Positions 1 through 64,000 of a stretch of DNA of 64,000 bases are shown one piece after another (within the stretch, counting starts at the first letter, position 1; the number at the start of each line of letters is the position of its first letter). The notes beneath the pieces are model-generated. The model had not been told where the DNA came from and searched no databases. It worked only from the letters and a program-made list of their open reading frames with translations. Position numbers and translations under genes: made by a program. Source of the DNA: Williamsia muralis NBRC 105860 (lineage in GTDB: Bacteria > Actinomycetota > Actinomycetes > Mycobacteriales > Mycobacteriaceae); the NCBI RefSeq assembly GCF_001598915.1, contig NZ_BDAP01000001.1, positions 124,001 to 188,000 on the forward strand, written 5' to 3'.

Positions 1-2
1 GC

Positions 3-803
3 GAGAGCGGTTTCGAGACCGACAAGGGCGCACCGACCATGCGGTCGACGATGGCCGCGGTGTTGACGACCGCGTTCATCGTCGGAACCGTTCTCGATGT
101 CGTCGGGTTCGGCGGCAGCGCGGTGTCGGCACGTCTCATCCCGCTCTTCCTGTCACAGACGATCGTCAGTGCGAACCTTGTGGTGACGGCGATCCTCGGC
201 ATCTTCGTGCTCGGCATCAACCTCCACAAGAGGGACTGGCTGGCGATCGCCGTTGTCATCGTGGCGTTGTTCGCGCTGGGTATCTCGGCGGACTCCGAAG
301 GTCACGGGCACGACGCCGCCTGGTTCCACTGGGGCCTGCTTGCCGTCACCCTGGTGTTGTTCGCCGGTTCGATCGGTTTGATCAGGTGGTTGGGCTCCCG
401 GGCGGCGATTGCCGCCGGGCTGTGTGCGGGCGCGATGTTCGGTGCCGTGGCCATCGCGGTGCGCATCCTGCACGGCATCTCTGACTTCGACGTGGTCGAC
501 ATCCTCACCGATCCCGCCGCGTACGCGCTTGCTGTCGCGGGAATAGGTGGCTACTACCTGCACACCGTCGCCCTGCAGTTGGGTTCGGTCAACGGCGCGA
601 CGGCTGCGCTGGTGGTGGGCGAGACGGTGGTGCCCGGTCTGGTCGGCATCGTCTGGCTGGGCGACAACGCACTCCCGGGCCGGACATGGTTGGCTGTTCT
701 CGGCTTCATCTTCGCGGTCGTCGGCGCGGTCACAGTGGCGTGGTCGGGCGCGGTCGAAGCCAGCGCACAGGCCGAGTCCGGAGCAGAGAAGGCACCAGCA
801 TGA
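3..803 (+). CDS. DMT-type integral membrane transporter, 5' end cut by window
   Basis: The reading frame is open to the left edge, so the gene probably starts upstream; the first internal ATG is at 39. The visible part has about eight hydrophobic segments, small loops and a short Ala/Glu-rich cytoplasmic tail, the layout of EamA/DMT-superfamily permeases. The substrate cannot be told. It has a His-rich loop (SEGHGHD) around residue 90 of the visible part. Its stop codon overlaps the next start as ATGA, so the two genes are co-transcribed. The family assignment rests on topology and composition only. Confidence 0.6.
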   Translation, partial: ESGFETDKGAPTMRSTMAAVLTTAFIVGTVLDVVGFGGSAVSARLIPLFLSQTIVSANLVVTAILGIFVLGINLHKRDWLAIAVVIVALFALGISADSEGHGHDAAWFHWGLLAVTLVLFAGSIGLIRWLGSRAAIAAGLCAGAMFGAVAIAVRILHGISDFDVVDILTDPAAYALAVAGIGGYYLHTVALQLGSVNGATAALVVGETVVPGLVGIVWLGDNALPGRTWLAVLGFIFAVVGAVTVAWSGAVEASAQAESGAEKAPA

Positions 804-1306
804 GCACCACGATGTACAAGCGGTCCACCCGAATGGTCCGCTTCGACGAACTGTCCATGGAGATGACGGCAGCACTGGCAGAACATGCACAAAGCCGCCA
901 ATTGGTTCTCAGCGATGACATGCCCGCCTGGCTCACCTCCAGCCAGAACCTGCCGTCCAACTCGCTTCTCGGAAAAGTGTTCCGCCGCAAGGCCAACTGG
1001 ACCGATCCGGATGCGGCGCACGAGGTGCTCGTGGTCATCCACTCCACGCACCTGATCGTGGTGACAGCGGGTGAGAAGCGGGGCACCGCCGTGTTGTCGG
1101 TTCCGATGTCGCAGGCCTCGGCCCGGGTGGGCAGCGCGCTCGAAGACACCTTTGCGGCGGTGGAGGATTCAGGGATCACACTGGGCGGCTTCCCTGGAGA
1201 GCACGGACAAGCCGGTACCTTCTACATCGGGCTCGGCCCCGAACCTGCGGGATCCGAATGCGCGGAGGCGATCCGTGAGGCGATCACCGCGGCAAAGAAC
1301 CCGTAA
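800..1306 (+). CDS. Hypothetical protein co-transcribed with the membrane transporter
   Basis: This 168-residue protein has no signal peptide or membrane segment. The ATG at 800 overlaps the preceding stop by 4 bp, which fixes the start; the frame is open further upstream but lies inside the transporter gene. The sequence alternates short beta-like stretches (EVLVVIHSTHLIVVT, GTAVLSVPM) with a C-terminal helix, somewhat like a PH-like fold. I do not recognise the family. The overlap suggests a role linked to the transporter. Confidence 0.6.
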   Translation: MSTTMYKRSTRMVRFDELSMEMTAALAEHAQSRQLVLSDDMPAWLTSSQNLPSNSLLGKVFRRKANWTDPDAAHEVLVVIHSTHLIVVTAGEKRGTAVLSVPMSQASARVGSALEDTFAAVEDSGITLGGFPGEHGQAGTFYIGLGPEPAGSECAEAIREAITAAKNP

Positions 1307-1366
1307 ACGGTTGTCCTGCCCGACCCCAAGATCCCTTCGGCCATCTGAGTTGTCGCCCCGCCGACC

Positions 1367-2215
1367 TCAGCCGGGCAACGTTTCGCCGCCGATCGGAGCC
1401 AGCACCTCACCGCTGTAGTACGACGACATGGTCTGCGACGCGAAGAACACGTAGGACGGTGCGATCTCGTCCGGCTGCGCGGCGCGACCCATGGGAACCT
1501 GCTTACCGAAGTCGGCGACCTTGTCGGCCGGCATCGTCGCGGGGATCAACGGTGTCCAGACAGGTCCCGGCGCAACACAGTTCACCCGAATTCCGCGGTC
1601 GACGAGACTCTGCGCGAGCGAGTAGGTGAGCGCGATGACAGCGCCCTTGGTGGCCGAATAGTCGATCAATGACTTGTTGCCGCGCAACCCATTGATAGAG
1701 CCGGTGTTGATGATTGCCGAACCCTCGCCGAGGTGCTCGAGAGCAGCGTGGGTCACGTGGTAGAAGCTGTGGATGTTCACATCGAACGTTCGCTTCCACT
1801 GCTCGGGGGTGATCTCAGAGAAATCCTCGACAACGTGTTGATAGGCAACGTTGTTCACGAGGATGTCGAGACCGCCCAAGTCCTCGACCGTTCGGCCGAC
1901 GATCTGGCGGCAGTGTGTGGGATCGGCCAGATCCCCTGCGTACGTGGTGCACCGGCGTCCTTCGGCTTCGACGAGCCCCTTGGTGTGTGCGGCATCGTCG
2001 GACTCGTCGAGGTACGCGATGGCGACGTCGGCACCCTCTTTGGCGTATGCCACGGCGACCGCCCGTCCGATGCCGGAATCGCCGCCGGTGATGAGGGCCT
2101 TCTTGCCCTGCAGGAGTCCGCGGCCTTGGTACGACCGCATTTCGTCGTGCGGTTGCTCGCTCATGTCCCCGGTGCGCCCCGGGTACTCGATGTTCTCGGC
2201 TGGATGTTCGCTCAT
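1367..2215 (-). CDS. SDR-family oxidoreductase (stress-type, glucose/ribitol dehydrogenase-like)
   Basis: This 282-residue NAD(P)-dependent short-chain dehydrogenase has the Rossmann motif GGDSGIGRA near residue 45, NNVAY in place of NNAG, an active-site Ser in NTGSINGL and the catalytic YSATK. The acidic N-terminal extension before the Rossmann fold resembles YhdF/YdaD-type SDRs of general stress regulons. The ATG at 2215 is chosen because AAAGG lies 7 nt upstream; the longer frame would run into the promoter. A GTTT-N15-GGGTAA promoter lies about 30 nt upstream. The substrate is unknown. Confidence 0.85.
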   Translation of the reverse strand: MSEHPAENIEYPGRTGDMSEQPHDEMRSYQGRGLLQGKKALITGGDSGIGRAVAVAYAKEGADVAIAYLDESDDAAHTKGLVEAEGRRCTTYAGDLADPTHCRQIVGRTVEDLGGLDILVNNVAYQHVVEDFSEITPEQWKRTFDVNIHSFYHVTHAALEHLGEGSAIINTGSINGLRGNKSLIDYSATKGAVIALTYSLAQSLVDRGIRVNCVAPGPVWTPLIPATMPADKVADFGKQVPMGRAAQPDEIAPSYVFFASQTMSSYYSGEVLAPIGGETLPG

Positions 2216-2243
2216 GGTCTGCACCTTTCTGTTCCACCGCTGC

Positions 2244-2268
2244 TTACCCGGCGCTGACCGGGTGAAAC
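2244..2268 (-). promoter_or_regulatory. SigF/SigB-type promoter of the SDR gene
   Basis: On the minus strand GTTT (2268-2265), 15 bp, then GGGTAA (2249-2244). This matches the stress-sigma consensus of mycobacterial SigF and Bacillus SigB. It lies about 29 nt upstream of the SDR start. Confidence 0.75.
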
Positions 2269-2273
2269 CTCGA

Positions 2274-2298
2274 GTTTGACGGTCCTGCCGGCGGGTAA
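2274..2298 (+). promoter_or_regulatory. SigF/SigB-type promoter of the chaB-like gene
   Basis: GTTT (2274-2277), 15 bp, then GGGTAA (2293-2298), 39 nt before the chaB-like ATG. Its -35 element is only 5 bp from the -35 of the divergent SDR promoter. Confidence 0.75.
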
Positions 2299-2337
2299 CC
2301 TCCAGGACCGATCGAACTCTCGAGAAGGAGGAAGCAC

Positions 2338-2757
2338 ATGCCGAAGACGACAAAATCGGGTGCGCCGAAGAAGAGTGAGCTGCCCAGTACGTTGATCAAA
2401 TCGGGCAAGAAGGCACAACGCACATTCACCAAGACCTACGACTCGGCGATGGACGAATACGGCGACGAGAAACGTGCGCACCGCACGGCCTTCTCCGCTC
2501 TCAAGCACAGCTTCGAAAAGGTGGGCGACCGTTGGGAACCCAAGAAGAAGAAGGGTCCCTCCGACAGCCGGGCCAAGAGTGGTGGCCCCAATCCCTCAGG
2601 TAAGTCTGCCGAGGGTGTTGACGCCAACGCCAGCAAGGATCATCTGGTCAAGGTGGCGAAGCGCCTCGACATCAAAGGCCGCTCTTCCATGAAGAAGAAG
2701 GAACTGGTCTCCGCCATCAAGAAGGCGAACAGAAAGAAGACTGCCAAGAACCGGTGA
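2338..2757 (+). CDS. ChaB-domain protein with C-terminal Rho-N/SAP-like module
   Basis: This 139-residue, very Lys-rich protein has a ChaB-like region at residues 13-60 (LPSTLIKSGKKAQRTF, then WEPKKKK) followed by a Lys/Pro linker and a 35-residue C-terminal SAP/Rho-N-like helix pair (SKDHLVKVAKRLDIKGRSS). Such actinobacterial proteins are small, basic and often stress-induced, and a nucleic-acid-binding role is inferred from the SAP-like end. GAGAAGGAGG precedes the ATG. The stress-type promoter directly upstream supports sigma-F control. The old ChaB link to cation transport is not supported by anything here. Confidence 0.85.
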   Translation: MPKTTKSGAPKKSELPSTLIKSGKKAQRTFTKTYDSAMDEYGDEKRAHRTAFSALKHSFEKVGDRWEPKKKKGPSDSRAKSGGPNPSGKSAEGVDANASKDHLVKVAKRLDIKGRSSMKKKELVSAIKKANRKKTAKNR

Positions 2758-2804
2758 GGGTTCTCGAGCAGTCTTCTCCTGGTTCGCCGTGAGGCCTTCG
2801 GCCC

Positions 2805-3983
2805 TCAGGGACGGAGCAGGATCTTGACCGCGCCGTCCTGCTTCTTCTGGAAGATCTCGTAGGCGTGGGGTGCCTCTTCGAGGCTCAGCTCGTGAGTGGC
2901 GAAGGTGTCCACGCCCAGCGGATCGTCGTCGGTGAGCAGCGGCATGAGGTCCTTCTCCCAGCGCTTCACGTTCGCCTGTCCCATGCGCAGATTGATCTGC
3001 TTGTCGAACATGGTGCCCAGCGGCAGCGGATCCATCTCGCCGCCGTAGACACCGATCAGCGACACCGTCCCGCCGCGCCTGACCGCATCGATGGCCGTGT
3101 TCACCGCCGCGAGCCGGTCGACGCCGGCCGTCTTGAACACAGGTTGGGCGACGGCGTCGGGCAGGAAGCCGGCCGCCGTCTGGATGAGCTTGGCCCCGGG
3201 TGCGCCGTGCGCCTCCATGCCGACCGCGTCGATCACCGCGTCCGTTCCGCGCCCCGACGTGCGGTCACGCACGATCTCACCGATGTTCTTGTCCAACCTC
3301 ATGTCGATGGTGTCGATGCCCCGCGCCTTGGCCCGATCGAGGCGTTCGGGTACGAGGTCCACCGCAACCACGTCGTAGCCACGATGGGCCGCGATCCGTG
3401 CACACATGTCGCCGATCGGTCCCAGTCCCAGGACGGTGACCGTCCCACCATCGGGCACGTTCGCGTACTCGACCGCTTGCCATGCGGTGGGAAGCACGTC
3501 TGAGAGGTACACGAATCGAGAGTCCGCCGGGCCCTCGGGCACCTTGATATGGGTGGCGTCCGCGAGCGGAACCCGTAGGTATTCGGCCTGGCCGCCCGGT
3601 ACCTGGCCGTACAGCTGCGAGTAGCCGAACAGCGCTGCACCGCGACCCTCGGAGGTGACCTGGCTGGTCTCGCACTGGCTGTGTAGACCGTTGTCGCACA
3701 TGAAACAACTGCCGCAACAGATCTGGAACGGGATCACCACCCGGTCGCCCACGGCCAGATTCTTCACTTCGGCACCCACCTCGACGACACGTCCCATGGG
3801 CTCATGGCCGAGGATGTCGCCGGGGCTCATGAAGGGGCCGAGCACTTCGTAGAGGTGGAGGTCCGAGCCGCAGATGTTCGTGGTCGTCAGCTCGATGATG
3901 GCATCGGTCGGCTCCTGAATCTTGGGGTCCGGTACCGTTTCGACACGCACGTCCCGTTTGCCCTGCCACGTCACTGCTCTCAT
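2805..3983 (-). CDS. Zinc-dependent alcohol/aldehyde dehydrogenase (formaldehyde-dehydrogenase-like)
   Basis: This 392-residue MDR enzyme has catalytic zinc ligands in NICGSDLH and GHEPMG, a structural-zinc cysteine cluster CCGSCFMCDNGLHSQC and a Rossmann motif GLGPIGDM. The length and the insert after the Rossmann fold (APGAKLIQTAAGFLPDAV) fit the glutathione-independent formaldehyde dehydrogenase-like branch. The ATG at 3983 follows AGGAGG by 5 nt and starts exactly at the conserved MRAVTWQG. A stress-type promoter (GTTC-N15-GGGTAT) lies about 50 nt upstream. The physiological substrate is unknown. Confidence 0.85.
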   Translation of the reverse strand: MRAVTWQGKRDVRVETVPDPKIQEPTDAIIELTTTNICGSDLHLYEVLGPFMSPGDILGHEPMGRVVEVGAEVKNLAVGDRVVIPFQICCGSCFMCDNGLHSQCETSQVTSEGRGAALFGYSQLYGQVPGGQAEYLRVPLADATHIKVPEGPADSRFVYLSDVLPTAWQAVEYANVPDGGTVTVLGLGPIGDMCARIAAHRGYDVVAVDLVPERLDRAKARGIDTIDMRLDKNIGEIVRDRTSGRGTDAVIDAVGMEAHGAPGAKLIQTAAGFLPDAVAQPVFKTAGVDRLAAVNTAIDAVRRGGTVSLIGVYGGEMDPLPLGTMFDKQINLRMGQANVKRWEKDLMPLLTDDDPLGVDTFATHELSLEEAPHAYEIFQKKQDGAVKILLRP

Positions 3984-4034
3984 GAGTCCTCCTGGTTGGG
4001 TCCGCCCGTTTCGTTCCTCGGGCACGCGGGTCGG

Positions 4035-4059
4035 ATACCCATGGAGTGCCGTGGTGAAC
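4035..4059 (-). promoter_or_regulatory. Probable SigF-type promoter of the zinc alcohol dehydrogenase gene
   Basis: On the minus strand GTTC (4059-4056), exactly 15 bp, then GGGTAT (4040-4035). There is one mismatch in the -35. The predicted transcript has a leader of about 45 nt to the ATG at 3983. Confidence 0.55.
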
Positions 4060-4096
4060 CCAAGCGCTGCTCGAGAACAGGGCCGCATGACAGGGT

Positions 4097-4122
4097 GATT
4101 GAAGACGAACTCGACGGGGTAA
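4097..4122 (+). promoter_or_regulatory. Possible autoregulatory SigF-type promoter of the sigma factor gene
   Basis: GATT (4097-4100), 16 bp, GGGTAA (4117-4122), 37 nt before the GTG start of the sigma gene. The -10 is perfect but the -35 has one mismatch, so this is only suggestive of autoregulation. Confidence 0.35.
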
Positions 4123-4158
4123 CCCAGACGAGTTGAATCAGCAAGCGTAGATGGGACC

Positions 4159-4986
4159 GTGTTGGAGCGAACTCAACCGAAGGCGCGGGTCTCTGACGAC
4201 TATGCCGACGTCGTGGACTTGATCGCGCGTCTACGGGAGAAAGAGAAGGGCACGCCCGCTGCGGACCGTCTTCGCGACCAGGTCATCACCCGCTGCCTCC
4301 CTCTCGCCGAGAACATCGCCCGCCGTTTCAGTGGTCGCGGCGAAAATCACGACGACCTCGTCCAGGTTGCCCGCCTGGGCCTGGTCAATGCGGTGGATCG
4401 GTTCGACCCTCAGCACGGTTCGGAGTTCGTGTCTTTCGCGGTACCCACGATCATGGGTGAAGTGCGCAGGCATTTCCGGGATGCGGCCTGGGCCACCCGT
4501 GTCCCACGTCGGCTGAAGGAGTTGCACAAGTCGATCAGCGACGCCTCGGAAAACCTGTCCCAGCGCCTCGGGCGGGCACCATCGCCCAGCGAGATAGCCG
4601 CCGAGCTCGACCTCAGCGTCGCGGAGGTGACCGAAGGCCTCCTGGCGCGTGGGGCTTACCAGGCACTGTCCACCGATTCCGGTGCGGCCGATGACGAGCT
4701 CGGCGCACCATTGCTGGAAACGCTGGGCTCCGAGGATCCCGAGTACGAGCACGTTGAAAGCTATGTCGCGATCCGGCCGGCTCTCGCCAAGCTCTCCGAG
4801 CGCGAGCGACGAATCCTGGTGCTGCGATTCTTCGGATCTCAGACCCAGACCGAGATCGCGAAACAACTCGGGATCTCACAGATGCACGTGTCGCGCATCC
4901 TCTCCAGCACCCTGGCCAAGTTGCGTGACGAGCTCGGCTCTGACGAAGACGGGGCATTGGGTGGCCCGAATTCCTTCCTGAATTGA
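4159..4986 (+). CDS. sigF: RNA polymerase sigma factor, SigB/SigF/SigG family (group 3 stress sigma)
   Basis: This 275-residue sigma factor has region 2 (ENIARRFSGRGENHDDLVQV, then FVSFAVPTIMGEVRRHFRD with the RHFRD motif), region 3 (LGRAPSPSEIAAELDLS) and region 4 (LSERERRILVLRFFGSQTQT, then the HTH QLGISQMHVSRILSS). This arrangement is typical of SigF/SigB stress sigma factors. The start is GTG. The anti-sigma ATPase, STAS proteins and promoters of matching consensus nearby support a partner-switching stress system. Whether it is the strict orthologue of M. tuberculosis SigF or a paralogue cannot be decided from one window. Confidence 0.9.
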   Translation: MLERTQPKARVSDDYADVVDLIARLREKEKGTPAADRLRDQVITRCLPLAENIARRFSGRGENHDDLVQVARLGLVNAVDRFDPQHGSEFVSFAVPTIMGEVRRHFRDAAWATRVPRRLKELHKSISDASENLSQRLGRAPSPSEIAAELDLSVAEVTEGLLARGAYQALSTDSGAADDELGAPLLETLGSEDPEYEHVESYVAIRPALAKLSERERRILVLRFFGSQTQTEIAKQLGISQMHVSRILSSTLAKLRDELGSDEDGALGGPNSFLN

Positions 4987-5101
4987 ACAATGAATTGTAG
5001 ATTGTTAATCAGGTTGGGAAGGCAGCCGGGCTTTCTGGAGTGGCCTGCTCGGTGGGCGGCGAGCTCCAGGGGCAGTCATCGCCAGTCGGCCGGAGGTTTT
5101 C

Positions 5102-5512
5102 ATGTCGCCATCGGAGACCAATTTCTATCCTGAACTACGAGACGTCGGCTCCATGACCGAGCTCGGGCACACGTGCACCAGAAAGATCACGTTCTCCTGC
5201 ACCCGTGCGCATCCCGTCGTTGTCCGGGTCGATGGGGAGATGGACCGCGACAACGTAGTGCTCCTCCAGGACTACCTCGACCATCTGCTCAGCGGAACCA
5301 AGGCACTGATCGTCGACCTGTCCGACGTCGACTTCGCACCGTCGTCATGCCTCGAACTGCTCATCGATGTCGCCGATACAGCAGCCACAGAGGATCGGTG
5401 GTTTGCGGTCGCCTGCGGGCGACCCGTGAGTCGACCGCTGGAGCTTCTCGGGGACCTGGTCGAATGTTTCGACTCGTTGGAATCGGCACGCCAAGCCACT
5501 CCTGCGCAGTAG
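5102..5512 (+). CDS. STAS-domain anti-sigma factor antagonist, atypical phosphosite
   Basis: This 136-residue protein has one STAS domain at about residues 28-130 (VVVRVDGEMDRDN, ALIVDLSDVDFAPSSC). The Ser that partner kinases phosphorylate in the family lies in the SS at 81-82, but the usual SSxG is SSCL here. It probably binds an anti-sigma ATPase and frees the sigma factor encoded 115 bp upstream. It has a Cys-containing N-terminal extension. GGAGG precedes the ATG. The cognate partner is inferred from position only. Confidence 0.8.
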   Translation: MSPSETNFYPELRDVGSMTELGHTCTRKITFSCTRAHPVVVRVDGEMDRDNVVLLQDYLDHLLSGTKALIVDLSDVDFAPSSCLELLIDVADTAATEDRWFAVACGRPVSRPLELLGDLVECFDSLESARQATPAQ

Positions 5513-5762
5513 TAACCCGGTCCGAAACTCGCTCGAGACGGCTTCACTTACGCTCACCGCGGATGGGTGATGCGGCGCGGGCCCGGACATCGGACTGTGA
5601 AATCGTGGGGCTCAGAAGGCACCCTGACTATTTGTTTCGCGAGAGTGCTTAGGGCAGCCATCGTCGGGGTATACGGGGTGAGACCGTAGTAGGAGTAGTG
5701 CAAATGTCGATCGTGATCAACACCGTTGGCCGGGGTAACCTGCCCGGTAAAGGGGGATCGAA

Positions 5763-6170
5763 GTGGTAGTGGGTGACGTCATGCGTATCGACGAAACGGC
5801 AGTGGCTCCGGTGAATATCCGGGTGCCCGCCGACAAGTCGCAAGTTGCGATGGTCCGGGCCATCGCCGAGACCTTGGCGGTGCTGGCCGATTTTTCCCTG
5901 GATGAGGTAGCCGACATCAAACTGGCCGTCGACGAGGCCGCGATGACGATCATCGGACATGCCGGACCGGGTGCCGAACTGACAGTCGCTTTCACCACAG
6001 CCGAGCACCACTTCAACGGCGTGGTCCAGTCGTGGCTCCCGAGCTCTAACTCCTTGCCCCAGACCGGGTTTGGTTGGCACGTGCTGCAAACGCTGACCGA
6101 GTCGGTGACCGTCCATGAGGGCGAGGCAGAAAACGATGGCCGTCTGGTCGCCATCGAACTGGTGAAGTAA
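5763..6170 (+). CDS. Anti-sigma factor, RsbW/UsfX-like GHKL ATPase
   Basis: This 135-residue small GHKL-type protein resembles mycobacterial UsfX/RsbW, which binds SigF. The N-box is degenerate (VADIKLAVDEAAMTII, about residues 49-64): the Asn of canonical SpoIIAB/RsbW is missing, a trait I recall for mycobacterial UsfX-type proteins. The glycine motif GFGWHVLQTLTESV stands in for the G1 box. Kinase activity may therefore be weak. The start could be GTG 5763, with a GGGGG tract 6 nt upstream, or ATG 5781. A GGGTAT (5667) and a GGGTAA (5733) lie upstream without good -35 elements. Confidence 0.78.
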   Translation: MVVGDVMRIDETAVAPVNIRVPADKSQVAMVRAIAETLAVLADFSLDEVADIKLAVDEAAMTIIGHAGPGAELTVAFTTAEHHFNGVVQSWLPSSNSLPQTGFGWHVLQTLTESVTVHEGEAENDGRLVAIELVK

Positions 6171-6215
6171 CCAAATCCCGTCCGAGCCGACGGCGCCGAC
6201 CACATCGGCGCGGGC

Positions 6216-7727
6216 TCAATCGAGCTTGGTGAGCGGCCGGGTGGCCGGCCCCTCGAGGACCGCCCCGTCGGCCGCGAAACGTGATCCATGGAGTGGGCAG
6301 TCCCACGACTTCTCGGCGTCATTCCAGTTGAGTACACCCGCAAGGTGAGGGCACACCGCCGACACCTTGTGCGTCTGTCCTTCCACGGTGCACACGCCCG
6401 TCGGCCGGGCACCGTCGCGACGCAGCACCCCGCCGCCCTCGGGAACGGTCTCGTCGGTGGTAGTCGAGGCGCCGGGTTTGATCGCTGCGCCCGCCCACCC
6501 CTTGGCCATGTGCAGCCCGACCTCGGCATTGATCACCGCGGCAGACGGGACACCCACAACCTGCGCGGGGCGGGACGAGTCCAGGTACTCCGCCCACGCC
6601 GGACCACCGCCGAGGAGCCGGCCGGCAAGCGCCAACGCAGCAGCCACCCCGTTTGTCATGCCCCACTTGGCAAATCCGGTGGCCACGTAGATGCTGTCGT
6701 GCCCGGGAAGGATCGGTCCCACGTAGGGCAGCTCATCGATCGTGATGTAGTCCTGCGCCGACCACTGGTGGGTCAGCTCCGCGGTCGGGAAATACGTTGT
6801 GGTCCAGTCGATCAGCTCGTCGACGTGTTCCTGCTCCGATTTGGCCCGCCCCACGGGATGTCCGCTTCCGCCTGTGAGGAGAAGTGGCTCGCCGTTGGGC
6901 CCCGGAACCCACCGGACCGACCTCGACGGCTGGTCGGCGGCAAGGTACATGCCCGCCATGATCGGCTCTGAGACCGAAAAGGCGGCAGCGTACGAGCGCT
7001 CGGGATGGACGCGGGCAAAAAAGCCGCCGCGGTCGAGAATCGGTGTACCGGTGGCCAATACGATCTTCCTGCCACGAACGGTGACGTCGTCTCCGGTGAC
7101 GGGGTCCACCTGGTCCGTGCGAAGTATCTGGTCGCCGTCTTTGCTGTGCGCAGACACGACCCTGGTGTTCTCGTAAACCTGCACGCCATGCCGCTGGGCT
7201 TCGGCGACGAGAGCTCCGAGGGCATCGAGTGGGTGGAACTGGGCCTGGTCGTCGAGGGCCACTGCCGCCACCGATGGAAACGGTGTCCCGGGATCATCGA
7301 CCCAGCGGACGTCGAGGCCTGCTTTCTGGCCGGCTTGGAATTCCTTGCGGATGCTGTCGATGCCCTTGTCCGACTGCGCGTATGTGTACGCCGTCTCGAT
7401 TTGGAACGGCACGTCGTGTTGCGCGCAGAAGGCCAGCAGCCATTGTTGCGCTTCGACGTTGGCGTCGACATACCCGCGCAACGCTGCGGCCGAGTGCTTG
7501 CTCGAGATGGAGGACAGTCGGGTGCCTTGGAGCACGCTGACTTTCGCGGTGGTGTTGCCCGTGGCCACGGCGCCGAGTTGTCGGGCTTCGACCAACGCGA
7601 CGTCGGCACCCGATCGACCCAGGAGCAGCGCAGTGGTCACGCCGGTGATGCCTCCGCCGACAACGACGTAGTCGAAGCGTGAATCGGTGATGCTTCGAAC
7701 AGGCGGATCGACCTTGACGCTCTTCAT
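6216..7727 (-). CDS. FAD-dependent oxidoreductase with C-terminal Rieske [2Fe-2S] domain
   Basis: This 503-residue protein has an N-terminal DAO-type FAD domain (VVGGGITGVTTALLLGRSG, about residues 20-40) and a C-terminal Rieske domain (CPHLAG, then CPLHGSRF). Such fusions oxidise small amines or amino acids or serve electron transfer; the substrate is unknown. The frame extends to GTG 7793, but a perfect stress promoter at 7752-7777 lies inside that extension, so the ATG at 7727 is the likely start, with a leader of about 18 nt. The ribosome-binding site is weak. The neighbouring gene also ends in a Rieske domain. Confidence 0.85.
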   Translation of the reverse strand: MKSVKVDPPVRSITDSRFDYVVVGGGITGVTTALLLGRSGADVALVEARQLGAVATGNTTAKVSVLQGTRLSSISSKHSAAALRGYVDANVEAQQWLLAFCAQHDVPFQIETAYTYAQSDKGIDSIRKEFQAGQKAGLDVRWVDDPGTPFPSVAAVALDDQAQFHPLDALGALVAEAQRHGVQVYENTRVVSAHSKDGDQILRTDQVDPVTGDDVTVRGRKIVLATGTPILDRGGFFARVHPERSYAAAFSVSEPIMAGMYLAADQPSRSVRWVPGPNGEPLLLTGGSGHPVGRAKSEQEHVDELIDWTTTYFPTAELTHQWSAQDYITIDELPYVGPILPGHDSIYVATGFAKWGMTNGVAAALALAGRLLGGGPAWAEYLDSSRPAQVVGVPSAAVINAEVGLHMAKGWAGAAIKPGASTTTDETVPEGGGVLRRDGARPTGVCTVEGQTHKVSAVCPHLAGVLNWNDAEKSWDCPLHGSRFAADGAVLEGPATRPLTKLD

Positions 7728-7751
7728 CCACAGTGAGGACACAGCGCTTTG

Positions 7752-7777
7752 ATACCCGCGGTGTCTGCGGTTCAAAC
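7752..7777 (-). promoter_or_regulatory. SigF/SigB-type promoter of the FAD/Rieske gene
   Basis: On the minus strand GTTT (7777-7774), 16 bp, GGGTAT (7757-7752). It is 25 nt from the ATG at 7727 and decides the start codon. Confidence 0.7.
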
Positions 7778-7859
7778 TGCTCTCGCGAAACACCGTTCCG
7801 CCGGCATCAATTGAACCGGCGGAACGGGAAAGCGGCGATGAAAATCAAGAAAGTTTGAG

Positions 7860-7884
7860 GGGAGACTCGCTTTTTGAGTCTCCC
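7860..7884. repeat. Perfect 9-bp inverted repeat (possible terminator)
   Basis: GGGAGACTC (7860-7868), 7-nt loop, GAGTCTCCC (7876-7884). It lies in the gap downstream of the MBL/Rieske gene. On the minus strand it has no clear U-run after the stem, so its role as a terminator is uncertain. Confidence 0.5.
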
Positions 7885-7903
7885 ACGCCGAAGGGAATGG
7901 TCA

Positions 7904-7945
7904 CCTCAAACGCCGGGAAAATATAACTCCCGTACGGCTTTGAGG
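7904..7945. terminator. Stem-loop downstream of the MBL/Rieske gene
   Basis: CCTCAAA (7904-7910) pairs with TTTGAGG (7939-7945), extended by GCCG/CGGC after a bulged C, around an A/T-rich loop. It begins about 25 bp past the minus-strand stop at 7970. It may end that transcript together with the hairpin at 7860. Confidence 0.4.
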
Positions 7946-7969
7946 TCAACCGGTCTCAAAAGGTCAGCG

Positions 7970-9535
7970 TCAGGACTCGATTCGAGCGCTGCGCAATTCA
8001 TGCCCCTTGCTGGTGAGGCACCGTCCGCTGGGCAGGTCCCATGACCAGCCGTGGAGGTTGCAGGTCAGCTTGTCGCCCTCGATGACACCGAATTTGGTCA
8101 GATCGGCTTTGAGGTGCGGGCAGCGGCGCTGCAACTTCCAGCCGTCCTTCTCGATGGAGGACGAGTCATCGTGTGCCTCGGCGAACCACCCGTCGGCGTA
8201 AGCAATTCGCTCATCGGTCAGACACTTGAAAAACGTGTACAGGAATTCGTTGTATCCGCCGATGCGCCAGGTGGTGAAACGCGTCGAGAGAAAGATCGTG
8301 TTGACCCAATCGGGTTCGTTGTCACGCAGGACAGTTCTGACCAACTCGGGCGCAATCCGGAATCCATACCGGTATTTGCCTTCTTTTTCTTTCGGTTCTC
8401 GCACTGTGCGGTTGGGGAAGTCGAGGACAACGGTCTCCTCGCCCATCACCAATCCGACCGGATACCCGATGCCGTCGCAGATCAGATCGCTCTGGGCCAT
8501 GATCGGCTCGAAGAGCTCCTTGAGAGCGGGCAGCAAGGGGTCACCGACGGCGGGGGCCCACGTCGCCTTCTGCGCTGCGATCACCGGGGCGAACTTCTCG
8601 GCCATCCGATCGAGGTATGCGGCCTTGTTGGGGCCGAAGACCTGCTCCGGCGGATACGGATGCGACAACTCGTTGAGCTGTGAGCCGGTGATGTCGACGG
8701 TGGAGCCCGACACCATCATCAGGCCACGGTGCTTCTCCCCGTCGTCGGTGCCCTTCTCCTTCATCTGGTCCAGGAACGTCTCCTGGTCCGGGAAGATGCT
8801 CGTGGGGTCGTTCTCGATGTCGTTGAGGTAGCGCAGATCCTCGTCGAGGAACATGGGCGGCCCGGCAGACGGGACGACCCAGGTGGCACCGACCTGCTCG
8901 ATGTACGACCTCGCCCTGTCCATACCGCGCTGGCGCTTCTGGGCAGCGAAGTTGGCCTTGGAGCGTTTCGGGATGTCGTACACCATCGGGTACCAGATCG
9001 CGCCCGAGTACTGAAGCAGGTGAAGGTCGATGTGACCGAACTGCTCAGCGATCACATCGAGATCCACAGGCCGCGCATCGTTCATGTTGAAGACGGTGGT
9101 CTCACCATCGCTGACCACGAGGCCGCTGTCGCCGATGGGACCGTCAGCCGGCGCCCGCAATGCGACGATCATCACGTCGAGACTGCCCTTGTCGTTCGTG
9201 ACGGTGGTCTTCACCGAGTCCTCGGTCTCCACGAACTTCGTGAACCCGAGCTTCTCCAGTTCGCGGCGCAGGTCCGGCACCGGGTAGTCAGGGAGCAGTA
9301 CGGTCGCGTCCTTGCTGACGTTGTCGCGCAGGTTCTGCTCGTCGAAGTGGTCCCGATGGAGGTGGCTGACGTACAGGTAGTCGCAGTTGCCCAGCGCCTT
9401 CCAGTCCAGCTCACTGTTGTCGGGGAATGGCACCCATGAGGCGAAGTACGCGGGGTTCACCCATGGGTCGCACAAGATCGACCCGGCATCAGTCTGGATG
9501 TGGAATCCGGCGTGCCCAATGCTCGTGACCTGCAC
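7970..9535 (-). CDS. MBL-fold (UlaG-like) hydrolase fused to C-terminal Rieske domain, Rv3818-like
   Basis: This 521-residue protein has an N-terminal metallo-beta-lactamase domain (YVSHLHRDHFD metal motif near residue 60) and a C-terminal Rieske domain (CPHLKADLTKFG, then CNLHGWSWDLPSG). The arrangement matches the uncharacterised M. tuberculosis Rv3818 as I recall it. CMP-Neu5Ac hydroxylase combines the same two domains in the reverse order. The start is GTG 9535, preceded by GGAGG at good spacing. It is divergent from the plsC-like gene, as part of the conserved glf-distal neighbourhood. The reaction is unknown. Confidence 0.8.
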   Translation of the reverse strand: MQVTSIGHAGFHIQTDAGSILCDPWVNPAYFASWVPFPDNSELDWKALGNCDYLYVSHLHRDHFDEQNLRDNVSKDATVLLPDYPVPDLRRELEKLGFTKFVETEDSVKTTVTNDKGSLDVMIVALRAPADGPIGDSGLVVSDGETTVFNMNDARPVDLDVIAEQFGHIDLHLLQYSGAIWYPMVYDIPKRSKANFAAQKRQRGMDRARSYIEQVGATWVVPSAGPPMFLDEDLRYLNDIENDPTSIFPDQETFLDQMKEKGTDDGEKHRGLMMVSGSTVDITGSQLNELSHPYPPEQVFGPNKAAYLDRMAEKFAPVIAAQKATWAPAVGDPLLPALKELFEPIMAQSDLICDGIGYPVGLVMGEETVVLDFPNRTVREPKEKEGKYRYGFRIAPELVRTVLRDNEPDWVNTIFLSTRFTTWRIGGYNEFLYTFFKCLTDERIAYADGWFAEAHDDSSSIEKDGWKLQRRCPHLKADLTKFGVIEGDKLTCNLHGWSWDLPSGRCLTSKGHELRSARIES

Positions 9536-9647
9536 GTGCTGCCTCCAAAATCGTGGTTATTGCTTCAACTTCTGGTTCGTCGCAATGAGAACCAGAGTAT
9601 CGACCAGTTCCGGGTGGCCCCTCTTTGGCCAACGCTATGCTCGCCGC

Positions 9648-10400
9648 ATGGAACCGGTCTACGACACAGTCATCGCCATCGCCAGATCACTCTGGGCCGC
9701 CGAGGGCCTGAAGTTCACCGTGACCGGGGTCGAGAACGTACCGAAGACGGGCGGCGCCGTGGTTGCTATCAACCACACCGGCTACCTCGACTTCACCTAC
9801 GCCGGCTTGCCTGCGTTTCTGCAGGGTAAACGCAAAGTACGGTTCATGGCCAAAAAGGAGGTCTTCGACCACCGCATCAGTGGGCCGATCATGCGCAGCC
9901 TCAAACACATCCCGGTGGACCGTTCGGCCGGCGCGGACAGCTACCGCGCCGCGGTGGAATACCTCCAGCGGGGAGAGCTCGTCGGTGTCTACCCAGAAGC
10001 GACGATCAGCCGGAGTTTCGAGATCAAGGACTTCAAGTCCGGTGCTGCGCGGATGGCGCTCGAAGCGGGTGTCCCGATCCTGCCGACCGTCATCTGGGGC
10101 GCTCAGCGGGTCTGGACGAAGGGCCATCCCAAGCGGCTGGGCCGGACGAACATCCCCATCTCGATAGGTGTCGGAGAACTGATCGCGCCGGATGGCGATC
10201 CGGCCTCGCTGACCGAGCGTCTGCACAAGACGATGAGTGAGGAACTGCTGACCTTGCAGCAGAATTACGGGCCCCATCCACAAGGGGAGTTCTGGGTGCC
10301 CGCCCGACTGGGGGGATCGGCGCCCACGCTGGAAGAGGCCAACCGGATGGATGCCGAGGACCTGGCTGCCCGGGCGGCCAAACGCGACGGCGGCGTCTGA
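9648..10400 (+). CDS. 1-acylglycerol-3-phosphate acyltransferase family protein (PlsC-like)
   Basis: This 250-residue LPLAT enzyme has HTGYLD at residues 43-48 as the HX4D catalytic motif, and YPEATIS in place of the usual EGTR. It is probably membrane-associated through its N-terminal helix. The ATG at 9648 is preferred over the longer frame because homology starts there (MEPVYDTV). A TATGCT -10-like box lies within 12 nt of it with no ribosome-binding site, suggesting a leaderless mRNA. A close paralogue is at 16490. M. tuberculosis has similar paired genes (Rv3814c-Rv3816c) in this neighbourhood. Confidence 0.85.
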   Translation: MEPVYDTVIAIARSLWAAEGLKFTVTGVENVPKTGGAVVAINHTGYLDFTYAGLPAFLQGKRKVRFMAKKEVFDHRISGPIMRSLKHIPVDRSAGADSYRAAVEYLQRGELVGVYPEATISRSFEIKDFKSGAARMALEAGVPILPTVIWGAQRVWTKGHPKRLGRTNIPISIGVGELIAPDGDPASLTERLHKTMSEELLTLQQNYGPHPQGEFWVPARLGGSAPTLEEANRMDAEDLAARAAKRDGGV

Positions 10401-10401
10401 C

Positions 10402-10851
10402 CTACTTGTCGCGCTCGGCGCCGAGATTCCATTCCAGGTTCACCGTGGTGCCCTGAGGACTGGGGTTGATGCGCGGATGGTCGGCCAGCGCTTGCATCAG
10501 AGGAATGCCGCGACCGCGCAGCCGGTGAGTTGTCGGGTCCGGTTCTCGCCAGTTCCCGTGGTCCTGAACGGTCACATTCAACTGCTGATCATGCGGATGG
10601 TAGGTGGCACGCAGACTCATCGTGCCCGGCTCGCGTCCGGTGTATGCGTGCTCGACAGCGTTTGCAAGCGCCTCGTAGACCGCCAACGTGATCGAGTCGG
10701 AGAGATCGCCGACATCGGGTACATGCTCGGCAAGCCATTCAGCCAGCAACTGGCGTAGCGAGGTCGCGGCCGCCGGTTCGGCGGCCACATCGGTATACAT
10801 GAGCCGTACGCCCTCGGTCGGCGAGTTCGTCATGACTTGATCGGCACCCAC
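10402..10851 (-). CDS. Anti-sigma regulatory factor, RsbW-type GHKL ATPase
   Basis: This 149-residue HATPase_c protein has a canonical N-box (LAVYEALANAVEHAY) and G1/G2 boxes (VQDHGNW, RGRGIPLM), so it is a probable active Ser kinase for a STAS antagonist. It differs from the degenerate RsbW at 5763. It lies 29 bp downstream of a STAS gene on the same strand, giving a kinase/substrate pair. The start may be GTG 10851 or ATG 10833; neither has a strong ribosome-binding site. The sigma factor it serves is not shown by the sequence. Confidence 0.82.
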   Translation of the reverse strand: MGADQVMTNSPTEGVRLMYTDVAAEPAAATSLRQLLAEWLAEHVPDVGDLSDSITLAVYEALANAVEHAYTGREPGTMSLRATYHPHDQQLNVTVQDHGNWREPDPTTHRLRGRGIPLMQALADHPRINPSPQGTTVNLEWNLGAERDK

Positions 10852-10873
10852 AGCTCACTGTTACCCAAGCAGC

Positions 10874-10889
10874 ACCGCTTTTAAGCGGT
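10874..10889. repeat. Short palindrome across the STAS gene stop codon
   Basis: ACCGCTT, TT, AAGCGGT: a 7-bp perfect inverted repeat that contains the stop of the STAS gene and precedes the anti-sigma gene. It may modulate translation or transcript stability between the two genes. Confidence 0.35.
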
Positions 10890-11303
10890 ATAAGGATCGT
10901 TACTCTCTTCGGCGAAGTCCGCAGCCGCGGCCTCGACGGTCGCATACATGAGAATCGTCTCGTCCAAACCGACGAGACGCATGGGCCGTTCGGTGGCCGG
11001 GCCGTCGGCGACAACGCCGAATTTGCCCGTCGGCGCAATGTTCTCGTGGGCGGTGACCAGGGCGGCCATGCCCGCCGATGACAGGAAATCGACTTCGGTG
11101 ATGTCGATGATGAGTCCGGCCGGCACGCCACTGATCGCCTCGCGAACGGCGTCTGCCAGCTGCGGGACGGTGAGGATGTCGATACTTCCGCGCACGGTCA
11201 ACACCACCAGCCCACCTTTTCGGTCTGCGGCGATGGTCAGTCCGGTGCCCGGCAACTCATGACCTTCGCGGGCGACTTGCGCTTGCCCGTCGATCGATTC
11301 CAT
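10881..11303 (-). CDS. STAS-domain anti-sigma factor antagonist (RsbV/SpoIIAA-like)
   Basis: This 140-residue protein has a STAS domain at about residues 21-130 with the canonical phosphosite region LIIDITEVDFLSSAG (Ser75/Ser76). Unphosphorylated, such proteins sequester an anti-sigma ATPase. The next gene downstream encodes such an ATPase with an intact N-box, so the two probably form one switch. The ATG at 11303 follows a GGGGAA-type ribosome-binding site. Together with the pair around sigF this gives the window two antagonists and two anti-sigma proteins. Confidence 0.85.
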   Translation of the reverse strand: MESIDGQAQVAREGHELPGTGLTIAADRKGGLVVLTVRGSIDILTVPQLADAVREAISGVPAGLIIDITEVDFLSSAGMAALVTAHENIAPTGKFGVVADGPATERPMRLVGLDETILMYATVEAAAADFAEESNDPYTA

Positions 11304-11481
11304 CGATTCCCCTTGCTCAATGGTGTCTCTACCGTGCGCGCGATCCAGGAAGTCCAGACAGCACGCACCCCCGGCTTCTAGCTGAACCGACTAGTCCATA
11401 TTTGCACAGCTTGACCACACGGCAACCAATTGGTCGCCGCATTCACCGAACCCATGTTCGCAACCCGAGGAGGACGTCGGC
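11304..11481. other. Intergenic region between STAS gene and glycosyltransferase operon
   Basis: The 311-bp gap (11304-11614) separates divergent genes. Its right part holds the stress-type promoter at 11482-11507 and a leader of about 100 nt. In the left part I see no clear promoter for the STAS gene, no tRNA and no credible small gene. Confidence 0.5.
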
Positions 11482-11507
11482 GTTTCGTGTCCCGTTGGTC
11501 GGGGTAT
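11482..11507 (+). promoter_or_regulatory. SigF/SigB-type promoter of the three-glycosyltransferase operon
   Basis: GTTT (11482-11485), 16 bp, GGGTAT (11502-11507). It is followed by a leader of about 100 nt before the ATG at 11615. This links the glycosyltransferase operon to the stress sigma factor. Confidence 0.7.
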
Positions 11508-11614
11508 CAAGTTGTGTGCCCGTGCGGCGACGGGTCGATCAGACCTCGAGAGTGCGCGGTGCGATCGAGGCCCCACGGCGGGCCATCGTCGAGAGTCAGG
11601 AGCATGGAGCGTCA

Positions 11615-12751
11615 ATGACCGCTGTCCGAACTGTGTTCAGAACTTGCACTACCGAGACGACGCCGGCGGTGAGCGACGAACCGCTGTCCATCGCGCTCAT
11701 CGCATCGCACAGCTACCCGATCGCGGAACCGTTTGCAGGTGGGCTCGAAGCCCACGTGTGGCACCTGGCCAGGGCCCTGTCGAGTCGCGGTCACAGGGTG
11801 GCGCTGTTCGCGGCCGCGGGATCCGACCTGGGCATCGACCACTCGCTGCTCGATGTGAGCGAGTTCGACCCGAGCCCGGCGGCACAACGCGACACGTCGA
11901 TGCCGGAACCAGGCTTCATGGCTGCACATCACGCCTACCTGGAACTGATGATGCGCCTGGGCCGCGATGCCGAGTTCGACGTCATCCACAACCACAGCCT
12001 TCACTATCTGCCCATCGCGTTGGCCCGTACCGCGACCGCGCCGGTCCTCACGACCCTGCACACACCACCGACGCCGTGGCTGGAATCCGCGATCGAGGTG
12101 AACACCGAGAACACCCGGTTCGCCGCGGTCAGCGAGCACACCGCCCGGTCGTGGGGCCACGTTGCCCAGGACATCGAGGTGATCAGCAACGGGGTCGATC
12201 TGAGCCTCTGGCCTGCGGGTACCGGCGGCGACGACCTCGTGTGGTTTGGGAGGTTCGTGCCGGAGAAGGGCGCCCACCTCGCTGCACTCGCCGCCGACCG
12301 GGCCGGTCTCGGACTCCGGCTGGCCGGGCCCATCAGCGACCGGGAGTACTTCGACCGCGAGATCAGCCCGTTGCTCACCGATCGCATCCGGTACGTCGGC
12401 CACCTGGACCAGAGCGCATTGGCGACGGTGGTCGGCTCATCGGCCGCCACCCTGGTGACACCCCTGTGGGACGAGCCCTACGGCCTGGTGGTGGCGGAGT
12501 CGCTCGCGTGCGGGACCCCGGTCGCGAGTTTCCGGCGCGGGGGCATTCCGGAGATCGTTGGGAATGACGGCGGGGTGCTGGCGGACTCCTACGACGTCGA
12601 CTCGCTGGCAGCTGCCGCACGCCAGGCGATGACTTTGGACCGGGGCGTCGTGCGCGCCCGAGCCGAGAGTCACTGTGCCGAAGGCGCCATGGTGGATCAG
12701 TACTTGTCGCTCTATCGACGGCTGGCCGGTCACACGCATCTGGCCGCATGA
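11615..12751 (+). CDS. Glycosyltransferase family 4 protein
   Basis: This 378-residue GT-B enzyme has an N-terminal acceptor domain starting LIASHSYPIAEPFAGGLEAH and a C-terminal donor-binding domain with WFGRFVPEKG and the E-x7-E motif (EPYGLVVAESLACGTP). The likely donor is a nucleotide hexose. The ATG at 11615 follows AGGAGC; the longer frame lacks homology. It is the first gene of a tightly overlapping operon (ATGA at 12748-12751) with two more glycosyltransferases, so it probably helps build one stress-induced glycan or glycolipid. No lipid anchor or transporter is encoded in the operon. Confidence 0.85.
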   Translation: MTAVRTVFRTCTTETTPAVSDEPLSIALIASHSYPIAEPFAGGLEAHVWHLARALSSRGHRVALFAAAGSDLGIDHSLLDVSEFDPSPAAQRDTSMPEPGFMAAHHAYLELMMRLGRDAEFDVIHNHSLHYLPIALARTATAPVLTTLHTPPTPWLESAIEVNTENTRFAAVSEHTARSWGHVAQDIEVISNGVDLSLWPAGTGGDDLVWFGRFVPEKGAHLAALAADRAGLGLRLAGPISDREYFDREISPLLTDRIRYVGHLDQSALATVVGSSAATLVTPLWDEPYGLVVAESLACGTPVASFRRGGIPEIVGNDGGVLADSYDVDSLAAAARQAMTLDRGVVRARAESHCAEGAMVDQYLSLYRRLAGHTHLAA

Positions 12752-13731
12752 TCGGCTACTACGTCCACCACCAAGGCCACGGCCACCGAAATCGGGCAGC
12801 GTCGATCGCCCGGGCGATGCGAACGCCCGTCACCGCGTTGTCGTCGGCTCCGATCGAACCTGATGTGTTCCAGCGCGTTGTCGAGTTGGACCGCGACGAC
12901 CTAGGGGAGCGTCGAGATGTGACTGCCTCCGGAATGGTCCACTGGGCCCCGATCCGAGATCCGGGGATGCGCGGTCGGATGGCTCAGCTGGCCGCTTGGG
13001 TGGAGAAGACGGATCCCGCCGCACTTGTCGTGGACGTGTCGGTGGAGATCGCGGTGTTCGCCCGGCTGCTCGGTGTTCCGGTGATCGTGGTGGCAATGCC
13101 CGGCACCCGCGACGATTCGCCACATCAGCTGGCCTACGGGTTGGCCGATGCCATCATCGCGCCGTGGCCGGACGCTGTTTATGCACCGGACTGGCTGCGA
13201 CCGCACCTGCACAAGACCACCTTCACCGGTGGGATCAGCAGATTCGCCGGCAGGGCCCGGTCTTCCGACGATGCCGAACGTTCCGATGTCCTGGTGATGA
13301 CGGGTTCGGGCGGAACCCGCATCACGGAACAAACAGTCGAGGCCTGCCGATCTGCGTACCCGGACATGACGTGGCGTTTCGCCGGCGGACCCGGCAGTTG
13401 GCTGCCGGATCCCTGGCCCGCCATGTGTAGCGCCGGGGTGATCGTGGGCAACTCCGGCCAGAACACCGTCGCCGACCTGGCGGTCGCTGCCAGGCCGGCC
13501 ATCGTCATCCCCGAAGACCGTCCCTTCGGAGAACAGCGGGCCGTCGCCGAAATGCAGCGGGTGCTGCAGTTGGCCACGGTGGCATCGGCCTGGCCGGAGA
13601 CCTCGGCATGGCCGGCGTTGTGCACGGCGGCGGCGCGGACACCCTCGCACCGCTGGTCCCGGTGGGAGACAGAAGGGGCCGCTGAGCGCGCCGCGGATGT
13701 GATCGAGGACGTCGCCCAGAGATGGACATGA
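12748..13731 (+). CDS. Glycosyltransferase, MurG/GT28-like
   Basis: This 327-residue GT-B-type protein starts at MIGYYVHHQGHGHRNRAASI, the N-terminal Gly/His-rich motif seen in MurG/GT1-like enzymes that scan nucleotide-sugar donors. The C-terminal half has SGQNTVADLAVAARPAIVIP, which fits the GT28 C-terminal donor site. The start overlaps the previous gene by 4 bp. It is the middle gene of the three-glycosyltransferase operon. Substrates are unknown. Confidence 0.75.
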   Translation: MIGYYVHHQGHGHRNRAASIARAMRTPVTALSSAPIEPDVFQRVVELDRDDLGERRDVTASGMVHWAPIRDPGMRGRMAQLAAWVEKTDPAALVVDVSVEIAVFARLLGVPVIVVAMPGTRDDSPHQLAYGLADAIIAPWPDAVYAPDWLRPHLHKTTFTGGISRFAGRARSSDDAERSDVLVMTGSGGTRITEQTVEACRSAYPDMTWRFAGGPGSWLPDPWPAMCSAGVIVGNSGQNTVADLAVAARPAIVIPEDRPFGEQRAVAEMQRVLQLATVASAWPETSAWPALCTAAARTPSHRWSRWETEGAAERAADVIEDVAQRWT

Positions 13732-14552
13732 CCGTCGCCGTGCTCACCATCGTGAGTGGCCGGCACCGGCATCTGCGGGCCCAATTACGTGCTCTCGCTG
13801 CCACTTCCGATCGACCCGACCTCCACGTAGTGGTCGCCATGGACGATCCGGCCATCGCCGAGCGGGTGGACCTGGGTGAGGCGGTGGTCGCGCATGTCGC
13901 ACGCGTGGACGGCAGGCTGCCGCTCGCGCTCGCGCGCAACACAGCTGCGGCAATCGCCCTGGACCGCGGCGCCGACCTGCTGGTCTTCCTCGATGTCGAT
14001 TGCATCCCCGCGCCCGACCTCGTGTCCCGATACAAGGCCGCCGTGCACCGTCGGGCGGGAGAACGCCTGCTGTTCTGTGGGCCGGTCACGTATCTCGACG
14101 AGCGGGCTTCCGACGTGGCACGTGGCGGTGGAGACCTCGCGTCGCTGACTGCGCCCCACCGCGCGCGGCCGAACCCGCCGGCCGGTTCTGTGGAGCTCGG
14201 CACCGACATGAATCTGTTCTGGTCGTTGTCTTTTGCTGTCACCGCAGCCGACTGGACCCGGATCGGCGGCTTCTATGACGGGTACACCGGTTACGGCGGG
14301 GAGGACACCGACTTCGCCCAGATGGCGGCGTCCCAGCGATTCGAGATCGCCTGGGTGGGCGGTGCCCATGCCTATCACCAGTTCCACCCCGTCTCGAACC
14401 CGCCGGTGGAACACCTCGACGACATCTTGCTCAACGCCGACATCTTCCACCGCCGCTGGGGGTGGTGGCCGATGAATGGTTGGCTGGACGGCTTCGCCGA
14501 ACTCGGACTGGTCGTGTTCGACGACGAGCGCAATCGTTGGGTGCGAACATGA
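13722..14552 (+). CDS. Glycosyltransferase family 2 protein
   Basis: This 276-residue GT-A enzyme has a metal-binding DxD in LLVFLDVDCIPAPD and a C-terminal galactosyltransferase-like region (GGFYDGYTGYGGEDTDFAQM). Its start is either ATG 13722 or ATG 13728; both overlap the previous gene, and the second gives an ATGA junction. It is the last gene of the operon and converges on the ThDP enzyme 33 bp away. It has no membrane helices, so it probably acts in the cytoplasm. Confidence 0.85.
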   Translation: MDMTVAVLTIVSGRHRHLRAQLRALAATSDRPDLHVVVAMDDPAIAERVDLGEAVVAHVARVDGRLPLALARNTAAAIALDRGADLLVFLDVDCIPAPDLVSRYKAAVHRRAGERLLFCGPVTYLDERASDVARGGGDLASLTAPHRARPNPPAGSVELGTDMNLFWSLSFAVTAADWTRIGGFYDGYTGYGGEDTDFAQMAASQRFEIAWVGGAHAYHQFHPVSNPPVEHLDDILLNADIFHRRWGWWPMNGWLDGFAELGLVVFDDERNRWVRT

Positions 14553-14585
14553 TCCGATGGGCGGCGTACCGAAGGCGGGTGCCGA

Positions 14586-16376
14586 TCAACTGTCGTCGGA
14601 CGGCCTGACCTGCGCCAGCTTCTGTTTGGCGGTGTTCTTCACCACCTGCCACGCGTCCTGATCGCCTTTGATGAGCGCGCTGCCCAGGGACTTCGCCTGC
14701 TCGAACGTTGCGTGTGGCGGTATGGGCGGGACGTTCGGGTCGCATCGGACATCGAGCAGTGCCGGTCGGTCGGCCGCGAGGGCGGCATCCCAGGCAGGCC
14801 CGATCTCCTCGGTGGTGTCGACATTGATGCCGAGAAGGCCGATGCCGCGGGCGAACTCGGCATAGTCCATGTCGGGCAGCGACTGCGACTCGACGAACTT
14901 GGGGGTTCCCTCCATCGCGCGTTGTTCCCATGTGACCTGGTTGAGGTCGTTGTTGTGCAGCACCACCACGATCAACCGCGGGTCGGCCCACTGCTTCCAG
15001 TACCGGGCGATGGTGAGCATCTCGGCGAGGCCGTTCATCTGCATCGCGCCGTCGCCTTCGAATGCGATTCCGGGCCGGTCGGGGTGGGCCCATTTCGCCC
15101 CGATGACGTATGGCACGGCCGGGCCCATCGTTGCCAGCGTCCCCGACAGTGAGCCGCGTACCGAACCGCGGAACTTGAGATGGCGCGCATACCAATTGGC
15201 GGCGCTTCCCGAGTCGGCGGTGATGATGGCGTTGTCCGGCATCCGCTCCGACAGCTCGTGGAACATCCTGATCGGATTGGTCGGTTCGGCGTCGGTGGTG
15301 GCCTGACTCTCGGCCATCGTCCACCACTGGTCAACATTCGACTCGATGGTTTCCCGCCAGCTGCGGTCTTCTTTGCGATGCAGCAGCGGAATGAGTTGTC
15401 GCAGCGTGGTCTTCGCGTCGCCGACGATGTTCAGTTCGTAGGGGTAACGCATGCCGATCCACTTTCCGGATCGGTCGATCTGAACGGCCCTGGCCTGGTC
15501 GAGTTCGGGCAGGAACTGACTGTACGGAAAGTTCGACCCCACCGTCAGCAGCGTGTCGCAGTCGTTCATCATCTGGTAGCTGGCCGTGGTGCCCAGCAGT
15601 CCGACCGATCCGGTGACCCACGGAAGATCATCCGGCAGAACATCTTTCCCGAGCAGTGCCTTCGCGCATCCCGCGCCCAGGAGGTCGGCCACCTCGGTGA
15701 GTTCCCCGACGCAGTCGCGCGCGCCCTGACCGATCAAGATGGCAACACGCTCGCCGGCGTTGAGGAGGTCCGCGGCCTGCTGCACCGCGGCCGGATCCGC
15801 GGTGGGCGCGCCCGGTGAGAGTCCCAGGCTCGACGGCACGTGCTTGAACTCGTGCTGTGGCGGCGTGTGTTCGAGTTCGAATACATCCGACGGGAAGATC
15901 AGGGCCGTGGGTGCCTGCTCGGACAGGGCGATCCGGATCGCGCGGTCGATGAGATTGGGTATCTGCTCTGGCACGGTGCACATCTGGACGTACTCACTGC
16001 AGACGTCTTTGAACAGCGAGAGCATGTCGATCTCCTGCTGGTACGACCCGCCCATGGCGCTGCGTTCGGTCTGCCCGACCAGTGCCAGTACCGGCACGTG
16101 GTCGAGCTTCGCGTCATAGAGCCCATTGAGCAGGTGGATACCGCCGGGACCACTTGTGGCCGTGCACACTCCGATCTGTCCGGAGAACTTCGCATAACCG
16201 ACCGCTTGAAAAGCCGACATCTCCTCGTGGCGGGACTGGACGAACTGGGGAGAATTGTCGGCGCGACCCCAGGCGGCCAGCAACCCGTTGATGCCGTCGC
16301 CCGGATAGCCGAAGACCTGCCCGATGTTCCACTGCCGTAGACGTTCCAGGACGACATCGCCGACCGTTGCTGACAT
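14586..16376 (-). CDS. Thiamine-pyrophosphate enzyme, pyruvate oxidase/dehydrogenase (PoxB)-like
   Basis: This 596-residue enzyme has a Pyr domain with the catalytic Glu in VQSRHEEMSAFQAVG, a central domain (AILIGQGA), and a PP domain with the ThDP motif (FEGDGAMQMNGLAE, then HNNDLNQVTWE). The length and C-terminal extension fit PoxB-type pyruvate:quinone oxidoreductases, which convert pyruvate to acetate and CO2 at the membrane and are often stationary-phase stress genes. The ATG at 16376 follows GGGAGA. A near-consensus stress promoter lies 43 nt upstream. Pyruvate as substrate is an inference. Confidence 0.8.
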   Translation of the reverse strand: MSATVGDVVLERLRQWNIGQVFGYPGDGINGLLAAWGRADNSPQFVQSRHEEMSAFQAVGYAKFSGQIGVCTATSGPGGIHLLNGLYDAKLDHVPVLALVGQTERSAMGGSYQQEIDMLSLFKDVCSEYVQMCTVPEQIPNLIDRAIRIALSEQAPTALIFPSDVFELEHTPPQHEFKHVPSSLGLSPGAPTADPAAVQQAADLLNAGERVAILIGQGARDCVGELTEVADLLGAGCAKALLGKDVLPDDLPWVTGSVGLLGTTASYQMMNDCDTLLTVGSNFPYSQFLPELDQARAVQIDRSGKWIGMRYPYELNIVGDAKTTLRQLIPLLHRKEDRSWRETIESNVDQWWTMAESQATTDAEPTNPIRMFHELSERMPDNAIITADSGSAANWYARHLKFRGSVRGSLSGTLATMGPAVPYVIGAKWAHPDRPGIAFEGDGAMQMNGLAEMLTIARYWKQWADPRLIVVVLHNNDLNQVTWEQRAMEGTPKFVESQSLPDMDYAEFARGIGLLGINVDTTEEIGPAWDAALAADRPALLDVRCDPNVPPIPPHATFEQAKSLGSALIKGDQDAWQVVKNTAKQKLAQVRPSDDS

Positions 16377-16418
16377 GGCTCTCCCTGTGGTGCGTGAATC
16401 ACTCTCCGTGCCGGCCGC

Positions 16419-16444
16419 ATACCCGCCCGGCAGCTCGCTCACAC
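16419..16444 (-). promoter_or_regulatory. Probable SigF-type promoter of the PoxB-like gene
   Basis: On the minus strand GTGT (16444-16441), 16 bp, GGGTAT (16424-16419). One mismatch in the -35. The predicted leader is about 36 nt. E. coli poxB is also a stationary-phase-sigma gene, which fits. Confidence 0.5.
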
Positions 16445-16489
16445 CCGTGTGCAGAGCTCGCGCCACCTTGGGGCCGTTACCCTGAGCGC

Positions 16490-17248
16490 ATGGAACCGGT
16501 ATTCCGGGCGCTCGAGATCACCGCCAAGACCCTGGTCAAGGTGCAGGGACTGAAGCTCACGTTTCTTGATCTCGACAAGTTGCCCGCCGCCGGCGGAGTG
16601 GTTCTCGCGATCAACCACACCGCTTACGTGGACTTCCTGCCCGCAGCACTGGGCGTCCATCGCCGGGGTCGCCGCGTGCGTTTCATGATCAAGTCGGAGA
16701 TGCAGCAGATCGCGATCATGCGGTTCCTCATCAAACACACCAGGACGGTGCCGGTGGACCGGTCCGCAGGGGCGCAGGCGTATGAACTCGCAGTCCAGGC
16801 CTTGCGTGATGGTGAGGTGGTCGGTGTGTATCCGGAGGCGACAATAAGTCGGAGTTTCGAGATCAAGACCTTCAAGTCGGGCGTCGCGCGCATGGCGATG
16901 GATGCCGAGGTACCGATCGTGCCGGTCATCGTCTGGGGCGCTCAGCGGATTGCCACCAAGGGTGGACCGAGGAATCTCGGTCGTAGCCGCACGCCGGTCA
17001 TCGTGCAGTTCGGTGACCCGATCGCGCCGGGTGGAGGGGATGCGATCGAGGCCCGTCGACTGGCCGACCATCTGCGGTCGACGATGCAGAGCATGCTCGC
17101 GGACGTCCAGGAACGCTACGGCGAACACCCCGCGGGTGCATATTGGGTGCCGGCTCGGCTCGGAGGCGGCGCGCCCACGATGGCCGAGGCGGACGCACTG
17201 GACGCAGCCGATTCGGCCGCCCGGCGCGACAAGCGGCAAAATGGATGA
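16490..17248 (+). CDS. 1-acylglycerol-3-phosphate acyltransferase family protein (PlsC-like), paralogue
   Basis: This 252-residue LPLAT enzyme has HTAYVD at residues 43-48 (HX4D) and YPEATIS. It is a clear paralogue of the protein at 9648, sharing MEPV, INHTxYxDF, VPVDRSAGA and the C-terminal WVPARLGGxAPT. The ATG at 16490 is chosen by that alignment; TTACCCT lies 12 nt upstream with no ribosome-binding site, so the mRNA may be leaderless. The stop overlaps the HAD gene start. Together they recall Rv3813c-Rv3816c of M. tuberculosis. Confidence 0.85.
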   Translation: MEPVFRALEITAKTLVKVQGLKLTFLDLDKLPAAGGVVLAINHTAYVDFLPAALGVHRRGRRVRFMIKSEMQQIAIMRFLIKHTRTVPVDRSAGAQAYELAVQALRDGEVVGVYPEATISRSFEIKTFKSGVARMAMDAEVPIVPVIVWGAQRIATKGGPRNLGRSRTPVIVQFGDPIAPGGGDAIEARRLADHLRSTMQSMLADVQERYGEHPAGAYWVPARLGGGAPTMAEADALDAADSAARRDKRQNG

Positions 17249-18095
17249 AATGCCCCAATTGGATGAAACGCCGTCAGAGTTCGCCGGGCCTCCCACGCTG
17301 ATCGCCAGCGACGTTGATGGAACCCTCATCGACAACCAGAACACCGTTCCCGAGCTCGTACGAACGATGATCACCAAGGCGACGGCGGCGGGTGCGACGT
17401 TTGTGATCGCGACCGGCCGTCCGCCGCGGTGGATAGCCGAGATCACCGACCAACTCGAGGTCGAGCCACTTGCCGTGTGCGCAAACGGGGCGATCGTCTA
17501 TGACGTCGCCACCGATCAGGTGCTGCATTCGGCGACGCTCGGAGCTTCAGTGCTCGAGCAGCTGGCCGCAATTGCCTACGAGCAGATCCCGGGATGCGGT
17601 CTGGCGGTGGAGCGGGTGGGCAAGAGTGCACACGATGCGGCGACGCCCCCGTTTGTCGCGACCGCGGGCTATCAGCACGCGTGGCTCAATCCGGACCACA
17701 TCGAGATGAGTGAAGCAGACGTCCTGTCGGAGAACGCGGTGAAGATGTTGGTCCGGCGCCCCGAACTCAGCAGCGACGAGATGGCTCGGCGTCTGGAGGC
17801 GGTGGTGGGCGACCTGGCCGACGTCACGTTCTCCACCGACAACGGGCTCATCGAACTCTCGGCACCCGGCGTCAGCAAGGCCAGCGGGTTGCGGACGCTG
17901 GCCGAGCTGAAGGACCTACCGACCGGTGCGTCGATCGCATTCGGAGACATGCCCAACGATGTCGAGATGTTGCGTTGGGTCACCCGGGGTTTTGCGATGG
18001 CCGGTGGCCATCCTGCCGCCATCGCCGCGGCAGATGAGATCGCGCCCGACAACAACTCCGGCGGGGTGGGCCAGGTGCTGGCCCGGTGGTTCTAG
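17241..18095 (+). CDS. HAD-superfamily phosphatase, Cof-type (Rv3813c-like)
   Basis: This 284-residue protein has HAD motif I SDVDGTLI (nucleophile Asp24, acid Asp26), motif II IATGRP, a C2 cap, and motifs III/IV KASGL and AFGDMPNDVEML. Cof-type HADs dephosphorylate sugar phosphates and similar small metabolites; the specific substrate is unknown. The start is ATG 17241 (8-bp overlap with the acyltransferase) or ATG 17250. Translational coupling with plsC suggests a role in lipid or precursor turnover. Confidence 0.85.
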   Translation: MDEMPQLDETPSEFAGPPTLIASDVDGTLIDNQNTVPELVRTMITKATAAGATFVIATGRPPRWIAEITDQLEVEPLAVCANGAIVYDVATDQVLHSATLGASVLEQLAAIAYEQIPGCGLAVERVGKSAHDAATPPFVATAGYQHAWLNPDHIEMSEADVLSENAVKMLVRRPELSSDEMARRLEAVVGDLADVTFSTDNGLIELSAPGVSKASGLRTLAELKDLPTGASIAFGDMPNDVEMLRWVTRGFAMAGGHPAAIAAADEIAPDNNSGGVGQVLARWF

Positions 18096-18124
18096 CGGCT
18101 CACCGACCGCGCGCGGCCCCGAGC

Positions 18125-18154
18125 GTCGCGCACCGGTGTGAACCGTTGCGCGAC
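18125..18154. terminator. Hairpin between convergent HAD and amidase genes
   Basis: GTCGCGCA (18125-18132) and TGCGCGAC (18147-18154) form an 8-bp stem. No U-run follows on either strand, so it may be a weak or actinobacterial-type terminator. Confidence 0.4.
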
Positions 18155-18176
18155 AGCCGGAACCGTGCGTCGGGGG

Positions 18177-20348
18177 TCAGCCTGCCGGCGGTGCGGTCGG
18201 TACCGCGGCCGCCTCGCGCTGGGCGTCGTAGGTGTCGTTGAACGTGTCGATGTAGGTACGCAGCACCCGCACGATGCCGGTGACCAGGTTCCACACCAAC
18301 GTCCCGCCCTGGAAACTCTGCGTGACGCCGTCGGGTCCCGTCGTCTCCGAAGAGGTGGGCAGACCCAGCGGGCTGTTCTCGAAGCCCATGGTGGCCCACG
18401 CTTTTGCGATGGCGCCCTTGATGATCTGCGCACCGGTGGACTCGGACCAGTAGATCTTGCCGTTCTCGAAGTCCGCGAACTTTGCGTTGCCGTCCGGGGT
18501 GGTCTGCTCGGTGGTCACGGCGTTGCCGAGATCACCGGTGGGACCGCCGGTCGCCATCCACTGCTGGGCGATGGCACCGGTGTCGGTGGTGGACAGCACC
18601 TGTGGGTTCTCGGTACCGGACACCGGACTCTGCACCGGCGCAGTGTCCACCGGGGCGGGGGCGGCCGGAGGCGCCACGATGGCAGCACCCGACGCGGCGA
18701 TGTCGCGGATCTGTGGCAGCGCCTCGTAGGCGAGGTTGCCCGGGCATTCGGTGGAGTAGAAGTCGCGGTGCCCGCTGATGACCGGCAGTGTCGCCGTCTC
18801 GCCGGCCGCGAACAAGGCCCCGTCGAAGCCCTGCGACACCACCGAGCCCGTGCCGCGGGGATCCAGGCCCGCCAGCCGGAGACGCCAGCCCAGGAAAGAT
18901 CCTGCGGCAGCAAGCATTTCGGGTGAGGGGGCCATCTCGTTGAGATTGCCCATCAGCGACAGGCCCATCGTGTCCTTGTTGAAGCCGCCGGTGTGGGTGC
19001 CCTGGACGTTCTTGTCCAATCCGCCTGCGGTGCCTTCGAAGATCTGACCGTACTTGTCGACCAGCACGTTGTAGCCGATGTCGCACCAGCCCAGGGTCTG
19101 CGCGTGGTACGCGTAGATGCCGCGCACGATCTCGGCGGACTGCTCGCGGGTGTAATCGTTCGTTCCCGCAGTGTGGTGCACGACAGTCTCTTTGAGGGTG
19201 TCGTCATACGTCGGCTCAGAGCATCGGATGGATTCGTCGGCGCCCCATTGCGCCCGGGTGATCACCTGGGGGGTTGCCGACGGTGCCGCCACGGCGGGCG
19301 GTGCGGGCGCCGCTGCGGGTGCGGCGGGATCAGCCGCCAAGGGCTGCGATCCCAGGACCGCACCGGTACCGGGTGTGATCAGTGCGGCACTGATGGTCGA
19401 GATCGCCTGCTGCAGGGCATTTTGTCCGGGTGCGCCGGTCGTGGTGAGCAGCGGTTCTTGCTTGGGCGTGAACGCCTGGGGCACCACCTCACCCGGCATC
19501 GCCGTCGAGGTGGGAATCGAGGTGTCGGTGCGTTTGGGGACCGGGGGAGTTGTGAACGTCGTCGAGGTCGTGGATGTTGTGGTCGGCGCGATACCGGCGG
19601 GATCGGTTGTGGTGGCAGGCGCTGATCCACCCGGCGAACTCGTCGCCGACCCCTCGGTCGGCCCGGTGCCGGTACCGGGTGCGGCAACGCCGTCGTTGGT
19701 GACCGCGATCTGTACCAGGTTGGTCTTGCCGACCCACACCGGTTCGGTGCCTTGCTTGTTCGGGTCTTTTGCACTCACGCCGTCGACCCGATCGGCCGAG
19801 ACCCAGGGCCCCCAGCTGCCGTCGATCTGTTTGGCGCGCACGTACGCGGTGGTGTTGGCGACGCCCTGCCAGGTCAGGCCGACCATGGAGAACGGGTCCT
19901 CTTGACCCACCTCCTTCACGATCGCGCCCTCGGGGACGTCGTCGCCGGTCGCCGGGGCCGGAGCACTGCTGGACGCCTCTGTCGACGACGGCACCGAGGG
20001 GGAGGTGGTGATGGTTCCCGGTGCGGTGGTCGAGGGGAGCAGGTCGGTCGGCAGGAGGCCGGGTGGGATCTGCAGTGGGATGTCGGGCAGTTTGATGCCC
20101 GAGACATCGATCGGGGGCAAGGTCACCCCGGCGTCGGCGAGCCCGGACTTGACCAGGTTCAGCACGATCGTCGGAACCTCGTTGAGGTTGATCTGGTTGA
20201 TCGTGGTCGCGGTGATGGCGGGCGGCTCGGTCGGGTCGACGGCGAAGTTCGGCGCGCTTCCCCCGACCAGGACTGCAACCGGGCTGGCCACAACGACGGC
20301 GGCCACCGTCCCCAGGACGATCGACGGCTTCGGTCGGCGGTAGCGCAC
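18177..20348 (-). CDS. Secreted N-acetylmuramoyl-L-alanine amidase with LGFP repeats (Rv3811-like)
   Basis: This 723-residue exported protein has a hydrophobic N-terminus (residues 9-30), a long Thr/Pro/Ser-rich region, a PGRP/Amidase_2 domain at about 365-550 (ETVVHHTAG, GYNVLVDKYGQIFEG, SGHRDFYSTECPG: zinc ligands and catalytic residues), and C-terminal LGFP-type repeats (FENSPLGLPTSSE, FENGKIYWSE). It should cleave stem peptides from glycan and bind the wall through LGFP modules. GTG 20348 is chosen because AGGGAGA precedes it and the signal sequence follows directly. It is divergent from a SpoIID-like gene. The equivalent M. tuberculosis neighbour is Rv3811. Confidence 0.88.
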   Translation of the reverse strand: MRYRRPKPSIVLGTVAAVVVASPVAVLVGGSAPNFAVDPTEPPAITATTINQINLNEVPTIVLNLVKSGLADAGVTLPPIDVSGIKLPDIPLQIPPGLLPTDLLPSTTAPGTITTSPSVPSSTEASSSAPAPATGDDVPEGAIVKEVGQEDPFSMVGLTWQGVANTTAYVRAKQIDGSWGPWVSADRVDGVSAKDPNKQGTEPVWVGKTNLVQIAVTNDGVAAPGTGTGPTEGSATSSPGGSAPATTTDPAGIAPTTTSTTSTTFTTPPVPKRTDTSIPTSTAMPGEVVPQAFTPKQEPLLTTTGAPGQNALQQAISTISAALITPGTGAVLGSQPLAADPAAPAAAPAPPAVAAPSATPQVITRAQWGADESIRCSEPTYDDTLKETVVHHTAGTNDYTREQSAEIVRGIYAYHAQTLGWCDIGYNVLVDKYGQIFEGTAGGLDKNVQGTHTGGFNKDTMGLSLMGNLNEMAPSPEMLAAAGSFLGWRLRLAGLDPRGTGSVVSQGFDGALFAAGETATLPVISGHRDFYSTECPGNLAYEALPQIRDIAASGAAIVAPPAAPAPVDTAPVQSPVSGTENPQVLSTTDTGAIAQQWMATGGPTGDLGNAVTTEQTTPDGNAKFADFENGKIYWSESTGAQIIKGAIAKAWATMGFENSPLGLPTSSETTGPDGVTQSFQGGTLVWNLVTGIVRVLRTYIDTFNDTYDAQREAAAVPTAPPAG

Positions 20349-20659
20349 GTGGTTCTCCCTTGATTGTCGTAACTGATCGACAGTCTTTTCACCGGCGCCG
20401 CCACGCACGCCAAACTGGCGTCTCGTGGGCGACGTCGACTTCCCCATCGACTTGCCAGACGGCCAAATCGTGTCTTCTACGGACACCGAAGTCCACGACC
20501 GCTCTCGGCGTGGCGTGAAACTCGTGATGCTGTTGTTACTCGATGTGACTTTTGTGGCCGCTGTTTCTTCACTACTGTCACAACAGTCCCACTAGTCACA
20601 TGCTCGCGGCTGCCGCGTGCGTTGGACCGCGACCGTGGGCGAGTGATGAGAGGACATCT
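20349..20659. promoter_or_regulatory. Divergent intergenic region with GTCACA-type boxes
   Basis: This 311-bp region separates the amidase and SpoIID-like genes. It has TGTTAC and TGTGAC 10 bp apart (20534-20549) and GTCACA direct repeats at 20577 and 20595. Such repeats resemble MtrA response-regulator boxes, and MtrA controls wall hydrolases in related bacteria. Promoter cores are not clear. Confidence 0.4.
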
Positions 20660-22354
20660 ATGCCGCGCATTCCAGGGCTGTACACAACCCGCCCCATCGG
20701 GGGCCGTGATGTGTTCGGCACCGGTCTGCGGCGGACGGCTGCGGCCGGGGTGTCACTGTTGCTCGCCGCCGGCGTGACCATGTGGGCAGTGCCGCAGACG
20801 GTGAAATCGAACGTCGATCTCACTGTCGGTGGCGAGGTGACGCTGATCGGACACGGCAACGGCCACGGACGCGGAATGGGTCAGTGGGGTGCGTTCGGCT
20901 ACGCCAAACAAGGTTGGTCCTCGACTCAGATCCTGAGTCACTACTACGGCGGCACCACCGCGGGGAAGGTGGACAACGTCGACGTCTCGGTAATTCTCAC
21001 AGGCGAGTCGTCGGTCAATGTCTTCGCGGATGCCGGCCTGAAGGTCGGTGAGGTGGCGGTGGCGCCCGGACAAGCAGTCAGTTTGTCCGGGTCCACCGCC
21101 ACCATCACTGATGGATGCGGTGGCGGTGTGGTCCAGACGGTCGAGCTGCCTCGATCGCTGGTGTCGCCCATCACCGCGGGTCCAGGCCGTCCGGTGCCCG
21201 AACTGCTGAAAATGTGTGGTTCGAACCAAACCTTCCGTGGCTCACTCGGATTCGACGGGGACCGCGTGATCAACGTCGTGCCGCTGGACGACTACGTGAA
21301 GGGTGTCGTCCCCAGAGAGATCATCGTCAGCTGGGCGGACGAGGGCGGCGCCGAGGCGCTCAAGGCCCAGGCGGTGGCCGCCCGTACCTATGCTCTTGCG
21401 TCGATGGACATCAGCAAGCCCATCGACGACACCCAGAACTCACAGGTCTACGGCGGTTTCGGTGCCGAAGACCCACGAACGAACGCCGCTGTCGACGCCA
21501 CCGCCGGTGTGGTCCTCATGAAGGACGGGAAGCCGGCCTTCACCGAGTTCTCCTCCTCAACAGGTGGCGCCACCGACGGCCGGGACTTCCCGGCGGTGCT
21601 CGACGAAGGCGACACCATCTCCCCGTACCGCGACTGGACCGCCACGGTGAGCTCGGACAGCATCGCCTCCACCTTCAACGTCGGGTCGCTCACCGGTTTC
21701 GAGGTGATCGAGGCCTACGGCATGGGCGCGGAGAACGGCCGCGCGGCGACGGTTCGGATCAGCGGCACCGGCGGCACGGTCGACGTCCCGGCGCAGGAGG
21801 TGCGCACCAAACTCCAGCTACGTTCCTCGTTCTTCTCGGTCCAGGGTCAGACCACTCCGCCCGCGATCGTTGCTCCTCCCTCCGGAGTCGGTTCCACGCC
21901 CACAGGTGGCGTGCCGGCCATCCCGACGCCGGGCGGCACCCCGCTGCCCACCGGCGAACTGCCCGCAACGCCGGGTACCGGGACAGGAGATCTCATCAGC
22001 GAACTGCTGGCTCTCGCCGAAGCAGCCATCGGTGGCAAGTTCACCGAACTGGGCGGTAGCTCAGGTGTGCTCGGGGAAGCGCTGGGACCGGTTCTGCCGA
22101 CCACCTCGGGTACCGGAGCGGTTCAGCAGTTCCAGAACGGGTCGGTGTTCTTCGGTCCCGACACCGGTGCGCATGCTCTCGGCGGCCTGGCCCTGCTGAA
22201 CTTTGTACTTCAGGGCGGCGAGAGCGTGCTCGGGCTACCGCTCGAGGACTCGTTGAGCACCCTGCTCGGGCCGGTCACCCAGGTTTTCCAGAGCAAGTTC
22301 GCCGGTGGCATCCTCGAAGTCGATCCCGCCACCGGCCAGGCCTCGCGCAAGTAG
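20660..22354 (+). CDS. SpoIID/LytB-domain exported protein with LGFP repeats
   Basis: This 564-residue protein has a hydrophobic export or anchor segment near residues 24-45 and an N-terminal SpoIID signature (GHGNGHGRGMGQWGAFGYAK). The SpoIID core spans about 200-310: PLDDYVKGVVPREI with the catalytic-Glu position of SpoIID lytic transglycosylases, then KAQAVAARTYAL and SSSTGG. After a Pro/Gly linker there is an LGFP region at about 450-548 (FQNGSVFFGPDTGAHALGG). ATG 20660 follows AGAGGA. In sporulators SpoIID cuts glycan already stripped of peptides by an amidase, and here a divergent gene encodes an amidase. Confidence 0.85.
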   Translation: MPRIPGLYTTRPIGGRDVFGTGLRRTAAAGVSLLLAAGVTMWAVPQTVKSNVDLTVGGEVTLIGHGNGHGRGMGQWGAFGYAKQGWSSTQILSHYYGGTTAGKVDNVDVSVILTGESSVNVFADAGLKVGEVAVAPGQAVSLSGSTATITDGCGGGVVQTVELPRSLVSPITAGPGRPVPELLKMCGSNQTFRGSLGFDGDRVINVVPLDDYVKGVVPREIIVSWADEGGAEALKAQAVAARTYALASMDISKPIDDTQNSQVYGGFGAEDPRTNAAVDATAGVVLMKDGKPAFTEFSSSTGGATDGRDFPAVLDEGDTISPYRDWTATVSSDSIASTFNVGSLTGFEVIEAYGMGAENGRAATVRISGTGGTVDVPAQEVRTKLQLRSSFFSVQGQTTPPAIVAPPSGVGSTPTGGVPAIPTPGGTPLPTGELPATPGTGTGDLISELLALAEAAIGGKFTELGGSSGVLGEALGPVLPTTSGTGAVQQFQNGSVFFGPDTGAHALGGLALLNFVLQGGESVLGLPLEDSLSTLLGPVTQVFQSKFAGGILEVDPATGQASRK

Positions 22355-22376
22355 GCGTTCGCGCCCGCAGCGCTGC

Positions 22377-22402
22377 GTTTCGGCAGCCGCGCAAACGGGC
22401 AT
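22377..22402 (+). promoter_or_regulatory. Probable SigF-type promoter of the DUF5709-like gene
   Basis: GTTT (22377-22380), 16 bp, GGGCAT (22397-22402). The -10 has one mismatch. The expected start site is near 22409, so the mRNA may be leaderless from ATG 22412. Confidence 0.45.
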
Positions 22403-22411
22403 CCGGTGTCC

Positions 22412-22849
22412 ATGAGTATTGAAGACGGTCCTGGCGACACCCTGAGCCCAAGCGAGAGCCTCGACTCCGACGACCTCAAGAATCATGGTGACGACGATGT
22501 CGTCGATCCCCCAGAGCACTGGGCGGAAGCGGACAAGTTCGGCACCACGCACAGCGAGGAACGCGAAGGCGAGTCTCTTGACGAGCGCATCGCCGAAGAG
22601 GTCCCGGACGTACAGCCCGAGGAACAGCCGGAGGTACCTGTCGCGGCCGCTCCCGACGACGAGCTGACCGAGAAGCTGGTCGACGAGGTGATCGATGATC
22701 AGGGACCCGACGACAATGTCCTCGCCGACGGAGTGCAGGAACTGGAGACCGACGACGGTCTGATCGTTCACGACGGTGGGTCGCGAGTGCAGGGACAGGG
22801 TCAGGCATTCCCTGACGACGGCGATTCGCTGTTCCAAGAAGTGGACTGA
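22412..22849 (+). CDS. Acidic DUF5709-like protein
   Basis: This roughly 145-residue, strongly acidic soluble protein contains SPSESLDSDDL, GTTHSEEREGESLDERIAEEVPD and a C-terminal QEVD, which resemble the actinobacterial DUF5709 family. No function is known for that family. ATG 22412 is preferred over GTG 22406 because the promoter-like element at 22377-22402 ends too close for a leader. Codon use is normal for the region. Confidence 0.7.
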   Translation: MSIEDGPGDTLSPSESLDSDDLKNHGDDDVVDPPEHWAEADKFGTTHSEEREGESLDERIAEEVPDVQPEEQPEVPVAAAPDDELTEKLVDEVIDDQGPDDNVLADGVQELETDDGLIVHDGGSRVQGQGQAFPDDGDSLFQEVD

Positions 22850-22875
22850 ACCCCCCGTTCTTCTTCCCGAACAAG

Positions 22876-22914
22876 CAGTCCGCCCACCGGCAATGCCGAC
22901 GGGCGGACTGTTTT
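22876..22914 (+). terminator. Rho-independent terminator after the DUF5709-like gene
   Basis: CAGTCCGCCC (22876-22885) pairs with GGGCGGACTG (22901-22910), with an inner CGGC/GCCG, followed by TTTT. It lies 27 bp past the stop, between convergent genes. Confidence 0.85.
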
Positions 22915-22958
22915 GGTGGACTGTTATTTGGTGGACTCGGTAACGGGCTCGCGCCGAC

Positions 22959-25109
22959 TCAGCAGAGACAGATGCCGGCCGACTGCAGCCACGCGGTGAA
23001 GGCCGCCTGATCAGGACTGGTGGTCACCCACCAGGTCACCGTCGAGTTGGCCTCGGAGTACACGAAGTATCCGGTGCCGCCGTTGTCCATCGCGGCGAAG
23101 TACGCATATGTGGTGCCGCCATCGAACGGCCGGGAGAACATCTCCGACGAGTTGCCTTCGGAGTACTCCTTGTCGGCTATTGCCTTGATGTTCGAGTCCG
23201 ACGACTCGATGATGACGATGCTCTCGGCGCGCACCGCTCCGGTGCCGTCGGCCACGACGGCGGGCGCCGGCTCGCAGACGATCGCGGCCAACGCGTAGTC
23301 CGGTCGCGACTTCTCGCCACATGTGGTGATGTCGACGAGATCGGTGTTCGCATCGGCCAGCGCCTGATCGTCGACGTCGAGCGATGTTGATGCGGTCGAG
23401 GTCTCGGTGGTCGGCTGCGTGCGCCGAGTGGTTGTTGTGGTTGTTGTCGTCGACGTTGTCGAGGACTGGCCCGGTAGTGCTTTCGGGTCGTCGTCGCCTC
23501 CGGAACTCGCCAGGGCCACCCCGAGGATGACCACCACCAAGACAACAACCACGGCTGCGATGGCGGCGATGGCGATGTTCCGGTTGCGGTTGGGATTCGG
23601 CGGCGTGGCCGGCGTGGCCCCGCCGAACGTGGGCTGACCGCCGCCGGATCCGTACAACGGGCCCGAATTCTGCTGGCCGGCAGGACCGTACGGCGACCCC
23701 TGGCCGAAAGGGGCCTGTCCGTAGGGGGCTTCCTGGCCGTAGGTACCGGCTTGCCCGGCCGCGTAGGGGCCGGCTCCTGCACCGTCGTAGGGGTTCTGGG
23801 CGTAACCACCGGATTGCGCAGCCGGGGCGCCCCACGACGGCGGCGGTTCGATTCCCGTAGGAATCGGTGCCTGTTGGGTGGGTGGGAACTCCGGAGTCGA
23901 CGGGGCCGAGGGGGTTGCAGGGGCCGATCGGGGAGGCTCGGGTGACTTCGACAAGGGGACCGGGACAACGGGCGGTATCGGTGCGCCGGGCGACGCTGCG
24001 GCCGCTCCCTCTTGTTGCCCGACAACGGATTCGAGGGCACCGAGGGCCACGACGGTCTTCGGGTTGTCGAGTGTGGCGACGGTGCCGAGTTCGCCGAGTC
24101 GTTGGTGCACCAGCGGCACCCGGGATGATCCGCCGGTGAGATAGATCCGGACGTCGCGGCCGGCTCCGGCACGGGCCAGTGTGCGGGAGGTCAACTCCAC
24201 CACGGCATCGACGTTCTGTGAGATGAGCTGTTCGAACTCCCCCCTGGTGAGTTCGAGGGTGGCCTCGTGGCCACCGGCGCTGATGTTGATGACGGCCCGA
24301 GGTGACTCCGAGAGCAATTCCTTGGCCCGCCGGATGTTGTCGTCGACCGCTCGCTTGGTGGACAGGTTGGCGCCCGTGCGCAGGTACTCCAGCAGTTCGG
24401 GGTTCCGTGAGGTGAGTTGCTTGTCCACCCAACGCCGGATCATCGCGTCGAGGTTCTTGCCACCGAGACCGTTGTTGCCGTCGTGGGCAACGAGGTCGAT
24501 GGGTCCGGCGCCGCCCGCGGCTCCCGCACCGAGCTTCACCACCGCCACATCGCATGTTCCGCCGCCGTAGTCGACGACCACAACGGTGGTCGAGCCCGCG
24601 TCGGCGGCATCGCCGATTGCGCTGGTGTAGTGGGCGATGGCCGCGCGCGGCTCGGAGATCAGTGTGACCGCGGATCGATCGAAGCCGATCAATTCGGCAG
24701 CGCGGGTGAGGATGTCGACTTCTTCGGGCGACCACGCCACGGGGTGGGTGAGGATCAACCGGGTCGGCCTGGTGCCACCGCGCCTCTCCGCCGCGCGTGT
24801 CAAAGCCGAATTGAGCACGGCCGCAATGAGATTCTCCAACGGCAGATCCAGATTGCCGACCGGAACGGTTCCCGCGTTGATGTGCCGCTTGGGATGGGTG
24901 ATGAATGCGGCCGGGTTGTTGCCGGCCTGGTTGACCGCGGCCTCGCCGACCACGATGTTGCGGTAGGAGTCTGCGTAGACCGACGACGACATGATGTCGC
25001 TGTTGTGCGAGAGCGGCACCACCTGCGGCGCGCCGTGCCCGGGTTCGTAGGCGGCCGCCGCGGTGTTGGACGTGCCGAAGTCGATTGCCAGCCACCATTG
25101 GTTCGACAT
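22959..25109 (-). CDS. Membrane-anchored Hsp70/DnaK-like ATPase with extracytoplasmic domain
   Basis: This 716-residue protein has an actin-like Hsp70 ATPase domain at residues 1-370: phosphate-1 IDFGTSNT (9-16), phosphate-2 VDYGGGTCD (179-187) and adenosine motif YLTGGSSRVP (323-332). There is no substrate-binding domain. Instead residues 370-505 are Pro/Gly/Tyr-rich, a single membrane helix spans about 511-534, and a Thr-rich stalk leads to a 150-residue extracytoplasmic domain with Cys residues. The layout suggests signalling or wall assembly rather than folding. ATG 25109 has AAGGA upstream. An acidic-protein operon lies upstream. Confidence 0.85.
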   Translation of the reverse strand: MSNQWWLAIDFGTSNTAAAAYEPGHGAPQVVPLSHNSDIMSSSVYADSYRNIVVGEAAVNQAGNNPAAFITHPKRHINAGTVPVGNLDLPLENLIAAVLNSALTRAAERRGGTRPTRLILTHPVAWSPEEVDILTRAAELIGFDRSAVTLISEPRAAIAHYTSAIGDAADAGSTTVVVVDYGGGTCDVAVVKLGAGAAGGAGPIDLVAHDGNNGLGGKNLDAMIRRWVDKQLTSRNPELLEYLRTGANLSTKRAVDDNIRRAKELLSESPRAVINISAGGHEATLELTRGEFEQLISQNVDAVVELTSRTLARAGAGRDVRIYLTGGSSRVPLVHQRLGELGTVATLDNPKTVVALGALESVVGQQEGAAAASPGAPIPPVVPVPLSKSPEPPRSAPATPSAPSTPEFPPTQQAPIPTGIEPPPSWGAPAAQSGGYAQNPYDGAGAGPYAAGQAGTYGQEAPYGQAPFGQGSPYGPAGQQNSGPLYGSGGGQPTFGGATPATPPNPNRNRNIAIAAIAAVVVVLVVVILGVALASSGGDDDPKALPGQSSTTSTTTTTTTTRRTQPTTETSTASTSLDVDDQALADANTDLVDITTCGEKSRPDYALAAIVCEPAPAVVADGTGAVRAESIVIIESSDSNIKAIADKEYSEGNSSEMFSRPFDGGTTYAYFAAMDNGGTGYFVYSEANSTVTWWVTTSPDQAAFTAWLQSAGICLC

Positions 25110-25276
25110 CGGTGATGGGTCCTTCCGGTTTCAGGATTCAGTGTGGGGAATGACGATTGGGACAGCGGACTCGGCCACCGTCAACCTAGTTGATCACCGG
25201 GCTGACGGCGGCCGATTGTCCTGCTGTCGAATGACCGACGAATGCGGTCGGGTTGAGACGGGGCGTTGGGTGCTCG

Positions 25277-25675
25277 TCAGAGCACCGTGAACCCGTCGGG
25301 GATGCCGTTTTGATCGGAGTCGGTGACCGACAGGTCGTGCACACCGTCTTGGTCCAGGTCGGCGAAGACGGTGTCCGCCGTCCCGTCCTGGTCGAGGTCG
25401 GACAGGCTCGTCTCGCTGAACCCGTCACCGTCGGTGTCGTACGCGATGGTCTCGGCTTCCCCGTCTTCGGTGAAGTCCTGGACGATCGTGTCGCCGACGT
25501 TGTCGCCGTCGGTGTCGAGCAGCGCGGACTCGGAGTAACCGTTTCCGTCGAAGTCGGCTGTTTCGACGACATAAGGCGGTTCGTCAACGTAGGGCGGCTC
25601 GACGACGTCGGAGTGGCCGCTGTGCTCGGCCGGCGGATCCTTCGGGGACGGCTCGGGGTGGACCGAATCAGACAT
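25277..25675 (-). CDS. Asp-rich repeat protein (calcium-binding-like), second of operon
   Basis: This 132-residue protein has no signal peptide and is mostly tandem repeats of roughly 20 residues with DxDxDG-type loops (DTDGDNVGDT, DTDGDGFSET, DLDQDGTADT, DLDQDGVHDL, DSDQNGIPDG). These resemble EF-hand/thrombospondin type-3 calcium loops. It is a paralogue of the gene 30 bp upstream and forms an operon with it. Ca2+ binding is an inference from the loops; the protein is expected to be cytoplasmic. Confidence 0.75.
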   Translation of the reverse strand: MSDSVHPEPSPKDPPAEHSGHSDVVEPPYVDEPPYVVETADFDGNGYSESALLDTDGDNVGDTIVQDFTEDGEAETIAYDTDGDGFSETSLSDLDQDGTADTVFADLDQDGVHDLSVTDSDQNGIPDGFTVL

Positions 25676-25705
25676 GGTTCACAACTCCTGTGATCGTTCG
25701 TGGAT

Positions 25706-26110
25706 CTAAAGAGCGCTGGTGTCGGGCGTCTCGACGGTGGAGGGGTCCACCTCGGTCCACTCGTCGGTGGTGATGTCGTGGGTGTAGACGGCGTCCACCT
25801 CACCGTCCTGGTTCTCGTCGACAAAGGCCACGTCGTGGACACCGTCGACGTCCTCGTCGACGAAGACCGTGTCGACCTCGCCGTCCTCGTCGGTGTCGGA
25901 GACCGCCGTCTCGTGGTGCTCGTCGCCGTCGGTGTCGAAGGCGATGGTCTCCGGCTCGCCGTTCTGGTCGTAATCCTGGATGAGTGCGTCGCCGGAACCG
26001 TCGGCGTCTACATCGACCAGGGCGGACTCGACGACTCCGTCGCCGTCGATGTCGAAGACCTCCAGGACGGTGGCGTCTTCGGCGATTTCGGGGATGCTGT
26101 TGTCGGACAT
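25706..26110 (-). CDS. Asp-rich repeat protein (calcium-binding-like), first of operon
   Basis: This 134-residue acidic protein has repeats of about 20-22 residues such as DIDGDGVVESALVDVDADGS, DQNGEPET, DTDGDEHHET, DTDEDGEVDT and DENQDGEVDA. It lacks a signal peptide. GGAGAACCC before the ATG is a good ribosome-binding site. An ECF-like promoter at 26168-26197 drives it and probably the paralogue downstream. The same promoter precedes a third acidic protein gene at 33765-34082. I do not recognise an assigned function. Confidence 0.78.
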   Translation of the reverse strand: MSDNSIPEIAEDATVLEVFDIDGDGVVESALVDVDADGSGDALIQDYDQNGEPETIAFDTDGDEHHETAVSDTDEDGEVDTVFVDEDVDGVHDVAFVDENQDGEVDAVYTHDITTDEWTEVDPSTVETPDTSAL

Positions 26111-26167
26111 CGGGTTCTCCTTGTGTGTGGGGCGGGCGCAGGCCGTGGTGGCTTTGCTGTGTTGTGA

Positions 26168-26197
26168 ATAGGAGAAACCCGGTGGCGTGAATGTTCC
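26168..26197 (-). promoter_or_regulatory. ECF-sigma-type promoter GGAAC-N18-CTCCTAT of the Asp-rich operon
   Basis: On the minus strand GGAACATTC (26197-26189), 14 bp, CTCCTAT (26174-26168). An element with identical blocks and identical spacing occurs at 34143-34172. The leader is about 50 nt. Confidence 0.6.
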
Positions 26198-26256
26198 GGC
26201 TGATCGGAGAAAATCTCAGGAAGATTTTGCTGCCCGGTGGATCGAGCCGGGATGAC

Positions 26257-26994
26257 TCAGTGCGGTCCGCGCGAAAGGGCGAAGTCAGCGGCCGCCTCGA
26301 TGCCGTCGTTCCAGGGTTCGCCGTGCCCTGGCAGCACCACCGATGCGTGCGTATCGGCGAGTCTTTTGACCGAACCCAGGGCACGACCACTGTCTGCCGT
26401 CGCGGCACCGGCGACGATCTGTGGTCCGGTCTGGGCGGTGTACGGATCGAGCGTGACCAGTGCGTCGCCGGCGATCAGGGCGTCGCGGTCGGGGAAGTGC
26501 AGAGCGATGTGACCGACGGTGTGGCCTGGCGTCGGGATGACCACCGGCGCCCCGGGTAGCGCCTGGTCGGTGGTGATGGGAGTCGGATCGAGTACTCCCC
26601 GGACCATCAGTGCCCCGGCCATGGTCATCCGCCCGAGTGCGGGGATGGATGCCGGATACCGAAGTGGATAGATCAGCCGCGTCTTCTCGTGCTGGTAGCG
26701 GTAGGGATGCCGGGCGAGCCGTTCGTCGTCGGTGTGCACCCACACCGGCACGTTCCACTCCTTTTGCGCCCGACGTGCGGTGCCCACGTGGTCGAAGTGC
26801 GCATGGGTGAGCACGATCCCTTCGACCGAGTCGGGCTTGCGACCCAGTTCGTCGAGGGCTGAGATCAGGTGCGGCCACACCCGGGGTAGTCCGGAATCCA
26901 CGATCAGCACCCGATCGTCGTACTCCACGAGATACAGATTCGTGGAGGCGTAGGTCAACATGTGGATGCCCGGGGCGACATCTTTGCTCAGCAC
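26257..26994 (-). CDS. MBL-fold metallo-hydrolase
   Basis: This 245-residue glyoxalase II-like metallo-beta-lactamase fold has metal ligands THAHFDH, GHTVGH and a distal GHGEPW. The start is GTG 26994 with CGGAG upstream. The hydrolysed substrate (thioester, lactone or other) cannot be told. A perfect stress-type promoter lies 160 bp upstream on the same strand, implying a leader of about 150 nt. It has no close link to its neighbours besides that. Confidence 0.82.
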   Translation of the reverse strand: MLSKDVAPGIHMLTYASTNLYLVEYDDRVLIVDSGLPRVWPHLISALDELGRKPDSVEGIVLTHAHFDHVGTARRAQKEWNVPVWVHTDDERLARHPYRYQHEKTRLIYPLRYPASIPALGRMTMAGALMVRGVLDPTPITTDQALPGAPVVIPTPGHTVGHIALHFPDRDALIAGDALVTLDPYTAQTGPQIVAGAATADSGRALGSVKRLADTHASVVLPGHGEPWNDGIEAAADFALSRGPH

Positions 26995-27302
26995 AGTGCT
27001 ACTCCGATCAGAAGTGGTTCTTCAGGGCGTCTTGCGCACGGTCGAGCATCGAGGCGAACGAACACCCGACAAGGAAATCGATTGCGTGCTGGCTGTTTTC
27101 GATGGCCGAGGTCATGGTTCGGGCATCTCCTGCCGATGTGGTGTTCTGGCGGATTACCCGGCCTGCGAGGCCACAAAACGCATGGTCCGGCGAAGGCCTC
27201 TATCCCACCGGTTGTACCGAGGTGATCAGAGTTCACGTTTTGTTGAGTCCGCGTTCGATCGGCGGATGCATCAAGCTCTTCTGCTCGCGACACAGTCCGA
27301 GG
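26995..27302. other. Intergenic region between MBL hydrolase and GT4 gene
   Basis: This 308-bp divergent gap holds a minus-strand stress-type promoter (27154-27179). I see no credible small gene in the leader between it and the MBL start, and no clear promoter for the GT4 gene. Confidence 0.4.
27154..27179 (-). promoter_or_regulatory. SigF/SigB-type promoter upstream of the MBL hydrolase
   Basis: On the minus strand GTTT (27179-27176), 16 bp, GGGTAA (27159-27154). It is a perfect match but about 150 nt from the start codon. Confidence 0.55.
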
Positions 27303-28406
27303 ATGCGAGTGGTGCAGGTCGCGAACTTCTACGGCCCCCGGTCCGGGGGCCTCCGGACTGCGGTCGATCAACTCGGGGCCGGGTACTGCGCGGCAGGGCA
27401 CGACGTGACGCTGATCGTTCCGGGACCTCTGCACACCGAGGAGAAGTTGGCGTCCGGAGTCGTGCGGATCACCGTCCCCGCTCCCAGGGTTGCGTTCACC
27501 GGAGGATATCGGGTGGCGCGGATGCGGCCCGTGGTCGATGTCGCCGCCGCCATGCGACCCGACGCCATCGAGGTGTCCGACCGGTTGACGCTGCGTGGGC
27601 TCGGGCAATGGGCTCGGCGCCGAGATGTCGCCAGCACGATGATCTCCCACGAACGCCTCGACCGCATGCTCGGTCAGGTGATGCCTGCGCAGGCCGCGCG
27701 ACGGCTGGCCGACGTGGCCAACCGCCGCACCGCGCAGTCGTACGACACGGTGGTGTGCACCACCGACTTCGCCCGCGAAGAGTTCGACCGGATCGGCGCG
27801 ACCAATGTCAGGCGGGTCCCGCTGGGCGTGGACCTCCGGACCTTTCATCCCGATCGTCGCGACGCAGGCACTCGGGCTCGGTGGGCAAGGACGGATCAGC
27901 CGCTCTTGGTCCACTGCGGCCGATTGTCGGTCGAGAAGCACGTGGACGGGAGCATCGACGCGCTTGGTGTGTTGCGCGACAACGGAGTCGACGCCCGGTT
28001 GGTGATCGCAGGCGACGGGCCGATGCGAGGTCGGCTCGAACGCCGCGCCGCCGGTCTGCCCGTCGAATTCGCGGGGTTCATCACCGACCAGCTGGCACTC
28101 GCCCGGCTGCTGGCGTCCGCGGATGTGGCACTGGCCCCGGGACCGCACGAGACCTTCGGGTTGTCGGCGCTCGAATCCCTTGCCTCGGGGACACCGGCAG
28201 TCGTCTCCGCCACGTCGGCGCTCGCCGAGGTCCTCGATCGAGAGTGCGGGTTCGTGGCAGAGAACTCGCCCGAGGGTTTCGCCCATGGCATCGGTGATGT
28301 GTTGTCCCGGCCCGAGGTCCCCCGCCGGGAGGCCGCCCGGCGGCGTGCCGAAGACTTCGGGTGGCCGCGGGCGGTCCGGGAGATGCTTGCCGCGCTGGCG
28401 GTGTGA
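27303..28406 (+). CDS. Glycosyltransferase family 4 protein (mannosyltransferase-like)
   Basis: This 367-residue GT-B enzyme starts at RVVQVANFYGPRSGGLRTAV and has a donor-domain HCGRLSVEKH, then VIAGDGPM and the E-x7-E motif PHETFGLSALESLASGTP. The family includes mycobacterial mannosyl- and glucosyltransferases acting on lipid acceptors. ATG 27303 is chosen since the domain begins there; CCGAGG directly precedes it, so the ribosome-binding site is poor and the transcript may be leaderless. It stands alone, followed by a TetR gene in the same direction. Confidence 0.82.
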   Translation: MRVVQVANFYGPRSGGLRTAVDQLGAGYCAAGHDVTLIVPGPLHTEEKLASGVVRITVPAPRVAFTGGYRVARMRPVVDVAAAMRPDAIEVSDRLTLRGLGQWARRRDVASTMISHERLDRMLGQVMPAQAARRLADVANRRTAQSYDTVVCTTDFAREEFDRIGATNVRRVPLGVDLRTFHPDRRDAGTRARWARTDQPLLVHCGRLSVEKHVDGSIDALGVLRDNGVDARLVIAGDGPMRGRLERRAAGLPVEFAGFITDQLALARLLASADVALAPGPHETFGLSALESLASGTPAVVSATSALAEVLDRECGFVAENSPEGFAHGIGDVLSRPEVPRREAARRRAEDFGWPRAVREMLAALAV

Positions 28407-28554
28407 CGCCGACGCCGACGGGGACGGGCGTCGACGAAATCAGAAGTTTTCAATCACTTGACTTAGTCGGTCGCTGCATACATGGTGGAACACGCCGCGA
28501 TGCAGTCATCGATGAACCGCGGGCGGCCCTTCACCCGAGGACTCGAGGAAACCA

Positions 28555-29214
28555 ATGGCGAGTGGCAACACCGGCACCAAGTCGGCCCGGGCAGCGGAGA
28601 CGCGCGAGCTGATCCTCTCCGCCGCGGAACGGCTCTTCGCCGAGCACGGGGTGTTCGCGGTCTCGAACCGGCAGGTGAGTGAAGCCGCCGGGCAAGGAAA
28701 CAACGCTGCAGTGGGGTATCACTTCGGCACCAAGACCGACCTCGTTCGTGCCATCGTGCACAAACACGGGGTCGGCATCGAACAGCATCGCGCACGGTTA
28801 CTCAGCGAGGCGGGGGACTCACCCGATGTCCGGGATTGGATCGCCTGTCTGATCCAGCCGCCCATCGACCACCTCGCCTCCCTCGGAAGCCCCACCTGGT
28901 ACGCGAGGTTCAGCGCGCAGGTGTTGACCGACCCCACCTTGCGCGAGATCGTCTACAACGATTCGCTCACCTCGCCATCGCTCCAGGAGACGTTGCGCGG
29001 CATCGGTAGTCGACTGCCCGAGCTGCCTGCCGAGGTCCGATGGTTCCGTGCCGACATGGCACGGCAGTTGTCCGTGCACATGACAGCCGAGCGTGAACGG
29101 CGTCTCGTGAATGCGCCCGACGACGAGTCGCTGGGCTGGGACGACTTCTCCGCCGATCTGCTCGATGCCATCGTGGGGATGTGGCTGGCTCCGTCGTCGC
29201 GTGGGGCCGAGTAG
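28555..29214 (+). CDS. TetR-family transcriptional regulator
   Basis: This 219-residue protein has an N-terminal TetR helix-turn-helix at about residues 12-58 (ILSAAERLFAEHGVFAVSNR, then GYHFGTKTDLV) and an all-helical C-terminal ligand domain. GAGGAAA precedes the ATG. The likely targets are itself or adjacent genes (GT4 or iniAC), but no matching operator is obvious in the 148-bp upstream gap. The ligand is unknown. Confidence 0.88.
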   Translation: MASGNTGTKSARAAETRELILSAAERLFAEHGVFAVSNRQVSEAAGQGNNAAVGYHFGTKTDLVRAIVHKHGVGIEQHRARLLSEAGDSPDVRDWIACLIQPPIDHLASLGSPTWYARFSAQVLTDPTLREIVYNDSLTSPSLQETLRGIGSRLPELPAEVRWFRADMARQLSVHMTAERERRLVNAPDDESLGWDDFSADLLDAIVGMWLAPSSRGAE

Positions 29215-29229
29215 CCCGTCTGTCTCCCG

Positions 29230-30666
29230 TCAGATCGCGCGACGCATCATCGAGTAGGTGCGCAAGAGTACGGCCACCGCCTGCTCCTCGGCCGCGGACC
29301 CGCCCATGAGGCCGGCCTCATGGACCTGTCGAAGGCGTCGATCCAGCTCGGCCGCAACGGTATTGCGGTCAGCGGTGGGCGGCAGGCCGATCCGTCCCGC
29401 GATACCCGAGCCGATCAGGATCTGCCGTAACTCGCCGACCCAAAGCGACTCAGGGTCCGATCGGGTCAGGGCGTGCATCGCCTTGAACTCGGCCATGGTG
29501 TGTGCCTGAGGGGTCTGACGAACCTGACGCAGGTACGACCGGATCTGTCCGCCTGCAGGATGCGTCAACGCCAGATGCTCGATCTCGGTGCACGCCCGCA
29601 CAGCTCGCGTGATGAGTACCGACCGGGTGAGATCGAGTTCGATGTTCGCCCGGAGCTCATCGACTCCCGAACGCTGCTGCAGCCATGAGTTGACCGCGTG
29701 GGCGCCGCGCGGGGCGAGCTTTCTGGCGTGCCGTAAACCGTACTCGCCCAACAGGTCCAGCAGTCGGTCGCGTTCGGCCTCGGTACCGCTGGAGGGGGTC
29801 TCTGCTTCCAGCCAGAGCTCGAGCGCCGTGTCGGAGAGCCCGGCCAGTGCCGCCAGTGCGTCGGCATCGGATTCGGTGAACTGGCCGGTCTGCGCCGTCT
29901 GCGCCAACAGTCCGGCGACGGGCTGCACCGTCAGCAGGCTCGCCGACATGGATTCGGCGATCACGGCGGACTGTGCTCGTGCCGCGTCGATGGGATCGAC
30001 GTCGCCGAATGCGCCCTCGCCCAGGGTGTCCGCCTTGGCCAGGGCTCCGATGGTGTTGACCGCCGAGAAACCCAGCTCGCGCAGGAACTGCACTTCGTCG
30101 GCGCGCGGCGTCGCGTCGAACAGGAAGATCGCCGCGTCGGCGTTCACCGACGCGTCGCGGGTCTGCCCGAACCCGTCGATCAGTGCGCGGCGGGTGGCCT
30201 GCTCGTTTCCGGTGGTGATGGTCGCCAGTCCGGGGGTGTCGATCAGCACCATGTTGCGCAGCAGTCGGCTCGGCAGGAAACGGTCGAGATAGGCGACCTG
30301 GTCTGTTGGACAACCCAATTCGGTGGGTCTGCCGTCGATCAGCCGGACGGTGTGCCGGGCGCCGCCGATCTTCACCGCCTCGGCGCGCGCCGGCGCACCG
30401 TCCTGGTACACCGCAACCACCTTGGTGCACTCGGTGGCCGCGGTGTCGGCGACCAGGTCGCCGATCAGGGCATTGACGAGTGTGGACTTGCCTGCCTTCA
30501 CCCGCCCGACGACCACCACACGCGGCGGCGCCCACAGGGTGTCGCGGATCTGTGCGGTGCTGCGAGCCAAGGGGCGGTCGATACGCGCGATCTCTGCCAG
30601 TGCCGCGGTGAGCTGATCACGGAGAGCATGGGGCCGGGTCCGTCGCCCTTCGTGGGGCCGGCTCAC
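29230..30666 (-). CDS. iniC: Dynamin-like GTPase IniC
   Basis: This 478-residue protein has P-loop GRVKAGKST (54-62), switch region ECTKVVAVYQ, G3 DTPGLATI and a C-terminal helical part. It matches IniC of the isoniazid-inducible iniBAC system of mycobacteria, which with IniA remodels membrane under cell-wall stress. Its start overlaps the iniA stop by 4 bp (30663-30666). iniB is not adjacent here. It is convergent with the TetR gene. Confidence 0.85.
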   Translation of the reverse strand: MSRPHEGRRTRPHALRDQLTAALAEIARIDRPLARSTAQIRDTLWAPPRVVVVGRVKAGKSTLVNALIGDLVADTAATECTKVVAVYQDGAPARAEAVKIGGARHTVRLIDGRPTELGCPTDQVAYLDRFLPSRLLRNMVLIDTPGLATITTGNEQATRRALIDGFGQTRDASVNADAAIFLFDATPRADEVQFLRELGFSAVNTIGALAKADTLGEGAFGDVDPIDAARAQSAVIAESMSASLLTVQPVAGLLAQTAQTGQFTESDADALAALAGLSDTALELWLEAETPSSGTEAERDRLLDLLGEYGLRHARKLAPRGAHAVNSWLQQRSGVDELRANIELDLTRSVLITRAVRACTEIEHLALTHPAGGQIRSYLRQVRQTPQAHTMAEFKAMHALTRSDPESLWVGELRQILIGSGIAGRIGLPPTADRNTVAAELDRRLRQVHEAGLMGGSAAEEQAVAVLLRTYSMMRRAI

Positions 30667-32585
30667 GGGGTGTCACCGATGGAGGCCGACTCCGTGCCGA
30701 GCACCGGGTCTTTCCCGAGAACCACATGCTCGCCGAGGTCCACATCGCTGCGTCGGGCGTCGGCTTTGAGCCCGGCGATGGCGGCGTCCAATTGTTCGAT
30801 GAGAGAGACGATCTCGGTGAGACGACGGGTCAGACCGCGCACCCGCTTGTCGCGGGTTGCCTTGTCTTCCTTTGCCGCTTCGGCTCCGGCGTTGATCTGT
30901 TCGGTGATCTCATCGGTCTGGGCACGCAGGTGACGGCGGTAGGCCACCACGATTTCCGGTCGCGCGGTCGCGACGGTTCGGTCGATCACACGCAGAGTCG
31001 ATTTGTTGGCGAGCGACAGTGTTTCGCGCAGCCAGGTGATGAGGTGCTGACGTCCGTTGCGCATGGCTCGGTAGCCCAGGTTCACCGACAACCAGACACC
31101 TCCGGCCACGAGCCCGATCGGCAGCACGGCCGCCATCGCGAGGCTGCCGAAGACCGCGCCGCCGACCATTCCGCCGGTGAGCAGGTTCGCCCCCATGAAG
31201 CCCATCATCATGGCGCTGGGATCGACGACGTCTTTCCACTTCCGTTGCACCTCTGGGGAATTGATGTCCTCGGCGACCAGCGCGCCCGCAACGGTGTCCA
31301 TGATGTCTTCCCAGTGCTCGTCGTTGCCGAACAACCGGGAGACGATGTCGTGTAGCGAGGTCGCGAAGGTGTCGAATGCCCGCGCCGACACGGCTTGCAG
31401 GTCGGACATGATGGCGGCGGTGAACACCTGTGGTTGCTTGCGCAGGATGCGCCACCCCTCGCCGTTGATCCGTGCGCTCCAGTCCTCCTTGATCTTGTTG
31501 AAATCGGCGTCGAGTACGGCCACGGCCCGCTGCCGGGCGAGGGTGATGTCGCGGGAGAGGTGCTGGTCCCACTCGGTGCCGTGCTCGCGAAGCGCCTTGA
31601 GCTGGGCCTTTTTCTCATTCAGGTCGTCGAGTGCGCTCGAATTGCCCTGCACCACAGCGATCTCGGTGTCGAGGCGGGTCTTCATCCGATGCATGCCGCT
31701 CAGGCAGACCTGCAGTCCGTCGAGTTGCGGCGCGATCTCGGCGTTGTCCAGCAAGCCGGTGATGGCGTCCCGCAGCCCCGGTATGCCCGAGGCCGTGAGG
31801 ATCTCCTCGCGGGTGCCCGCAGATTCGGTCAACGCAGCGAGCGCGCGCACCCCGGACACCCCGATCACCTGGACATCGCGACCGAGTCGGCTGCGGACTA
31901 TCGTCCTGTTCTCCTCGGCGATGGTTCGCCAGTTGCGGCGGTTCTTGTCGATCTTGGTCATCGCCACCACCACGGAACCGGAGGTCTCGGTAGCGGTCCT
32001 GAGGAACTCGATCTCCGGTGCCGTCAGGGGAGCGGCGCTGTCACACACCATCACGATCGCCCCGGCGCGGCGCGCGGCGGTCAGTGCCAGGCGCGCGTGC
32101 CGTGGGTCCAGGCCGCCGGCGCCCGGTGTGTCCACCAGGGTGAGACCGGGAAGGTGCAACGGGTCGACGGCAACCACAGCCTCGGTGGGCAACGCCTCGA
32201 TCGTGGGGTCGAGCACGTGGCGGCCACCCATCGTCACCCATTCCGGGAGCTGATCGACCGGGATCACCTGATCGGAATCGCCGAAGACCAGGCGGGCGGT
32301 GCCGGCCGCAAGCGTGTCGTCGGGTGGCGAGAACCACACGCTCGCGCTGGTGGTGATGTCGACACCGACGGGTGCGAGGTCGGCCCGGCCGATGAGCGAG
32401 TTCACCAGGGTGCTCTTGCCGCGCTTCACCTCACCGACGAAGACCACCGCAGCTGCCGAGTCGGCTGCGTGGAAGCGGGCCTGTGCCAACTCGGCGGCCT
32501 TCGTCTGTCCGTACTTGCGCAGCGTCTCGGTCGCGGTGGCCAGGGCTTCGGCCGCGTGGGCGGTGGCACCTGCGTTCACGGTCAC
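30663..32585 (-). CDS. iniA: Dynamin-like GTPase IniA
   Basis: This 640-residue bacterial dynamin-like protein has P-loop GEVKRGKST (51-59), DTPGAGG (G3), TKID (G4) and a hydrophobic segment (GFMGANLLTGGMVGGAVFGS, then MAAVLPIGLVAGGVW) in the distal half, followed by helices. IniA in mycobacteria performs membrane fission and aids tolerance to wall inhibitors. The start is GTG 32585; a second in-frame GTG lies two codons on. It is the first gene of a two-gene operon with iniC. No promoter core was recognised in the 101-bp gap to the sigma gene. Confidence 0.85.
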   Translation of the reverse strand: MTVNAGATAHAAEALATATETLRKYGQTKAAELAQARFHAADSAAAVVFVGEVKRGKSTLVNSLIGRADLAPVGVDITTSASVWFSPPDDTLAAGTARLVFGDSDQVIPVDQLPEWVTMGGRHVLDPTIEALPTEAVVAVDPLHLPGLTLVDTPGAGGLDPRHARLALTAARRAGAIVMVCDSAAPLTAPEIEFLRTATETSGSVVVAMTKIDKNRRNWRTIAEENRTIVRSRLGRDVQVIGVSGVRALAALTESAGTREEILTASGIPGLRDAITGLLDNAEIAPQLDGLQVCLSGMHRMKTRLDTEIAVVQGNSSALDDLNEKKAQLKALREHGTEWDQHLSRDITLARQRAVAVLDADFNKIKEDWSARINGEGWRILRKQPQVFTAAIMSDLQAVSARAFDTFATSLHDIVSRLFGNDEHWEDIMDTVAGALVAEDINSPEVQRKWKDVVDPSAMMMGFMGANLLTGGMVGGAVFGSLAMAAVLPIGLVAGGVWLSVNLGYRAMRNGRQHLITWLRETLSLANKSTLRVIDRTVATARPEIVVAYRRHLRAQTDEITEQINAGAEAAKEDKATRDKRVRGLTRRLTEIVSLIEQLDAAIAGLKADARRSDVDLGEHVVLGKDPVLGTESASIGDTP

Positions 32586-32686
32586 TCCAGATTCGATCGA
32601 GTAAAAGGGTCAGTCGATGGATCGGTTTCGCTGCCGATAACTCTGCCGTATCCCGGGGTGTCTGCGACATTTATCAAGTGACCGAC

Positions 32687-33202
32687 ATGAGCGAGCGTGA
32701 CCTGGTACTACGCAGTCAAGAAGGCGACCAGGCGGCTTTCGGTGAACTCGTCACCCGCAACCGCGACCAGATCTGGGCCGTCTGCCTACGGATCACCGCC
32801 AACCGACACGACGCCGAGGACGCCCTGCAGGACGCGCTGATCGCTGCTTGGCAGAACATCGGCAAGTTCCGTGGCGACTCGAAGTTCACCAGCTGGATGT
32901 ACCGGATCGCCGCGAACGCCGCCCTCGCGGTGATCCGCAAGCGTCTCGACACCTCCGCAGACGGTCCACCGGAGTTCGAGTCGGCTGCGCCCCGGATCGA
33001 TGCCCAGGTGACCGACGTCGACCGGGTTCGCACCGCGCTGGCCGCGTTGCCGCTGGAGTTCCGCGAGGCAATCGTGTTGCGCGAGTTCGGCGATCTCTCA
33101 TATCAGGAAATAGCCGACCAGCAGGGGGTGGGCGTGCAGACTGTGAAGAGCCGGATCAACCGGGCTCGCGCCAAACTGCTGGAGATTCTGCAAGATGCCT
33201 GA
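32687..33202 (+). CDS. ECF-type RNA polymerase sigma factor
   Basis: This 171-residue sigma factor has region 2 (DAEDALQDALIAAWQNIGKF, then FTSWMYRIAANAAL) and region 4 (LPLEFREAIVLREFGDLSYQ followed by EIADQQGVGVQTVKSR). No region 3 or C-terminal extension is present. The start is ATG 32687 or GTG 32678; neither has a clear ribosome-binding site. It overlaps by 8 bp an NTF2-like gene. A SnoaL/NTF2 domain is fused to the sigma factor in ECF41-type proteins, so this pair may be a split version. No anti-sigma factor is adjacent. Confidence 0.88.
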   Translation: MSERDLVLRSQEGDQAAFGELVTRNRDQIWAVCLRITANRHDAEDALQDALIAAWQNIGKFRGDSKFTSWMYRIAANAALAVIRKRLDTSADGPPEFESAAPRIDAQVTDVDRVRTALAALPLEFREAIVLREFGDLSYQEIADQQGVGVQTVKSRINRARAKLLEILQDA

Positions 33203-33686
33203 GGCAATCCCCGCCACGATCGACACCATTCCCGCCACCGCCGAGCCCGAGGATGCCCTCAATCGCTTCGCGTTCGGTCTCGACGCCGCCGATCGAGGTC
33301 TGCTCGAGTCGGCATTCACCGACGACGTCTTGTTCGACGTCAGCCGGGTCGGCGACGAGGACAGTGGATTCCCCCCGATCGAGGGCCGCGAGTCGGTGGT
33401 CGGGATGTTGCTGATGTCGATGGGACCGCTCGACACCATGCACGCACTGTCGAATTTCCGGGTTCGCGTAGACGGTGACCGTGCCGTCCTGAACTGTTAC
33501 GCGATGGCCCAGCATTTCCGCCCGGGTGAAGGGCCATCACGGCACACCACCGACCAGGTGATGATGGGCAACAAATACGACGCCGAACTCGTCCGCGACG
33601 GCGACATCTGGCGGATCAAGCGCCTCACCATCGTCACCGTGTGGTCGCAGGGCAACCCCGACGTCCTGATCGACCACCTGCGCTAG
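33195..33686 (+). CDS. NTF2-like (SnoaL-superfamily) protein overlapping the ECF sigma gene
   Basis: This 163-residue alpha+beta-cone protein (EDALNRFAFGLDAADRGLLE, HALSNFRVRVDGDRAVLNCY, YDAELVRDGDIWRIKRLTIV) fits the SnoaL_4/NTF2-like fold. Its ATG lies 8 bp inside the sigma gene, indicating translational coupling. It may sense a small hydrophobic ligand for the sigma factor or act as an enzyme; neither is shown. The stop is followed by a long inverted repeat. Confidence 0.8.
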   Translation: MPEAIPATIDTIPATAEPEDALNRFAFGLDAADRGLLESAFTDDVLFDVSRVGDEDSGFPPIEGRESVVGMLLMSMGPLDTMHALSNFRVRVDGDRAVLNCYAMAQHFRPGEGPSRHTTDQVMMGNKYDAELVRDGDIWRIKRLTIVTVWSQGNPDVLIDHLR

Positions 33687-33696
33687 CCCGCCCCAC

Positions 33697-33763
33697 CCCG
33701 ATGTTGTGCCCTTGTGGCGGCCTCGACCTGGGGTTTTGGTCGCCAGAAGGGCACAACATCGGG
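33697..33763. terminator. 17-bp perfect inverted repeat between convergent genes
   Basis: CCCGATGTTGTGCCCTT (33697-33713) and its exact complement (33747-33763), with inner TGGCG/CGCCA. It starts 10 bp past the NTF2-like stop and ends 1 bp before the acidic-protein stop, so it probably ends both transcripts. Confidence 0.7.
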
Positions 33764-33764
33764 T

Positions 33765-34082
33765 TCACAGGGTCAGGTCGTCGCCCGTGGAGTAGTCGTC
33801 GGTGAGGTCCGGGCCGAGGGTGAAGTCGGTCGCATCGCCGTCGATGTCGGCGTCATCGGTCTCGAAGGCATCGTCATGGGAGTCGACATCGCCGCCATCG
33901 ACACCGGCAACAAGATCGCCCTCGGTGGAGCTGTCGTCGTTGTCGGGCACCAGTTCGTCGAAACCGGAACCGTCGTGGTCGAAGGCGGCTTCGAGACTCT
34001 GGTCGAAGACCGCCGGGTCAACCGCGTCGTCGGCGGCGATCTGCGAAAAGATGTCGCTGAGCGGGTCGTTTGGGCTGGTCAC
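33765..34082 (-). CDS. Small acidic Asp-rich protein
   Basis: This 105-residue protein is extremely acidic (EAAFDHDGSGFDELVPDNDD, AGVDGGDVDSHDDAFETDDA), with irregular DxDG-like pieces rather than the clean repeats of 25277-26110. GTG 34082 is chosen because GAGGAGAAG precedes it; the longer frame has no acidic character. It shares the ECF-like promoter (34143-34172) with the Asp-rich operon. It converges on the ECF sigma/NTF2 pair. The function is unknown. Confidence 0.65.
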   Translation of the reverse strand: MTSPNDPLSDIFSQIAADDAVDPAVFDQSLEAAFDHDGSGFDELVPDNDDSSTEGDLVAGVDGGDVDSHDDAFETDDADIDGDATDFTLGPDLTDDYSTGDDLTL

Positions 34083-34142
34083 GGTACTTCTCCTCGGTCG
34101 TGGGTGCCGCTGCGCGGGCGGCGCGCGGCATGTTGGTCGGTG

Positions 34143-34172
34143 ATAGGAGTGCCGTGGACCCCGGAATGTTCC
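34143..34172 (-). promoter_or_regulatory. ECF-sigma-type promoter GGAAC-N18-CTCCTAT of the acidic-protein gene
   Basis: On the minus strand GGAACATTC (34172-34164), 14 bp, CTCCTAT (34149-34143). The blocks and spacing are identical to those at 26168-26197, 8 kb away. Confidence 0.6.
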
Positions 34173-34245
34173 CCAGAACACCCGCTTTGTTGTCCGTGCG
34201 TGGCCCGTGGCGGGTCGGAGCTGCGGGGCCGGTCCGTTACGCTGA

Positions 34246-37437
<3,192 letters not shown>

Positions 37438-37457
<20 letters not shown>

Positions 37458-38031
37458 TACGTATCCCGCGGCGTTCGCGCCGATGAGTGGCGAAACCAAA
37501 GTCCTTGTGGCCGTACAGAATGTGTTCGTGGACAAGCCGGGCGCCGTGGCTTCGGCACGAGCACTGTCGCACTTCGGTGAACACTCACTGGGCTGGCTTG
37601 CGGTCGCGGGCACAGGTGCTGCCATCGCGCAGATCCGCGGCGACGAACGTGGTCGGAACCTGTGGGTGGCCGCGGGTGTCGGAGCCTTCGGTGCCCATGC
37701 CGCCTCGGTGGTGCTCAAACGCATCGTCAGGCGCAAGCGCCCCGATCATGCCGACGTGAGGATCGGGGTCGGGACCCCCAGCAAGTTGAGCTTCCCATCC
37801 AGCCACGCCACATCGACCACCGCCGCGGCCATCCTCATCGGTCGCGCCGCCGGTTTACCTCCTGCCGCGCTACCCGCTGCGCTGGTTCCACCCATGCTGT
37901 TGTCGCGGTTGGTGCTCGGCGTGCACTACCCGTCCGACGTCATCGGGGGCGCGTTGATCGGTGCCGCCTGCGCCGCCGCGGTCGGTGCCGGTGAAAGACT
38001 GACGAGAACAGAGAGCCGAGGAATGTTGTGA
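37438..38031 (+). CDS. PAP2-family membrane phosphatase (Rv3807c-like)
   Basis: This 197-residue integral membrane phosphatase has the three PAP2 motifs: KRIVRRKRP, FPSSHATST (PSxH) and SRLVLGVHYPSDV. By position between glfT2 and ubiA it probably dephosphorylates decaprenyl-phosphoribose-5-phosphate in the decaprenyl-phosphoarabinose pathway, the proposed role of Rv3807c. The start is GTG 37438, with a 20-bp overlap into glfT2. Confidence 0.88.
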
Positions 38032-38954
38032 GCGAGGAGCCGATCGAGCACGACGTGGTGCGCGGCCCGCCGAAGAATCTGGCGACCGGTCTGGTGAAGG
38101 CTGTCCGCCCACGGCAATGGGTCAAGAACGTCCTGGTCCTGGCTGCGCCGGTGGCAGCCGGAGCAGTCGACGAACCCGACATCCTGGGCCGGACGGCCAT
38201 CGCATTCGTCGCGTTCTGCCTGGTCGCCTCGTGCATCTACCTCGTCAACGACGCCCTGGACGTCGAGGCCGACCGCAATCACCCCACCAAGCGCTTCCGT
38301 CCGATCGCGGCCGGGGTGGTCCCGGTCAAGCTGGCGTTTGTGCTCGCCGTCGTGCTCGGTGTCGCGTCGATCGGGATCTCGTTCCTGGCCAACTGGCAGC
38401 TCGCGGTGGTCATCGGCATCTACATGGCCATTCAGCTCGCCTACTGCTTCGGCCTCAAACACGAACCCGTCATCGACATCTGCATCGTCTCGTCGGGCTT
38501 TTTGCTCCGTGCGGTCGCGGGCGGCGTGGCCGCCGATCTTCCCAACGGTCTGTCCAAGTGGTTCCTGCTGGTGATGACCTTCGGTTCGCTGTTCATGGCG
38601 GCCGGTAAGCGGTACGCCGAACTGCAGCTCGCCGAACGGACCGGCGCGAAGATCCGCAAGAGCCTCGAGTACTACACCACCACCTACCTGCGCTTCGTCT
38701 GGACATTGTCCGCAACCGCGGTGGTGCTCTGCTACGGCATGTGGGCCTTCGACACGGACGGCGGCCACGACGACAACGTCTGGTACGCACTGTCCATGGT
38801 GCCTTTCACCATCGCCATCTTGCGATACGCAGTGGACGTCGACGGTGGTCAAGCGGGCGAACCCGAAGAAATTGCGCTCGGCGATCGTGTTCTCCAGCTG
38901 CTGGCAATCGCGTGGATAGTATGCGTGGGTGTCGCGGTCTATGCCATCAGCTGA
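38028..38954 (+). CDS. ubiA: Decaprenyl-phosphate phosphoribosyltransferase (UbiA family)
   Basis: This 308-residue polytopic prenyltransferase has the first Asp-rich motif NDALDVEADRNHP (from Asn74) and a second motif region near YCFGLKHEPVIDIC. In mycobacteria this enzyme (Rv3806c) joins decaprenyl-phosphate and PRPP to give decaprenyl-phosphoryl-5-phosphoribose, precursor of the arabinose donor. The start GTG overlaps the previous stop by 4 bp (GTGA). Its neighbours are the phosphatase and aftB of the same pathway. Confidence 0.92.
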   Translation: MSEEPIEHDVVRGPPKNLATGLVKAVRPRQWVKNVLVLAAPVAAGAVDEPDILGRTAIAFVAFCLVASCIYLVNDALDVEADRNHPTKRFRPIAAGVVPVKLAFVLAVVLGVASIGISFLANWQLAVVIGIYMAIQLAYCFGLKHEPVIDICIVSSGFLLRAVAGGVAADLPNGLSKWFLLVMTFGSLFMAAGKRYAELQLAERTGAKIRKSLEYYTTTYLRFVWTLSATAVVLCYGMWAFDTDGGHDDNVWYALSMVPFTIAILRYAVDVDGGQAGEPEEIALGDRVLQLLAIAWIVCVGVAVYAIS

Positions 38955-40953
38955 ACACCGGCCAGCAGTTGAGAATCGGCCGGTAGCTGAACCACGCGTG
39001 CTCGGCCGCAGCGTCAATCCGGCCACCGTTTCACTGTGGATCAGCGCTGTCGTGGTGGGTGCGATCTTCGGCTATGGCGCGTGGCAGCGCCGGTGGATCG
39101 CCGACGACGGTCTCATCGTCTTGCGCACCGTCCGGAACCTGTTGGCCGGCAACGGACCCGTCTTCAACGAGGGGGAGCGTGTCGAGGCCAACACGTCGAC
39201 GGTGTGGACGTACCTGATCTGGTTCTGGAGCTGGATCACCGACGCCCAGACCGAGTACGTCGTGTTGTGGATAGCCCTGGTCCTCTCCATATCGGCCGTC
39301 CCGATCGCCATGTACGGCACCGCACGGCTCTATCGCATCCGCAAGGGTTCCGGTCCGGTCAATCCCGGCTGGATGTTGCTGCTGCCTCTCGGAGCGCTGG
39401 TGTACATCACGCTTCCGCCTGCGCGTGACTTCGCCACCAGCGGCCTCGAGGTTCCCCTCTGTATCTTCTGGGCCGCGGTGCTGTGGTGTCAGCTGGTCGC
39501 CTGGAGTCAACGGCCCACCCCAGATCGCGGCATCCTTCAGGGACGTAAACAGGTGGTCACCACCCTCTTGCTCGGTTTCAACGCGGGCCTGGCCCCGCTG
39601 ATCCGTCCCGAACTCGCGCTCGTCGGCGGTCTCGCGTTACTGCTCGTGGTGTGCGCGCCGATGACGTGGCGGATGCGGTTCGCATTTGCCGCCGCAGCGG
39701 CGGTGGTTCCGGTCGGTTACCAGATCTTCCGGATGGGTTACTACGGCCTTCTCGTTCCCAACACTGCCGTGGCCAAGGACGCCTCCGGCTCGAAGTACGA
39801 ACAGGGCCTCAAGTACCTGGGCAACATGTTCAGTCCTTATGTATTGCTGCTCCCGCTGTTGGTCGCGGTGGCCGCGGCCGGTCTCGCCTGGTACCTGCAG
39901 GCCCATCGGGTCCAGGTGGAACCTGCGGAATCTCGTTCCGGTCGAGTCGATCTGGTGAAGGGGCGGGCCGAGTCGGGTTGGCGTGAGCGCGCCACCAGTT
40001 GGAGTCGGCGGTTGCAGACCCCGACCGCGGTGGTCGCACTGATACTCGTCTCCGGATTGCTCGAGAGCTTCTACTGGGTACGCCAGGGCGGCGACTTCAT
40101 GCACGCCCGGGTGCTGCTGGTCCCGCTCTTCTTGCTGATGCTCCCGGTGATGGTGATCCCGATCGCGCTGCCCGCAGGCGTCGGACGTGATCACCTCGCC
40201 GGTTGGGTCGGCACGGTGGTGATGGCCGGGCTGTGGATCACCACGGTGGTCTGGGCGGCTTCCACGTCTCATGTGGCCGGGATGAAGAACGGCACCGAGA
40301 TCGGCAGGCAGGGCATCGTCGACGAACGGCGCTTTTATATACAGAACATCGGGGTGGAGCACCCCGTCACGGCTGCCGACTACCTCAATTATCCGCGGAT
40401 CCGAGCGATGGTCGAGGAGATCGCCGAGCACAGCGACACCGGCGGGGTGTTGCTGGCGTCGCCGAACTATGACGAGTGGTACTTCGACCCGCTACCCGTC
40501 CCGCCACCGCCCGGAGTACCCAAACAGCTCACGGTCTTCTATCTGAACCTCGGTATGACGAGCATGAACGCGCCACTCGATGTGCGGGTGACCGACCCGA
40601 TGGGCCTGTCGTACCCGATCGCGGCGCACACGGACCGGCTTCCCGACGGCCGGATCGGACACGACAAAGACCTCGAGGACGAATGGGTGATCGCCGAGTC
40701 CGGCGCGTGGTCGAGATATCCGGTGTTGCCGGCGAATCTCGATGCCGACGACGTGCAACAGGCGAAGGTGGCGCTGACGTGCAAGCCCACCCAGGATCTC
40801 ATCGCCTCGTACTCCCAGCCGTGGTCGTTCGCACGCTTCAAGCACAACCTGCGTCAGGCGGCCGGATTCACCTCTTACCGGATCGATCGGATACCCGAGT
40901 ACGAACTGCAGCGGTGCAAACTACCCATTCCACCGCCGCTCTACCCCCGGTAG
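38941..40953 (+). CDS. aftB: Terminal beta-(1,2)-arabinofuranosyltransferase AftB
   Basis: This GT-C membrane enzyme has about ten transmembrane helices, WIADDGLIVLRTVRNLLAG with the GT-C acidic motif in the first extracytoplasmic loop, and a large C-terminal periplasmic domain. It adds the terminal arabinose to arabinan using decaprenyl-phosphoarabinose. ATG 38941 overlaps ubiA by 14 bp; GTG 38929 is an alternative. It is the last gene of the operon. Assignment rests on motif, topology and synteny with Rv3805c. Confidence 0.9.
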   Translation: MPSAEHRPAVENRPVAEPRVLGRSVNPATVSLWISAVVVGAIFGYGAWQRRWIADDGLIVLRTVRNLLAGNGPVFNEGERVEANTSTVWTYLIWFWSWITDAQTEYVVLWIALVLSISAVPIAMYGTARLYRIRKGSGPVNPGWMLLLPLGALVYITLPPARDFATSGLEVPLCIFWAAVLWCQLVAWSQRPTPDRGILQGRKQVVTTLLLGFNAGLAPLIRPELALVGGLALLLVVCAPMTWRMRFAFAAAAAVVPVGYQIFRMGYYGLLVPNTAVAKDASGSKYEQGLKYLGNMFSPYVLLLPLLVAVAAAGLAWYLQAHRVQVEPAESRSGRVDLVKGRAESGWRERATSWSRRLQTPTAVVALILVSGLLESFYWVRQGGDFMHARVLLVPLFLLMLPVMVIPIALPAGVGRDHLAGWVGTVVMAGLWITTVVWAASTSHVAGMKNGTEIGRQGIVDERRFYIQNIGVEHPVTAADYLNYPRIRAMVEEIAEHSDTGGVLLASPNYDEWYFDPLPVPPPPGVPKQLTVFYLNLGMTSMNAPLDVRVTDPMGLSYPIAAHTDRLPDGRIGHDKDLEDEWVIAESGAWSRYPVLPANLDADDVQQAKVALTCKPTQDLIASYSQPWSFARFKHNLRQAAGFTSYRIDRIPEYELQRCKLPIPPPLYPR

Positions 40954-41344
40954 AAATCCCACATGCTGTGCAATCGCCCACATTATTCTGAGATTTCCCT
41001 GAGAAATCGAGGCCGATCGGCGCGGGAGCTCAGGGAGCCCGCAAAACCGCAAAAGCCAAGGTCTCGAATGTGTAACGCGGCGTTTCGCGTGTCCGATAGT
41101 TAGGGAGAGCACGGATTTGGCCTGGTCAAGTGGCCAACCCAGGTCGGAGTGGATCCGGTCACAGGGTTTGTCAGCAGGGGATGCATCTAATAGGCTCCGT
41201 TCGGTTGCAGGACGGCATCGCCAGATGACCGCCAAGCTGTGTGGCACCTGAAAATTTTGGTGCCGATTTCAAGACCCTCGTGGCCGTGGTTCGAGATGGA
41301 ACCAGACAAGGCCCCGCTGCTGGACAGAGAGAGAGTTGTATTCG
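40954..41344. other. Intergenic region between aftB and the first mycolyltransferase gene
   Basis: This 391-bp gap holds a weak hairpin (GATTTC 40992-40997 with GAAATC 41003-41008), a 6-bp inverted repeat TTGGCC (41117-41122) with GGCCAA (41132-41137), and one GTCACA near 41159. No small gene or clear promoter core is recognised. It is probably the promoter region of the mycolyltransferase gene. Confidence 0.4.
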
Positions 41345-42322
41345 ATGCGCGTAAGCACACCGTCGAGGCGAGTGGGGATGGGCAGACGCCTCATCGCTGC
41401 TTTCGCCGCACTGGCGACCATTGCCGGAGTCGGGGTTGTTGCCGGCACCGGCACAGCCAATGCCTGGGGCACCGGTAACGGATTCCAGCAATGGAACGTC
41501 GATGGCTGTGGGATGCCGTCCGTGAAGGTCCGGTCCTGGTCGAAGCCCGGCAACTACAAGACGGTTGTGCTGCTCGACGGCCTGCGCGCGACGTACGACG
41601 TCAGCGGCTGGGAGCACGAGACCAATGTCCAGAACATGGTCAACAGCGGCGTCAACGTGGTCATGCCCGTCGGCGGACCCGCCAGCTTCTACAGCGACTG
41701 GAACGCGCCGAGCAACTTCAACCGCCAGCCGTACAAGTACATGTGGAACTGCGTCATCACCAACACCCTGGTCAAGGGTATGGACGCACGCGGTCTTCGC
41801 GTCGGCCCCGGCGGCAAGTACGCCATCGCCGGCATCTCCATGGGTGGTAACGCCGCCCTGGTGATCGGCGCCAACAACAAGCAGAACTACTCGCACGCCT
41901 TCTCGATGTCGGGCTACCTGAACCTGTCGGCACCGGGCATGAAGTCGGCCATCCGCGTCGCGCTGCTCGATGCCAACGGCGGACCGTGGAACGCGGACAG
42001 CATGTGGGGCCCCCCGTGGAGCACCCGCTGGTACGACAACGACCCGTTTGTGCAGATCACCAAGATGCACGACCTGAAGGTTCGCGTCGCGTCGGGTAGC
42101 GGTATCCCGGGCGGCTACAACCAGAACGAGAACGCGGTCAGCATCGTGCAGGGAGTGCCGCTCGAGGTGCTGTCGCTCGCCCAGACCCGCGCGTTCGAGG
42201 TCCAGGCCTTCGTGAACCGCGTCAACCTCACCACCGACTACCCGGTCACCGGCACCCACAAGTGGGGCTACTGGCAGGACATGATGTGGCGAGCACTCCA
42301 GCAGGGCTGGTTCCGCGGATAA
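41345..42322 (+). CDS. Secreted mycolyltransferase, antigen 85 family
   Basis: This 325-residue exported esterase has a signal peptide (RRLIAAFAALATIAGVGVV, cut after ANA near residue 40) and an alpha/beta-hydrolase core. The nucleophile is in GISMGG (Ser165) and the histidine is His305 in GTHKWGYWQ. It transfers mycolic acids between trehalose monomycolate and arabinogalactan or trehalose. ATG 41345 is preferred to TTG 41336; a purine-rich GAGAGAGAG tract precedes it. It is the counterpart of fbpA or fbpD next to aftB in mycobacteria; the specific paralogue cannot be assigned. Confidence 0.9.
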   Translation: MRVSTPSRRVGMGRRLIAAFAALATIAGVGVVAGTGTANAWGTGNGFQQWNVDGCGMPSVKVRSWSKPGNYKTVVLLDGLRATYDVSGWEHETNVQNMVNSGVNVVMPVGGPASFYSDWNAPSNFNRQPYKYMWNCVITNTLVKGMDARGLRVGPGGKYAIAGISMGGNAALVIGANNKQNYSHAFSMSGYLNLSAPGMKSAIRVALLDANGGPWNADSMWGPPWSTRWYDNDPFVQITKMHDLKVRVASGSGIPGGYNQNENAVSIVQGVPLEVLSLAQTRAFEVQAFVNRVNLTTDYPVTGTHKWGYWQDMMWRALQQGWFRG

Positions 42323-42341
42323 TCGTGGTGACATCCCTCTA

Positions 42342-42365
42342 GTCACAAAATTCACACCTGTCACA
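42342..42365 (+). promoter_or_regulatory. Three tandem 9-bp GTCACA/TTCACA repeats (MtrA-box-like)
   Basis: GTCACA (42342), TTCACA (42351) and GTCACA (42360) recur with exact 9-bp period. GTCACA-type direct repeats are bound by MtrA in M. tuberculosis, including at fbpB. They lie 18-45 bp past the first mycolyltransferase stop and about 160-180 bp before the second one. Confidence 0.5.
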
Positions 42366-42379
42366 GGTGTGGCAACCTC

Positions 42380-42426
42380 AAAACAGAACGTCCTACGTGT
42401 AAGAAACACGTAGGACGTTCTGTTTT
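42380..42426. terminator. Strong terminator between the two mycolyltransferase genes
   Basis: A perfect 21-bp stem (42380-42400 with 42406-42426) and 5-nt loop, with an A-run at the left base and a T-run to 42427 at the right. It should stop transcription from the first mycolyltransferase gene. Confidence 0.9.
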
Positions 42427-42521
42427 TGTCTGCGGGTCCGCCTTGATCCGGGCTTCGTCCGGTGACAAAGGGCAGCAGAGCAAGACCACAGTGGTGACGG
42501 TGACTTGAGGAGTAGAGGTAC

Positions 42522-44396
42522 ATGCGGCAGAGATTTGTGCGCGGCGCACTGGGACTGATGGCCGGCGCGGTATCCGTGTGCACAGTGCTGGGTATGTCCT
42601 CGACCGTTGCGGTCGCCGCCCCCGCACCGCAGAGTCCGGTGACGCCTGTTGTGCAGGCTCCCGCTCTCCAGGCGCCGGCACCGGTCCCAGGCGTCAAGAT
42701 CACCAACACCTTCTGGTACTCCGACCGCCGCGTGGCGATGTGGGTGTACTCGCCCGCGATGGGCACCAACATCCAGGTTCAGCTGCTGCTCGCCCGCGAC
42801 TGGAACTACCGTCCGGCGAACAAGTTCCCGCAGATGTACATGCTCGACGGACTCCGGGCCCAGGAAGATCAGAACGGCTGGGTCATCAACACCAACATCG
42901 AGGACTTCTACAAGGACAAGAACGTCAACGTTGTCCTGCCCGTCGGTGGCGAGTCGAGCTTCTACACCGACTGGGCCGAGCCGGACAACGGCAAGAACTA
43001 CCAGTGGGAGACGTTCTTGACGAAGGAACTCCCACCGTTGCTGGAGAACCAGTGGCGCTCCACCGACGTGCGCGGGGTCGAAGGGCTGTCGATGGGTGGC
43101 AGCGCCGCGATGATGCTCGCCAGCCGTAACCCGGGCTTCTTCAAGTTCGCCGCATCGTTCTCGGGCATCTTGCAGCTCAGCTCCTTCGGGATGCCGCAGG
43201 CGGTGCAGTTCGCGATGAACGACGCCGGTGGATACGACTCGAGCAAGATGTTCGGACCGCCGACCAACCCGGCGTGGAAGGAACACGACCCGTACCTGCT
43301 GGCCGACAAGCTCAAGGGCGTGAGCCTGTACGTCTCGTCCGGTAACGGCATGGTCGGTCAGTACGACACCCCGTCGACCATCCCCTACCTCGCGACGAAC
43401 TACGCGGGCGTGGGCCTCGAGGTGCTGTCGCGTGTCACATCGCAGCAGTTCGCCAGCAAGCTCAACCAGCTCGGCGTCCCGGCCCAGGCGGTCTACCGCG
43501 CGTCCGGAACCCACACGTGGCCGTACTGGCAGTTCGAGATGCAGCAGGCGTGGCCGCAGGCCGCAGGTGCACTCGGGCTCGGAGTCGACAGGCCGGCGTG
43601 CTCGACCGGTGGCGCGATCGCGCCCGTCTACAAGGCCAACAAGAAGGCACTCGAGGAGTGCCTGACCCCCGAATACGACGTGCCGGGTGGACGCGCGCAG
43701 GACTTCCGTAACGGACGGATCATCTGGTCGGCGAAGACCGGTGCCAAGGTCGTCGGCGGCGGAATCGGCGGCGCGTACGTGGCTGCCGGAGGCCCGGGCG
43801 GATGGCTCGGGTTCCCGACCAGCGATGAACTCGCGACACCGGACCGGATCGGGCGCTTCAACCGCTTCCAGAACGGCAACATCTACTGGACCGCGAAGAC
43901 CGGCGCGCATGCCGTCGGCGGCGCGATCCTGGCCGACTGGGGCAAGGCCGGTTACGAACGTGGGCCGCTGAAGTACCCGACCGGGGACGAGATCGACACA
44001 CCCAACAAGAAGGGTCGGGTGCAGGCGTTCCAGATCGGCGGCTACTACTGGACTCCGGCAAACGGTGCGCACTCGGTCCAGGGCAAGATCATGGACAAGT
44101 ACGCCACGCTCGACTTCGAGGGCGGCTGGCTCGGATTCCCGAAGACCAACGAGATCGGATTGCGCGACGGCGGACGGTTCAACGCGTTCGACGGCGGCAA
44201 CATCTACTGGACGCCGGCCAAGGGTGCTTTCGCCATCCCTCTCGGACCCATCTATGACGCGTGGGGCAAGGCCGGATTCGAGAACGGCAAGTTCGGCTAT
44301 CCGGTCAGCGATCAGATGAACATCACCGGCGGTTACCGGGTGAACTTCGAACGCGGCGCCATCGAGGTCGTGAACGGGGTCGTCACCGCCAAGTGA
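42522..44396 (+). CDS. Antigen-85-type mycolyltransferase fused to C-terminal LGFP repeats
   Basis: This 624-residue exported protein has a signal peptide (LGLMAGAVSVCTVLGMSSTV, cut after VAA near residue 33) and a mycolyltransferase domain to about residue 345 (nucleophile Ser190 in GLSMGG, His331 in GTHTWPYW). Four or more LGFP repeats follow (GGWLGFPTSDE, RGPLKYPTGDE, GGWLGFPKTNE, NGKFGYPVSDQ). This is the Corynebacterium PS1/Cmt1-like architecture, in which LGFP modules hold the enzyme in the wall. TTGAGGAG precedes the ATG. Tandem GTCACA boxes and a terminator lie upstream, so it has its own promoter. Confidence 0.93.
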   Translation: MRQRFVRGALGLMAGAVSVCTVLGMSSTVAVAAPAPQSPVTPVVQAPALQAPAPVPGVKITNTFWYSDRRVAMWVYSPAMGTNIQVQLLLARDWNYRPANKFPQMYMLDGLRAQEDQNGWVINTNIEDFYKDKNVNVVLPVGGESSFYTDWAEPDNGKNYQWETFLTKELPPLLENQWRSTDVRGVEGLSMGGSAAMMLASRNPGFFKFAASFSGILQLSSFGMPQAVQFAMNDAGGYDSSKMFGPPTNPAWKEHDPYLLADKLKGVSLYVSSGNGMVGQYDTPSTIPYLATNYAGVGLEVLSRVTSQQFASKLNQLGVPAQAVYRASGTHTWPYWQFEMQQAWPQAAGALGLGVDRPACSTGGAIAPVYKANKKALEECLTPEYDVPGGRAQDFRNGRIIWSAKTGAKVVGGGIGGAYVAAGGPGGWLGFPTSDELATPDRIGRFNRFQNGNIYWTAKTGAHAVGGAILADWGKAGYERGPLKYPTGDEIDTPNKKGRVQAFQIGGYYWTPANGAHSVQGKIMDKYATLDFEGGWLGFPKTNEIGLRDGGRFNAFDGGNIYWTPAKGAFAIPLGPIYDAWGKAGFENGKFGYPVSDQMNITGGYRVNFERGAIEVVNGVVTAK

Positions 44397-44559
44397 TTCC
44401 TCAGGTGCCTTCTGTAGCCTTGCGGAGGTATTCAGGGCGCAGAGCGCGAATCCCGGCGCGCAGCGCGGGGGTGTCCGGGTCGGCCTGGCGGAGCGTTTTC
44501 GGTCCGCCGGCTCACCGGAGCCCGCCGTGCCGCCCGGCGAGAAGACACAAGGAAGTGAC

Positions 44560-45084
44560 ATGACAGGCAACATCATTCGGGTTGTGACCGCGGGTGCCGC
44601 GCTGCTCATCACCGCAGCGCTCGCCACCGGTTGCGGCGACGATTCGACCGCGTCGGCGCCGACTGATTCGGTGAGCACCACCAGTAGTACGACAAGCGCC
44701 ACCAGCAGCGCTGCGCCGTCGTCGGGTGCCTCGACGGCCACGTCGACCGAGGCGAGCAGCGACGGACAGCCCGACGACACCCAGGGTCTTCCCGAGACGG
44801 GTCCGCCCTCGGCGAATGTGCCCGAAGGCGTCGACGAGAACGACAAGACCGAGGACTACCTCGCGGAACTGAAGAAGCAGGGCGTCGAGTTCCCCAACGA
44901 CCCCGACAACGCCATCGCACTCAGTGCTGCCTCGGCGGTTTGTCAGGGCAAGGAGCAGGGCGCCAGCCCGGCCGACATCAAGGTGATCGTGGTACCTCTC
45001 GTGGGCTCGGGCACCACCGACGAGGCCAAGGCACAGGCCAACGCCGACAAGGTGATCAAGGCCGCCGAAGCCAAGTACTGCTGA
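44560..45084 (+). CDS. DUF732-like lipoprotein
   Basis: This 174-residue protein has a lipoprotein signal (lipobox LATGC, lipidated Cys near residue 25), a Ser/Thr-rich linker, and a C-terminal helical domain with two Cys (AVCQGKEQG, then AKYC at the end), typical of DUF732. AAGGAAG precedes the ATG. It is 34 bp upstream of the cutinase gene and probably co-transcribed. The function is unknown, and it is expected on the outer face of the membrane. Confidence 0.82.
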   Translation: MTGNIIRVVTAGAALLITAALATGCGDDSTASAPTDSVSTTSSTTSATSSAAPSSGASTATSTEASSDGQPDDTQGLPETGPPSANVPEGVDENDKTEDYLAELKKQGVEFPNDPDNAIALSAASAVCQGKEQGASPADIKVIVVPLVGSGTTDEAKAQANADKVIKAAEAKYC

Positions 45085-45118
45085 CGGTCGCCGACATGAC
45101 AACCACAAAGCGGCCGAC

Positions 45119-46096
45119 ATGACACGTAAGAAGCGAAGTCGCGGACGCACGTTGCTGTTCGTGGTCCTCGGCCTGGGGATCCTCAGCGTCATCGCGGTGA
45201 TCCTGGTGATCATCCTGATCATCAACCTGCTTCAGCCCGACCCGGGGCAACCGGGTGGACCTTCATCGTCGCCGCCGTCGTCGGCTGCGCCTCGACCCAC
45301 CGCGCAGCCCGCCGATTGCCCGGACGTCCAGGTGGTCGTGGTGCCAGGTACGTGGGAGTCGGCATCGAACGACGACCCCTACAATCCGACTGCGAACCCG
45401 AACTCGTTGATGCTCAAGGTGTCCGGGCCGCTCGCAGAGGAGTTCGACAGCTCGCGGGCCGACGTCTACACGGTGCCGTATGTGGCCCAGTTCCGGAATC
45501 CGACCGTGCTGACCGACCGACAGATCGACTACAACACTTCACGGGCCGAGGGCACCAGCAAGGCCCGCGCCAAGATCACCGAGGTCAACCAGAAGTGTCC
45601 GCTCACGAGCTTCGTCCTGATGGGCTTCTCGCAGGGAGCGGTCATCGCAGGTGACATCGCGGGTGAGATCGGTAACGGTCGGGGGCCGGTTGCTGCCGAT
45701 CTCGTGGTGGGCGTCGGACTGATCGCCGACGGTCGCCGTCAGCCGAATCAGGTGGAGACGGTGGGTCCCAACCCTGCCGGCGTCGGTGCGGAAATCGCTC
45801 TCGACATCCTCCCGATTCCCGGGATCGACCTGACCGGGCCACGCCCCGGCGGGTTCGGCGAGCTCACCGACCGCACGTACTCCCTCTGTGCGCCAGGCGA
45901 TCTGATCTGTGATGCACCCACCATCGCCAACCCGATCGAGGGCATCAGCAAGTTGATGGGTGCCGTCAACAACCCGGTACACGCGATGTACAACACCACT
46001 CGGTACTGGAACGACGACGGTGAGCCGGCCACGGAGTGGATGACGGGCTGGGCACGTGACGTGATCGACAAGGCGCCTTTCCCCAAGCACGAATGA
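45119..46096 (+). CDS. Membrane-anchored cutinase-family hydrolase (Rv3802c-like, Culp6)
   Basis: This 325-residue alpha/beta-hydrolase has an N-terminal membrane anchor (residues 11-37) and a Pro/Ser linker. The cutinase core has GFSQG (Ser171), Asp in CAPGDLICD and His in NPVHAMY, with paired Cys. Rv3802c is an essential thioesterase/phospholipase linked to mycolate metabolism in M. tuberculosis and has the same position before fadD32-pks13-accD4. The ribosome-binding site is weak. Confidence 0.9.
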   Translation: MTRKKRSRGRTLLFVVLGLGILSVIAVILVIILIINLLQPDPGQPGGPSSSPPSSAAPRPTAQPADCPDVQVVVVPGTWESASNDDPYNPTANPNSLMLKVSGPLAEEFDSSRADVYTVPYVAQFRNPTVLTDRQIDYNTSRAEGTSKARAKITEVNQKCPLTSFVLMGFSQGAVIAGDIAGEIGNGRGPVAADLVVGVGLIADGRRQPNQVETVGPNPAGVGAEIALDILPIPGIDLTGPRPGGFGELTDRTYSLCAPGDLICDAPTIANPIEGISKLMGAVNNPVHAMYNTTRYWNDDGEPATEWMTGWARDVIDKAPFPKHE

Positions 46097-46221
46097 GCCC
46101 GACGGACCGGATCGAGCGCATTTTGCGCTGATCAGGTGCGGAAGTATCGTCTACTGCCGAGCCGGGCCCGTAAGGCATGGGCGACGACCACCGGGCATGT
46201 TCGACAACCAGGAGACTTGCG

Positions 46222-47217
46222 ATGACTTCAGCCGAGGCCGCACCGGGCCCCCGTAAGTTCCGGTTCGGAGCGGGTGGCGAGGGCAACCGTGACGAGGGTG
46301 GGGCGCGTAAGTTCGTCAAACTCGCGCAGACCGCCGAGGAGTACGGGTTCGACACGTTCGCCGTGCCCGACCATCTGGGCAATCAGGTGGGGCCGCTCGC
46401 GGCCCTCGGTGCACTCAGCCAGGCCACCGACCGGATCCGGCTTGCCACGTCGGTGCTGGCCAACGGTTACCGGCATCCGGCCCTGCTGGCCAAAGAGGCC
46501 ACCACCATCGACGTGCTGTCCAAGGGCCGCCTGGAGCTGGGGATCGGCGCGGGATGGATGAAAGAGGAGTTCGACAAGGCCGGCATCGAGTTCGAGTCGC
46601 CCGGCGTCCGGATCCGCAGGCTCGATGAGTCGCTGACCATCCTCGACGGACTCCTGCGCGGCGAGGAGGTCAACTTCTCCGGCGAGTTCTACAACATCAA
46701 GGGTCTGGTCGGCAGTCCCCGTCCGCGGCAGGGTCCCCGGCCTCCGATCGCGGTCGGCGGCGGTGGGCCGAAGATGCTCGCGCTTGCCGCCAAGCACGCC
46801 GACATCATCTCGGTCGCGACGGGCACCACGCCCGACGGCCGGCTGCGGCTGTCCGACATGACGATGGAGAAGACCATCGAGCGTGTGGACCGCATCCGGC
46901 AGGCAGCCGGCGACAGGTTCGACGAGATCGAACTCAACTGGACAATCGCCACGATCGTGATCACCGACGATCGCGAGGCGACCGCGGAGATGGCGCTGGC
47001 CGCACTCGACCAGGGCTATCCGCCGAACATCGCCATGGACGTCAAGTTGTCGGTCGACGACATCCTGGCCTCGCCGTACCTTGCTTTCGGGTCGTTCGAG
47101 CAGATCGCCGACCAGATCCGCGAGGTGCGCAGGCGAACGTCCATGTCGTATGTCGGGGTGTTCCCGACGCAGATGGATGCCTTCGCACCGATCATTCCGA
47201 TACTCAAGGGCGAGTAG
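46222..47217 (+). CDS. LLM-class F420-dependent oxidoreductase
   Basis: This 331-residue TIM-barrel luciferase-like enzyme (TIGR03621-type) has DTFAVPDHLG, a conserved LGIGAGWMKEEF and PPIAVGGGGPKML as phosphate-binding segment for the F420 cofactor. CAGGAGA precedes ATG 46222. It sits between the cutinase and fadD32, where M. tuberculosis has no such gene to my knowledge. The substrate is unknown; participation in mycolate modification is only a positional guess. Confidence 0.82.
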   Translation: MTSAEAAPGPRKFRFGAGGEGNRDEGGARKFVKLAQTAEEYGFDTFAVPDHLGNQVGPLAALGALSQATDRIRLATSVLANGYRHPALLAKEATTIDVLSKGRLELGIGAGWMKEEFDKAGIEFESPGVRIRRLDESLTILDGLLRGEEVNFSGEFYNIKGLVGSPRPRQGPRPPIAVGGGGPKMLALAAKHADIISVATGTTPDGRLRLSDMTMEKTIERVDRIRQAAGDRFDEIELNWTIATIVITDDREATAEMALAALDQGYPPNIAMDVKLSVDDILASPYLAFGSFEQIADQIREVRRRTSMSYVGVFPTQMDAFAPIIPILKGE

Positions 47218-47535
47218 CCACATTCGTGGTCGCGGAAGCGTAGGTTGTCTCACGACCCGTACCCAAGGCGAGTGGTACTGGCCGGTAAGATGTGGAAGGT
47301 TTGGCTCGGGTCGGCGGCGACCGCGAGTCCTATTTGGCTTGACAAGAAAAGTAGGGAACGCTGTTGGAGACGAGGCGTGTGGCATCGATGAAGCACATGG
47401 TGCCGCGCGCTGAGCTCGACCGTTCACAGGTGACGCAAGCCGAACACAAGGTGGATCACCCCGCGGACGCACTGTCACGCAGGGCTGGTGACCAGATTTG
47501 TGTCAGGGGCGTCGAGGTCGCGATCAGGAGTACGA
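47218..47535. promoter_or_regulatory. Probable promoter region of the fadD32-pks13-accD4 operon
   Basis: This 318-bp gap precedes fadD32. TAAGAT at 47286-47291 is a good -10-like box without an obvious -35, and TTGACA at 47339-47344 is -35-like without a good -10 after it. No convincing small gene is present. Confidence 0.35.
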
Positions 47536-49434
47536 ATGAACAACGAGTTTGACCAGTTCTTGGACGAGAACGGAAATCTGTTCTTCGACGACGACGTGAC
47601 GCTGGTCGACTACGTGGAACGCAATGTCATCGAGCAGGCCGAGACACTCGCGTACCGCTTCATGGACTACAGCCGTGAACGCGATGGCGAGCCGATCGAC
47701 CTGACCTGGGCCGAGTTCGGCAAACGGCTTCGCGCCATCGCCGCGCGGCTGCAGCAGGTCACGCAGCCGGGCGACCGGGTGGCGATCCTGGCCCCGCAGT
47801 CGCTGGAGTACGTGATCGGCTTCTTCGGGTCGCTGTTCGCGGGCAACATCGCGGTTCCGCTGTTCTCGCCGGACGAGCCGGGTCACACCGACCGGCTCAC
47901 CGCTGTGCTCGCCGACTGCAAGCCGAGTGTGATCCTCACGGCAACCAAATCGGCCGAGGCCGTCCGTGACTTCTTCAAGCCGTTGCCCGCCAAGGAACGC
48001 CCCCGTGTCATCGCCGTCGATGCGGTTCCCGATTCGGTCGGCGACACGTGGGTCAAGCCGAAACCGGCCCTGCACGATGCGGCATATCTGCAGTACACCT
48101 CGGGTTCCACCCGGGTTCCCGCCGGCGTGGTCATCACCTATGAGTCGGTTGCCGCCAATGCACTGCAGATGATCGATGCGATCGAGTTCGACCACAACTC
48201 GCGCGGCGTCACGTGGCTGCCGATGTTCCACGACATGGGCCTGCTCACGGTCATCCTGCCCGCGCTGGGCGGCAAATACATCACCATCATGAGCCCGCAG
48301 GCGTTCGTGCGGCGGCCCGGCCGGTGGATCAAGGAACTGGCCGCCATCGCCGATGGTGCCGACACGTTCGCCGCCGCGCCCAACTTCGCGTTCGAGCACG
48401 CCGCGGTGCGTGGCGTCCCGAAGCCCGGCGAAAAGCTCGACCTGAGCAACGTCATCGGCCTGATCAACGGCAGCGAGCCGGTCACCGTCAGCTCGATGAA
48501 GAAGTTCAACGAGGCCTTCGGTCCGTATGGACTCCCGAAGACCGCCATCAAGCCCTCGTACGGGATGGCAGAAGCCACGCTGTTCGTGTCGTCGACCAAG
48601 CGCGAGAACGAGGCGAAGGTCATCTACGTCGATCGCACTGCCCTCAACGCGGGACAATTCAAGCTGGTCGACCAGGATGCGCCGGGTGCGGTGGCCCAGG
48701 TGTCGTGTGGACAGGTCTCGGTGAGCCAGTGGGCCGTGATCGTCGATTCCGAGACCGGTACTGAGCGTCCCGACGGCCACGTGGGTGAGATCTGGCTGCA
48801 CGGGATGAACATCGGCCACGGATACTGGGGTCGCCCGGAGGAGACCGAGGAGACGTTCAACAACACCCTCACCGCCCCACTGCCCGAGGGCAGCCGGAGC
48901 ATCGGCTCTCCCCAGGGCGCCAAGTGGATGAAGACCGGCGACTACGGCGTGTGGTTCGAGGACGAGCTGTACATCACCGGACGCGTCAAGGACCTGGTGA
49001 TCGTCGACGGCCGCAATCACTACCCGCAGGACCTGGAGTTCTCGGCGCAGGAAGCCAGCCAGGCTCTGCGTCCCGGCTTTGTTGCCGCGTTCGCCGTGCC
49101 TGCCAACGAACTGCCCGAGGTGGTGTTCCAGAACTCCGCCAGCGGACTCAAGTTCGACGCGGACGACGCATCCGAGCAGCTGGTGATCGTCGCGGAGCGC
49201 GGACCGGGCAAGAAGGTCGACCCACAAGAGGTGGCCGACACCGTGCGCGCCACGATCGCCCAGCGACACGGTGTGATGGCACGCGACGTGCTGATGGTTC
49301 CGGCGGGCTCGATCCCACGTACCTCCAGCGGCAAGATCGCCCGGCGGGCATGTAAGGCGGCGTACATCGACGGAACTCTGCGCGGTGGTTACCAGCAGAC
49401 GGCGTTCCCCGATGCGCCACACGAGAATCAATAG
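47536..49434 (+). CDS. fadD32: Long-chain fatty acyl-AMP ligase FadD32
   Basis: This 632-residue adenylate-forming enzyme activates the meromycolic acid as acyl-AMP and loads it on Pks13. It has [12 protein letters not shown] (A3), the FAAL-specific insertion region, [12 protein letters not shown] (A5), [20 protein letters not shown] (A7/A8) and GKIARRACK near the end. AGGAG precedes ATG 47536. Its stop is 13 bp from the pks13 start. The length equals the mycobacterial enzyme. Confidence 0.95.
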
Positions 49435-49447
49435 TCTGGACTACCCG

Positions 49448-52400
49448 ATGCCTGAACTGAACAGTTCGACGAATGAGCCCCTGAACTCCGAGGACAAGCT
49501 GCCGGGGTCGAGTTTTGGTCCGGGTGACAGTAGTGGCGACGGTGAGTTGGATGTGTCGCCGGTGGGTGCGTCGACCGATTCAGGCGAAGAACGGCAGAAC
49601 GACGAGAAGGCCGGTGACCTGACGGTCTCGGAGCTTCGGGAGTGGCTGCGGCAGTGGGTCTCCGACACGACCGGACTGCCGGTCGACCAGGTCTCCGACG
49701 ATCGGCCGATGGAAGAGTTCGGCTTGTCCTCGCGTGACGCGGTTGCGTTGTCGGGCGACATCGAGGACAAGACCGGCATCATCCTCACCGCCACCGTCGC
49801 GTACCAGCATCCGACGATCGCGTCGCTGGCCAAGCGCATCATCGAGGGCGACCCGGATGCGGGCCGCGAGGACGATGACGACGACGATCTGTACAACCGC
49901 ACGCGAGGCCCGAACGACGACATCGCGATCGTCGGTGTGGCAACACGTTTCCCGAAGGCGGGCCACACCCCGGAATCCACCTGGGATCTGCTGATCAACG
50001 GCGGCGACGGCATCAGTGACCTGCCCGAGGACCGCTGGACCGAGTTCAAGTCGGATCCGCGGATCGCCAAGGTGCTCGACGAGGCCAACCTCAAGGGCGG
50101 CTACCTCGACGACGTCAAGGGCTTCGACGCCGACTTCTTCCAGATGTCGCCGCGCGAGGTCGAGATGGTGGACCCGCAGCAACGCCTCGCACTCGAATTG
50201 ACCTGGGAGGCACTAGAACACGCGCACATCCCGGCCAGCGACCTCAAGGGCGGCCAGGTCGGTGTGTTCATCGGCAGTTCCACCAACGACTACCAGATGC
50301 TGGCGGTCTCCGATCCCGAAGGCGCCGGCGAAACGGCCGCGTATGCGCTGACGGGTACCTCCACTTCCATTGTGGCGGGACGGGTTTCGTACTACTTCGA
50401 TTTCCGCGGGCCGTCCATCGCACTCGACACCGCTTGCTCCTCGTCGCTGGTCGCGGTGCACCAGGCAGTGCGCAGCCTGCGCAGCGGCGAGTCCGATGTC
50501 GCTCTCGCCGGCGGTGTCAACATGCTGATCACCCCGGCCGCGACGCTGGGGTTCGACTCGGTGGGTGTGCAGTCCAAAGACGGTTACATCAAGGCGTTCT
50601 CGTCCGACGCCGATGGCATGATCCGCGCCGAGGGTGGCGGACTCGTCGTGCTGAAACGACTTTCCGATGCCCGCCGCGACGGTGACAACGTGCTCGCGGT
50701 GGTCGCGGGATCGGCCGTCAACTCCGACGGGCGCTCCAACGGACTGCCCGCCCCCAATCCCGAAGCTCAGGTTCAGGTGCTGCGCAGCGCCTACATCGAC
50801 GCTGCCATCAATCCGCGCGACGTCGACTACATCGAGGCGCACGGCACGGGAACCATTCTCGGCGACCCCATCGAGGCGGACGCACTCGGTCGTGTGCTCG
50901 GCAAGGGGCGCGATGCGGCCAAGCCGACGCTGCTCGGCTCGGCGAAGACCAACTTCGGCCATCTCGAAGCCGGTGCAGGTTCCGCAGGCCTGATCAAGCT
51001 GATCCTTGCCCTCCAAGAGGACAAGCTCCCGCCGTCGCTGCATTACGCCGGCCCCAATCCGTACATCCAGTTCGACGCGCTGCGGCTCAGTGTTGTCACC
51101 GAGCCGGCTGATTGGCCCAGGTACTCCGGCCGCGCCATCGCGGGTGTCTCTGGATTCGGGTTCGGCGGCACCAACGCACACGTGGTGGTCCGAGAGGTGA
51201 CGCCAGAAGACCTGAGGGAACCCGCCGCAGAGGTCATCGACGAGCCGGTTGCCGCCCAGGCCACGGTCGCCGACTTCCTCGATGAGGACGACGACCTCGA
51301 CGAGTTCCTCACCGACGCCGAACGCGCCGCGTTGGGCCAGCTCGCGGCCACACCGGCGAAAACCGAAGAGCCGCAAGCCAAGGAGGACCCGGCAGAAGGA
51401 TTCGCGCCGTGCCGGGCCGAGGGTTCGGTTGTCCCGCTGGTGGTCTCGGGGTTCCTTCCGTCGCGTCGCCGCAAGACCGCCGCCGACCTCGCCGACTGGC
51501 TCGAGACCGACGCTGCGAAGAACACGCCGCTCGTCGACATCGGGCGGGCCCTGGCACACCGCAACCACGGACGTACCCGATCGGTGGTGATGGCCCGCAC
51601 GCACGAGGACGCGCTCAAGGGCATGCGGGCGGTCGCTGACAACAAGAACAGCCCGCTCGTCTTCACTTGTGACTCACCGGATTCGGCGTCGCCCGTGTGG
51701 CTGTTGTCCGGCTTCGGTTCGCAACACCGCAAGATGGGCAAGCAGCTCTACACCGAGAATCCGGTGTTCGCCGCAGCGGTCGACAAGGTCGACAAGCTGA
51801 TCGTCGATGAGCTCGGCTACTCGATCGTCGAGCAGTTCCTCGACGATTCGGTGGCCTACGAGATCGAGACGTCGCAGATCGGGATCTTCACCATCCAGAT
51901 CGGCCTGGCCGAGTTGCTCCGCCACCATGGTGCGGATGCCGGTGTGGTTGTCGGACATTCGATGGGTGAGGCAGCAGGCGCCTACATCACCGGTGGTCTG
52001 TCCCTCGAGGACGCCGTCCGGGTCATCTGCCAGCGGTCGCGGCTGATGGGCGAGGCCGAGGCGCAGCTGACCGGCGACGACATCCGGCTGATGGCTCTGG
52101 TGGAGTACAGCGCCGATGACATCACCGGTGTGCTCGCCGACTATCCCGATCTCGAGATCTGCGTGTACGCAGCACCCACCCACACCGTCATCGGCGGTCC
52201 TGAACCGCAGGTCGACGCCATCGTGGCGCGGGCTGAGAGCGAGGGCAAACTCGGGCGAAAACTCGCCACGAAGGGTGCCAGCCACACGTCCCAGACCGAC
52301 CCGTTGCTCGGTGAACTCGCCTACGAGCTCACCGGCATCGAGCCGCGTTCGCCCAAGATCGGCTTCTACAGCTCGGTCGACCGCGAGACCTTCTACCGGC

Positions 52401-54778
52401 CGGGCAGCGAGCCGGTGCACGCCGTGGAGTACTGGACCAAGGGCCTGCGGCACAGCGTGTGGTTCTCGCAGGCCGTCGCCAAGGCCGTCGAGAACGGGCA
52501 CACCACGTTCCTCGAGCTGTCGCCGAACCCCGCGGTGTTGATTTCCGTTGCCGCCGTGACCTTCTCGGTCGGCATCCACAACGCCGAACTGATCGAGACG
52601 TTGCGCCGCAAGGAAGACGAGAGTCACGGCGTGATCAACGCGCTGATGAAGCTCTACGTCCACGGTCATGCCGTCGACGTCGGATCATTGTTCGGTAAGG
52701 GCGATTTCGCCGAGATCCCGCGGACCCGGTTCGAACGCAAGCCGTACTGGCTGACCGCGAACATCTCGGCCGGGTCGGGCGATTCCCGGATCCCGGGATC
52801 GCACGTGGCCCTTCCCGACGGTCGCCACGTCTGGCAGGTGTCGGCATCGGCGGCATCCGACCTCACCGAACTCGTCAGAGTTGCTGCGTCGCAAGTGCTT
52901 TCCGATGTAGCGGTGACTGCGGTGCTCCCGCACGGTGAGCCGGTGGGCGCCTCGACGCTGACCACCACCTTGGCACCTCACCCGGGCGGTGGCGCGCTGC
53001 AAGTGCATGCTGCCGAGGGCACCTCGTTCCGGTTGCTGCTTGACGCCGTGGTGGTCTCCGGTGGACCGGCTGCGGCCGCCGTCCAGGCGGCCCCCGCCAC
53101 CGCGCCTGTGACGGCCGAGCAGTCCGGGTTCGTCGACAACACGCTGGTGACCGAACCGGAGATCAGCGATGAGATCGGCGCCCGGTGGGATCCGGCCTCC
53201 GGCGAGACCGTCGACGACCGGCTGGCACAGATCGTCGCAGAGTCGATGGGTTACGAGGCCGAGGATCTCCCTCGTGAGATCCCGCTGATCGAGCTGGGTC
53301 TGGATTCGTTGATGGCCATGCGCATCAAGAACCGTGCGGAGTGGGAGTTCGACATCCCGCAGCTGCAGCTGCAGGCGATGCGCGACGCCAACCTCCAAGA
53401 CGTGGTCAAGTTCGTCACCTACGCCGTGGAGCACCGCGACGAGGTGGAGGCGCTGGCCGCCGATGCAGCGGGCAAGGGTGAATTGGACACCGCCGCTTTG
53501 GCCGAACTGATCAACTCCGAAGGAACCAAGACCGACGAGTCCCAGCCCGTCGAGCCCCAGGCCGAAGCGCCTCTCGAAACATCCGCACCCGAAGAGGTTG
53601 TCGCCGAAGCGCATTCGGCGCCTGCCCCGGCTCAGCCGGCACCGGCACAAGCCCAGGCCGACAAGCCGAAGGCCAACCTGCAGAACGCGGCCGCGGTCGC
53701 TGCTGCGGCCGGTGCGGACGTCCCACCGCGAGATGCCGCCGAGCGTCTGACCTTCGGCGTGTGGGCCGTGGTGACCGGAAAGTCTGCCGGCGGCATCTTC
53801 AACCCCCTCCCGGTGCTCGACGACGAGACCGCGGAGAAGTTGACGGCGCGGTTGTCCGAACGTGCGGGCGGCGAACTCGACATCGAGGACGTCATCGACG
53901 CCGACAACATCGAGACTATGTCGAACTACGTGCGTGAGCATCTCGAGGGTGGGTTGGTGGACGGCTTCGTCCGCTACCTCCGGACCCCCGAGAACTCAGA
54001 CCGCACACCGGTGCTGGTGTTCCACCCGGCCGGTGGCTCCACCGCCGCGTACGAGCCGCTGCTCAAGCGACTGCCCGAGGACGTCCCGGTCATCGGATTC
54101 GACCGCGTCGAGGGGACCATCGAAGAACGGGTCCGCCAGTACTACCCGAAGCTGCGCGAGATCCAACCAAGCGGCCCGTACGTGCTGGTCGGCTGGTCTC
54201 TCGGCGGCGCCCTGGCATACGGATGCGCGCAGGTACTCGTCGAAGCCGGCGAAGAGGTCTCGTTTGTCGGCCTGATCGATGTGGTGCGCCCGGCCGAACC
54301 GGTCGAGGACACCCCGGAGACCAAGCGGGCCCGCCTCGAGCGGTACCTCGACTTCGCCAAGCGCACCTACGGTCTCGACGATGTGCCGATCCCGATGGAC
54401 CGCCTGGTGGAAGCCGACGACGACGGCCAGTTCAAGATCATCATGGAGATGCTGGCGATGAGTGACGCCAAGATCCCTGGTGGCATCATCGAACATCAGC
54501 GCACCAGCTTCCTCGACAACCGCGCGCTGTCGACGGTGGAGCCCTCGCGCTACGACGGCAAGGTGGTCCTCTACCGGGCCGACAAGATGCATGATGGCGC
54601 AATCGAACTCGAACCGCAGTGGGCAAAGATCGATGAAGACGGAAGATGGGGAGAGGTGGTCGACGATCTCGAGATCATCCATGTCGGAGGCGATCACCTG
54701 GCGATCATCGACGAACCCTACATCGGAAAAATCGGTGCCGATCTGACCGCACGGTTGGAAGAGCTCGCAAGAAAGTGA
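49448..54778 (+). CDS. pks13: Polyketide synthase Pks13 (mycolate condensase)
   Basis: This 1776-residue enzyme condenses meroacyl and carboxyacyl chains to make mycolic acid. Domains in order: N-terminal ACP (Ser95 in GLSS), ketosynthase (Cys330 in DTACSSS, then EAHGTGT and FGHLEAG), acyltransferase (Ser838 in GHSMGE), C-terminal ACP (Ser1287 in GLDSL), an Ala/Pro/Gln/Glu linker, and thioesterase (Ser1584 in GWSLGG). The length is close to the 1733 aa of M. tuberculosis Pks13. ATG 49448 is chosen; an earlier ATG at 49412 would overlap fadD32. The ribosome-binding site is weak. Confidence 0.96.
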   Translation: MPELNSSTNEPLNSEDKLPGSSFGPGDSSGDGELDVSPVGASTDSGEERQNDEKAGDLTVSELREWLRQWVSDTTGLPVDQVSDDRPMEEFGLSSRDAVALSGDIEDKTGIILTATVAYQHPTIASLAKRIIEGDPDAGREDDDDDDLYNRTRGPNDDIAIVGVATRFPKAGHTPESTWDLLINGGDGISDLPEDRWTEFKSDPRIAKVLDEANLKGGYLDDVKGFDADFFQMSPREVEMVDPQQRLALELTWEALEHAHIPASDLKGGQVGVFIGSSTNDYQMLAVSDPEGAGETAAYALTGTSTSIVAGRVSYYFDFRGPSIALDTACSSSLVAVHQAVRSLRSGESDVALAGGVNMLITPAATLGFDSVGVQSKDGYIKAFSSDADGMIRAEGGGLVVLKRLSDARRDGDNVLAVVAGSAVNSDGRSNGLPAPNPEAQVQVLRSAYIDAAINPRDVDYIEAHGTGTILGDPIEADALGRVLGKGRDAAKPTLLGSAKTNFGHLEAGAGSAGLIKLILALQEDKLPPSLHYAGPNPYIQFDALRLSVVTEPADWPRYSGRAIAGVSGFGFGGTNAHVVVREVTPEDLREPAAEVIDEPVAAQATVADFLDEDDDLDEFLTDAERAALGQLAATPAKTEEPQAKEDPAEGFAPCRAEGSVVPLVVSGFLPSRRRKTAADLADWLETDAAKNTPLVDIGRALAHRNHGRTRSVVMARTHEDALKGMRAVADNKNSPLVFTCDSPDSASPVWLLSGFGSQHRKMGKQLYTENPVFAAAVDKVDKLIVDELGYSIVEQFLDDSVAYEIETSQIGIFTIQIGLAELLRHHGADAGVVVGHSMGEAAGAYITGGLSLEDAVRVICQRSRLMGEAEAQLTGDDIRLMALVEYSADDITGVLADYPDLEICVYAAPTHTVIGGPEPQVDAIVARAESEGKLGRKLATKGASHTSQTDPLLGELAYELTGIEPRSPKIGFYSSVDRETFYRPGSEPVHAVEYWTKGLRHSVWFSQAVAKAVENGHTTFLELSPNPAVLISVAAVTFSVGIHNAELIETLRRKEDESHGVINALMKLYVHGHAVDVGSLFGKGDFAEIPRTRFERKPYWLTANISAGSGDSRIPGSHVALPDGRHVWQVSASAASDLTELVRVAASQVLSDVAVTAVLPHGEPVGASTLTTTLAPHPGGGALQVHAAEGTSFRLLLDAVVVSGGPAAAAVQAAPATAPVTAEQSGFVDNTLVTEPEISDEIGARWDPASGETVDDRLAQIVAESMGYEAEDLPREIPLIELGLDSLMAMRIKNRAEWEFDIPQLQLQAMRDANLQDVVKFVTYAVEHRDEVEALAADAAGKGELDTAALAELINSEGTKTDESQPVEPQAEAPLETSAPEEVVAEAHSAPAPAQPAPAQAQADKPKANLQNAAAVAAAAGADVPPRDAAERLTFGVWAVVTGKSAGGIFNPLPVLDDETAEKLTARLSERAGGELDIEDVIDADNIETMSNYVREHLEGGLVDGFVRYLRTPENSDRTPVLVFHPAGGSTAAYEPLLKRLPEDVPVIGFDRVEGTIEERVRQYYPKLREIQPSGPYVLVGWSLGGALAYGCAQVLVEAGEEVSFVGLIDVVRPAEPVEDTPETKRARLERYLDFAKRTYGLDDVPIPMDRLVEADDDGQFKIIMEMLAMSDAKIPGGIIEHQRTSFLDNRALSTVEPSRYDGKVVLYRADKMHDGAIELEPQWAKIDEDGRWGEVVDDLEIIHVGGDHLAIIDEPYIGKIGADLTARLEELARK

Positions 54779-54784
54779 CCCAGA

Positions 54785-56335
54785 TTGACTGACACCACCG
54801 CCGGCAAGCTCAAGGAACTTCGCGAGAAGCTCGAGGCGGCAAAAGAACCCGGCGGCGAGCGGGCGGTCGCGAAGAGGGCTGCCAAAGGCATCGCCTCGCC
54901 TCGCGAACGACTGGACATGTTGTTCGACCCCGGCACCTTTGTCGAGTTCGGCCGACTCGCCAAGATGCCCGGCGCCGCGGACAGCGGCTACGGCGATGGT
55001 GTGGTGACCGGGCACGGCCTGGTCAACGGCCGTCCGGTCGCGGCGTTCTCGCACGACCAGACGGTGTTCGGCGGCACGGTCGGTGAGATGTTCGGCCGCA
55101 AGGTCTCGGCCATCATGGAGTGGGCAGGCAAGATCGGCTGCCCGATGGTCGGCATCAACGACTCCGCCGGCGCCCGTATCCAGGACGCGGTCACATCGCT
55201 GGCCTGGTACGCGGAGATGGGCCGTCGCAACGACTTGTTGTCGGGGCTGGCGCCGCAGGTCTCGATCATCCTCGGCAAGTGTGCAGGGGGCGCGGTGTAC
55301 ACCCCCGCGAACACCGACATCCTCGTCGGCGTCAAGGACGAGAGCTACATGTTCGTCACCGGGCCGGACATCCTCCGTGAGGTCAACGGCGAAGACGTCT
55401 CGGCCGAGGAACTCGGTGGCTCGTACAACCAGTCCAAGTGGGGCAACATCCACCACCTGGCCGATGACGAGAAGAGCGCATTCGAATGGGTGCGTGACTA
55501 TCTCGAGTACATGCCGTCCTCTTGCCACGAGAAGGCGCCGGTGATCAATCCAGGGCTCGAACCGGAGATCACCCCGAGCGACCTCTCACTCGACACCTTC
55601 ATGCCGAACAACGACAACACCGGCTACGACATGCGCGACATCATCCTGCGCGTGTTCGACGATGGTGCGTTCCATGAGGTCGCCGAGTTGTTCGCGCCCA
55701 ACATCATCACCGGCTACGCGCGGGTGGACGGTATCTCGGTGGGTGTGGTGGCCAATCAGCCGAACGTGATGGCCGGTGTGCTCGACACCGACTCGTCGGA
55801 GAAGGCCACTCGCTTCGTCCGAATCTGCAACGCGTACAACATCCCCCTGATCTTCCTGGTCGACACCCCGGGCATCCTCCCGGGCGTCGAGGAGGAGAAG
55901 AAGGGCACCATCCGGCGCTCGGGCAAGTTCCTGTTCGCCTACGTGGAGGCCGACGTCCCGAAAATCACCGTTGTGCTGCGCAAGGCATATGGCGGCGCCT
56001 ACGCGGTGATGGGTTGCAAGCAGCTCGGCGCCGACATCAACTTCGCGTGGCCCACAGCCAAGATCGCGGTGATGGGTGCGGAGTCCGCGGCCACCATCCT
56101 GACCCGGCGGCAGACCGAGAACGCGACGCCGGAGGAGGCTTCGAAGATCCGCAAGGACTTCGTCGACTTCTACAACACCATGATGGCGACTCCGTACCTC
56201 GCCGCCGAGCGGGGCTACATCGACGCCGTGATCGATCCGTCGAGTACTCGGTTGCAGCTGCGAAAAGCGTTGGCGCAGCTGAAGGACAAGCACATCCTGC
56301 GGTCGCCGCGTAAGCACTTCCTGATGCCGATCTAG
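54785..56335 (+). CDS. accD4: Acyl-CoA carboxylase beta subunit AccD4
   Basis: This 516-residue carboxyltransferase forms, with AccA3 and AccD5/AccE, the carboxylase that supplies the carboxyacyl-CoA extender for Pks13. Motifs include [25 protein letters not shown], the second-half [13 protein letters not shown] and [11 protein letters not shown], which form the acyl-CoA and biotin sites. The start is TTG 54785, 6 bp after the pks13 stop. It is the last gene of the operon and converges on the emb region. Confidence 0.95.
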
Positions 56336-56353
56336 ATCCTCCGCGTGTGGTGA

Positions 56354-56379
56354 CATCCTCCGGTTGCAACCGGAGGATG
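56354..56379. repeat. 12-bp palindrome after accD4 (CCTCCG/CGGAGG family)
   Basis: CATCCTCCGGTT, GC, AACCGGAGGATG forms a perfect hairpin just past the accD4 stop. Similar CCTCCG and CGGAGG units follow at 56390 and fill 56950-57152. It may work as a terminator or as a REP-like element. Confidence 0.7.
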
Positions 56380-56406
56380 TGGCTGCAGTCGGAGGGTGTG
56401 GGGGTT

Positions 56407-56931
56407 TCAGCTGTCGTCGTCGGGATGCCTGATGCCACCCGCGAGCATCACGCCGATGGCAAATCCGGCCACGGGGAACGCATACGCCCACCCGAAGCCG
56501 ATGTCGGGCAGCTGACCGTCACCCGAGACGAGTACGGCCTTGTGGGGGACCAGCCGTATCGTCGCCAGGATGGCTGCGCCACCGAGCGTGCAGCCCGCGA
56601 CCGTCGTCAGACTGAGCACCTCACTTCGGGCGCTCGGACCGAGCCGCGCGGTGAAGCGCTCGGTGGCCCAGCCGAGCAGACCCGCGCAGATCGCGAAGGC
56701 GGCCGGGATCAGCCAGACCCAGCCCGGCACGTGGAGGGCGAGGTCGCGGCCGGACGGCACGTGCACCTTGGTCGACGACTCCGTGATCCCGGGAGTGATG
56801 AAGTACCAGCCGAGGACCGCGACGAACCCGAAGCCCAGACCGATGACGGCGGCACGCAACCACGTTGTGCGCCACAGGCGTAGTACAGCTGGCGTGGACC
56901 GGACCGTTCCCATCCTCATACCGTTGCACAC
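56407..56931 (-). CDS. Small integral membrane protein (DUF2567-like)
   Basis: This 174-residue protein has four predicted membrane helices (near residues 27-46, 70-90, 107-127 and 147-167) and a conserved-looking GWVWLIPAAFAICAG. It resembles the actinobacterial DUF2567 family; the match is by eye. Start options are GTG 56931, ATG 56919 or ATG 56913; no clear ribosome-binding site decides. It lies between accD4 and the last emb gene, separated from both by CCTCCG-type repeats. No function is known. Confidence 0.6.
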   Translation of the reverse strand: MCNGMRMGTVRSTPAVLRLWRTTWLRAAVIGLGFGFVAVLGWYFITPGITESSTKVHVPSGRDLALHVPGWVWLIPAAFAICAGLLGWATERFTARLGPSARSEVLSLTTVAGCTLGGAAILATIRLVPHKAVLVSGDGQLPDIGFGWAYAFPVAGFAIGVMLAGGIRHPDDDS

Positions 56932-56983
56932 AGCCGCCCCGCGACGCCGCAGATCCTCCCGCTGCAGTCACTTCCTCCGGCTC

Positions 56984-57151
56984 GCCAGTTCCTCCGACTC
57001 GTGCCTGTTCCTCCGGTTGCAGTCGGAGGGTGTGACTGAAGTCGGAGGGAATCGGCGGGGAACGGGGCTTTGGTGGACGCCTGCTTGCCAGTTCCTCCGA
57101 CTCGTGCCTGTTCCTCCGGTTGCAGTCGGAGGGTGTGACTGAAGTCGGAGG
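56984..57151. repeat. Perfect 65-bp direct repeat with internal palindromes
   Basis: Positions 56984-57048 and 57087-57151 are identical over 65 bp, with 38 bp of unrelated sequence between them. Each copy contains CCTCCGACT/AGTCGGAGG-type and CCTCCG/CGGAGG hairpins. It lies in the gap between the last emb gene and the small membrane protein. Confidence 0.9.
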
Positions 57152-57171
57152 AAACAGGCGGAACCGAGGGC

Positions 57172-60100
57172 TCAGTACCGGGCCGCTCGCATCGGCGCAG
57201 GCGACCACAGACCCGAGTGCGTGCTCGATCCGATCGTCAGTTCGGCGGGCTTCGCGGGTGCGATCTCGCTGAACTGTTGCAGCGAACCCCAATCGCGACC
57301 CCAGTCGTTCCGCAGATAAGACGGAATGATGGTGGCGCGCAACATCGATTGGGTGACTCCCAACGGACCACCGGCATCGGCGGACATCCACGTCTGGCTG
57401 TTCTGGCGAGTTGCCTGCGCGTCGGGGAGGATGCGCCACTGCGGAACCTCGACGACGCCGTACTTCACCGCCATCGGCTTCTGGCACGGGAACACCAGCG
57501 CCGGCAGCCAGTCGATCAAGACCGGATCGTCCTTGCCCACCAGGTCGTTGAGCGTGCGCATCGTGGTGATGCGCGGCGGCGTCACCGCAAGCCACTGATC
57601 CGGTGCGCCTGCGTTGTCCTTGGCCATCACCCGGACCACCGAGGCACCCGTGGGGGCGTCGGAGAGCGGGAAGCGGAGGTTGCGCCAGATGGGTGGATCG
57701 CCGATGTCGATCGGGCTCATCTGTCCCATCGGGATGACCGTGTTCCCCGGTCCGGGCCTGCCGAACTCGACCACCAGTTGCTGTCCGGGCTGGGCGATGC
57801 CCTCGCCGTCCACCGCGGCGATACGGCCGGCAGCCGACAGGGTCAGCAACGGCGCATCGGCCTGTCGTTGCGGCATCTGGTACCAGGCCGAGGTGAGCGA
57901 TGCGTTCTGCGAACCGTAGCTGCCCAGGACGGGGGTCTCGGCAGGGTCGAGTCCGAACGGCAACCGCACGGTGGACCCGTTGACGCCGAGGGCGCCCTGT
58001 CCGCCACCGGTACCGGCCTCGTCTGCCTCTGTCGTGTCGCCCGACCCGGCCCCGGTCTGGGCGGTGTTCTGCGCCGTGGTGGTGTCGCTGGTCTCGGTGG
58101 CATCCACCGACAGATCGTTCGGCACACCGTTGGGGGTGAATCCCGCCATGCCCGTGCCGGCCAACGCGTCGCCGGGCGACAGATCGGCCTGCCCGGCCAC
58201 CGTTGCCGGTGCCAGCAGTCCGCGGTTCGGATCCGGTTCCACCAGAACGTCATTGGCGAGGGCGCAGATGTTGCCCTTCAGTGCGTCGACGTTGGAGTTC
58301 AGCCACGACCAGCTGTCCCGCTGCTCGTACGCAGCCTTGACAAACGAGAGCAGCATGAACAGGACCACCAGGCCGGCCAACACCGGCATGGGTGAAAAGG
58401 CCAGTCTGTGCAGTGCTTTCGACCCGGACGCCCGCCGTTCGGCGTCCACGTAGTCGTCCCGGAAGTGCTGGTAGAGGCCGACAAGCGTGGTGGCGACAGC
58501 GATCACCAGCACGATCCAGGTGACCCGGATCCCGCCGATGGCAGGCGGCTGATCCCACCAGGGGATGCCGTAGCTCGCCACGAACCACCAGCCGTTGGTG
58601 CCGGCGAACGACAACGCGACCACGTACAGCACCGCAGCGGCGAAGAAAGTGCGATTACGCCTGCGTCGCAACAGAGCAGGCGCCATCATCGCACCCGCCG
58701 CGGCGGCCAGCGCCGCGCCGATACCGGCGTAGACACCGAGGTGGTGGGTCCACTTGGTGGGGGTGAAGGCCAAGAAGAACATGAAGCCGAAGACACCGGC
58801 GACCAGGCGCCAGGTGGGCCCCTTCGCGATGCCCATCGGCTGGCGGCGGCGCAGCAACATGAGCAGCACCACCATCAGGCACAGGAACGCCATCAGGATG
58901 CCGAATCGCCTCGACAACGTGCCGTCGGCTGTGGGCAACATCAGGTAGTAGTACCGAACGGGTTCCTGCCACCATTCGAGCGTCGGCCCCACCTCGGAGG
59001 CGACCTGCGACGACGTCAGGATCGTCGAGAGGGTCTGATCGGCAAAGATGTTGTACAGCACCGATGTTCCCGCGGCGAGGATGGGCATCAGCAGCGGTAG
59101 CAGCCCGTCGCGGTGCCTGCGTGCGACCACTCGTCTCAGCAGTGGGCGGATTCCGGCGAGCAGCAGCGCGACGGCCATCAGGCCACCTGGTGCGAGCGCG
59201 AGGGTAAAGGCGGCAACAGCCGAACCGATCGCCAGCGGCAGCAACCGACCGGTGGCGATGGCGCGGTCGACGCAACACCAGGTGAGCAGTGCGCCGATGG
59301 CGAGTGCGGGTTCGGGGCGCAGGCCGTTGTTGAACGGCATCCAGATGGCCAGGAACACAAACGCTGCCGACCACAGAGCCGGGGTGGAGTGGCGGACCGT
59401 TCGGCCGAGGCGCGGGATCACCTCACGCGAGATCAGCCACCATCCGAGAAGGCCCAGCAAGAACGCTGGCAGACGCATCCACGGCGCCGACAGGCTGACC
59501 TCGGTCATCGCCGAGATCACCTGGTAATGCCAGCCGAATGGATCCTGGGGCACTCCGTAGTAGCGGTAGTAGTTGTCGACGTACCCGGCTTCTCCGGCGA
59601 TGCGCCCGACGGTGAAGTTGTAGCCGTCGTCGGAGGTGTTCGACCCCATCAGCCACCAGAAACCGAGCACCGCGAACACCACGACGTCGGAGAACCGGAT
59701 GGTCCACCAGTGGGTGGGCAGGATGCGCCGATGTCTGCGACCGTCGCGGGAGTCGAGGAGCGCGAGCGCGATCAGCGACACCACAGTCATTGCCACACCG
59801 ATGACGAGGGCGGCGAACTTCAGGTTGGTGGGGGTGGTGACGAATCGGGTGTCGATTGTCGCGCTGAACTCCAACCCCTCGGGTGAGGTGCCTTGGGGGA
59901 GTTCGGTGAAGACGCCGACGATCTGTGGTCGGAGATTGGGATCGCGGACGTCGAAGGACAACTGGCCTTCGGAGCCGCCGTTCTCGATGCGCCCGGCCGT
60001 ACCTTCACCGTCGGCCTCGACGATGATGCGGCAGTTCGGATCCGCCTGCGCGACAGCCCGATCCGCGGTCAGCAACACCACGTCGCGGCCGGTCACCGTG

Positions 60101-60480
60101 ATGCTGTCGGACGTGGCCCGGATGAACAGGCCCTTGGACGTGGCCTCCTGCCCGCCGGCGGGGATCGTCGAGAGCAGAACCCCACCGTCGGCGGGGAGGT
60201 CGGCAGCGGTGGAGCAGGGAACGGAGACCCGCATGTCGGTGGGGACAAACGACACCAGCGGCGCCGCCACGTTGACCACCTGGTTGTCCTGTGGCCAGTT
60301 GAGTTGCGCCGTGGTCTGATTCACCGGCATGAGCGGGCTCAGGCAGGCGAGCAGGAACCCGATGAGGCCGGAGACAACCGCCACGATCTTGACGTTGCGG
60401 TAGCCAGGGCCGACGTAGCGGCTCAGGCTCCGCTTTCCCGTGGGCGGTTCTGTGTTGATGGTGCTCGCCTTTTCACTCAT
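57172..60480 (-). CDS. embB: Arabinosyltransferase Emb, third of cluster (embB position)
   Basis: This 1102-residue GT-C enzyme has a first N-terminal membrane helix (VKIVAVVSGLIGFLLACLSP), a periplasmic jellyroll, about fifteen membrane helices in all and a C-terminal carbohydrate-binding domain ending GLWSPAPMRAARY. The ethambutol-region motif is TSDDGYNFTVGRIAGEAGYV, with the catalytic Asp-Asp. It extends arabinan using decaprenyl-phosphoarabinose. Its start overlaps the previous emb gene by 8 bp. It is named by position; the motif mixes EmbA-like (DDGYN) and EmbB-like (DPFGWHY) features. Confidence 0.9.
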   Translation of the reverse strand: MSEKASTINTEPPTGKRSLSRYVGPGYRNVKIVAVVSGLIGFLLACLSPLMPVNQTTAQLNWPQDNQVVNVAAPLVSFVPTDMRVSVPCSTAADLPADGGVLLSTIPAGGQEATSKGLFIRATSDSITVTGRDVVLLTADRAVAQADPNCRIIVEADGEGTAGRIENGGSEGQLSFDVRDPNLRPQIVGVFTELPQGTSPEGLEFSATIDTRFVTTPTNLKFAALVIGVAMTVVSLIALALLDSRDGRRHRRILPTHWWTIRFSDVVVFAVLGFWWLMGSNTSDDGYNFTVGRIAGEAGYVDNYYRYYGVPQDPFGWHYQVISAMTEVSLSAPWMRLPAFLLGLLGWWLISREVIPRLGRTVRHSTPALWSAAFVFLAIWMPFNNGLRPEPALAIGALLTWCCVDRAIATGRLLPLAIGSAVAAFTLALAPGGLMAVALLLAGIRPLLRRVVARRHRDGLLPLLMPILAAGTSVLYNIFADQTLSTILTSSQVASEVGPTLEWWQEPVRYYYLMLPTADGTLSRRFGILMAFLCLMVVLLMLLRRRQPMGIAKGPTWRLVAGVFGFMFFLAFTPTKWTHHLGVYAGIGAALAAAAGAMMAPALLRRRRNRTFFAAAVLYVVALSFAGTNGWWFVASYGIPWWDQPPAIGGIRVTWIVLVIAVATTLVGLYQHFRDDYVDAERRASGSKALHRLAFSPMPVLAGLVVLFMLLSFVKAAYEQRDSWSWLNSNVDALKGNICALANDVLVEPDPNRGLLAPATVAGQADLSPGDALAGTGMAGFTPNGVPNDLSVDATETSDTTTAQNTAQTGAGSGDTTEADEAGTGGGQGALGVNGSTVRLPFGLDPAETPVLGSYGSQNASLTSAWYQMPQRQADAPLLTLSAAGRIAAVDGEGIAQPGQQLVVEFGRPGPGNTVIPMGQMSPIDIGDPPIWRNLRFPLSDAPTGASVVRVMAKDNAGAPDQWLAVTPPRITTMRTLNDLVGKDDPVLIDWLPALVFPCQKPMAVKYGVVEVPQWRILPDAQATRQNSQTWMSADAGGPLGVTQSMLRATIIPSYLRNDWGRDWGSLQQFSEIAPAKPAELTIGSSTHSGLWSPAPMRAARY

Positions 60481-63400
60481 TTTCCTGCGGCACCACCCTC
60501 AGTGAGCCGGTGCGTGACCATCCCCAGTTCTTCTCTGTCCCCGTGGTGATCTCGGCTGCCGGAGCATCGGGCACCAAGGGGGTGTACTTCTCCAGCGACC
60601 CCCAGTCTCGATACCAGTCGTCGTCGAGGTAGGTCGCCACGGTGTTCGCCCGCGCCAGCGCCTCGGGCACGGCCAGCACACCGCCGTCGTCCGCGGCCTG
60701 CCACGTCTTGGATTGGGAGGCGGCGGTCACCCTGTCCGGCAGGATGCGCCACTGCGGGATGTCGGCGACTCCATCGGTGATGGAAAACGGTTGCTGGCAA
60801 GGGAACTGAGACGCCGCGCTCAGGTCGATCAGCGTGGGGGAGTCCGATCCGACGACCTCTTGCAGGGTCTTGAGCTGCGGTGCGCGGGGTGGGGTGACCG
60901 CGAGCCACTGCTTGGGGTTGACGTTGTTGTCCTTGGCCACGATCCGCATGGCGGTGGCATCCCGGGGGACCTGCGCCATCGGGACGCGCAGGTTGCGCCA
61001 CGGCCGGTTCGGCTTGTCGGGCCCGGGGTCGATGGGCACGATCTGCGGGCCGAGGTCGGTGAACGACCCATCGGGGTTCGGGACGCCGAACTGCACCTTC
61101 AGCTGCTGCCCGAAGGTAGCCACACCCTCCTCGTTGAACGTGAACACCGGTCCGGCGGCGCTGAACACGAGTAGCGGCGACGCGTCACGGGCGGGGAGGT
61201 TGTACCAGCCGGTGGTCAGTGACGCCTCTCCCGAGTCGTACCCGTAGCTGCCGAGCACCGGCGTGGTGGCCGGGTCGAGCCCGAACGGCAGCGCCACGGT
61301 GGAACCGTTGACCGTTTCCGGCCCGGTTCCGCCGGTGATACCGGCACCGGCCCCCGAGACCACAAAGGGTTTGTTGAAGCTGGCCGACACGTTCATCTGG
61401 CCGGGGCGGGCGGAGCCCGCCTCGGGTGTCAGGTCGCCGGCAACGCCGTTCGGGGTGAAACCGACCGCATCGTCGCCGGCGAGGGCGTCGGGCGCCGATG
61501 CACCGTCGGCAGGGGTCAGCATGCCGCGGTTCGGGTCTTCCTCGACCAGCACCGCATCCGCCATCGCGCAGCTGTTCCCGCGAAGAGCATCGAAGTTCGC
61601 ACCGAGCACCGTGTAGGCGGGATACCGCGACAACGCGGCCTTGGCGAAGACCGCCAGCATGCAGATCACCATGAAACCGGCGATCAGGGCGATGGGGGAG
61701 GAGGCGATGAACAGGCGGCGGCGGTCGGACCGCGCCTCGGCGGCCGACGCGTCGGGTCCGTGGGCAAGCCCCTTGTTGGCGACGTAGTCGAGGCGCAGGT
61801 GCTGCCACACCGCGACGGCGCCTGCCACCACGGCGAGAACAAGGAAGATGGTGGACACTTCGCGACCGGCGAGTACCGGTGCCTTGTCGAACCACGAGAT
61901 GCCGAAGTTGTAGGCGAAGGGCCAGGCGTTCTCGCCGGCCATCGCCGCGGCGAGGGCGAAGAGCAGTCCCGCGACGAAGACCGACAGGTTGCGCACCGAC
62001 CGCGCCGCCGACTGGGCGACAGCGATGGTGGCCGTGGCGGCCAGCGCAGCGGCGAAACCGGCGAACACGCCGTAGTGGATGGTCCACTTGGTGGGTGTGA
62101 ACATCATCAGCAGCAACGTGATCAGCGTGGCGCCGAGCAGTCGCCAGGCCGGCCCCGGATCGACCGCACGAATCTTCTTGCGTCGCAACATCACCGCGAG
62201 TGTCGCGAACACCGACGACAGCAACAGCAGGAGCGGCACCCGACGGGTCAGGGCGCCGTCGGGGGTGGTGACGGTGATGAAGTAGTACCGCAGGTACTCC
62301 TGCCACCACGAGATGGTCGGTCCGACGATGTAGCGCGTGCGCACGGCATCGAACACCGATGCCAAGGTCTGATCGCGGAAGACCACGAGCACGACCAGCG
62401 AGGCAGCCGCGATGGACGGTGCCATCACAGCGGCGAGGTTGAGCACCCGCACGCGGTTTCCGCGTTCGGGATCGCGGCCGCGTTCGAGCAGCACCCGCAG
62501 CATGGGCCGGGCGCCCACGATCAGCACGGCGACCGCGATGACACCCTGCGGCGCCAGGGCGAGAGTGAGCCCGGCGCACATCGCAGCCAGGGCGGCCGGT
62601 AGCAATCGGCGCGTCGCGATGGCGTGCTCGACGGCCCACCAGGTCAGCAGGGACCCCAGGATGATGATCGATTCGCTGCGCAGACCGCTGGCGAACGGCA
62701 GCCAGAACGCGGTGAAGACGGCCGCAGCCGCCCAGATGGCCCAGGCGCTGCGGCGGACTCCGGCACCGAGCCGGGGCAGCAGCACCCGGGACAGGATGAA
62801 CCACGACCCGAGGCCTGCGGCCAGCGAAGGGATGCGCATCCACAGTCCCGAGGCCGACACCTCCGACCAGAGGGCCAGGAACGAGTAGTACCAGTCGAAC
62901 GGCGCCTCGGCGATGCCGTAGAAGCGGTAGTAGTTGGCGAGATAACCGGCACCCTCCGACGCGCGGCCCATGTTGAGGATGTAGCCGTCGTCGGGTGAGC
63001 CGGCGCCGAGGAAGTGCCAGATGAGCAGCACGGTGGTGACGGCCAGGTCGGTGAGACGCGGTCGCAGTACCTTGCCCCATGCGGGGGTGCCGATCCGCCG
63101 GTGGTAACCGGCGAGCCAGTCGAGCCTGCCGAGGCAGATCAACGAGACGGCGATCGCGATGATCCCGACGATCAACGCGAGTTGCTTGATCAGGGTCGGC
63201 GTCGAGGAGAAGCGCGTGTCCACCACTGTGGTGACCGAAAGCCCCTGCGCCTGGGCGGCTTTCACGTCGTCGGTGGGGATGTCGGTGAAGACGCCGTCGA
63301 ACTGTGGTCGTTGGTCGATGCCCAGGGTGCCGACCGGACCGAGACCGACGAACTGTGCACCCACCCCTCCCGGGTTCGACCAGATCCGCAGATCGCGGCA

Positions 63401-63811
63401 CTGCGGCGATCCGACGGCGTCGCGGGGCGCCGTGGCAGCCAGCTCGTTACGGAACACCACCGACACCGACGACGCGGAGGCGGAGACCACCAGGGCCTTC
63501 TGATTGAACTGCTGGGCGCTCGGCGGCATCGTTGCCAGCACCAGGCCCCCGTCGGTTCCGAGGCTGTCGATCAGGGAGCACGGAATGGTCGCATCGAGGG
63601 TCTGTGGCGTCTGCGCGATCAGCGGTGCGGTGACCGAAGCGGTCGCGCTGGAAAGCGGCTGACCTGCGGGCCAATCGATCTTCGAGGTGGATTTGTTGAC
63701 CGGCAGCAGAGGGGTGATCGCACACAGCACGATCCCGACCAGTCCCGCCACGATTGCGGTCCAACGGACAGTCCCCGCACTGGGGATGTGAGAGGACACA
63801 GGCACGAGCAA
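60473..63811 (-). CDS. embA: Arabinosyltransferase Emb, second of cluster (embA position)
   Basis: This 1112-residue GT-C enzyme has the same layout as its neighbour. The motif is SPDDGYILNMGRASEGAGYL followed by EAPFDWYYSFLALWSEVSAS, and the C-terminal domain contains ITTGTEKNWGWSRTGSLRV. The position suggests embA, but the DDGYI and Met of ILNM resemble EmbB/EmbC of M. tuberculosis, so the paralogue name is provisional. The frame opens at TTG 63811; GTG codons at 63805 and 63799 are alternatives. It overlaps the next emb gene by 8 bp. Confidence 0.88.
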   Translation of the reverse strand: MLVPVSSHIPSAGTVRWTAIVAGLVGIVLCAITPLLPVNKSTSKIDWPAGQPLSSATASVTAPLIAQTPQTLDATIPCSLIDSLGTDGGLVLATMPPSAQQFNQKALVVSASASSVSVVFRNELAATAPRDAVGSPQCRDLRIWSNPGGVGAQFVGLGPVGTLGIDQRPQFDGVFTDIPTDDVKAAQAQGLSVTTVVDTRFSSTPTLIKQLALIVGIIAIAVSLICLGRLDWLAGYHRRIGTPAWGKVLRPRLTDLAVTTVLLIWHFLGAGSPDDGYILNMGRASEGAGYLANYYRFYGIAEAPFDWYYSFLALWSEVSASGLWMRIPSLAAGLGSWFILSRVLLPRLGAGVRRSAWAIWAAAAVFTAFWLPFASGLRSESIIILGSLLTWWAVEHAIATRRLLPAALAAMCAGLTLALAPQGVIAVAVLIVGARPMLRVLLERGRDPERGNRVRVLNLAAVMAPSIAAASLVVLVVFRDQTLASVFDAVRTRYIVGPTISWWQEYLRYYFITVTTPDGALTRRVPLLLLLSSVFATLAVMLRRKKIRAVDPGPAWRLLGATLITLLLMMFTPTKWTIHYGVFAGFAAALAATATIAVAQSAARSVRNLSVFVAGLLFALAAAMAGENAWPFAYNFGISWFDKAPVLAGREVSTIFLVLAVVAGAVAVWQHLRLDYVANKGLAHGPDASAAEARSDRRRLFIASSPIALIAGFMVICMLAVFAKAALSRYPAYTVLGANFDALRGNSCAMADAVLVEEDPNRGMLTPADGASAPDALAGDDAVGFTPNGVAGDLTPEAGSARPGQMNVSASFNKPFVVSGAGAGITGGTGPETVNGSTVALPFGLDPATTPVLGSYGYDSGEASLTTGWYNLPARDASPLLVFSAAGPVFTFNEEGVATFGQQLKVQFGVPNPDGSFTDLGPQIVPIDPGPDKPNRPWRNLRVPMAQVPRDATAMRIVAKDNNVNPKQWLAVTPPRAPQLKTLQEVVGSDSPTLIDLSAASQFPCQQPFSITDGVADIPQWRILPDRVTAASQSKTWQAADDGGVLAVPEALARANTVATYLDDDWYRDWGSLEKYTPLVPDAPAAEITTGTEKNWGWSRTGSLRVVPQENE

Positions 63812-63896
63812 CGATGGTATTGCACTGACCTGAGAGCCCGAACCTCCCCCGAGCGGGGGATCGGTCCTGTGCCCGCTGCGGTGACCTACGGCACAG

Positions 63897-64000
63897 TCAG
63901 TACCGGATGGGCGCAGGACTCCACAGTCCGGACCGCGTGGTCTCGCCCAGCTTCAGTTCGGCAAGATCCGCCGGCTCACCGTAGGGCTCGTAGCGGACCA
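63897..64000 (-). CDS. embC: Arabinosyltransferase Emb, first of cluster (embC position), 3' end only
   Basis: Only the last 33 codons are in the window. They read to SGLWSPAPIRY and a stop, the typical Emb C-terminus (compare SGLWSPAPM in the third gene). The rest lies beyond the right edge. An 85-bp gap separates it from the next emb gene. Confidence 0.8.
   Translation of the reverse strand, partial: VRYEPYGEPADLAELKLGETTRSGLWSPAPIRY

Follow-up and report, generated by a model that had tools for sequence, protein, structure and literature searches.

A conserved ECF-type promoter motif ahead of genes for very acidic proteins, linked to an orphan sigma factor gene in Williamsia and other actinobacteria

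Introduction

Two kinds of described system are among the closest to the locus analyzed here. Mycobacterial iniBAC encodes two IniA/IniC-type dynamin-like GTPases and owes its activation to IniR, an ATPase that contains a MalT-like domain (PMC5760070, PMC6715688). These sources place a dnaK-like gene in the Mycobacterium smegmatis locus and describe the companion IniB as glycine-rich and variable in presence and size; "sigma factor" has 0 occurrences in the IniR paper. In ECF41, ECF56, and others, a SnoaL domain is fused to an ECF sigma factor (PMC8999054, PMC8103513).

The window, a 64,000-nt stretch of the Williamsia muralis genome, holds a locus with features of both. As in iniBAC, there are two IniA/IniC-type dynamin-like GTPases, an Hsp70-like gene, and a companion protein that can be likened to IniB, and the IniA-like dynamin expected of such a system is present as DynA, matched to IniA (6j72). 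In contrast to the regulator IniR, the window has a linked ECF sigma factor, together with DxDxDG repeat proteins. As in ECF41 and ECF56, an ECF sigma factor adjoins a SnoaL-fold protein; assignment to that type was rejected, as the SnoaL_4 protein is a separate overlapping open reading frame (ORF) and the sigma protein is only 171 amino acids (aa) long. The features discussed below are as follows.

22959..25109, minus strand: Hsp70-like ATPase of 716 aa; a strongly hydrophobic stretch starts at residue 512
25277..25675, minus strand: Asp2, 132 aa, 36 D+E and 1 K+R, DxDxDG repeats; second gene behind motif 1
25706..26110, minus strand: Asp1, 134 aa, 45 D+E and 0 K+R, seven DxDxD-type 13-residue repeats
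26168..26197, minus strand: motif 1, of ECF promoter type (GGAACATTC-N14-CTCCTAT), ahead of Asp1 by 57 nt
29230..30666, minus strand: DynC, second dynamin-like GTPase, 4-nt overlap with DynA
30663..32585, minus strand: DynA, dynamin-like GTPase; among solved structures, nearest to IniA 6j72 (E 1.8e-18)
32687..33202, plus strand: orphan ECF sigma factor carrying regions 2 and 4, proposed to recognize the motif
33195..33686, plus strand: SnoaL_4 (NTF2-like) protein whose gene overlaps the stop codon of sigma; an accessory of this locus, outside the conserved module
33765..34082, minus strand: Asp3, GTG start, 105 aa, 33 D+E and 0 K+R
34143..34172, minus strand: motif 2, of ECF promoter type, ahead of Asp3 by 60 nt

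Results

An earlier note on this DNA had reported a motif occurring twice with identical blocks and spacing, each time before genes for small, very acidic Asp-rich proteins, and both observations were confirmed. Exactly two copies of GGAACATTC-N14-CTCCTAT are present in the window, both on the minus strand and with the same 14-nt spacer length, with Asp1 and Asp2 behind one and Asp3 behind the other. When up to 3 mismatches were allowed, the window gave 2 matches versus 0.13 expected, a number reached in 0 of 100 shuffles. A looser ECF-type pattern found the same two window sites and no others, with a backward control of 0. Within the window, no motif was found upstream of the sigma gene or the dynamin operon or directly upstream of the Hsp70-like gene, and no sigma-70 promoters were called in 22800 to 34400 (1.0 expected).

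In the organism's own genome (5.5 Mb), GGAACNTT-N13..17-CTCCTAT had 3 matches (backward, 0) spread over different contigs, all 3 before acidic Asp-rich ORFs; the third is a near-exact copy ahead of an Asp-rich gene. A motif frequent elsewhere without such genes would have counted against the proposed system, and a motif with 3 sites in 5.5 Mb, each followed by an acidic Asp-rich ORF, does not fit that description. With up to 3 mismatches there were 14 own-genome matches, 4 of them backward, of which the best 7, those ranking above the seven 3-mismatch matches, were inspected. One own-genome DxDxDG gene (L211) had no convincing motif.

Nine genomes of the same genus contained 30 exact sites and 0 backward matches. 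The association of motif and acidic gene stood at 24 of these 30, where an acidic Asp-rich ORF begins 33 to 63 nt downstream, and did not extend to the remaining 6, which have other genes downstream or nothing evident. Outside the genus, the exact pattern was found in 7 of 292 genomes at 9 sites, with a DxDxDG protein downstream of 8 sites and the sigma gene within about 2.2 kb in 5 of the 7 genomes. All 301 genomes together gave 39 forward versus 0 backward-control matches, and the blocks are kept between species while the spacer sequence varies. A relative of the sigma factor (E ≤ 1e-45) was present in 15 of 16 motif genomes versus 52 of the 285 without the motif (Fisher 6e-10, or 3e-4 when the own genus is left out), although counts and Fisher values, here and below, overstate independence because the loci are related by descent.

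Sigma relatives were surveyed in at least 79 named actinobacterial loci among the matches listed. Across 1.32 Mb of these loci, the looser pattern had 99 forward matches and 1 backward match, with the forward count partly circular because the pattern was picked after loci of some of the same genomes had been viewed. The backward control is free of that circularity, as are 0.30 Mb of control loci around 20 other ECF genes (0 forward, 1 backward). The looser promoter precedes many genes of the module described below, including 40 of 73 DxDxDG ORFs in the listed named loci; some of the other DxDxDG ORFs carry weaker GGAAC variants and many carry none. With crude gene starts, the motif stood ahead of 11 of 19 DxDxDG genes versus 6 of 250 other genes, some of the 19 escaping the count as their called start was placed upstream of the motif; the later motif counts scan a wider stretch, which biases them toward DxDxDG genes with long open frames. 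Some genera have copies upstream of the sigma gene itself (≤900 nt upstream in 16 of 77 listed loci, absent there in 61). These motif and linkage counts support the earlier proposal of an ECF-type promoter and a shared Asp-rich regulon linked to the orphan sigma factor.

The sigma protein matched Sigma70_r2, Sigma70_r4_2, and TIGR02937 above cut-off, in agreement with the earlier report of an orphan ECF sigma gene near the second motif copy, and regions 2 and 4 in so short a protein are those of an ECF (group IV) sigma factor. Its best NCBIfam match was to the SigM-type equivalog NF007225, an assignment rejected at 134.3 bits against a 190-bit cut-off. A classical ECF/anti-sigma pair was also rejected, as none of ten window proteins scanned with Pfam matched an anti-sigma family; an anti-sigma of unfamiliar type may be present. 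Only the sigma, DynA, DxDxDG, Hsp70, and DynC families were present in at least 49 of 78 listed loci. The tree split 76 of the 79 listed locus sigmas plus the window sigma from 20 other ECF proteins (98/96), although the bootstrap had not converged and some branches were flagged as long. In 8 genomes, the best other ECF protein reached 3.7e-27, compared to 1.3e-50 or better for the sigma orthologue. By these sequence comparisons, the sigma factor qualifies as a distinct orthologous ECF clade.

The repeats of the acidic proteins have an EF-hand-like DxDxDGxxD ligand spacing, and we liken them to thrombospondin type 3-like calcium-binding repeats. They differ from EF-hands in being 13-residue tandem units, of which just 11% have Glu at position 12. 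Asp1 scored 12.5 bits against Pfam EF-hand, below the 25.9 cut-off, and Asp2 had no Pfam EF-hand match; a Dietzia homologue (L162) passed EF-hand_5 with 40.6 bits (cut-off, 25.9). The two best solved-structure matches of Asp1, SAKe6AC proteins, were discarded as short and with per-domain i-Evalues of >100, and the third had an E value of 0.4. Such repeats may bind Ca2+ or another cation. Asp3, convergent with the sigma gene, was rejected as a tandem DxDxDG protein; it belongs more plausibly with a different family of small acidic proteins, whose genes lie near the sigma gene in other genera, the match being weak yet above shuffles.

At least one of the dynamin, Hsp70-like, and DxDxDG genes was found in 70 of the 79 listed sigma loci versus none of the 20 loci around other ECF genes. 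DynC was present in 67, DynA in 63, DxDxDG proteins in 59, and Hsp70 in 45 (each 0/20 in controls); 9 loci had no module gene, and some of these sit on short contigs. In 151 genomes, sigma and DynA (both E ≤ 1e-40) occurred together in 39, DynA alone in 3, sigma alone in 5, and neither in 104 (Fisher 5e-27). Against IniA 6j72, DynC gave an E value of 0.003. On plasmid pLRE138, whose record calls both acidic families hypothetical, one motif precedes DxDxDG, C39, small acidic protein, and sigma genes in that order, and another precedes dynamin, GrpE-like, GTPase, Hsp70, and Hsp70 genes. In the window, a 167-nt gap with no terminator-like site called separates Asp2 from the Hsp70-like gene, which is probably the third gene of the Asp1-Asp2 unit behind motif 1; the order motif-Asp-Asp-Hsp70 recurs in a Rhodococcus zopfii locus (L082). 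The dynamin pair, Hsp70-like protein, small acidic family, and C39-like protein were absent from the earlier note.

That note had also named the NTF2-like protein as a partner of the sigma factor, a role that did not survive the survey. SnoaL_4 genes lie near sigma in only 6 of the 79 listed loci, five titled Williamsia and the sixth (L102) bearing the title Kitasatospora but resembling the Williamsia loci, making the protein a local extra. A stronger candidate for the partner is the small acidic protein encoded close to sigma.

Discussion

The sigma factor encoded at 32687 to 33202 probably reads promoters of this motif type and switches on a small regulon of chiefly very acidic proteins. As the reader of the motif, it would contact these promoters directly, guiding RNA polymerase to −35 GGAAC[A/T/C]TT and −10 TCNNA[T/C] elements, the latter usually reading CTCC[TA]A[TC] in Williamsia. 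The most constant output would be very acidic proteins, namely, those with 13-residue DxDxDGxxD repeats and the small Asp3-family protein, joined in some genomes by a C39-like protein that is likewise acidic. In certain lineages, this promoter is found ahead of a dynamin operon or a gene for the Hsp70-like protein as well and could extend the output to them. An orphan ECF sigma factor with its own regulon would make this probably an envelope- or membrane-stress module, with iniBAC effectors under another regulator. Such a module would answer envelope or membrane damage, with the dynamins remodeling the membrane and the Hsp70-like protein assisting. Our guess is that the small acidic protein regulates the sigma factor, a task that commonly falls to an anti-sigma factor.

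Many ECF −35 elements read GGAAC, the own genome has 8 further sigma-like matches at E ≤ 1e-6, and the window sigma gene has no motif upstream, all of which would suit a genuine ECF promoter read by another own-genome ECF sigma factor, with the linked one serving other targets. We regard this as distinctly improbable, given that the linked sigma is encoded in 15 of 16 motif genomes, that the motif adjoins its gene in 5 of 7 outside genomes and precedes it in 16 of 77 listed loci, and that the 20 neighborhoods of other ECF genes hold 0 forward looser-motif sites. An operator for a DNA-binding regulator, suggested by a GGAANNTTCC palindrome within 9 of 30 genus sites, is very improbable: the palindrome is missing from the other 21, and two blocks around a spacer that changes in sequence but hardly in length, 33 to 63 nt from the start codon of the 24 acidic genes, point to ECF −35 and −10 elements. 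That the motif is functionless, repeated by chance or inherited with its neighboring genes, is scarcely credible; the loci do share descent, but the 39-to-0 forward excess in 301 genomes, the blocks kept while spacers change, and the location on different contigs argue against it.

A further alternative concerns the acidic proteins, which might be secreted or surface calcium-binding structural proteins rather than cytosolic stress proteins. DxDxDG repeats are common in extracellular proteins, and what we take to be cell-wall galactan genes start beside Asp3. By reading, no signal peptide was apparent at the N termini of Asp1, Asp2, Asp3, or the 72-aa protein, and we consider a secreted role rather unlikely. 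Returning to the sigma-directed regulon, a more ambitious version, which we judge unlikely as a whole, is a membrane-damage response, partly plasmid-borne and widespread in actinobacteria. Ca2+ leaking in would be sensed and buffered by cytosolic DxDxDG proteins, the small acidic protein would replace an anti-sigma factor, and the sigma factor would induce Ca2+ buffers, resealing dynamins, and the Hsp70-like protein. If true, this would be a bacterial counterpart to calcium-triggered membrane repair.

In keeping with the earlier suggestion that the system is undescribed, no description of the module appeared in the literature searched, which covers few subscription papers. An orphan ECF sigma clade is tied to a sharply defined promoter and coherent targets in many actinobacterial families, and bacterial dynamins of the IniA/IniC type gain an alternative candidate regulator and new partners. 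Two protein families are defined, the DxDxDG 13-residue repeat proteins and the small acidic neighbor of sigma. The proposed regulon makes the role of bacterial dynamins and the possible bacterial use of calcium signals testable in soil bacteria that pose no hazard.

Some further labels (desaturase-like, CD225-like, htpG, and Glf/GlfT2/UbiA) are presumptive assignments from sequence. In a screen for anti-phage defense, PADLOC models gave no match for the Asp1, Asp3, C39-like, GrpE-like, and SnoaL_4 proteins and a weak one for the Hsp70-like protein. Only the dynamins matched well, to the LeoABC models, with DynA matching LeoBC (E 5.6e-18) and LeoA (2.8e-15).

Promoter motif and Asp-rich genes in Williamsia

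An ECF-type promoter motif stands in front of genes for very acidic, Asp-rich proteins, is linked to an orphan ECF sigma gene, and co-occurs with that gene across genomes; the sigma factor very probably reads it. We regard the system as an ECF regulon whose targets and partners are unusual. The window features involved are as follows.

26168-26197, minus strand: first motif copy, before Asp1-Asp2
32687-33202, plus strand: sigma gene, its stop overlapped by the NTF2-like ORF SnoaL_4
34143-34172, minus strand: second motif copy, before Asp3
34252-38954: presumably a cell-wall galactan gene cluster (Glf, GlfT2, UbiA-type), bordering Asp3

Both copies lie where the earlier note placed them and on the same strand, and their number exceeds chance (two matches at ≤3 mismatches versus 0.13 expected; 0 of 100 shuffles contained two). 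Among window genes, only Asp3 and the Asp1-Asp2 unit, which probably includes the Hsp70-like gene, follow a motif; none precedes the window dynamin operon.

In the host genome (5.54 Mb, 22 contigs), GGAACNTT-N13..17-CTCCTAT has three matches and none backward, the third lying on another contig, 55 nt upstream of a gene for a 72-aa DxDxDG-repeat protein. Allowing ≤3 mismatches to the original pattern gave 14 matches forward and 4 backward, and the best 7 of the 14 were read, the remaining 7 being the 3-mismatch class. Two of the four 2-mismatch matches precede acidic genes of the regulon type, encoding a second 72-aa DxDxDG protein (contig C7) and an acidic C39-like protein (contig C4) whose relative in genome G001 (73% identity) carries an exact-pattern match; no such gene lies downstream of the other two, L004 and L007. 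A search of the genome for more DxDxDG proteins, proposed in the earlier note, was made with a repeat-protein profile and hit six places representing five genes: Asp1, Asp2, both genes of 72 aa, and L211, a 208-aa frame at which no convincing motif was found. Site L004 (G000:C1:859264-859293) lies 141 nt ahead of a gene that we take to resemble htpG (Hsp90).

Across nine same-genus genomes, GGAACNTT-N15-CTCCTAT has 30 sites and none backward, with acidic Asp-rich ORFs downstream of 24 (9 Asp1, 1 Asp2 with its own site, 5 Asp3, and 9 of the 71/72-aa type). The other six precede three desaturase-like genes, one acidic C39-like gene, one Tyr-rich 76-aa ORF, and, in one case, nothing evident. Relaxing the pattern (N14-16, −10 CTCCWAY) gave 37 sites, again none backward; five of the seven extra sites were read, and all five precede Asp3 or Asp2 relatives. 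The gene type behind sites L025, L027, and L030 in three Williamsia genomes (G003, G005, and G008) is presumably cytochrome-b5/fatty-acid-desaturase-like, a hint of membrane-lipid change within the regulon. An exact match in G001 (L015, C5:205523-205552) is followed by a hairpin-like stretch and no evident gene, and is possibly a small RNA or a decayed site.

Linkage of the sigma gene to the motif

The window sigma is 100% identical to that of W. muralis strain BULT 1.1, which marks the organism as a Williamsia near that species. The gene is present in all nine genus genomes, and 67 of 301 family genomes carry it at E ≤ 1e-45. Nine sites with the exact pattern lie outside the genus, in 7 of 292 genomes, and DxDxDG proteins follow eight of these sites. 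Five of the seven genomes have sigma beside the site, within about 250 bp in G034, G222, G175, and G199 and at 2.2 kb in G110. In G204 it is on a different contig, and G276 has no sigma at E ≤ 1e-45 and a motif site that is not before a DxDxDG gene. In total, sigma is present in 15 of 16 motif genomes versus 52 of 285 motif-free genomes (Fisher 6e-10; 3e-4 when the own genus is left out). Eight genomes searched in depth each gave one sigma match at E ≤ 1.3e-50, with the next no better than 3.7e-27; some other genomes hold two or three close copies. The window sigma and 76 of its 79 named relatives split in a tree from 20 other ECF proteins at 98/96, with bootstrap unsettled and long branches flagged.

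In a record titled Kitasatospora arboriphila (L102, NZ_JNYV01000002.1), sigma shares 99% identity with the window copy; the record is probably mislabelled or from a mixed culture.

A conserved module around sigma

Of 58 sigma genomes outside the genus, 19, picked by score or exact motif, supplied neighborhoods, which contained a DxDxDG protein in 18, DynC in 17, DynA in 14, and Hsp70 in 12. Scanning with an alignment of sigma proteins yielded 99 relatives; the best 79 are the named loci, which span Williamsia, Gordonia, Rhodococcus, Corynebacterium, Dietzia, Smaragdicoccus, Nakamurella, Nocardioides, Aeromicrobium, Isoptericola, Leifsonia, Pseudonocardia, Micromonosporaceae, and others. Among these best 79, DynC occurs in 67, DynA in 63, DxDxDG in 59, Hsp70 in 45, and SnoaL_4 in 6; 70 have at least one of the first four and 9 have none. 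By comparison, none of the four was found in 20 control neighborhoods, drawn from 50 other sigma-like matches in the eight in-depth genomes. Clustering of crudely called genes from 78 loci returned five common families (sigma 61, DynA 60, DxDxDG 54, Hsp70 52, and DynC 49), followed by families in 14, 11, and 9 loci, the first of which looks like an antisense artefact. In 151 genomes, DynA and sigma occurred together in 39, DynA only in 3, sigma only in 5, and neither in 104. The closest solved structure is mycobacterial IniA for both DynA (E 1.8e-18) and DynC (0.003).

In one genome (G016), which has no DynA match, an in-frame stop interrupts a sigma relative (C1:2025014-2025463), consistent with joint loss.

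Looser promoter and a small acidic family in other genera

Reading of upstream regions suggested a looser pattern, GGAAC[ACT]TT-N14..17-TCNN[AC][TC], which has 99 forward matches and 1 backward in 1.32 Mb at the 79 loci (best of 99 relatives), versus 0 forward and 1 backward in 0.30 Mb at 20 control loci. At those best 79 loci it lies upstream of 40 of 73 DxDxDG ORFs, and in a second set of sigma loci it precedes 19 of 21, with none backward in either set; the choice of pattern itself drew in part on these loci. Loci without it have weaker GGAAC variants in part, and many have none. Other genes behind looser sites include those for the small acidic family, lipoproteins, small membrane proteins, Hsp70-like proteins (L123, L148, L158, and L160), and a dynamin (L164, probably also L159). 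The small membrane proteins at L127, L129, and L164 presumably resemble the CD225/IFITM family.

By a crude frame test, 45 of 77 loci have a net-acidic open frame that precedes sigma by ≤900 nt in the same orientation; in 22 of them it shows the acidic-family core, like VWxxALxxAxDPxxxxxDPxxVP (25 sequences). Against a profile built from 23 family sequences, window Asp3 reaches 16.5 bits (best of 200 shuffles, 6.7). Regulation of sigma by the small acidic protein is conceivable and rather unlikely. Because the looser motif also stands ≤900 nt upstream of sigma in 16 of 77 loci, sigma may be autoregulated there.

Possible functions

The DxDxDG repeat has the consensus D-T-D-G-D-G-x-x-D-x-x-x-x (512 repeats, 73 proteins), in which positions 1, 3, 5, and 6 were fixed by selecting [DN]x[DN]x[DN]G at 13-residue spacing. 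Position 9 is D or E in 97%, and hydrophobic residues are common at 8, 11, and 13. This pattern is Ca2+ ligand-like, and the repeats would, with somewhat better than even chances, bind cations. Asp1 scored below the pass level of the EF-hand model; one Dietzia homologue passes it.

There is about an even chance that the module responds to damage of the envelope or membrane, a reading by analogy with iniBAC, whose inducers in mycobacteria are ethambutol and isoniazid (PMC5760070), and with membrane fission by IniA (PMC6715688). No paper among those searched describes such a module; the sigma clade may already fall within a numbered ECF group.

Plasmid copies

Sigma relatives occur on 37 plasmid records. 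On Rhodococcus erythropolis pLRE138, one motif leads into genes for a DxDxDG protein, a C39 family peptidase, a small acidic protein, and sigma; the record annotates the DxDxDG product and the small acidic one as hypothetical. A second motif precedes a dynamin, a GrpE-like protein, a GTPase, and a pair of Hsp70 genes, at a distance of 191 nt from the annotated start. On Gordonia pGKT3, sigma is immediately preceded by a DxDxDG gene and a small acidic gene; the pattern found no motif at that locus. The pLRE138 GrpE-like gene (L205:13897-14379) sits between both dynamin genes and beside the two Hsp70 genes; its product scores 22.3 bits, under the 25.8 cut-off, and is a possible exchange factor.
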